In this document: one piece after another, positions 1 to 32,634 of the stretch | How positions within the stretch are numbered: the first letter of the stretch is position 1 | How the letters are laid out: each line of letters starts with the position of its first letter | Origin: Nitrosomonadales bacterium | GTDB taxonomy: Bacteria; Pseudomonadota; Gammaproteobacteria; Burkholderiales; Sulfuricellaceae | Assembly: GCA_003104895.1 (NCBI GenBank) | Contig: PQAG01000116.1 | Coordinates: 1-32,634 of the forward strand | Reading direction: 5' to 3' | DNA length: 32,634 nt | The notes under the pieces: model-generated | Database searches by the model: none | The model's input: the letters and a program-made list of their open reading frames with translations, nothing else | What the model was told of the DNA's origin: nothing | Program-made: the position numbers and the translations under genes

Positions 1-476
1 GGGGTGATGCGGAACAGCAGGTAGCCCACCAGGCTGGAAATGGCCTTGGAGCCGCGCTCGATGTCGCGGGTGATGCCGCCGGTCTGGCGCTCCAGGTGAA
101 AGCGCAGCGACAGCGCGTGCAGATGCTCGAACACCGCCATGCTGACGCGGCGCATGGCGCGCTGCGTGACCTTGCCGAACACCACGTCGCGCAGGTCGGC
201 AAAGGCCGTGCTGGCAAAGCGCAGCAGGCCATAGGCGATGATCAGCGCCAGCGGCAGAACCAGGTCGGCGCGCGGCTTGTCCAGCGCATCGATGATCTCC
301 TTCAGCACCAGCGGAACCATTACCGCCGCCAGCTTTGCGCCGATCAGCAAAGCCAGCGCCAGCAGCACGCGCCCGCGGAACTCCCACAGGTAAGGGAAGA
401 GGCGGCCGATCGAGCGCAGATTGGCGGCGCCAGGCTGGGGTGTGGTTCTGGAATGGGAATGCTCGGACAGGGACAT
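1..476 (-). CDS. ATM1/HMT1-type ABC transporter, N-terminal transmembrane region (partial, runs off window start)
   Basis: Manual reverse translation from the CAT at 474-476: MSLSEHSHSRTTPQPGAANLRSIGRLFPYLWEFRGRVLLALALLIGAKLAAVMVPLVLKEIIDAL...RFHLERQTGGITRDIERGSKAISSLVGYLLFRITP; the 'RFHLxRQTGGxxRxIERG' segment is typical of ATM1-like exporters. Confidence 0.85.
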   Translation of the reverse strand, partial: MSLSEHSHSRTTPQPGAANLRSIGRLFPYLWEFRGRVLLALALLIGAKLAAVMVPLVLKEIIDALDKPRADLVLPLALIIAYGLLRFASTAFADLRDVVFGKVTQRAMRRVSMAVFEHLHALSLRFHLERQTGGITRDIERGSKAISSLVGYLLFRIT

Positions 477-639
477 CGGGTCTTTATGATATTTGTTGGT
501 CAGCCATGGACCAGGCGAAAGCCAAGCACAGGGGGGCGTTATTTCAAATGGCGCAAAAAACTGCCCGGCTTTGCTTTACCTTGCCGCCACGGAAGATAAT
601 AATTGATGGCAGTATCGCACCTTTTCAAGGAGCACCGCC

Positions 640-915
640 ATGAGCCACAAGCACAGCAGCCTGCTGCGGGCCATCTTCCATGACCCGGTCAGCGGCAACA
701 TCCACTGGCGCGAAATCGAATCCCTGCTGCGCCACCTGGGCGCCGACATCATCCCTGCCCATGGGTCACGCTTTCATGTGAAACTCAACGGCTTCGAGGA
801 TTTCCTGCATCACCCGCACCAGAGCAATGTCTGCGACAGAATGCTGATCAAGCAGCTACGCGAATTTCTCGCCCGCGCCGGGGTCACCCCGTCGAGCTAC
901 GAGAAAGAATCATAA
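640..915 (+). CDS. HicA-family (YcfA-like) mRNA interferase-like protein, no adjacent hicB
   Basis: 91-aa ORF with a HicA-like arrangement: 'WREIESLLRHLGADIIPAHGSRFHVKLNG' (helix, then GSR/H core) and downstream 'LIKQLREFLARAGV'. Confidence 0.7.
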   Translation: MSHKHSSLLRAIFHDPVSGNIHWREIESLLRHLGADIIPAHGSRFHVKLNGFEDFLHHPHQSNVCDRMLIKQLREFLARAGVTPSSYEKES

Positions 916-961
916 GCCAATCAACATGGTCAGAAATCGTTAGGTTTAGCCGGGGAAGGTT

Positions 962-1972
962 ATGTCTACACGTTCCAGGGTATTCATTGGTTCTTCATCA
1001 GAGGGGCTCGAGGTCGCTGAAGCTGTCCGGTTGCAGCTCATAAAGGAACTTGGCGAGAACGCAACTGTAGAGCTATGGACGCGCAAGTTTGAATTCAGTG
1101 AGACCTATATTGAATCCCTTGAAAAAATTGTTGCCGAAGCGGATTTTGCCATACTGGTGTTCACCCCCGATGACGTTACAACCAGCCGAAGCAAAAAGAA
1201 TTTTTCACCCCGCGATAACGTCATATTCGAACTCGGGCTGTGCATGGGCGGCCTTGGACGCGAGCGCTGCTATCTCGTTTACGAAGAGGACTCAACGGGT
1301 AAGGTAAACCTTAAACTGCCTTCGGATCTGCTTGGTGTAAAGTCTGCGACGTTCAAGCGTCAGGGCGGTGAAGACCTGGAGACTGTTCTCGATGCAAAGT
1401 GTGCTTTGATTGCCAGGAAAATCAGCACATTGGGTATCAGACACAAACTTAGCCCGGATGAAGTCGCGGCGCAAGCCCCCATGCTTGCCTTCTGTGAACG
1501 CCTGGCAGGAGCCTGGTGGGAGTATGTGTCAGTTGGCGACAAACGTTGGCTGAGCTTCTTCAGGATCGAACTGGATAATCTCCACAACTCGGTTCAATTC
1601 GAAGATGGACGGCATTTCGAGCCGGATGGCGATTTAACTGCAAGGTGGAAAAGTGTCATTACCCGCTATTTCAGGGAAGAGAATAAAGTCGTGTACCTAT
1701 GGCAGGGCTCATATCCATCGAGTTCTGAAGCAAGTCCTCAGGATCGATTCCATGGATATGGGGAATTCGAGTTCGAGGTGCCTGCGAAATCCAGTGAGCC
1801 AATTAGCCGTGGGCATGGAAAGTTCTGGAACGTTGATGAATCCCATCCTGAAAGGACCCTGGTGAAGGTTGTGCAACTACGCCGGGTTCTTGATAAGGAT
1901 ATTTCCACGATGACCAGTGGGAAACAAAAAGAAATCAAGGGGCTGGTTGCAAGGATATTTCGCGACTGGTAG
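962..1972 (+). CDS. TIR-like nucleotide-binding protein (predicted NAD hydrolase) with an unassigned C-terminal domain
   Basis: 336-aa ORF. N-terminus 'RVFIGSSSEGLEVAEAVRLQL', 'VELWTRKF', 'ADFAILVFTPDD', 'SPRDNVIFELGLCMGGLGRERCYLVYEE' matches the TIR-like family (PF10137 type) found in Cap12/CapTIR proteins; residues ~170-336 look beta-rich and unrelated to TIR. Confidence 0.8.
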   Translation: MSTRSRVFIGSSSEGLEVAEAVRLQLIKELGENATVELWTRKFEFSETYIESLEKIVAEADFAILVFTPDDVTTSRSKKNFSPRDNVIFELGLCMGGLGRERCYLVYEEDSTGKVNLKLPSDLLGVKSATFKRQGGEDLETVLDAKCALIARKISTLGIRHKLSPDEVAAQAPMLAFCERLAGAWWEYVSVGDKRWLSFFRIELDNLHNSVQFEDGRHFEPDGDLTARWKSVITRYFREENKVVYLWQGSYPSSSEASPQDRFHGYGEFEFEVPAKSSEPISRGHGKFWNVDESHPERTLVKVVQLRRVLDKDISTMTSGKQKEIKGLVARIFRDW

Positions 1973-2044
1973 TGGTTCGTGGAATTTCAACTTCTCAAAT
2001 GCGAGAGTAAGGATGAGGCACGATGGTAAACATGGCCGCCGGAC

Positions 2045-2410
2045 CTACCCCCCGGCCCGCTTGACGACCCGGCCCTGCTGCTTGAGTAGTTCGATCACCC
2101 GCTCGCAGTGATCGCCCTGGATTTCAATCACTCCATCCTTGACGGTTCCGCCTGAGCCGCACGCGGTTTTGAGCTGTTTGCCAAGCTGGGTGAGCGCCAC
2201 CGTGTCCAGCGCAAGCCCCTTGACCAGGGTGACGCCTTTCCCCTTGCGCCCCTTGGTTTCCCTGGAGACACGCACGATGCCGTCAGATTCCGGGATTGGT
2301 TTGTTCCGGCCGCAGGCGCACTCGGCCACGGGTTTCCGGCATGCGGGGCACATTCTGCCGTGCCCGGTGGAGTAGACCAGCCCGCCGCTTGCCTTGCTGC
2401 TTTTCATCAT
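2045..2410 (-). CDS. yciH: SUI1/YciH-type translation initiation factor
   Basis: 121-aa ORF with Cys-rich N-terminus 'CPACRKPVAECAC' and SUI1 core 'RVSRETKGRKGKGVTLVKGL...LKTACGSGGTVKDGVIEIQGDH'. Confidence 0.9.
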   Translation of the reverse strand: MMKSSKASGGLVYSTGHGRMCPACRKPVAECACGRNKPIPESDGIVRVSRETKGRKGKGVTLVKGLALDTVALTQLGKQLKTACGSGGTVKDGVIEIQGDHCERVIELLKQQGRVVKRAGG

Positions 2411-3330
2411 GCTTCGCTGTTTTTGTGGCGGACGGAAGAGGGCTCCTTGCCGGATTCCGCTTGCGCAAGCCGGTGCCCGCTGAGCATCGTTTTACGGCTT
2501 TCCGGCGTTTCCAGGCTGATGCGGCCGAGCGCGCCGGTGCGGTAGTCGGTGAGCAGGGCGAGCGAGGCTTTTTCCATGTCCGGGGCGCCGCCCTTGAGGC
2601 GGAAGGCACGCCGCTTTGCGACGGCTTCGATCACGCCGATGCCATCCAGCCCTCCCGCTGCGCAGCCATAGCGGGCGGTGAGCAGGGCAGGGTAGCGCGC
2701 GAGCAGGATGTTGGCGAGGAATTCGGCGACCTCTTCGTCGATCACGGCATTGCGGCCGATGGCGTGGCTGGCGGCCAGCATGTAGCCGTCGCTGTCGTGC
2801 TCGATGCGCGGCCACATCAGGCCCGGCGTGTCGGTGACCGACATCCTGTCGTTGAGGTCGAAGCTCTGCTGGCTCTTGGTGACCGCCGGCTCATCGCCGA
2901 CCGCGGCCACGCGGCGCTTCAGCAGCGCATTCATCAGGGTGGATTTGCCCACGTTGGGGATGCCCATGATCATCATGCGCAGGGGCTTGAGGAGGGTGCC
3001 GCGGTGCGGCGCGAGCGCCAGGCACAGGCCGGGGACCTTGGCGACATCGGACGGCTTCTTGCACGACAGGGCGACGGCCTTGACGCCGGGCTGCTGGTTG
3101 TAGAAGTTGATCCACGCCTGGGTGGCGGCGGGGTCGGCCAGGTCGGCCTTGTTGAGGATCTTCAGACAGGGGCGCTGGCGGTGCAGGCGCAGTTCCTTGA
3201 TCATCGGGTTGCAGCTCGCCTCGGGCAGGCGGGCATCCAGCACCTCGATGACGAGGTCGGTCGACTCCATGGTTTCGGCGGCTTTTTTGCGCGCCGAAAC
3301 CATGTGACCGGGAAACCAGTTGATTGACAT
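2407..3330 (-). CDS. rbgA: Ribosome biogenesis GTPase YlqF/RbgA
   Basis: 'INWFPGHMVSARK', circularly permuted GTPase motifs 'LNKADL', 'GIPNVGKSTLMNAL', 'DTPGLMWP'. Confidence 0.9.
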   Translation of the reverse strand: MSINWFPGHMVSARKKAAETMESTDLVIEVLDARLPEASCNPMIKELRLHRQRPCLKILNKADLADPAATQAWINFYNQQPGVKAVALSCKKPSDVAKVPGLCLALAPHRGTLLKPLRMMIMGIPNVGKSTLMNALLKRRVAAVGDEPAVTKSQQSFDLNDRMSVTDTPGLMWPRIEHDSDGYMLAASHAIGRNAVIDEEVAEFLANILLARYPALLTARYGCAAGGLDGIGVIEAVAKRRAFRLKGGAPDMEKASLALLTDYRTGALGRISLETPESRKTMLSGHRLAQAESGKEPSSVRHKNSEA

Positions 3331-3404
3331 TCTTAATCTGCTAATTAATCAAACGCTTATTCTACCCTTCCGGGCCTGCCGCGTCATGTGTGCCGTGATC
3401 TTTC

Positions 3405-4253
3405 TTATTTTTTCCCCAGCATGTTCTGCACGGTCTGCATGATATCCGCCGGCAGCACCACGGTTTTGCTGTTGCCGGAGGCGGCCAGTTCTTTCATGGC
3501 CTGGATGTATTTTTCGCCCAGCAGGTAGTAGGCGGGGAATTCCCGGTCGGGGATGGCTTCGGTGACCTTGCGGATGGCTTCGGCCGCGCCCTGCGCCATG
3601 GTGATCTGGGCTGCTGCATCGCGCTTGGCGGATTCCAGGCGGGCTTCGGCCTCCAGGATGGCGGCCTGCTTGTCGCCTTCGGCCTTGGTGACGGTGGCCT
3701 TTCTTTCCCGCTCCGCCGCAGCCTGACGTTCCATGGAGTCCTGCATCGATGCCGAGGGCTTGATGTCCTGGATTTCCACCGATTTCAGCGTCAGCCCCCA
3801 GTCTGCCACGTCGTCTGAGATGGACTCCTTGAGACGCACCTTGATCTGCTCGCGCGAGGACAGCGCCTGGTCCAGCTCCATTTCGCCGACGATGGAGCGC
3901 AGCGTGGTCTGGATGATATTGACGATGGCCATCTCGAAGCTGGTGACGCCGTACACCGCGTTCTGCGTGTCGGTCACCTTGACGAAGGCGATGGCATTGA
4001 CCACCAGCACCGCGTTGTCCTTGGTGATGACCTCCTGCTGCGGGATGTCGAGGATCAGGTCCTTGGTGGGCACCTTGTAGGCCACGCGGTCGACGTAGGG
4101 GATGATGATGTGCAGGCCGGGCAGCATGGTGATGTGGTACTTGCCGAGGCGTTCCACCACCCATTCCTCGCCCTGCGGCACGATGCGCACGCCCTTGGCC
4201 ACGGTGACGGCGACAAATACGAAAAATACAAATGCCAGAAAAGTGAATTCCAT
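3405..4253 (-). CDS. qmcA: SPFH domain / band 7 (stomatin-like, QmcA-type) protein
   Basis: 282 aa; 'IVPQGEEWVVERLGKYHITMLPGLHIIIPYVDRVAYKV', 'DNAVLVVNAIAFVKVTD', 'SREQIKVRLKESISDDVADWGL'. Confidence 0.9.
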   Translation of the reverse strand: MEFTFLAFVFFVFVAVTVAKGVRIVPQGEEWVVERLGKYHITMLPGLHIIIPYVDRVAYKVPTKDLILDIPQQEVITKDNAVLVVNAIAFVKVTDTQNAVYGVTSFEMAIVNIIQTTLRSIVGEMELDQALSSREQIKVRLKESISDDVADWGLTLKSVEIQDIKPSASMQDSMERQAAAERERKATVTKAEGDKQAAILEAEARLESAKRDAAAQITMAQGAAEAIRKVTEAIPDREFPAYYLLGEKYIQAMKELAASGNSKTVVLPADIMQTVQNMLGKK

Positions 4254-4256
4254 TGC

Positions 4257-4703
4257 CTAATGCTCCTGTTTTTTTGCGACCTTGAGGGTTTGCCCCATGA
4301 CATCGACGATGCGTGCCCGTTCCCCGGCGTGTATGGTTTCATCGGATATGACCGGCCAGGTGTCCGAGCCCAGAATGGGCTTCTGGAAGCGGATATGGCC
4401 TTTGTTTAGTTCCGACACTTCGCGGATGATCATGCCCGTTTCGCCCAGAAAAGCCTCCTTGGCGATGCCGGACTTGGTGCGGTCCGGATTCTTGAAATAG
4501 CGCATCCACAGGACCACCATGGCGCCGGAGGCAATGGCCCATACGGTGAACTGGGCCGCCAGTGAAAGAGGCGCCAGCAGCATGAGCATGCCCACCAGCA
4601 GCGCGCCCAGCCCGAACCATATGATGAAGAAAGAGGGAATGGCCAGCTCCAGCAGAATAAGCAGCAAGCCGCCCGCAATCCAGTGCCACCATGCGATTTC
4701 CAT
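4257..4703 (-). CDS. NfeD family membrane protein
   Basis: 148 aa with hydrophobic N-terminal helices and a C-terminal OB-like domain; immediately upstream of the SPFH gene, as is typical for NfeD/SPFH pairs. Confidence 0.85.
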   Translation of the reverse strand: MEIAWWHWIAGGLLLILLELAIPSFFIIWFGLGALLVGMLMLLAPLSLAAQFTVWAIASGAMVVLWMRYFKNPDRTKSGIAKEAFLGETGMIIREVSELNKGHIRFQKPILGSDTWPVISDETIHAGERARIVDVMGQTLKVAKKQEH

Positions 4704-4742
4704 TACGTCCTCCGCAGTTAAAAGCCGCCCGGGGCGTCTTCG

Positions 4743-4771
4743 CCCACCCTCTCCTTCCGGGAGAGGGTGGG
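4743..4771. repeat. Perfect inverted repeat CCCACCCTCTCC-TTCCG-GGAGAGGGTGGG (REP-like hairpin)
   Basis: 12-bp perfect arms read directly from the sequence, in the divergent nfeD/apaH intergenic region. Confidence 0.8.
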
Positions 4772-4865
4772 GGTGGGGGAAAACCGGTCATGGCGTGATG
4801 GCAACATTCTTTTTGGCCATGGCCGGTTTAGAATGACGGCTACACCTTAACAAAAAACAGGCCTT

Positions 4866-5693
4866 ATGCCCACTTATGCCATCGGCGACCTGCAGGGTTG
4901 CCACGCCGCGCTTGAAAAGCTGCTGGAGCATATCGAATTCGATGCCGCGACTGACAGGCTCTGGCTGGTCGGCGACCTGATCAACCGCGGCACCGGATCG
5001 GCCGCCATCCTGCGTTGGGCCATGGGCCTGGGCGATGCGCTGGTCACGGTGCTGGGCAACCACGACCTGCATACCCTGGCCGTGGCGGAAGGATTTGTGC
5101 CGCTGCACCGCAGCGATACCATCCAGGATGTGCTGCAGGCGCCCGACCGTGACGAACTGCTGCACTGGCTGCGCCAGCAGCCGCTGGCCTGGCGGGAAGA
5201 GGACTATTTCCTGGTGCATGCCGGCCTATTGCCGCAGTGGACGCCCGAACAGGCGCTGGCGCTGGCGGGGGAGGTCGAGACGGTGTTGCGCGGGGAAAGC
5301 TACCGGGATTTCCTCGAACACATGTACGGCAACGAGCCGCGCCAGTGGCACGACGAGCTGCACGGGATGAGCCGTTTGCGCCTGATTACCAATGCCATGA
5401 GCCGTTTGCGTTTCTGCACCGCGGACGGGACCATCGACTTTGCCCACAAGGGGGCGCCCGGCAGCCAGCCTGCTGAGCTGATGCCCTGGTTCGAAGTGCC
5501 GGGGCGAGCCAGTGCCGATACCACCATTCTTTTCGGCCACTGGTCGGCGCTGGGGCTGATGCAGCGGCCCAATCTGGTGGCGCTCGATAGCGGCTGCCTG
5601 TGGAGCGGGGAGCTTACTGCCCTGCGGCTGGAAGACCGCCAGGTGTTTCAGGTGTCCTGTGCGGGCTTGCCAGGTTCAAAGCGCTGGAAATAG
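4866..5693 (+). CDS. apaH: Symmetrical bis(5'-nucleosyl)-tetraphosphatase
   Basis: 275 aa; '[20 protein letters not shown]', '[14 protein letters not shown]', '[12 protein letters not shown]', '[17 protein letters not shown]'. Confidence 0.93.
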
Positions 5694-6423
5694 CGGCTTC
5701 CGATTGCCGTGCCAGTTCCCGGCGGGTTTTGCTGGCGCAGGCAATGGGAGCGAGAAAATGCAGTTCGGCCCGGATTTCGCGCTGGGCCAGGATGTTGCGC
5801 AGGGAATCCAGCATCGACATGTCGTCATAGTAGGCGGCCCGGGTATTGATGCCGCCATCGGCGTTGAGGTAGCGCAGCGCAACCGGACGCAGTTCCGCTT
5901 CGGCGTCGATGGCGGGCTGCAGCAGGGAAGCGAGGAAAGGCCGGAGATGGGTGCCATCCGTGGTGGTGCCTTCCGGGAAGAAGGCCACGCAGTCTCCCTG
6001 GCTCAGCGCCGTGGCGATGGCGTTGTTGATGCGCGCGGTGTCTCGCCGCTTCCCCCGCTCCAGGAAAAGCGTCCCCGTCACTTCCGCCAGCCAGCCTAAC
6101 ACTGGCCAGCTGCGCACCTCGGCCTTGGAAACGAAGCGCGCCGGCCAGGCCGTGTTGAGAAGGTAAATGTCGAGCCAGGAAACGTGGTTGGCGACCACCA
6201 TCACCTTGTGGCTGCTTTCGTTCAGCGCCTCACCGCGGATGGTGAGCCTGACCCCCAGCAGTTTCAGCAGGCTGCGCGACCATTCCCGCGTGAGCGCGAT
6301 GCGCAGACGCGGCGTGCTCCACGGCAGGACGATGGCGGCAGTCAGCAGTGCGCGCAGGATGTGCAGCGCGAGGCGGAGCAAGCGCCACGCGCGCACCAGC
6401 CGGGAAGTGGATCGCGCGGTCAC
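5614..6423 (-). CDS. 1-acyl-sn-glycerol-3-phosphate acyltransferase (PlsC family)
   Basis: 269 aa; acyltransferase motifs '[13 protein letters not shown]' (NHxSxxD) and '[10 protein letters not shown]' (PEGT). Confidence 0.9.
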
Positions 6424-7355
6424 TCCAGGTTCGTGCCGAACTGCTCGCGGTAGCGGTGGATGATTTCATCCCGGGAGTGGGCGTGGTTCTGCCCCCCGCG
6501 GCTGGCGATCTTGAGCGCGCCCATGAGCGCCGCCAGACGTCCGGTGGTTTCCCAGTCCATGCCGTTGACGATGCCATAGAGCAAACCCGCGCGGTAGGCG
6601 TCGCCGCAGCCGGTCGGGTCGACCACCTGTGCGGCCTCGACGCAGGGGATTTCCAGCACTTTGCCGTCGCTGTAGATCATCGAGCCCTTGGCGCCCATGG
6701 TCACCACCAGGGCGCGCACGTTCTGCGCCAGCTGCTCCACGCTCTTGCCGGTGCGTTCCTGCAGCAGCTTGGCCTCGTAGTCGTTGAGGGCGACGTAATC
6801 CGCCAGGGCGACGAAGTTCATCAGTTCCTCGCCGTTGAACATGGGCAGGCCCTGGCCCGGATCGAAGACGAAAGGCACGCCTTTTTCCTGGAACTCGCGC
6901 GCATGCTGCAGCATGCCGTCGCGGCCGTCCGGGGCGACGATGCCCAGCGCGACATTGCTGGCGTCATGCACATGGTTGTGATGGGAGAAGCTCATCGCGC
7001 CAGGGTGGAAGGCCGTGATCTGGTTGTCGTCCAGGTCCGTGGTGATGAAAGCCTGCGCGGTATAGGAGCCGGGCGCGCGGCGCACGTGGGTCTGTTCCAG
7101 GCCTAGTCTTTCCAAGCGCTGGGCATAAGGATCGAAGTCGTCACCCACGGCGGCCATGATGAGGGGTTTGCCGTTCAGCAGCTTGAGGTTGTAGGCGATA
7201 TTGCCGGCGCAGCCGCCGAACTCGCGGCGCATTTCCGGCACCAGGAAAGCAACGTTGAGGATGTGGATCTGCTCCGGCAGGATGTGGTTCTTGAATTGGT
7301 CTGGAAAAACCATGATGCTGTCGTAGGCCAGCGAGCCGCAAATCAAAGTGTTCAT
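6420..7355 (-). CDS. PfkB-family carbohydrate kinase (adenosine/ribokinase-like)
   Basis: 311 aa; 'FGGCAGNIAYNLKLLN' and C-terminal 'VVDPTGCGDAYRAGLLYGI'. Confidence 0.9.
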   Translation of the reverse strand: MNTLICGSLAYDSIMVFPDQFKNHILPEQIHILNVAFLVPEMRREFGGCAGNIAYNLKLLNGKPLIMAAVGDDFDPYAQRLERLGLEQTHVRRAPGSYTAQAFITTDLDDNQITAFHPGAMSFSHHNHVHDASNVALGIVAPDGRDGMLQHAREFQEKGVPFVFDPGQGLPMFNGEELMNFVALADYVALNDYEAKLLQERTGKSVEQLAQNVRALVVTMGAKGSMIYSDGKVLEIPCVEAAQVVDPTGCGDAYRAGLLYGIVNGMDWETTGRLAALMGALKIASRGGQNHAHSRDEIIHRYREQFGTNLE

Positions 7356-7368
7356 TTCTTACTTTCTT

Positions 7369-8085
7369 TCAGGTTTCAAGGGCAATCTGCAGCAGACCTT
7401 CCAGCACCAGCTGGCCGGTTTTCTGGATGGGAATGTCCAGCAAAGGGAGCAGGATATCCGCATCCCCCCCGCTGATCAAACACAGCGGGCGCGCTTCGAG
7501 CTGCCTGAAGCCGCGTTCCACCGCGCCGGCAATGGCGTTCGCTGCGCCGCTCATCATGGCGTCCGCGGTGTTGATGGGAAAGGGGCGGATTTCGCCGTCC
7601 TGCCGTGCCAGTCCTGCCGTGCTGCGCGCCAGGGCGTCCAGCATCAGCCTGAGGCCGGGGACGATCATGCCGCCCAGGAAATGGCCCTTGGCTGAAAGCG
7701 TGTCAATGGTCACCGCGGTGCCGGCCTGGACTACCAGCAGATCACGGCCGGGATGCAGGTGGTGGGCGGCGATCAGCGCCGCCCAGCGGTCGCTGCCGAG
7801 ACGCTCCGCTTCGCTGTAAGCGTTGCTTACGCCGCACTGGGATGGCTGTGGTCTGATGAACTGGGGAGGAATGCCCCAGCGCTGGCTGGCGCTGGCGATG
7901 GCATGTCCGGTTGCGCTGCCTGCGACATTCGAAACGATGATCCTGGCTGGCGTTTTCAAGCTTGCCCACTGTGCTTCCAGTTGTGGCTGCGCAGCCGGCG
8001 TCCAGCCCTGCTCCTGCCATGCGCCGTGCGCATGCCTGGCCCATTTGATGCGGGTGTTGCCGGCATCCACAGCGAGGATGCTCAT
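7369..8085 (-). CDS. coaX: Type III pantothenate kinase
   Basis: Internal start at 8085 of ORF 7369..8256: 'MSILAVDAGNTRIKWARH', 'GSDRWAALIAAHH', 'VVQAGTAVTIDTL', 'GGMIVPGLRLM'. ATGA overlap with the upstream birA. Confidence 0.92.
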   Translation of the reverse strand: MSILAVDAGNTRIKWARHAHGAWQEQGWTPAAQPQLEAQWASLKTPARIIVSNVAGSATGHAIASASQRWGIPPQFIRPQPSQCGVSNAYSEAERLGSDRWAALIAAHHLHPGRDLLVVQAGTAVTIDTLSAKGHFLGGMIVPGLRLMLDALARSTAGLARQDGEIRPFPINTADAMMSGAANAIAGAVERGFRQLEARPLCLISGGDADILLPLLDIPIQKTGQLVLEGLLQIALET

Positions 8086-9059
8086 GCGCCGCTCCGCATG
8101 CTGATTTCTCCCGCGGTGAAGCGCCGCTCGCCATCCGCGCCGCGCACCAGCAAGGCGCCATCTTCCGCCACACCTGTCACCCTGCCGTGGAATTCGCTGC
8201 CATCGGGCAGCAGCATGCGCACCATCTGGTCGTGATAGAAATGGTGGCGGCTCCATTCCTCGCGCAATCTGCCGAATCCCTCCGCTTCGAACTGCAGCAA
8301 CACGTCGCTGAGGTGGTCCAGGATGAGTGCCAGCAGGTGGTTGCGGTTGGGCAGGCCGGGCTGGATCGCGGCGATGTCGGTTGCCGCCTGGTCAATGTTT
8401 GCTCTGGCCGGTGCGGTCAGTTTCAGGTTGAGGCCGATGCCGATCACGGCCGCGCTGGGTCCGAGCATGTCGCCCTGCAGTTCGATCAGGATGCCGGCCA
8501 GTTTTTGCTGATTGTGCAATACGTCGTTCGGCCATTTGAGGCGGGTGTCGCGGACGCCGGCCTGTTCCAGCGCGCGCATCAGCGCCACCCCTACGGCGAG
8601 GCTGAGGCCGGACAGGAAGCTTGCGCCCTGGCTGAAGCGCCACAGCAGGGAAAAAGTCAGGCCGCCGCCGAGGCTGGTGTGCCATGTCCGGCCGCGCCGG
8701 CCGCGCCCCCGGGTCTGCAGCTCCACCGCGAGGCAGCTGCCGTGCTCTGCGCCCAGTGCGGCTTTTTGCATCAGGATGCTGTTGCTGGAATCCGCGGTTT
8801 CCACAATTTCAAGCTGGATGAGACGTGCCTTGCCGCCCAGTGCGGCATGGATTTCGTCCCGGTTCAGCCAGTGCACCGCTTCGGCCAGACGATAGCCGCG
8901 CCCCGGCAGGCTGAAGATCTGGATGCCATGCTGATCCAGGTCCTGCAGCGCCTGCCAGACCGACCCGCGCGAGACGCCGAGCCGGCGCGCGATCGCTTCC
9001 CCGGAGCTGAATTCGCTGCTGGAAAGCTGCCGCAATACGGAGAAGGTGAGTGCTTTCAA
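8082..9059 (-). CDS. birA: Biotin--[acetyl-CoA-carboxylase] ligase / biotin operon repressor
   Basis: 325 aa; N-terminal HTH 'GEAIARRLGVSRGSVWQAL', catalytic 'ETADSSNSIL', 'QTRGRGRRGRTW', 'LKWPNDVL'. Confidence 0.93.
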   Translation of the reverse strand: MKALTFSVLRQLSSSEFSSGEAIARRLGVSRGSVWQALQDLDQHGIQIFSLPGRGYRLAEAVHWLNRDEIHAALGGKARLIQLEIVETADSSNSILMQKAALGAEHGSCLAVELQTRGRGRRGRTWHTSLGGGLTFSLLWRFSQGASFLSGLSLAVGVALMRALEQAGVRDTRLKWPNDVLHNQQKLAGILIELQGDMLGPSAAVIGIGLNLKLTAPARANIDQAATDIAAIQPGLPNRNHLLALILDHLSDVLLQFEAEGFGRLREEWSRHHFYHDQMVRMLLPDGSEFHGRVTGVAEDGALLVRGADGERRFTAGEISMRSGA

Positions 9060-9074
9060 GCGCGGCCAGAGAGC

Positions 9075-9650
9075 TTAAAGCGTGCCGGATTCTTCCGAGA
9101 ACAGGCCGTCCAGGCCTCTTCTGACCAGCGTCAGAGCGTTGGGCACCTCGATATCAACGACCTGGTCTATGGTCCAGGAGTGATCGCGTTTGGGCATCAG
9201 CTCGAGAATCTTGCTGCCGAGGAAACGGCGGCAGGGGTAGTTGGGCTCGCCGTCTTCATAATCGAAGGTGGCATATTCAGCCAGCCGCTCGACCAGCAGG
9301 TTGATGAAGCGCTTCTGGTAGCTGTCCGGAGAAGGGCCCATGAAGGCGATCTGATTGTCTTCAAGGATTTCCGCCAGACGCTTGGCCATGATATTGATGA
9401 GCTCGCTGCGGTATTCGTCGTCAACGCGCTGGTAGACGAAGCGGTCGGTGTACTGGACAAGGAAGGCGAGATACTCGGCGATCATCGCGAAACCCTGCTT
9501 CCTGGAGCTGATTTCGAAATCTTCCTGCTGCATGTGGGTGACTTTTTCTTCCGCCACCCTGAAGATCAGGGATGCAATCACGGTCGCCACCTGGAACGGC
9601 GTCTTGGGCGCGCCCCGGGTGTGCCATTTGCTTTTGACTCGAATTGCCAT
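9075..9650 (-). CDS. Conserved hypothetical protein (uncharacterised)
   Basis: Internal start 'MAIRVKSKWHTRGAPKTPFQVATVIASLIFRVAEEKVTHMQQEDFEIS...' at 9650 within ORF 9075..9698; good coding appearance; no family recognised. Confidence 0.7.
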   Translation of the reverse strand: MAIRVKSKWHTRGAPKTPFQVATVIASLIFRVAEEKVTHMQQEDFEISSRKQGFAMIAEYLAFLVQYTDRFVYQRVDDEYRSELINIMAKRLAEILEDNQIAFMGPSPDSYQKRFINLLVERLAEYATFDYEDGEPNYPCRRFLGSKILELMPKRDHSWTIDQVVDIEVPNALTLVRRGLDGLFSEESGTL

Positions 9651-9655
9651 GCTGT

Positions 9656-10504
9656 TTATTCTCCGGTTTCGACCGGCCTGCCCGGATCGGTAATCCACTC
9701 GCTCCAGGAGCCGGGATAAAGCCGCGTGCCCTTGAGGCCGGCATGCTCCATGGCAAGCACGCTATGACAGGCGGTGACGCCGGAGCCGCACATGTGCACC
9801 ACGCGTTCTGGCTCGACCCCGTTCAGCAGGTCGAGATAGGCTTCTTTCAGTTCTTCTGCTGACATGTAGGTGCCGCCCATGTCGAGGTTGTCTTCGAAAG
9901 GGTAATTGATGCTGCCTGGTATATGCCCGGCCACCTTGTCCAGCACTTCGCGCTCACCGCTGAAGCGCTCCTCGGAACGGGCATCGATGAGCAGGCACTT
10001 GTCGCTGCGCAGTGCTTCCTCGATGCAATTCGCGTCCACCCACATGCTGCTGTCAGGGCGCGCCTTGAATTCTGCAGGAGTAATCACCGGCGGCTCGGCC
10101 GTCACCGGGTGCCCATCGCGAATCCAGCGTTGAATGCCGCCGTCGAGCAGGGCGACGGATTTATGACCAAGCCAGCGCAAAACCCACCACATGCGGCCTG
10201 CCATGGCGCCGAAACTGTCGTCGTAAACCACGACCTGCTTGCCGCTGTCCACGCCCCACTGACCCAGTTTCTGGGCCAGCAGCGCCGGGTCTGGCAAGGG
10301 ATGGCGGCCGCTGGTTGCGGTTACTTCGGATGAAAGGTCATCATTGAGGTGGGCATAGCGCGCGCCGGGAATATGCCCTGCCTGGTAGGCGCGGCGGCCT
10401 GATTCAGGGTCGCTCAGGGTGAAGCGGCAATCAAAAATGATCCAGTCGGGATCACTCAAATGTTGCGCCAGTTGCGCTGCACTGACGAGGGTGGAGTATT
10501 TCAT
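9656..10504 (-). CDS. Two-domain sulfurtransferase (rhodanese / 3-mercaptopyruvate sulfurtransferase family)
   Basis: Internal start 'MKYSTLVSAAQLAQHLSDPDWIIFDCRF' at 10504 in ORF 9656..10708; 'VVYDDSFGAMAGRMWWVLRWLGH' and active-site loop 'MCGSGVTACHSVLAMEHAGL'. Confidence 0.92.
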   Translation of the reverse strand: MKYSTLVSAAQLAQHLSDPDWIIFDCRFTLSDPESGRRAYQAGHIPGARYAHLNDDLSSEVTATSGRHPLPDPALLAQKLGQWGVDSGKQVVVYDDSFGAMAGRMWWVLRWLGHKSVALLDGGIQRWIRDGHPVTAEPPVITPAEFKARPDSSMWVDANCIEEALRSDKCLLIDARSEERFSGEREVLDKVAGHIPGSINYPFEDNLDMGGTYMSAEELKEAYLDLLNGVEPERVVHMCGSGVTACHSVLAMEHAGLKGTRLYPGSWSEWITDPGRPVETGE

Positions 10505-10572
10505 GGGGGGGTCCTGATTCCGGATTCCATAGTTTAACCCGAAACCCGGAACCCGGAGATTTGCTGCTCTAT

Positions 10573-10905
10573 TTAGTAACCGCCTTTGCCGAAAGGTTTT
10601 GGCAGGCCGGCCACTTTGGCGGACTGACGGTTGGGCTGCATCGGGAACAGCGTGTAGAGATGTTTTTTCCAGTCGGTGCCAGGATGCTCTTCGTCGAAAT
10701 CCTTGCACATGTTGCGGAAGTTGGGGGTCTGGCCGTCTTCCTTGTACTTGTTGCGCATATAGTTGATCACCAGCCAGTGCTCGTCGGTCAGCTTGAGGCC
10801 TTCGGCTTCGGCAATGACCGGTACCACGTCATCGCTGAAATCGGGTTCCAGCAGAAAACCATCGTCGTCAACTTCCAGTTCGGTGCCGTTTACCACATAT
10901 CCCAT
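10573..10905 (-). CDS. DsrC/TusE-family protein lacking both conserved C-terminal cysteines (RspA-like)
   Basis: 110 aa; 'GFLLEPDFSDDVVPVIAEAEGLKLTDEHWLVINYMRNKYKE' and C-terminus 'QSAKVAGLPKPFGKGGY', versus 'QACKIAGLPKPTGCI' in the DsrC encoded at 15779-16111. Confidence 0.92.
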   Translation of the reverse strand: MGYVVNGTELEVDDDGFLLEPDFSDDVVPVIAEAEGLKLTDEHWLVINYMRNKYKEDGQTPNFRNMCKDFDEEHPGTDWKKHLYTLFPMQPNRQSAKVAGLPKPFGKGGY

Positions 10906-10946
10906 AGTTTTCTCCTTGTCTTAAGGTCGTTGATGAAAAATTGCGC

Positions 10947-11501
10947 TCAGGTAAGCGCGTTAATTGATTTGTGAGGAATGAAGATGCCGCAGCCGCTCTT
11001 GCGGTATTTTCCCAGCCCCTGTTGCTGTACCAGGAACGAATGCTCCACTGGCAGCCCATGCAGCATCAGGCTGAAGCCGCTTACGGTGCCATCCTGTGTT
11101 CTGATGGTCTGGCGTTTGCCGCAAATGAAGCGCGAGTCGATTCTCATTTCATCAAGCATGCGAATGATGTCATTGGTAAAATCCAGCTCATCTTCACTGC
11201 CGGTTGCAACGCAATGTGCGAACAGCGGGGTATGACGTGAGAGGGGGCGGGTTTTTCCCGCGCCGATTTCCAGCTTGTTGCCGCCGATATGAATTGTCTG
11301 CCCCGATAGCGTCAGCAGTTCCGGCACGCGCGCAGAGGCAATGCGCACCATCAGTTTTGTGCGCCGGTTGAGAATCAGTTCACCATGTCCGGTATCCGCG
11401 CCATGAATGGCATGCACTCCACCGAGAGGTTCATCTGCAAACCAGGTTAACAGACGAGCCAGTTCGATGAATAGCTCATAGCTGTGATCAACGGGCAGCA
11501 A
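10947..11501 (-). CDS. Orphan Cas6/Cmx6-like (type I-MYXAN family) RAMP protein; 5' end uncertain, homology probably extends to about 11525-11567
   Basis: 184 aa from a TTG at 11501. C-terminal RAMP Gly-rich loop 'QQGLGKYRKSGCGIFIPHKSI', 'SGFSLMLHGLPVEHSFLVQ', 'LTLSGQTIHIGGNKLEIGAG'. In-frame upstream translation '..DVRFDIKGTLLPVDHSYELF' resembles the Cmx6 N-terminus. Confidence 0.75.
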   Translation of the reverse strand: MLPVDHSYELFIELARLLTWFADEPLGGVHAIHGADTGHGELILNRRTKLMVRIASARVPELLTLSGQTIHIGGNKLEIGAGKTRPLSRHTPLFAHCVATGSEDELDFTNDIIRMLDEMRIDSRFICGKRQTIRTQDGTVSGFSLMLHGLPVEHSFLVQQQGLGKYRKSGCGIFIPHKSINALT

Positions 11502-11581
11502 TGTCCCTTTTATATCGAACCGGACGTCGGTTACAAGTGATTCGTCGACGTAGGGTGTTTCCAGAATGTAGCTTAGCCAGC

Positions 11582-11803
11582 CTATTTTGTTGCTCCTTGT
11601 TCCTGTGTTTTGGCCCAGTCCAGCAAGGCATTGCCCCAGTGTACAGCGGTTTCCCTGTCGATCTCGAAAATGGTGAAACGCTTGACCTCGCGAATTCGCA
11701 GGCGCAATGTATTGAAACCTGCTTCGTGTTTTACTTGCTGGAGTTCAATTTCCTGTCTGTAAGGAGTTGACAGGAATTTGTCCAGGCTTATTAACTCGTC
11801 CAT
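11582..11803 (-). CDS. Small hypothetical protein (73 aa)
   Basis: MDELISLDKFLSTPYRQEIELQQVKHEAGFNTLRLRIREVKRFTIFEIDRETAVHWGNALLDWAKTQEQGATK; protein-like composition, directly upstream of and same strand as the Cas6-like gene, divergent from dsrA. Confidence 0.65.
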   Translation of the reverse strand: MDELISLDKFLSTPYRQEIELQQVKHEAGFNTLRLRIREVKRFTIFEIDRETAVHWGNALLDWAKTQEQGATK

Positions 11804-12147
11804 AATTTAGAACTCGTTTCTGCTATTCATATTTAGATTGTAACGAAATATAGGTTCAGCACCCGATACTGCAAGGGGCATAGCCCATATGGGTAGTATA
11901 TTAGTGCTCCCTATGGGGTGGTGGAGTACTCCCTGTTACGCGCCGGGGTAGCCGCGAAGAATGATGGAAATCGCGAATCTAACGGCTGTAATATTCGCCC
12001 TAACTGCTGGAGGTCGAGCGCACTAGTGGTTCCACACCGCAAGCACGTGGACGCAGTAAGGATCACGTAAAAGTTGTAGCTTTATTGAGATGGCTGGTGC
12101 CGGGAAAGCCGGCATAGCTGGACGTTACTTTTTTTTGGAGAACATCA
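11804..12147. promoter_or_regulatory. Divergent intergenic/promoter region between the minus-strand cluster and dsrA, containing short palindromes
   Basis: Gap between divergent genes; perfect palindromes CCCATATGGG (11884-11893) and GGAGTACTCC (11923-11932), plus CCC-TAT-GGG (11909-11917). Confidence 0.55.
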
Positions 12148-13443
12148 ATGGCTAAAAAATTGCACGATACGCCGAATCTGGACCAGCTTGAGAGTGGTCC
12201 ATGGCCCAGTTTTGTGACCGGCCTGAAGCGCGAAGCGCAGAAGCGGGACATCATGGTTGACCTGCTGGGTCAGCTGGAAACATCCTACAAGACCAAGAAA
12301 GGTTACTGGAAGGGTGGTACTGTTGGCGTGTTCGGTTATGGCGGCGGCGTGATCCCGCGTTTCACCGAACTCAAGGACGAGAACGAGAATCCGGTTTTCC
12401 CGGATGCGGCAGAGTTTCACACCCTGCGCATCATGCCGCCACCTGGCATGCATTACGACACCGCTACCCTGCGCAAATTTGCCGACATCTGGGACAAGTA
12501 CGGCTCCGGCCTGATCGGCCTGCACGGCCAGTCCGGCGACATCATGCTGCAGGGCTGCTCCACCGCCAATGTCCAGCCGGCCTGGGAAGAAGTTAACGCC
12601 ATGGGCTTCGATATGGGTGGCGCCGGCCCTGCGCTGCGGACTTCCATGTCCTGCGTAGGCCAGGCTCGCTGTGAAATGTCCTGCTTCGATGAAGCCAAGG
12701 CACTGCGCACCATCATCAATGCAAACGTTGATGATATGCACCGCCCGGCCTTGCCATACAAATTCAAGTTCAAGTTCTCCGGCTGCCCGAACGACTGCGT
12801 TAACTCCATTCAGCGTTCCGACATGGCCACCATCGGCACCTGGCGCGACAACATCCAGGTCAACGAGCAGTATGCGCGTGACTACATGAAGGGCCATGGC
12901 ATGGACAAGCTGGTCAACGACGTGATCAGCAAGTGCCCGACTCGCGCCATTACCCTGCGCAACAAGGCTGATGCCGTTTCTGGCGACAGCGTTTCCACCG
13001 TGGCAGTTGATGACCAGCACGTAATGCAGATTGAAAACCACGATTGCGTACGTTGCATGCACTGCCTGAACGTCATGCCCGGCGCGTTGCTGCCCGGCAA
13101 GGACAAGGGCGTCACCATCCTGGTTGGCGGTAAGAGCGTTCTGAAAATCGGCGCCACCATGGGCACGGTCGTGGTTCCGTTCATGAAGCTGCAGTCCGAT
13201 GAAGACTTCGAGCAGCTTAACGAACTGTCCCGTAACATGATTGACTTCTTTGCTGAAAATGCGCTTGAGCATGAGCGTACCGGCGAGATGATCGAGCGTA
13301 TCGGTCTGGTGAATTTCCTCGAAGGTCTCGATCTGCCTGTTGACGCAAACATGGTCAATCACCCGCGCGCCAACCCCTATGTGCGCATGGACGAGTGGGA
13401 CGAAGAAGTCGAGAAAGTGAACGAGCGCAAGGCTGCTGCCTGA
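12148..13443 (+). CDS. dsrA: Reverse-type dissimilatory sulfite reductase alpha subunit
   Basis: 431 aa; siroheme/4Fe-4S cysteines 'SCVGQARCEMSC', 'FKFSGCPNDCVNSIQRSD', ferredoxin-like 'CVRCMHCLNVMP'. Confidence 0.97.
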   Translation: MAKKLHDTPNLDQLESGPWPSFVTGLKREAQKRDIMVDLLGQLETSYKTKKGYWKGGTVGVFGYGGGVIPRFTELKDENENPVFPDAAEFHTLRIMPPPGMHYDTATLRKFADIWDKYGSGLIGLHGQSGDIMLQGCSTANVQPAWEEVNAMGFDMGGAGPALRTSMSCVGQARCEMSCFDEAKALRTIINANVDDMHRPALPYKFKFKFSGCPNDCVNSIQRSDMATIGTWRDNIQVNEQYARDYMKGHGMDKLVNDVISKCPTRAITLRNKADAVSGDSVSTVAVDDQHVMQIENHDCVRCMHCLNVMPGALLPGKDKGVTILVGGKSVLKIGATMGTVVVPFMKLQSDEDFEQLNELSRNMIDFFAENALEHERTGEMIERIGLVNFLEGLDLPVDANMVNHPRANPYVRMDEWDEEVEKVNERKAAA

Positions 13444-13492
13444 TTCTGCGTCGAAATTGCTAAGTCTAGTTATTAACATTGGAGAATAAATA

Positions 13493-14563
13493 ATGGCTGA
13501 ATTGCGTGCTCCTGATGAGTGCGGCGTACCAGATGCCGCGCCTTTCATGCATCCGACCCTGCTGAAAAACTATGGCAAATGGGTTTTTCATTCCCATCCG
13601 AAGCCTGGCGTTCTTTACCATCGCGCTGAAAGCGGCGACGAAGTCTGGACTGTCAAGTTCGGTACGGCCCGTCAACTGGATCTCTACACCATTCGTCTGC
13701 TGTGCGACCTCGCCGACAAACATGCCGATGGTCACATGCGTTTCACCGCGCGCAGTAACGTGGAATTCATGGTGACTTCCGAGAGCAAGGTTGACCCCCT
13801 GATCAAGGAACTGAACAGCCATGGCTTCCCGGTTGGCGGCACCGCCAATTCCGTTTCCATGATTGCGCACACCCAGGGTTTCCTGCACTGCGATATTCCG
13901 GCGACCGATGCATCCGGCGTGGTTAAGGCGCTGATGGACGAGCTGCACGATGAATTCATCAAGTGCGAAATGCCCAACCGCGTCAAGCTGTCCACTTCGT
14001 GCTGCGAAATTAACTGCGGCGGCCAGGCTGACATCGCCATCATCATGCAGCACACCAAGCCGCCGAGGATCAATCACGATTTGGTTGCCAACGTGTGCGA
14101 GCGTCCTTCCGTGGTGGCGCGTTGCCCGGTAGCCGCGATTCGTCCTGCTCTGGTGAACGGCAAGCCTTCCCTGGAAGTGGATGAGAAAAAGTGCATCTGC
14201 TGTGGCGCCTGCTTCCCGCCATGCCCTCCGATGCAGATCAACGATCCAGAAAACTCCAAAGTCGCGATCTGGGTGGGTGGAAAGAACTCCAATGCCCGCT
14301 CCAAGCCGACCTTCCACAAGCTGGTCGCTGCCGGTCTGCCGAACAACGCACCGCGCTGGCCGGAAGTCGCTGCCGTGGTCAAGAAAATCCTGGCAGTCTA
14401 CAAGGCTGATGCCCAGCCTTGGGAGCGCATGAACGACTGGATCGAGCGTATCGGCTGGCCGCGTTTCTTCGAGAAAACCGGTCTGCCTTTCACCAAGTTC
14501 CACATCGATGACTGGCGCGGTTCCCGTACGACCCTGAACGCATCCACTCACATCAGGTTCTAA
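13493..14563 (+). CDS. dsrB: Reverse-type dissimilatory sulfite reductase beta subunit
   Basis: 356 aa; 'TARSNVEFMVTSESK', 'VKLSTSCCEINCGGQADIAI', 'KKCICCGACFPPCPPMQI'. Confidence 0.97.
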   Translation: MAELRAPDECGVPDAAPFMHPTLLKNYGKWVFHSHPKPGVLYHRAESGDEVWTVKFGTARQLDLYTIRLLCDLADKHADGHMRFTARSNVEFMVTSESKVDPLIKELNSHGFPVGGTANSVSMIAHTQGFLHCDIPATDASGVVKALMDELHDEFIKCEMPNRVKLSTSCCEINCGGQADIAIIMQHTKPPRINHDLVANVCERPSVVARCPVAAIRPALVNGKPSLEVDEKKCICCGACFPPCPPMQINDPENSKVAIWVGGKNSNARSKPTFHKLVAAGLPNNAPRWPEVAAVVKKILAVYKADAQPWERMNDWIERIGWPRFFEKTGLPFTKFHIDDWRGSRTTLNASTHIRF

Positions 14564-14571
14564 ATTGGGTT

Positions 14572-14611
14572 TAACCCCGGCCGCTGGCGGAAGCGACAGC
14601 GGCCTGGGTTA
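14572..14611 (+). other. Intercistronic hairpin between dsrB and dsrE
   Basis: AACCC-c-GGCCGCTG ... CAGCGGCC-t-GGGTT with a 10-nt loop (gcggaagcga), read directly. Confidence 0.75.
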
Positions 14612-14649
14612 TTGCAACTTTCAAGTTTTTAGATACAGGACATTCAGGG

Positions 14650-15009
14650 ATGAAATTCGGAATTTTGATTAATGAAGGTCCCTATAATCATCAAGCCGCC
14701 GACTCTGCATATCAGTTTTGCAAGGCCGCGATTGAAAAGGGACACGAGATTGACCGTGTGTTTTTCTACCATGATGGTGTGAACAACGCGACCAAGCTCA
14801 CTGAACCGCCGCAGGACGACCGCAACATCGTGCAGCGCTGGAGCAAACTGGCTGAAGAGCACAGCGTTGATTTAGTTGTCTGCGTTGCCGCAGGGCTGCG
14901 CCGCGGCATCGTCGATGACAATCTGGCTCCTGGTTTCAGGATTTCCGGTCTGGGTCAACTGGTCGAGTCCGGCATCCGTTCAGACCGCCTTGTGACCTTC
15001 GGCGATTAA
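14650..15009 (+). CDS. dsrE: Sulfurtransferase subunit DsrE
   Basis: 119 aa DsrE fold, 'AYQFCKAAIEKGHEIDRVFFYHDGV', conserved Cys in 'LVVCVAAGLRRGI'; order dsrEFH. Confidence 0.95.
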   Translation: MKFGILINEGPYNHQAADSAYQFCKAAIEKGHEIDRVFFYHDGVNNATKLTEPPQDDRNIVQRWSKLAEEHSVDLVVCVAAGLRRGIVDDNLAPGFRISGLGQLVESGIRSDRLVTFGD

Positions 15010-15024
15010 GATAGGGAGTTATTT

Positions 15025-15432
15025 ATGACTGAAAGCACGGGAGGTATCGAAATGGAAGAAGACATGTCCGGTACCGTAAAGAAATTTGCCTTCATCAATC
15101 GCAAGGCGCCATATGGAACGATTTACGCGCTTGAATCGCTGGAAGTTGTGCTGATCAGCGCTGCTTTCGATCAGGACGTGAGCCTGGTGTTTGCGGATGA
15201 CGGTGTATACCAGCTGAAAAAGGGCCAGGCAACCAAGGCAGTGGGAATGAAGAACTTTTCTCCCACCTATCGCGCTCTGGAAGGATATGACATCGAGAAA
15301 TTGTATGTCGAGAAAGAGTCCATGGAAGCCCGCGGCCTGACCACCGACGATCTGATCGTCGACGTGGAGGTGCTGGATGCTGCCGAAATGGCTGCGCTGC
15401 TCGAAGAGCAAGACGTGGTTCTGAGTTTCTAG
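15025..15432 (+). CDS. dsrF: DsrF (DsrEFH complex)
   Basis: 135 aa; 'FINRKAPYGTIYALESLEVVLISAAFDQDVSLVFADDGVYQLKKGQ'; position between dsrE and dsrH. Confidence 0.95.
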   Translation: MTESTGGIEMEEDMSGTVKKFAFINRKAPYGTIYALESLEVVLISAAFDQDVSLVFADDGVYQLKKGQATKAVGMKNFSPTYRALEGYDIEKLYVEKESMEARGLTTDDLIVDVEVLDAAEMAALLEEQDVVLSF

Positions 15433-15439
15433 GAAGGGG

Positions 15440-15745
15440 ATGCAGATGTTGCACATCGTGAATAAATCGCCGCTGGACAGGAACGCTCTAGACAGCGCTA
15501 TGCGTATGGCCAAACCGGGAAGCACCATTCTTCTGATCGAAGATGGTGTATATGCCGTGACCAAGGGCAACAAAGCCGAGGGTCAAATTAAAGAGGCCAT
15601 GAAAAACTGCTCCGTATGCGCGCTCTGGCCGGATCTGGAAGCACGCGGCATGCAGGATACCGTGATTGACGGTGTTAAGCAGGTGGACTACAACGGTTTC
15701 GTGGATCTGGTGGCAGAAAGCAAATCCGTGATGTCTTGGTTGTAA
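15440..15745 (+). CDS. dsrH: DsrH (DsrEFH complex)
   Basis: 101 aa; 'MLHIVNKSPLDRNALDSAMRMAKPGSTILLIEDGVYAV', 'VCALWPDLEARGM'. Confidence 0.95.
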   Translation: MQMLHIVNKSPLDRNALDSAMRMAKPGSTILLIEDGVYAVTKGNKAEGQIKEAMKNCSVCALWPDLEARGMQDTVIDGVKQVDYNGFVDLVAESKSVMSWL

Positions 15746-15778
15746 TTGCAACGCTTTTTGATTATTTAGGAGAAACAC

Positions 15779-16111
15779 ATGGGCTTCGAAATTAACGGTA
15801 AGACTTACGAAACAGACGAAGAAGGTTACCTGGTTAACCTGGCTGAGTGGGACGAAGAAGCAGCCAAGTATCTGGCAATTGAAGAAAAAGTCGAGATGAC
15901 TGACCAGCACTGGGAAGTGATCAACTTCCTGCGCGAGTACTACAACGACTATCAGATCGCTCCTGCTGTGCGCGTTCTGACCAAGGCCATCGGCAAGAAA
16001 CTCGGGCCTGAGAAAGGTAACAGCAAGTATCTGTATGAACTGTTCCCTTATGGCCCGGCCAAGCAAGCCTGTAAGATTGCCGGCCTGCCCAAGCCTACCG
16101 GCTGTATCTAA
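15779..16111 (+). CDS. dsrC: DsrC, sulfur-carrier protein with both C-terminal cysteines
   Basis: 110 aa; 'DQHWEVINFLREYYNDYQIAPAVRVLTKAIGKKLG' and C-terminus 'KQACKIAGLPKPTGCI'. Confidence 0.97.
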   Translation: MGFEINGKTYETDEEGYLVNLAEWDEEAAKYLAIEEKVEMTDQHWEVINFLREYYNDYQIAPAVRVLTKAIGKKLGPEKGNSKYLYELFPYGPAKQACKIAGLPKPTGCI

Positions 16112-16124
16112 GACGTTTGAAACA

Positions 16125-16175
16125 AGGCGGATGCTGCACCGTGTCCAGAATTACTGGTCACGGTGCGTGACGCCT
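16125..16175 (+). other. Intercistronic hairpin between dsrC and dsrM
   Basis: AGGCG-gatgct-GCACCGTG-t-CCAG-aatta-CTGG-t-CACGGTGC-gtga-CGCCT; core 16136-16166 with perfect 8-bp and 4-bp arms; no T-tract follows. Confidence 0.8.
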
Positions 16176-16236
16176 CTCAAGAATAATTGCGGCGAGCGCT
16201 TGCTTGCCGTTTGTATGCTACTTCCAGGGGATGTAC

Positions 16237-16989
16237 ATGTCGTTTCTGACCGTACTGTTTGCGTGCATGTTTTATGCCGCCGCCGCAATGCTGGTGGTCG
16301 GGCTGATCATTAAAATCCGCTGCTATGCCCGCACGCCAGCACCTTTGAAGATTCCTACCACGCCAGCACCCACAACCTTCATCGGTGTGAGGCTCCGCAT
16401 GCTGCGCGAGGTAACCATGTTTGAAAGCCTGTTCAAATCCAACAAGTGGATTTGGCTATTTGGCTTTATGTTCCATGTGTCGCTGTTGCTGGTGACTCTG
16501 CGCCATCTGCGCTACTTTACTGAACCGGTTTGGTTCTGGGTGGATATGGTACAGCCGTTCGGGATTTACGCCGGATTCGCCATGGTTGCCGGCCTGAGCG
16601 GATTGTGGGCGCGCCGCTTTCTGGTCGATCGGGTGCGTTATATCTCGACGCCATCGGATCACCTGATGCTGGCACTCCTTGTTGCCATCGGGCTTACCGG
16701 GCTCGGCATGAAATTCGTCGCCCATACCGACATTGTTGCCGTCAAGGCTTTCATTCTCGGCCTGATGGTGTTTGACCTGCAGCCCATGCCGGCCGATCCG
16801 GTGCTGCTGGTACATCTCACACTTGTAGCCGTGCTGATGGCAATTTTTCCGATCAGCAAGCTGTTGCATGCGCCAGGCATATTTTTCAGCCCGACCCGCA
16901 ATCAGATCGATGATTCTCGTGATCGCCGCCATCTGTCTCCCTGGGCGGCCAAACTTGAATCCGGTGCGCAGACAAGCCCTGATGCGTAG
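16237..16989 (+). CDS. dsrM: DsrM, membrane cytochrome b-type subunit (NarI-like)
   Basis: ORF 16204..16989; start chosen at 16237 from AGGGG-6 nt-ATG; transmembrane NarI-like sequence 'WLFGFMFHVSLLLVTLRHLRYF', 'GYAGFAMVAGLSGLWARR'-like segments; position upstream of dsrK. Confidence 0.92.
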   Translation: MSFLTVLFACMFYAAAAMLVVGLIIKIRCYARTPAPLKIPTTPAPTTFIGVRLRMLREVTMFESLFKSNKWIWLFGFMFHVSLLLVTLRHLRYFTEPVWFWVDMVQPFGIYAGFAMVAGLSGLWARRFLVDRVRYISTPSDHLMLALLVAIGLTGLGMKFVAHTDIVAVKAFILGLMVFDLQPMPADPVLLVHLTLVAVLMAIFPISKLLHAPGIFFSPTRNQIDDSRDRRHLSPWAAKLESGAQTSPDA

Positions 16990-17051
16990 CATATTTTTGG
17001 CGCAAATCTGTAAAAGTTACTGGCGTAAATTAAAAGTTAGCAGGAGGAATA

Positions 17052-18617
17052 GTGGCTGCTCCACAATTTGAGGTACCCAAGCTCACGGGATATATCGACG
17101 TCCCGGCGATCAAGCCGGGCGCATCTGCGCATGTTAAGTCGTTCCCGGCTGCCGCGCCTATTCAGGAAGCGATTGGGTTCCCCGGTCAACTGGTTGATGA
17201 TTGGCACGACAAGGCAATCGCAAAGATGGGCGACCTGCTGGGCAGATACCGTTCGTTGCAGGTCTTCATGGATGCCTGCGTGCATTGCGGCGCCTGTACC
17301 GACAAGTGCCACTACTTCATCGGTACGGCTGATCCAAAAAACATGCCGGTAGCACGCCAGGAATTGATGCGCAAGGTTTATCGCCGTCATTTCACTTTTG
17401 CAGGCAAGTATTTTCCCTCGCTGGTGGGTGCTATTGATCTGACCAAGGAAGTGCTGGACGACTGGTACAGCTATTACTACCAGTGTTCCGAGTGCCGCCG
17501 CTGCTCGGTTTATTGTCCCTATGGCATTGATACCGCAGAAGTCACCATGGCCGGGCGCGAAATTCTGGATACCGTTGGCATTGGCCAGAAGTACACCAAT
17601 GAGATCATGGGCAAGTTGCATCGCATCGGCAATAACCTGGGTCTGCCCGGGCCGGCGCTGGAAGACACGCTGCAGGGGCTGGAAGAGGATATTTTCGACG
17701 CGACCGGCGTGCCAGTAAAGCTGCCGCTTGACCTCGAAGGTGCCGAGATCATGCTGGTGACTCCGTCAGCGGACTTCTTCTCAGAGCCGCACGTGGAAAG
17801 CCTGATCGGCTACGCCAAGGTGTTCCATGCCGCCGGTGTCAAGTGGACGCTAAGCTCGAAGGCGTCTGAGGCCGGCAATTTTGGCATGTTCATCGGCAGC
17901 TATGAAAACATGCGCCGTGCCGCGATGCGGATTCGCGATGCGGCGCTGGATCTGGGTGTGAAGCGCATTGTCGTGGGGGAATGCGGCCATGCATGGCGCG
18001 TTGCCTATAGCTTCTGGAATACGCTGACCGGCGTCGGCCATGGCGGCAATGATCCGTTTGCACGGCAATTGCAGCAGCAGCTCGACCCGAATTATCCGGC
18101 ACCGCAGCATATCTGCGAATATACGCATGACCTGATCCAGCAGGGCAAACTGAAATTCGACAAGTCGCTCAACGATCATCGCGTGATCACATTCCACGAT
18201 TCCTGCAACGTGGCGCGCGGCTCGCGCATGGGTGACATTCCGGGAGGACAGTTCACCATCCCGCGCGACATTATCAGGGCAGTAGCCAGCAACTTCCACG
18301 ATATGCAGGAAGGCACTATTCATGAAGCCACCTTCTGCTGTGGCGGTGGTGGCGGGCTACTGACTGACGACCTGATGGAAGTTCGCGTCAAGGGTGCGTT
18401 GCCGCGGATGGAAGCCCTCAATAACGTGGTGCAGGAGAAGCAGGTCAACTTCCTTGCCCTGATCTGCGCGATCTGCAAGGCACAGTTCACCAAGGTGGTC
18501 CCGTATTACGGTTTTGACATGAGCATGGTGGGTGGCGTGCACCAGCTTGTGTCAACAGCAATCCAGCTCGAAGTGCCGGAAGACGCTGGCGAAGAAACTG
18601 AAGCAACAGACGATTAG
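17052..18617 (+). CDS. dsrK: DsrK, HdrD-like Fe-S protein (GTG start)
   Basis: 521 aa; 'CVHCGACTDKCHYF', 'CSECRRCSVYCPYG', CCG domain 'HDSCNVARGSRMG', 'ATFCCGGGGGLL'; AGGAGG-like RBS before the GTG. Confidence 0.95.
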   Translation: MAAPQFEVPKLTGYIDVPAIKPGASAHVKSFPAAAPIQEAIGFPGQLVDDWHDKAIAKMGDLLGRYRSLQVFMDACVHCGACTDKCHYFIGTADPKNMPVARQELMRKVYRRHFTFAGKYFPSLVGAIDLTKEVLDDWYSYYYQCSECRRCSVYCPYGIDTAEVTMAGREILDTVGIGQKYTNEIMGKLHRIGNNLGLPGPALEDTLQGLEEDIFDATGVPVKLPLDLEGAEIMLVTPSADFFSEPHVESLIGYAKVFHAAGVKWTLSSKASEAGNFGMFIGSYENMRRAAMRIRDAALDLGVKRIVVGECGHAWRVAYSFWNTLTGVGHGGNDPFARQLQQQLDPNYPAPQHICEYTHDLIQQGKLKFDKSLNDHRVITFHDSCNVARGSRMGDIPGGQFTIPRDIIRAVASNFHDMQEGTIHEATFCCGGGGGLLTDDLMEVRVKGALPRMEALNNVVQEKQVNFLALICAICKAQFTKVVPYYGFDMSMVGGVHQLVSTAIQLEVPEDAGEETEATDD

Positions 18618-18686
18618 TAACCTAAAACACTGTCGGCGCATATATAAACGCCGCGGCCTGAAATTTGTAGATAGGAGATTGCATAC

Positions 18687-20693
18687 ATGTCAGCCTCATC
18701 CGAAGAAATGAAAAGCACCAACCTGACCTTCCGCCGCTTCAAGGACGGACAGAACAACAGTGACTGGCGTCAGCTGCAGGACAAAATTTTCCAGGCAGGC
18801 TGGACCCACAAATGCCCGGAATACGTCCTGTCCACCCCCCCCTGCCAGGGCAGCTGCCCAGCCGGCGAGGATATTCGCGGCTACCTCGACATCGCGCGCG
18901 GCGTGGAAAAGCCGCCCAAGGACAGCAACTGGCAAACTTACGCATTCCAGCGTATTACCCAGGCCAACCCTTTCCCCTCCGTGATGGGCCGAGTTTGCCC
19001 GGCTCCATGCGAAAGCGGCTGCAACCGCAATCAGGTTGATGACTTCGTGGGCATCAACTCGGTGGAACACTTCGTTGGTGATTATGCGATTGCCAACAAG
19101 CTGGCCCTGCCCCAGGCCGGTGCAAGCACCGGCAAGAAGGTCGCCCTGATCGGCGGCGGCCCTGCCTCCCTGTCCGCAGCCTACCAGTTGCGCCTGAAAG
19201 GCCACGCCTGCACCATTTTTGACGACCATGCCCAACTCGGCGGCATGATGCGCTACGGCATCCCCGGCTTCCGTACCCCGCGCAACGTGCTCGACGCGGA
19301 AATCCAGCGCATTCTGGATCTGGGCGTGGAAGTCAAACTCAATACCCGCATCGGCGTGGATGTCACGCTGGAACAGCTGGAAAAGGAATACGACGCGATT
19401 TTCCTCGGCATGGGCGCGCAATCCGGCCGCATGCTCCCGGTGCCCGGCTTCGATGCCGCCAACTGCGTGAACGCCATGGCCTTCCTGCGAGCCTTCAACG
19501 ATGGCCGCCTGCAGCACGTCGGCAAGCGCGTGGTGGTGATCGGCGGTGGCGACACCTCGATTGACGTTGCCACTGTTGCGCGCCGTCTTGGCAACATTAC
19601 AGTTGCGACTGAAAAAGATCGCCCCGAGCACATCATTGCCGGCCAGGTGGCGCATGATGTGGCAGCCGTATCCGCCCGCGAAGGCGCCGAGGTTATTCTG
19701 GTTTCCCGTGCCACCATCGACAAGATGAACGCCAACAAGCACGAAATCGAGCAGGCGCTGGCCGAAGGCATCGAAATCGTAGGCGGCGTGACCCCGATTT
19801 CCGTGGTCAAGGGCGCTGATGGCCGTGCCACCGCGCTGCGCGTTGCCGAATTCGAAGTGGTCAAGGGCGAAACCATCATCAAGGCCGGCACCGAGCGTGA
19901 TATCGCCGGCGATCTGATCGTTTCCGCAATCGGCCAGGCAGTGGACTTTACCGGCTTCGACGGTTTCGACAACGGCAAGGGCCTGATCAACGCCAACAAG
20001 AACTACGAAGTGCCGAACAAAAAAGGCTACTTCGTCGGTGGCGACGTGATCCGTCCGCACCTGCTGACCACCGCCATCGGCCATGGTTCCATCGCTGCCG
20101 AGAGCATCGACGTTTACCTCAAGGGCGAAGAGCAGGACAAGCGACCCAAGATCGACGTTCATCACTGGGATCTGGTGCGCAAGCTGATCGAAACCGAACA
20201 TGCCCCCGCGGAATTCAAGACCGCCGCCAAGGATGAAGTCATCAAGGCGGAAGGCTATGCCAAGGAAATCGATCTGGGCGTGCGCGGTACTTCCGCAGCC
20301 AAATTCGCGGTGCATAACTTTGAGGACCGTTCCGACAAGTATGTGATTCCTTCCAACGAGCTGTTCCTTGGCCACTTCCCATTCGTGCCGCGCAACAAGC
20401 GTGAACACATCACGCTGAATGCTGAACAGGCGTTGGGCCACTTCGAAGAGCGCCTGATGAAGCTCGACGACAAGCAGGTCGTGGCGGAAGCCAAGCGCTG
20501 CATGAGCTGCGGCCTGTGCTTCGAATGCGACAACTGCGTGGTGTACTGCCCGCAAACCGCCGTGTTCAAGGTCAAGCGCACCGATTCCACCACCGGCCGT
20601 TATGTCGATACCGACTACTCCAAGTGCATCGGCTGCCATATCTGCGCCGACGTGTGCCCGACCGGCTATATCAAAATGGGTATGGGTGATTAA
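18687..20693 (+). CDS. dsrL: DsrL, NAD(P)H-dependent FAD oxidoreductase
   Basis: 668 aa; GltD-like 'STPPCQGSCPAGEDIRGYL', 'KKVALIGGGPASLSAAYQLR', 'VVVIGGGDTSIDVATVARR', C-terminal ferredoxin clusters 'CMSCGLCFECDNCVVYCP' and 'CIGCHICADVCP'. Confidence 0.96.
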   Translation: MSASSEEMKSTNLTFRRFKDGQNNSDWRQLQDKIFQAGWTHKCPEYVLSTPPCQGSCPAGEDIRGYLDIARGVEKPPKDSNWQTYAFQRITQANPFPSVMGRVCPAPCESGCNRNQVDDFVGINSVEHFVGDYAIANKLALPQAGASTGKKVALIGGGPASLSAAYQLRLKGHACTIFDDHAQLGGMMRYGIPGFRTPRNVLDAEIQRILDLGVEVKLNTRIGVDVTLEQLEKEYDAIFLGMGAQSGRMLPVPGFDAANCVNAMAFLRAFNDGRLQHVGKRVVVIGGGDTSIDVATVARRLGNITVATEKDRPEHIIAGQVAHDVAAVSAREGAEVILVSRATIDKMNANKHEIEQALAEGIEIVGGVTPISVVKGADGRATALRVAEFEVVKGETIIKAGTERDIAGDLIVSAIGQAVDFTGFDGFDNGKGLINANKNYEVPNKKGYFVGGDVIRPHLLTTAIGHGSIAAESIDVYLKGEEQDKRPKIDVHHWDLVRKLIETEHAPAEFKTAAKDEVIKAEGYAKEIDLGVRGTSAAKFAVHNFEDRSDKYVIPSNELFLGHFPFVPRNKREHITLNAEQALGHFEERLMKLDDKQVVAEAKRCMSCGLCFECDNCVVYCPQTAVFKVKRTDSTTGRYVDTDYSKCIGCHICADVCPTGYIKMGMGD

Positions 20694-20696
20694 ACA

Positions 20697-21224
20697 ATGG
20701 TCAGCCTGGCAAAATTGCGCGAGATGCTGAACTGGCAGCGGGGGGCCGCGCTGGCCGCCCTGCTGGCGGTCGGCGCCTTCGCGGCGTCATCGGCGGGTGC
20801 ACATGAGGGGTCGGCAACGGGGCGCGTGACCAAGCCTGTTCATGCGGAGGCCTCGGGCGATAAGTGCGTGAGGGATACCGCGTACATGAAGCGGCACCAC
20901 ATGGACGAGCTCAAGCATCAGCGCAACGAAACCATGCGCAAAGGCATCCGTACCACAGAAATGAGCCTGCAGGGTTGCGTAAACTGTCACGCTGACAAGA
21001 AGACCAACAGCGTGCTGGGCAAGGAAGGGTTCTGCCAGAGCTGCCATGCTTATGCAGCGGTGAAGCTCGACTGCTTCGAATGCCATGCGAGCAAGCCCAA
21101 GGCAATTACGGCGCTTCATCCCATGGCTAGCCAAGGTGTAAAAGCAGGTTCCGAAGCTGATATGGCAGCGAAAATGCACCCTGGCTCTGTAGAACCCAAT
21201 ACCACAGGCGGGGCAAGTAAATGA
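20697..21224 (+). CDS. dsrJ: DsrJ, triheme periplasmic cytochrome c
   Basis: 175 aa with N-terminal signal and three CXXCH motifs: CVNCH, CQSCH, CFECH. Confidence 0.95.
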   Translation: MVSLAKLREMLNWQRGAALAALLAVGAFAASSAGAHEGSATGRVTKPVHAEASGDKCVRDTAYMKRHHMDELKHQRNETMRKGIRTTEMSLQGCVNCHADKKTNSVLGKEGFCQSCHAYAAVKLDCFECHASKPKAITALHPMASQGVKAGSEADMAAKMHPGSVEPNTTGGASK

Positions 21225-21982
21225 GTAACAATGTGGACAAAACCCCTGACAGCAAGTCACACGACAGCAGCCGCCGTCAGTTTATCGGTTACGGTGCTGC
21301 AGCCATGGCGGGGCTGGCGATTGCGCCCGGCATTACACTGTTCGATCTGGCCCATGGACGTGCGCCCGAAGAAGCAGCTTCCAGCAAAGTACGCTGGGGC
21401 ATGCTGATCGACAGCGGGAAGTGCGCAACCGGATGCAATGATTGTGTGTCGGCATGTGGCAAGGAAAATGGCTTCTCCGGCTCCAGAGAAACCGATTCAC
21501 AGTGGATTCGCAAAGTTGAAATCAAGGACCTGCGTAATGGGCAATCGCATAGCCTGCCCATGATGTGCCAGCATTGCGAGCATCCGCCTTGCGTCGATGT
21601 CTGTCCGACAGGGGCTTCCTTCAAGCGTGCCGACGGCATCGTGCTGGTGGATCGGCATATCTGCATCGGCTGCCGTTATTGCATGATGGCGTGCCCGTAC
21701 AAAGCCCGGTCTTTTGTGCATGAGGAGTTGCAGGATCAGAATCCGGACGTGCCACGCGGCAAGGGATGTGTTGAGGCTTGCACCCTTTGCGTGCACCGAG
21801 TTGACCGCGGCGGGCAACCCGCTTGTGCCGATGCCTGTTCTGCTGCCGGGCATAACGCGATCCTGTTTGGTGATCTGAACGATCCGAACAGCGAAATTTC
21901 CAAACGTGTTGCGACGCTTGCAACGACTCAGGTGCGTGGGGATCTGGGGCTTAATGTTGGCGTTCGTTATCAGGGAATCTAA
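21221..21982 (+). CDS. dsrO: DsrO, periplasmic ferredoxin-like Fe-S protein with Tat-like signal
   Basis: 253 aa; Tat-like 'SRRQFIGYGAAAMAGLAIAPG'; multiple cluster motifs 'CATGCNDCVSACGKENG', 'CQHCEHPPCVDVCP', 'CIGCRYCMMACPYKAR'. Confidence 0.95.
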   Translation: MSNNVDKTPDSKSHDSSRRQFIGYGAAAMAGLAIAPGITLFDLAHGRAPEEAASSKVRWGMLIDSGKCATGCNDCVSACGKENGFSGSRETDSQWIRKVEIKDLRNGQSHSLPMMCQHCEHPPCVDVCPTGASFKRADGIVLVDRHICIGCRYCMMACPYKARSFVHEELQDQNPDVPRGKGCVEACTLCVHRVDRGGQPACADACSAAGHNAILFGDLNDPNSEISKRVATLATTQVRGDLGLNVGVRYQGI

Positions 21983-21987
21983 GCGAC

Positions 21988-23190
21988 ATGAATATTGATG
22001 CATTTCGTAAAATTGAGGAGCGTGCGTTTTATGCGCTCGCCGCGTTGCTTGGTCTGGTAGTCCTGATCGGTCTGGGAGCTGCGCACTACATGGAGACTCA
22101 CGGCCACGTCGTGACCGGGATGACCAACCAGATTGTGTGGGGTTTGCCTCATGTCTTTGCGGTATTCATGATTGTGGCTGCGTCGGGCGTGCTCAATGTG
22201 GCCTCGATCGGCTCAGTGTTTGGCAAACCTGTCTACAAGGCACGCGCGCCGCTCTCTGCTCTGCTGGCAATTGCCTTGCTGGCAGGCGGGCTCACTGTGC
22301 TGATGCTTGATCTGGGGCGCCCGGACCGCTTGATCGTGGCAATGACGCATTTCAATTTCAAGTCGATTTTTGCGCTGAATGTGATCCTGTATACCGGATT
22401 TTTTGCCATCGTCGCGGCTTATATCTGGACTATGATGGATAGAAAAGTAAAAGGTTTTTCCAAGTATGCCGGTTTTTCCGCCTTCATCTGGCGTCTGGCA
22501 CTAACCACAGCAACCGGATCAATCTTCGGCTTCCTGGTGGCGCGGCAGGCATACAGTTCTGCAATTCTGGCCCCGATGTTCATCATCATGTCGTTTTCCT
22601 ACGGCTTGGCGGTGTTTATTGTGGTTCAGTCGTTCATGTATGCATGGAACGGTCTGACGCTGGATGAGGCTATTCTGCGCCGCATGAAGAATTTGCTTGC
22701 GACATTTGTGGGCGCGGTATTTTATTTCACCATCGTTTATCACATGACCAACCTGTATTTCGCAAAGCAGTGGGATTTCGAGCGTTTCATCCTGCTGGAT
22801 GGCGGCATTTTCACCACGCTGTTCTGGGTAGGCCAGATTGCAATCGGCACGCTGATCCCGCTGGCCATGCTGCTGCACCCGACTCTGGGCATTAACAGCA
22901 AGAGCGTGCTGTTTTCTGCCCTTCTGATCATTCTTGGCGGCTTCGCCCAGCTGTATGTGATCATCATTGGCGGCCAAGCCTTCCCGCTGAGTATTTTCCC
23001 CGGCATGCAGGAAACCAGCACCTTTTTTGATGGCGCGATTCACCACTACAATCCATCACTTCCGGAATTTCTGCTTGGTTTGGGCGGGATTGGTATTGCG
23101 CTGCTGATTACCACCATCGCGGTTCGGATTCTGCATTTCGTGCCACAGGATGATTTTCATCATGTCAGCAAGGATGCCCTGACAGACTAA
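21988..23190 (+). CDS. dsrP: DsrP, NrfD-like integral membrane quinone-interacting protein
   Basis: 400-aa polytopic membrane protein following dsrO; 'GLPHVFAVFMIVAASGVLNVASIGSVFGKPVYK', 'LDLGRPDRL'. Confidence 0.95.
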   Translation: MNIDAFRKIEERAFYALAALLGLVVLIGLGAAHYMETHGHVVTGMTNQIVWGLPHVFAVFMIVAASGVLNVASIGSVFGKPVYKARAPLSALLAIALLAGGLTVLMLDLGRPDRLIVAMTHFNFKSIFALNVILYTGFFAIVAAYIWTMMDRKVKGFSKYAGFSAFIWRLALTTATGSIFGFLVARQAYSSAILAPMFIIMSFSYGLAVFIVVQSFMYAWNGLTLDEAILRRMKNLLATFVGAVFYFTIVYHMTNLYFAKQWDFERFILLDGGIFTTLFWVGQIAIGTLIPLAMLLHPTLGINSKSVLFSALLIILGGFAQLYVIIIGGQAFPLSIFPGMQETSTFFDGAIHHYNPSLPEFLLGLGGIGIALLITTIAVRILHFVPQDDFHHVSKDALTD

Positions 23191-23211
23191 ATACGCCGAA
23201 CTTACAGCCCT

Positions 23212-23285
23212 ACCCGAAGCATGCCAAAGGCTGAGGCGCTATATGAATAGCCTCGATTTGCCGCTGGCAGCTTCGGGTTAATCTT
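23212..23285 (+). terminator. Large hairpin between dsrP and dsrN, possible (partial) intrinsic terminator
   Basis: ACCCGAAGC (23212-23220) pairs with GCTTCGGGT (23270-23278), nested GAGGC/GCCTC; followed by 'taatcttttc'. Confidence 0.6.
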
Positions 23286-23305
23286 TTCTGGACTCTGTTG
23301 CATCC

Positions 23306-24721
23306 ATGCCACGCTTGCTCATATCGGCGGCACACAAATCTTCCGGCAAAACCACGGTCAGTATCGGCCTGTGTTCCGCATTCACGCAGCGCGGCCTCAA
23401 AATCCAGCCTTTTAAAAAAGGGCCCGATTATATTGACCCGATGTGGTTAGGTGCGGCAACTGGCCGTCCATGCCGCAATCTTGATTTTTACCTTATGGGG
23501 CGCGACGAGATCGTGGCTTCGGTGAAACAGCACTCCGACGGCGCCGATCTGAGCCTGATCGAAGGCAACAAGGGGCTGTATGATGGGCTTGATCTCGATG
23601 GCAGCAACAGCAATGCTGCCCTGGCTGAATTGCTGCATGCTCCCGTGGTTCTGGTCATTGATGCGCGCGGGATGACACGGGGAATCGCTCCGCTGATACT
23701 TGGCTATCAGGCATTTGACCGGAATATCCGTATTGCCGGAGTGATTCTCAACAATCTCGGCGGGGCAAGGCACGAAGGCAAATTGAGGGCAGTGATTGAG
23801 CATTACACAGATGTGCCAGTGCTGGGCGCGGTTCACCATGATCCTCGTTTACAGATTACCGAACGCCATCTGGGATTGATGCCCAGTAACGAATCCACCG
23901 AAGCCCTGCAGCATATCCTTGAGATTGGCCAGGTGGTCGGCAGTCAGGTTGATCTGGATTCCCTGATCGGGATCGCGAATAGCGCCCCAGAACTGGAAGA
24001 AAGCAGGACCAAGCCTGACTTGATGCCAGGCTTGAATGCGTTCTCAGGGCCGAAGCTCCGGATAGGGGTGGCGAGGGACCAGGCTTTTGGTTTTTACTAT
24101 GCAGATGATCTGCAAGCCATGCGAGCGGCAGGTGCCGAAATCGTTAACATCGACACACTTCGTGATGAAAGATTGCCGGAACAGCTGGATGGTTTGTTCA
24201 TTGGCGGCGGTTTCCCCGAATTGTTCATGGACCAGATCGAGCAGAATTCCGGGCTGCGCCAGGATATCCATGATGCAATCGAATCCGGGTTGCCGGCTTA
24301 TGCTGAATGCGGAGGTTTGATGTATCTTGCGCGCAGTCTGTCGTGGGAGGGGAAAACCCGAAAAATGGCGGGCGTCATCCCGGGTGACGTGGTAATGCGC
24401 GGGAAGCCTGTGGGCCGCGGCTATGTTCGTGTGCGTTCAACCGGCCTGTGCCGGTGGCCGGGTGAAGAGGCAGGCAGGGAGTTGCTGGCGCATGAATTTC
24501 ACTATTCGAGCTTGGAAAATGTCCAGCCCGGCCTCAAATACGCATTTGAGGTCAAGCGTGGGTATGGCATTGATGGCAAACGGGACGGCATTGTTTACAA
24601 GAATCTGCTTGCCTGCTACACGCATTTTCGCTCACTCAGTGGCTACAATTGGGCGAAGCGCTTTGTTGACTTCGCCCAGGAAGTGAAAGCCCAGGGCAGG
24701 GTAAATTTGAGGAAAGATTAA
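23306..24721 (+). CDS. dsrN: DsrN, cobyrinic acid a,c-diamide synthase-like siroheme amidase
   Basis: 471 aa; 'LLISAAHKSSGKTTVSIGL', 'KKGPDYIDPMWLGAATGRPCRNLD', 'LFIGGGFPELF', 'PAYAECGGLMYL'. Confidence 0.95.
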   Translation: MPRLLISAAHKSSGKTTVSIGLCSAFTQRGLKIQPFKKGPDYIDPMWLGAATGRPCRNLDFYLMGRDEIVASVKQHSDGADLSLIEGNKGLYDGLDLDGSNSNAALAELLHAPVVLVIDARGMTRGIAPLILGYQAFDRNIRIAGVILNNLGGARHEGKLRAVIEHYTDVPVLGAVHHDPRLQITERHLGLMPSNESTEALQHILEIGQVVGSQVDLDSLIGIANSAPELEESRTKPDLMPGLNAFSGPKLRIGVARDQAFGFYYADDLQAMRAAGAEIVNIDTLRDERLPEQLDGLFIGGGFPELFMDQIEQNSGLRQDIHDAIESGLPAYAECGGLMYLARSLSWEGKTRKMAGVIPGDVVMRGKPVGRGYVRVRSTGLCRWPGEEAGRELLAHEFHYSSLENVQPGLKYAFEVKRGYGIDGKRDGIVYKNLLACYTHFRSLSGYNWAKRFVDFAQEVKAQGRVNLRKD

Positions 24722-24730
24722 TTCAAGGAG

Positions 24731-25096
24731 ATGGATATGGTAAAGGTAACCGCTGAAGCAGTAGCACAAATCCAGAATGCCGCCGCTCAGGCTGGCGCTG
24801 AAGGGATGGCGCTGAGAATTGCCGCGAAGCGGGATTTTGATGGCTCCCTCCAGTATGGCATGGGTTTCGATGAGCAGGCCGAAGGTGACATGCTGATTGA
24901 AACCGAAGGTCTCAAGGTGCTTGTGGCTACACAGAGCCAGCCGCTTCTTAGCGGCGCCGTGCTTGATTTTGTGGAAATGAGCCCTGGAAACTTCCAGTTC
25001 ATTTTCATTAATCCGCATGATACTGGCGGCACATCCTGCGGCAGTTCCAGCGGTGGAGGCGGTGGTTGTGGCGGCTGCGGAGGTGGTTGCCACTAA
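24731..25096 (+). CDS. dsrR: DsrR, A-type (IscA/HesB-like) scaffold homologue with a Cys/Gly-rich C-terminal tail
   Basis: 121 aa; HesB-like 'VTAEAVAQIQNAAAQAGAEGMALRIAAKRDFDGSLQYGMGFDEQAEGD'; tail 'TSCGSSSGGGGGCGGCGGGCH'; placed after dsrN. Confidence 0.85.
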   Translation: MDMVKVTAEAVAQIQNAAAQAGAEGMALRIAAKRDFDGSLQYGMGFDEQAEGDMLIETEGLKVLVATQSQPLLSGAVLDFVEMSPGNFQFIFINPHDTGGTSCGSSSGGGGGCGGCGGGCH

Positions 25097-25188
25097 AGCT
25101 GGCAAGTGATGGTGCCGCTTGAAACAGACATGGAGACGCGGTGCCGCCGGTTTATGCCGCCAGTCCGGGCGGGAGAGAAAAACGAGGC

Positions 25189-25389
25189 CTACTTTTCTGT
25201 GGAGCTCTGCTCCAGCGTCCGGGCATGTTCATCCAGCGTCTGCTCGACACCTTTAGCCTTGTCCAGGGCCTGACGCTCATTCTGGAACAGGGGGGCGGCG
25301 GGAGTTTGCGGCACAGGCGGCTGGTACGGCTTCTGTTCCTCGCCACAGGCGGCAAGGAACAGGCACAATAAAGGGGCGAAAGGTTTCAT
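25189..25389 (-). CDS. Small predicted lipoprotein
   Basis: Internal start 25389 in ORF 25189..25497: MKPFAPLLCLFLAACGEEQKPYQPPVPQTP...; lipobox LFLAAC. Confidence 0.65.
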   Translation of the reverse strand: MKPFAPLLCLFLAACGEEQKPYQPPVPQTPAAPLFQNERQALDKAKGVEQTLDEHARTLEQSSTEK

Positions 25390-25463
25390 GGCAAATGTCT
25401 GCGTTGTTGTAGTGCCCCGATTCTCTCCTGTCATGGCCCTTGAATCAAGAGCGTGGAGCTGCA

Positions 25464-26012
25464 ATGCCGAGCAATGATAAAAAACCTGCGCATGCACGCC
25501 AGGCAGGTATGCAAAGCAAGGGGAAAAAGAAAAAACGACACCTGGATCTGGCCCAGTTCATGGGCCATCAATACCTGTGCCAGTCCCTTAAGGTATCTGA
25601 AATCAAGACGCTGCTTAAATATCTGACGTTGCGCCAGTTCAATGAGGGCGACATCCTGGCGGATATTGGCGAAGTCGGGGAGGCGCTGTACCTGGTTGTG
25701 CAGGGCGAGATCGCGCTGGTGGTGGATGAAAAGAATAAGGAATATGAGATCGTGCGCGAGGGACCGGGCGAAATGCTGGGCATCATGTCATTCTTTGATC
25801 GCAAGCCGCGCTCTGTGAGACTGGTTGCGCGAGCCCCCGATACCCAAGTGTTGCGCCTTTCGCGCGCCATGTACAGGCGCATGAAAGTGGAACACCCCTT
25901 CATCGCCATCAACCTCGTGGAGCATGCCCTGATCAATCTTGACTGCCTGTTCCGCAAAGTGAGCAATGATTTTGCCCAGTTCGCCCATCATTTGTATGGG
26001 ACGGGGAAGTAA
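25464..26012 (+). CDS. Cyclic nucleotide-binding domain protein without visible DNA-binding domain
   Basis: ORF 25440..26012; start chosen at 25464 (GGAG upstream). CNB features 'FNEGDILADIGEVGEALYLVVQGEIALVVDE', 'GPGEMLGIMSFFDRKPRSVRLVA'; Lys-rich N-terminus. Confidence 0.85.
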   Translation: MPSNDKKPAHARQAGMQSKGKKKKRHLDLAQFMGHQYLCQSLKVSEIKTLLKYLTLRQFNEGDILADIGEVGEALYLVVQGEIALVVDEKNKEYEIVREGPGEMLGIMSFFDRKPRSVRLVARAPDTQVLRLSRAMYRRMKVEHPFIAINLVEHALINLDCLFRKVSNDFAQFAHHLYGTGK

Positions 26013-26042
26013 GGGCCGGTTAATCATTAACGAGCCCAAAGC

Positions 26043-26684
26043 TCAGGCCAGCAGTCCCTGCTGTGCCAGAAAGCTGTGCAGGATCTCGATTCTGACCTTG
26101 CTGTCATTCATTTCCAGCATGTTTTGCCGCACTGAAAGTTTGAGCGGGAGCAATTCCGCCAGGCGGTAGCTTACCCATACCGCATCGTCATAGTTCAGCG
26201 GCGGCATGAAGCGCTCAACCCCCAGATGCTCGATCAGGCGCCGCAACAGGGTGGCACAGGCTTTGTGGCCTGCGGGCAGAGGCTGCGGCGGTTCGGATGC
26301 GATATGCGCGGCTCTGGCCACGATCAGCCCGTTCGGCTCGATGCGCACATCTTCGATGTGAAAGCGCTGAAGCCCGAGCGCCTGGATGTTCAGAACGCCC
26401 TGCTGCATACCCCAATCGGTTATTTCTGCTGCACAACCCGTGTCTGCATGCGGCGCCGGCTTGCCTGTTTCTTCCCCATCTCGGATCAGGCACACGCCAA
26501 AGGGCTTTTTGTCCCTGAGGCAAGCGCTCACCATTTCCATATAGCGCGGTTCGAAGATCTTGAGGGAAAGCTTCCCCCCCGGGAAAAGCACGGTTTTGAG
26601 CGGAAACAATGGGATTTCGAAGGACTCATGGCATCTTGCCTGATGCAGAAAATCAGACACGCGCTGTTTGATGTCGAGCGGCAT
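26043..26684 (-). CDS. LON peptidase substrate-binding (N-terminal) domain protein
   Basis: Internal start 26684 in ORF 26043..26780; 'EIPLFPLKTVLFPGGKLSLKIFEPRYMEMVSACLRDKKPFGVCLI'. Confidence 0.88.
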   Translation of the reverse strand: MPLDIKQRVSDFLHQARCHESFEIPLFPLKTVLFPGGKLSLKIFEPRYMEMVSACLRDKKPFGVCLIRDGEETGKPAPHADTGCAAEITDWGMQQGVLNIQALGLQRFHIEDVRIEPNGLIVARAAHIASEPPQPLPAGHKACATLLRRLIEHLGVERFMPPLNYDDAVWVSYRLAELLPLKLSVRQNMLEMNDSKVRIEILHSFLAQQGLLA

Positions 26685-26694
26685 GCTGCGCCGT

Positions 26695-27312
26695 TCAGCC
26701 GCCGCTTTTTCCCCATCGGGCCATAAGCTGATGGGGTACGTTGAGATGGTCGAGGATGCGTGCCGCCACGAAATCCACAAGATCCTGCACGCTGGCCGGG
26801 TGGTGGTAAAAGCCGGGGTTGGCCGGCAGGATGACGGCGCCGAGGCGTGCCAGCTTGAGCATGTTCTCGAGATGAATGGCGGAAAATGGGGTCTCGCGCG
26901 GCACCAGAATCAGCCTGCGCTGTTCCTTCAGGGTGACGTCAGCGGCGCGTTCGATCAGACTGTCGCTCATGCCTGCGGCAATGGCAGCCAGCGTCCCCAT
27001 GGAGCAGGGACATACCACCATGGCGTCGGCCACGCTGGTGCCGGATGCAATGGGTGCAAACCACTCCTCGCGCCCGAAAACCTGAAGTTGTCCGGGCAAA
27101 TGGCGATACTGCTCGCGCAGCTGTCGTTGAACCTCCTGGATGCTGGAGGGGAGGGTCAGCCCCATTTCCTGCCGGGCCACGATTTGTGCTGCCTGCGAAT
27201 AGAGCAGATAGACACTCTTGTCCGCCGCCAGCAGGGATTCCAGCAGGCGCATGGCATAGGGCATGCCTGATGCGCCGGTGAGTGCAAGAGTGATGGTCTG
27301 GGCAGGGTTCAT
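26695..27312 (-). CDS. ubiX: Flavin prenyltransferase UbiX
   Basis: 205 aa; 'ITLALTGASGMPYAMRLLESLL', 'ASGTSVADAMVVCPCSMGTLAAIAAGMSDSLIERAADVTLKEQRRLILVPRETPF'. Confidence 0.95.
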   Translation of the reverse strand: MNPAQTITLALTGASGMPYAMRLLESLLAADKSVYLLYSQAAQIVARQEMGLTLPSSIQEVQRQLREQYRHLPGQLQVFGREEWFAPIASGTSVADAMVVCPCSMGTLAAIAAGMSDSLIERAADVTLKEQRRLILVPRETPFSAIHLENMLKLARLGAVILPANPGFYHHPASVQDLVDFVAARILDHLNVPHQLMARWGKSGG

Positions 27313-27338
27313 TACTTGCGATTAGACCACGAGAATGC

Positions 27339-27899
27339 CTAATTCACCACCGGAGGCGTCATGGGGGCGATCTGTTCCTCGCCCTGGGCAGGCTTTTCAA
27401 CTGGCTTGGGCTTGATGTCAGGGGCTTCAATAACTGGAGCGGGGGTTCCTTTTTCGCTTTGGGAATTCCTGGCTTCTTCCCCTGCTGTTTTCTGCCGTGC
27501 GAGCGCTTGCTTCTGGCGCACCAGGTCGCATACGGTTTTTTCGAAAACATCTCCCACCGTATCGGGGATGATGGGGGCTGCCTCCCCCTCGTGGCCGGCG
27601 ATATATTCAATAGTGCTGCCATCGGCAGCATAAAGCAGATAGCTGATCAGCTTCAGAGTGTGTTCGGCGCAATGAATGCGTTCACGATAAAGGCCGCTTG
27701 CGGCCGCCTGGCCTTTGACCATTGCGGGCGTTTTGAAGGCCACCTTCTTCCAGTAGGTGATTTCGTCGCCGTTGATGTAAAGCTTGGAACGGTCATAGAA
27801 ATACTGGTCGCTTTCGGCCAGCGGACGGACTCTGATCCACTCCGCTGCGGTGGCGGGCAGGCTCAGCAGGAGAAGGATAATCAGGCCAAGCGGCTTCAT
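27339..27899 (-). CDS. Secreted protein, surface-adhesin protein E-like domain
   Basis: 186 aa with signal peptide; 'FYDRSKLYINGDEITYWKKVAFKTPAMV...YRERIHCAEHTLKLISYLLYAADG'. Confidence 0.65.
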   Translation of the reverse strand: MKPLGLIILLLLSLPATAAEWIRVRPLAESDQYFYDRSKLYINGDEITYWKKVAFKTPAMVKGQAAASGLYRERIHCAEHTLKLISYLLYAADGSTIEYIAGHEGEAAPIIPDTVGDVFEKTVCDLVRQKQALARQKTAGEEARNSQSEKGTPAPVIEAPDIKPKPVEKPAQGEEQIAPMTPPVVN

Positions 27900-28435
27900 G
27901 TCTGTTGCGGCTGTGGAACGCGATTTGGCTCATCTAGGAGGCGGGCCGCAACCAGCCCGTTGACGATGCCGAACAGCAGCGCAGCCGCAGCAAAAACCGG
28001 TGCGAGATAAAGCACGCCGGCATGCGGGATGAGCCAGAAGTACACTACGCCGAGTTGCGCGGCAATATGGGCAAAGGCGGCCAGGATGCTATGGCTGACC
28101 GGGCCGAAGGTGCCGGATGGGAGCTTGCGCGCCACGCCCAGCACGATCAGGCTGAACAGCGCTCCACTGAAACCCAGGACAAAACCGGGGGTGAGGAAAG
28201 TGCCGAGCAGCAGGCTTCCGGCCACGACGCGCAGCAGGGAAACCCAGACTGCAGTGCGCCAGCCAAAACGCTGCAGCACCAGCAAGGTGATGATGTTGGC
28301 CAGGCCGGGCTTGACGCCGGGCAACGGCGAGGGCAAGGCGGCCTCTGCCAGCGACAGCCCGATGGCGAATGCGGCCAGCCGCGCAATGCGGTGGTCCTCC
28401 GGGCAGGCGGGGAGCTTAATAACTGAGCGAGTCAT
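27896..28435 (-). CDS. Gx transporter family membrane protein (heptaprenyl diphosphate synthase component I-like)
   Basis: 179 aa; 'LPSPLPGVKPGLANIITLLVL', 'FLTPGFVLGFSGALFSLIV'; next to a NusG-domain II gene as is usual. Confidence 0.85.
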   Translation of the reverse strand: MTRSVIKLPACPEDHRIARLAAFAIGLSLAEAALPSPLPGVKPGLANIITLLVLQRFGWRTAVWVSLLRVVAGSLLLGTFLTPGFVLGFSGALFSLIVLGVARKLPSGTFGPVSHSILAAFAHIAAQLGVVYFWLIPHAGVLYLAPVFAAAALLFGIVNGLVAARLLDEPNRVPQPQQT

Positions 28436-28784
28436 AGGCTCTGGCCACGCCGGTCAGTTCCACGCTGACCTGGTTGGGGAGGCACAGCGCGGCCTCTCCG
28501 GCGCGCGAAAGCCAGCCCTGCTTGACGCAGTGCTGGCGCGGACTGGGATCGCGGGCGACGCGGACACGATGATTTTCAACCGTGACCAGGGTGGTGCCGA
28601 GTGGCCCGCTGATTTCGAAATTGCGGTTGCGTGTCAAATCCGCCTCGGCCACGATCTTGCCACCGCTGCGGATGATCAGGCTGGCACCCTTGCTCCCTCC
28701 CCACAATGTCATGAACAGATAACCGGCCAGCAGCATGCCGGCGAGCACGGTCAGCCAGTCTCCGGCCTTGAAGCCCAGGTTCAT
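28416..28784 (-). CDS. NusG domain II-containing protein
   Basis: Internal start 28784 in ORF 28416..28883; '[21 protein letters not shown]...[44 protein letters not shown]'. Confidence 0.82.
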
Positions 28785-29623
28785 GAGAGTTCGCGATGCC
28801 TGATCAGCACCTGGTATTCGCGGCTGAACTGGGGCGCCAGGGTTTCTGCGAAAAATACGGAACGATGCTGTCCGCCGGTGCATCCCAGGGCGATGGTCAA
28901 GTAATTGCGGTTATCTCGAATGAAACAGGGCAGCCAGTCGGCCACGAAGCGGCTGATGTCTTCCAGCATTTTCTGCACCATGGGGTCTTTCTGCAAAAAG
29001 GCGCAGACTTCCGGGTCCATGCCGGTCAGCGGGCGCAAGGCCGGATCGTAGTGTGGATTGGGCAGGCAGCGGACATCGAAGACATAATCTGCGTCCAGGG
29101 GAATGCCGTGCTTGAAGCCGAAAGACTGGAACAGCAGGGTCAGCCGGGAGCGGTCGAGTTCGATGAAATCCTTGATCCAGGCGCGCAGGGTGTTGGGGGA
29201 TATCTCGCTGGTATCCATGCGGTGGCCGAGATCGCTGACCGCTTCAAGCTGCTCCTGTTCGTGTTCGATGCATTCCGTCAGCGTGTGCTCCGGATCACTC
29301 AGGGGATGGCGGCGCCGGGTCTCGCTGAAGCGCTTGACCAGCGTTTCAGTCTTGGCTTCGAGGAACAGTATGCGCACGTCCAGGCCTTCCTGGCGCAAGG
29401 TGGCGATGATCTGCGGCAGCTGGTTCAGATCGCTGTTGCTGCGCGCATCAATGCTGATTGCAGCCTGTGTGACGCCGCTGCCGAGGAGGTAGCGGGCGGT
29501 CTCGGTGAGCAGTGGCAGAGGGAGATTGTCGATGCAAAAATAGCTGCTGTCCTCGAGAACATTGAGGGCGATGCTTTTACCAGAGCCGGACAAGCCGCTG
29601 ACCAGGATGAGCTGCATGGTCAT
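28781..29623 (-). CDS. rapZ: RNase adapter protein RapZ
   Basis: 280 aa; '[31 protein letters not shown]', '[25 protein letters not shown]', '[13 protein letters not shown]'. Confidence 0.96.
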
Positions 29624-30570
29624 GAGATGAACTTGTTGTCTTCGGCCATCATGCGGTCATGGCGCTCGATAAACTGCTGCGTGCTGTTGATTCCACGCAG
29701 TTGCAGAATGTGATTGCGCACCGCAACCTCGACCAGCACCGCGATGTTGCGGCCAGCCGCAACCGGGATACGCACTTCGGGGATGGTTGCATCGAGAATC
29801 TGCTGCGAGTAGGCATTGATATTCAGCCGGTCCTGGGACATGGTTTTTTCAGTCAATTTTTCCAGCTGCACGATCAGCTTGAGATTCTTTTTCTGCTTGA
29901 CCGCGGTTTCCCCGAACAGGGCGCGGATATTCAGCACGCCAAGGCCGCGCACTTCGAGGAAGTCCTGCAGCATGGCCGGGCAGCGCCCTTCCAGCGTGTC
30001 GGGGGAAACCTGGTAGAACTCCACCACGTCGTCCGCCACCAGGCGGTGGCCGCGCGTGATCAGCTCCAGCGCAAGTTCGCTTTTGCCGACGGCGCTGTCT
30101 CCGGTAATCAGCACGCCCATGCCCTGCACTTCCATGAAAACGCCATGCCGCACCGTGGATTCTGCCAGTACCTGCGCCAGGTAATGGCGCAGTACGTTCA
30201 TCATGTCGGGGCTTTGTTCCTGGGAGGTGAACAGCGGCGTCAGGGTGCGGTCAGCAGCTTCCTTGAGCACCGGCGGGACGGATTCCCCGTTGGCGACGAT
30301 GATCGCCGCCAGTTCGGTGCTGAACAGATTATTGACAGACTGCGCCAGCGCTTCTGGCGTCAGGCTGCGCAGATAATCCATTTCCGCGCATCCCAGTACT
30401 TGTACGCGGTTGGGATGCACGAAATTGAGGTAGCCGATCAGCGCCAGCGATAGTTTCTGCACTGTATCGCTGGTCAGCAGCTTGGTTCCGCCTCCCTTGC
30501 CTGCAACCCATGTCAGGCCAAGCTTTTCCCCTTTGTCCGCAAAAAGCTGATTAACGCTGATTTGTGGCAT
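29620..30570 (-). CDS. hprK: HPr kinase/phosphorylase
   Basis: Internal start 30570 in ORF 29620..30624; P-loop '[34 protein letters not shown]', '[16 protein letters not shown]'. Confidence 0.95.
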
Positions 30571-31024
30571 GGGGCATCCAGGTGGTGAGGAGGCGGTGCA
30601 GCGATTCGCGGTCGCGGCTGGCATTCAGTTGCTCACGCAAATGGTGGTCGCTGAACATGTGCGCCAGTTCGCCCAGAATCTGCAGGTGCAGATCGGTTGC
30701 CTGTTCCGGCACCAGCAGCACGAATAGCAGCGATACCGGCGCGCCGTCCGGCGCATCGAAGGGAATCGGCTCTTTCAGATGTACAAATACGCCCAGGGTG
30801 TCCTGCAAGCCCTTGATCCGCCCATGCGGAATGGCGATGCCGTGTCCTAGCCCGGTAGAGCCCAGCTTCTCGCGCGCGAACAGACTGTCGAATATCTTGC
30901 TTCGTCCGAGATGCAGACGTTGTTCCAGCATTTCACCGACATGTTCGAAAGCCCTTTTTTTGCTCCCGACATCGAGTTCGGCGATGACGTTCTCAAGCGG
31001 GAGTATTTTTGCGATGAGCTCCAT
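30551..31024 (-). CDS. ptsN: PTS IIA-like nitrogen regulatory protein
   Basis: 157 aa; 'LFAREKLGSTGLGHGIAIPHGRI', 'LLFVLLVPEQATDLHLQILGELAHMF'. Confidence 0.94.
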   Translation of the reverse strand: MELIAKILPLENVIAELDVGSKKRAFEHVGEMLEQRLHLGRSKIFDSLFAREKLGSTGLGHGIAIPHGRIKGLQDTLGVFVHLKEPIPFDAPDGAPVSLLFVLLVPEQATDLHLQILGELAHMFSDHHLREQLNASRDRESLHRLLTTWMPHATNQR

Positions 31025-31052
31025 GCTTAATCTCGGGCATCCAGTGGCGGTT

Positions 31053-31373
31053 TTATTCTTCGGCAGTCTGGTGTTTTACATCACTGCGGTGGCCAGCATT
31101 TTTTTCCTTGTGCTTTAGGATCTGGCGGTCCAGCTTGTCTACCAGGGAGTCAATCGCAGCGTACATGTCGGAATCTTCTGACTGCACAAATACGTCGTTT
31201 CCGCGCATGTGAACGCTGACCTCTGCTTTTTGCTCGAGCTTTTCGACGGTCAGGATCACTTTGACGTCGATAACCTGATCGAAATGGCGGATGAGTTTGT
31301 CCAGCTTGCTGGTGACATAGTCGCGAATGGCTGGGGTCACTTCAATGTGGTGGCCGGTGATGGTCAAGTTCAT
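31053..31373 (-). CDS. hpf: Ribosome hibernation promoting factor
   Basis: 106 aa; 'MNLTITGHHIEVTPAIRDYVTSKLDKLIRHFD', 'DMYAAIDSLVDKLDRQILKHKEK'. Confidence 0.95.
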   Translation of the reverse strand: MNLTITGHHIEVTPAIRDYVTSKLDKLIRHFDQVIDVKVILTVEKLEQKAEVSVHMRGNDVFVQSEDSDMYAAIDSLVDKLDRQILKHKEKNAGHRSDVKHQTAEE

Positions 31374-31408
31374 GATTTGTGTTCCTTGTTATAAAAAGAC
31401 CTGATTGA

Positions 31409-32634
31409 TTAGAGAGACTTGCGAAGCGCTACTGCGGGGATCTGTAAGGCCTCGCGATATTTGGCCACGGTACGGCGGGCAACCACGATACCCTGCTGTG
31501 CCAGAATTTCAGTGATCTGGGTATCGCTGAGAGGTTTCTTGCTATCTTCCGCCCCCACCAGCTGCTTGATCAGGGCTCGGATGGCGGTGGCCGAGCAGGC
31601 GCCGCCGGTTTCGGTCGCCACATGGCTGCCGAAGAAATATTTCAGTTCGAAAATGCCCCGCGGTGTGAGCATGTACTTCTGTGTGGTGACACGGGAAATG
31701 GTGGATTCGTGCAAGCCGACTTCTTCTGCGATCTCACGCAGCACCAATGGGCGCATGGCGACTTCGCCGTGTTCGAAAAAGTGCTTCTGCCGGTCGACGA
31801 TGGCTTGTGATACCCGCAGGATGGTGTCAAAGCGCTGCTCGATGTTCTTGACCATCCAGCGCGCCTCCTGCAGCTGGCTGGCAAGCTGCTGCCCGCCGCT
31901 CTCACGGTTGCGGCTCAGAATATCTGCATACATGCGGTTGACGCGCAGCTTGGGCATGGCTTCCCGGTTCAGGCTGGCGATCCACATGCCCTTGACCTTT
32001 TTGACGATGACATCGGCCACCACATAGCGCGTGTCAGCGGCTGCGAAATCGGCGCCTGGACGGGGGTTGAGGCCGGTGATCAGGTGCTGCGCGCCGCGCA
32101 GGGCGTCATCGTCGCACTGCAGCAGTTTTTTTAGCTTGTTGTAATCCCGGCTTGCCAGTTGCTCAAGATATTGCCGCGCGATTCGCAGCGCGATATCGCG
32201 ATGGGGCGTGTCTGGCGGCAAGGCTTCGAGTTGCAGGGCCAGGCATTCGCCCAGATTGCGGGCGCCGACGCCCAGCGGCTCGAAATTCTGCAGGTGCTTC
32301 AGAGCGGTTTCGATCTCCAGCGGGTCGATCTCCAGTTCCGGCGGCAATATTTCGGCAATCTCATCCAGGCTCTGGGTCAGGTAGCCGTCATCATTTAGCG
32401 CATCGATCATCAGCGACACGATGGTCCGGTCGCGCAGCGGAAGCTGGGTAAGGTTGAGCTGCCAGTTCAGGTGATCGCGCAAGCTGGTGGCGCCTGCATC
32501 CTGCTGCGGGTAATCCGGTTCATCGTTATCGTCACGGATGCCATGGGAGGCGGCAGCTTCGTTCCAGATGTCACGGTCATCGCTGAAGCTGTCTTCCTGC
32601 TGCGCCTCTTCGCGGCGCTCCTCCGCGGGAGCAG
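31409..32634 (-). CDS. rpoN: RNA polymerase sigma-54 factor (partial, runs off window end)
   Basis: ORF 31409..32482 continues open to the window end ('[19 protein letters not shown]...'); '[26 protein letters not shown]' and RpoN box '[10 protein letters not shown]'. Confidence 0.96.

Follow-up and report, generated by a model that had tools for sequence, protein, structure and literature searches.

In CRISPR systems, Cas6 is the enzyme that processes crRNAs. The stretch of DNA analysed here (the window, 32,634 nucleotides from a Nitrosomonadales bacterium) raises the question of what such a protein is doing beside the genes of the oxidative Dsr (reverse sulfite reductase) pathway. The initial annotation of the window had suggested that this Cas6 was domesticated and works outside CRISPR. 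Family, fold, linkage to dsr and lack of linkage to cas1 support that proposal, with the biochemical role unproven, and we are highly confident that a Cas6 has been domesticated into the oxidative Dsr locus. A relative of this protein adjoins the dsr genes in almost every dsr-bearing Gammaproteobacterium, without a link to CRISPR. The genes of the window concerned are:

9656 to 10504, minus strand: tandem-domain rhodanese/sulfurtransferase, which follows in the cluster in many relatives
10573 to 10905, minus strand: DsrC paralogue lacking the catalytic cysteines and ending in GKGGY; matches the DsrC family and is the constant partner of cas6
10947 to 11585, minus strand: dsr-linked Cas6 (PF09559/TIGR02807), 212 aa, AUA start; assigned from profile matches, an AlphaFold2 model and start-codon analysis
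11582 to 11803, minus strand: small DUF6967 protein (PF22295) of 73 aa, encoded by the leading gene of the divergent cluster; E 1.1e-27, conserved in the order-level loci
12148 to 13443, plus strand: dsrA, which opens the dsrABEFHC... operon and runs divergently from the cas6 cluster; TIGR02064, 504.6 bits
15779 to 16111, plus strand: canonical dsrC, ending in PTGCI, in contrast to the KGGY paralogue

The minus-strand cluster with a DsrC homologue and a rhodanese, divergent from dsrA, had been described correctly in the initial annotation. That description left out the DUF6967 gene between cas6 and dsrA, the unusual codon at which cas6 starts, and the fact that the DsrC paralogue ends in KGGY.

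The open reading frame is a member of the Cas6 family, far above chance. Pfam PF09559 matches it over its full length with 202.9 bits (cut-off 26.7, E 6e-60), the NCBIfam model TIGR02807 gives 150.9 bits and passes its cut-off of 98.85, and PADLOC labels it Cas6-MYXAN, all of which bears out the likeness to type I-MYXAN Cas6/Cmx6 that had been suspected. The glycine-rich RAMP loop that had been noted, GLGKYRKSGCGIFIPHK, is present on the minus strand. An AlphaFold2 model (18 homologues) reached a pLDDT of 89.9, and Foldseek returned with it the type I-B CAST Cas6 first (8fcu, TM 0.84) and archaeal and Thermus Cas6 proteins next. A tandem ferredoxin-like RAMP fold with its glycine-rich loop is seen in the model and in these matches, and the Cas6 similarity holds by both profile and fold. 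When the sequence was searched against solved structures, the type I-B CAST Cas6 8fcj was its sole significant relative; a search for a phage origin returned no match in phages.

This closest solved structure (PDB 8fcj, 8fcu; 26% identity) is one of the subunits of a DNA-bound, transposon-recruiting Cascade, whereas the dsr-linked protein (dsr-Cas6) has no Cascade or transposition genes nearby. The canonical Cas6 of Pyrococcus furiosus (3i4h, 3pkm), an archaeal CRISPR enzyme, has the same RAMP fold (TM ~0.65) at about 11% identity. Type I-MYXAN Cas6/Cmx6 proteins of cyanobacterial plasmids (L111, L112 and L114 to L116) have in common with dsr-Cas6 the full-length match to TIGR02807/PF09559, the tandem ferredoxin-like fold, the glycine-rich loop, R81, R195 and usually a DH motif, at 24-28% identity. 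Unlike dsr-Cas6, which has dsr and no cas genes as neighbours, the plasmid genes adjoin cas3 and cas8a1/cmx8, with arrays close to two of them, and their products lack E133, G156 and H205-K206, which are features of dsr-Cas6.

The gene had been placed at 10947-11567. Its minus-strand frame stands; the end at 11567 does not, as it falls inside the frame, whose extent is most likely 10947-11585. No ATG, GTG or TTG occurs from the upstream in-frame stop (codon -54) to codon 19, and the start region contains:

11583 to 11585, minus strand: AUA start codon, followed by GGC TGG and sharing bases with the upstream gene's TAG stop (ATAG)
11593 to 11596, minus strand: Shine-Dalgarno GGAG, 7 nt before the AUA

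The same arrangement of GGAG, 6-7 nt, AT(A/C) and GGC TGG is found in 37 distinct loci of the window's clade (24 ATA and 13 ATC), and Thiobacillus orthologues have ATG or GTG where this clade has AUA or AUC. Downstream or leaderless starts at GTG, TTG or CTG were considered for the window and rejected, as no ATG/GTG/TTG is reached until the first beta strand has begun, and the Thiobacillus ATG/GTG starts line up with the SD-ATH-GGC-TGG block. Judged from these alignments, translation of cas6 in this one clade most likely begins at AUA or AUC, and the likely effect is low, possibly feedback-controlled translation. The textbook case of such non-canonical starts is the AUU of infC. A conserved AUA/AUC start would be an unusual example of selection for a non-canonical start, and one that gene callers would miss.

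Residues were compared between 145 dsr-Cas6 sequences and CRISPR members (n=7 for the His of the DH motif). The RNA-facing residues R81 (145/145), R195 (132/145) and the glycine-rich loop, whose glycines are found in 143-145 of the 145, are kept as in CRISPR Cas6, which suggests that RNA binding has been retained. Only the dsr branch has E133 (145/145), G156 (144/145), H205 (135/145) and K206 (142/145), positions at which CRISPR members have other residues. The candidate catalytic residue, H34 of the DH motif, is found in 105 of the dsr members and in 6/7 CRISPR members, and is replaced by N, Y, S or D in 40/145; the catalytic residues of the subfamily have not been established. RNA cleavage is likely, albeit unproven, in most members, and where H34 is replaced catalysis may have been lost.

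These replacements leave room for a non-catalytic or purely structural descendant of Cas6, one that binds RNA or the KGGY-ending DsrC paralogue (DsrC-KGGY) as a regulator and does not cut. Such a protein, which we regard as unlikely without dismissing it, would fit the loss of the putative catalytic His from about 28% of members while the basic residues and glycine-rich loop stay nearly invariant, and an AUA/AUC start would suit autoregulation by a binding protein. The His is nevertheless retained in 72% of members, and, with N at the same position in the type I-B CAST Cas6 as well, a missing His is no proof of lost cleavage.

Our preferred reading remains a CRISPR-derived Cas6 that serves the Dsr pathway together with DsrC-KGGY. 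This paralogue adjoins cas6 in 51 of 56 loci, and every cas6-adjacent copy examined ends in KGGY, which replaces the KQACKIAGLPKPTGCI/V end of canonical DsrC; both sulfur-carrier cysteines are missing. The partner is a clear member of the DsrC/TusE family (TIGR03342, PF04358), from which it differs in its KGGY end and in the lack of both conserved C-terminal cysteines. The penultimate, sulfur-binding cysteine, which was called strictly conserved in all DsrC proteins in a paper on Allochromatium vinosum (PMC3397948), is missing from all the cas6-adjacent copies examined. Within the order, KGGY-type DsrC is present in 46/46 Cas6-positive genomes versus 1/5 of those with dsrA and no Cas6. The tail itself is almost invariant in two very different versions, PFGKGGY in Burkholderiales and ESRRKGGY elsewhere.

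The divergent cluster of Burkholderiales runs DUF6967, cas6, DsrC paralogue and often rhodanese. Other orders of the class usually have a TauD-like oxygenase, a protein of about 70 aa, often one of 230 aa, cas6 and the DsrC paralogue; the 230 aa protein was judged 'TPR-like' by eye, and Pfam gives no match to it. DsrEFH and DsrC are homologues of TusBCD and TusE, which deliver sulfur to tRNA (PMC3397948), and with a DsrC/TusE paralogue as the constant partner of cas6 and a TauD-like oxygenase in many loci, the two proteins could act on tRNA, Cas6 as a thiolation-linked nuclease, and couple the Dsr relay to Tus 2-thiolation. We hold this to be improbable: it is an analogy only, the paralogue is without the sulfur-carrying cysteine, and no RNA-target data exist for it.

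In the surveys of order and class, a comparison that the initial annotation had called for, Cas6 goes with dsr and not with cas1. Among 250 genomes of the order, PF09559 was found in 46, always as a single copy, and dsrA in 51; all 46 Cas6-positive genomes carry dsrA (Fisher p 5e-45), whereas Cas1 is independent of Cas6 (12/46 Cas6-positive versus 48/204 Cas6-negative genomes, p 0.7). Five genomes have dsrA and no Cas6: two, G122 and G145, lose the site to a contig end, and from three, G083, G132 and G217, cas6 is truly missing. G217, which has no dsr-linked cas6, carries an isolated KGGY-type DsrC distant from dsr (L276, 7925-8431).

The class sample of 274 genomes contained Cas6 in 91 and dsrA in 92, with both in 86, Cas6 alone in 5 and dsrA alone in 6 (p 5e-57). 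Where the two genes share a contig (n=63), 62 pairs are divergent neighbours within 4.6 kb; the sole exception is G357 (L285, L109), a complete genome of 1.45 Mb with cas6 about 40 kb from dsrA. The five Cas6-only genomes were ruled out as CRISPR users, since in all of them cas6 lies on a truncated contig bearing part of the dsr-linked module: TauD, DsrC-KGGY or the complete module in four, and a fragment of dsrA in the fifth. Most discordant genomes can be put down to assembly.

Scanning GTDB genome contigs confirmed at least 581 dsr-cas6 loci. The best 80 of these at least 581 belong to Sulfuricella, Sulfurimicrobium, Sulfuriferula, Thiobacillus and their kin, and among them dsrA is divergent from cas6 in 78/78 with enough sequence. 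None of the 38 dsrA-positive genomes outside Gammaproteobacteria (of 160 genomes drawn at phylum level) has PF09559, and the association is therefore a trait of Gammaproteobacteria; these 38, together with the three dsrA-positive genomes of the order that lack Cas6, mean that Cas6 is not essential to Dsr chemistry. Cas6 distances correlate with DsrA distances (Mantel test, r 0.66, 0/2000), which along with the co-occurrence of DsrC-KGGY argues for what appears to be a long, mainly vertical partnership.

The window, as had been reported, contains no CRISPR repeats and no sign of another cas gene: there are no array-like repeats, PADLOC gave no cas match for ten other window proteins (not every window ORF), and the window scan found no cas3, cas8a1/cmx8, cas7/devR or cas1 beside cas6. 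The locus thus qualifies as type I-MYXAN CRISPR-Cas neither by adjacent cas genes nor by an array. An ordinary orphan Cas6 might still process, in trans, the crRNAs of an array elsewhere in the genome, and in keeping with this the protein passes the TIGR02807 equivalog cut-off and a clear Cas1 was found in the dozen Cas6-positive genomes counted above. Yet Cas1 is independent of Cas6, the gene follows dsrA across the whole class, and DevR/Cas7, the expected partner, was found in 0/47 Cas6-positive genomes; Cas3 scored above the cut-off in 10/47, the window genome (G000) not among them. A MYXAN locus elsewhere in the genome without its own cas6, named at the outset as a finding that would refute domestication, was sought by profile searches of G000, in which neither Cas1 nor DevR/Cas7 was found and no Cas3 passed the cut-off. 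An array scan found none in 1.82 Mb of dsr-cas6 neighbourhoods, nor in G357, a complete genome of 1.448 Mb; the same script detects arrays in two cyanobacterial MYXAN loci used as controls. Genome-wide CRISPR detection, as had been advised, was accordingly negative in a complete member of the class; the array scan did not cover the whole of G000. Processing in trans is strongly disfavoured and very improbable, and a complete dsr-cas6 genome without an array (G357) refutes it. Genomes often contain orphan cas genes (PMC5294841), but a hitch-hiking or decaying, functionless CRISPR remnant is already refuted by a frame that is open, conserved and syntenic across the class at ~39% mean identity, with invariant residues, and that is kept in a complete genome of ~1.4 Mb (G357).

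The explanation that we favour, with a probability as a whole of roughly 0.6, is a CRISPR-derived Cas6 that has become a dedicated accessory of oxidative Dsr, is RNA-binding and probably RNA-processing, and works with DsrC-KGGY. An ancestor of the dsr-bearing Gammaproteobacteria would have captured the gene from a CRISPR-like source (a type I-B CAST or I-MYXAN Cas6), and it would have been kept since as an accessory of the pathway. Its Cas6-fold product, with RNA binding and probably RNA processing as its predicted activities, would be made together with the cysteine-less DsrC-KGGY, divergently from dsrA, and, depending on the order, with DUF6967 (Burkholderiales) or with a TauD-like oxygenase, a small protein and often the TPR-like protein (other orders). 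We infer that dsr-Cas6 may act on cellular RNA with DsrC-KGGY as a protein partner reporting sulfur or Dsr status, and that the pair would adjust the stability or translation of RNA, dsr mRNA or other, during sulfur oxidation; the weak start codon would fit an RNase or regulator needed at a low level. That dsr-Cas6 binds or processes RNA at all is fairly probable, with neither substrate nor nuclease activity shown, and the specific mechanism linking it to DsrC-KGGY is a hypothesis without interaction data. We put forward only tentatively a bolder version, in which a single, full domestication of a CRISPR-derived ribonuclease took place at or close to the root of the dsr-bearing Gammaproteobacteria, and the enzyme and DsrC-KGGY make up a two-protein device, held at a low level by the AUA/AUC start, through which RNA is processed or silenced in response to the status of the sulfur relay. 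If true, this device would be a post-transcriptional control layer of sulfur lithotrophy.

No conserved RNA target or substrate of dsr-Cas6 was found among the candidates considered, namely the dsrA leader, Rfam families (no match in window 9-13 kb) and the following element:

11882 to 11896, no strand assigned: conserved dyad between the divergent genes, consensus CTACCC-N4-GGGTAG, probable DNA operator

The pattern [CT]CC-N3-5-GGGTAG occurs in 28/40 order loci versus 0.3 in shuffles, and a dyad-like match lies upstream of dsrA in 38/40, including two loci without Cas6 (L069, L070). Its presence in these two rules out the dyad as a Cas6 hairpin and makes it probably a DNA operator, putatively that of an unidentified dsr regulator. 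The dsrA leader is unsupported as a substrate: its strong hairpins are confined to the genus, alifold gave no structure for two groups and a modest one for two others, and the mean folding z was -0.69 versus -0.13 in the control. At genus level this leader (window ~12000-12147) has two covarying hairpins, the second followed by an eight-T run just before the Shine-Dalgarno, and by these features it looks like an attenuator.

We found no prior description of Cas6 with dsr or DsrC in the open-access literature (subscription journals were not covered), and a study of Dsr synteny mentions neither cas6 nor CRISPR (PMC10504309). The association ties a whole Cas6 subfamily, in hundreds of sulfur-oxidizing species, to an energy-metabolism operon. 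An RNA-level component of Dsr-based sulfur oxidation becomes testable, and the pairing of Cas6 with an unexplained cysteine-less DsrC supplies a concrete partner hypothesis. TIGR02807 is the model by which NCBI names proteins 'CRISPR-associated'; dsr-Cas6 scores above it, and the name therefore misleads.

Elsewhere in the window, positions 962-1972 (plus strand) encode a CAP12/Pycsar-type effector with a TIR domain (PF10137), a candidate for anti-phage defence. On the Gloeobacter morelensis plasmid pGMOR1 (L113), a Cas6/Cmx6 gene at 3974-4765 has no cas genes within 4 kb and stands beside PAPS-reductase-family and cupin genes, possibly a second non-CRISPR use of the Cas6/Cmx6 family.
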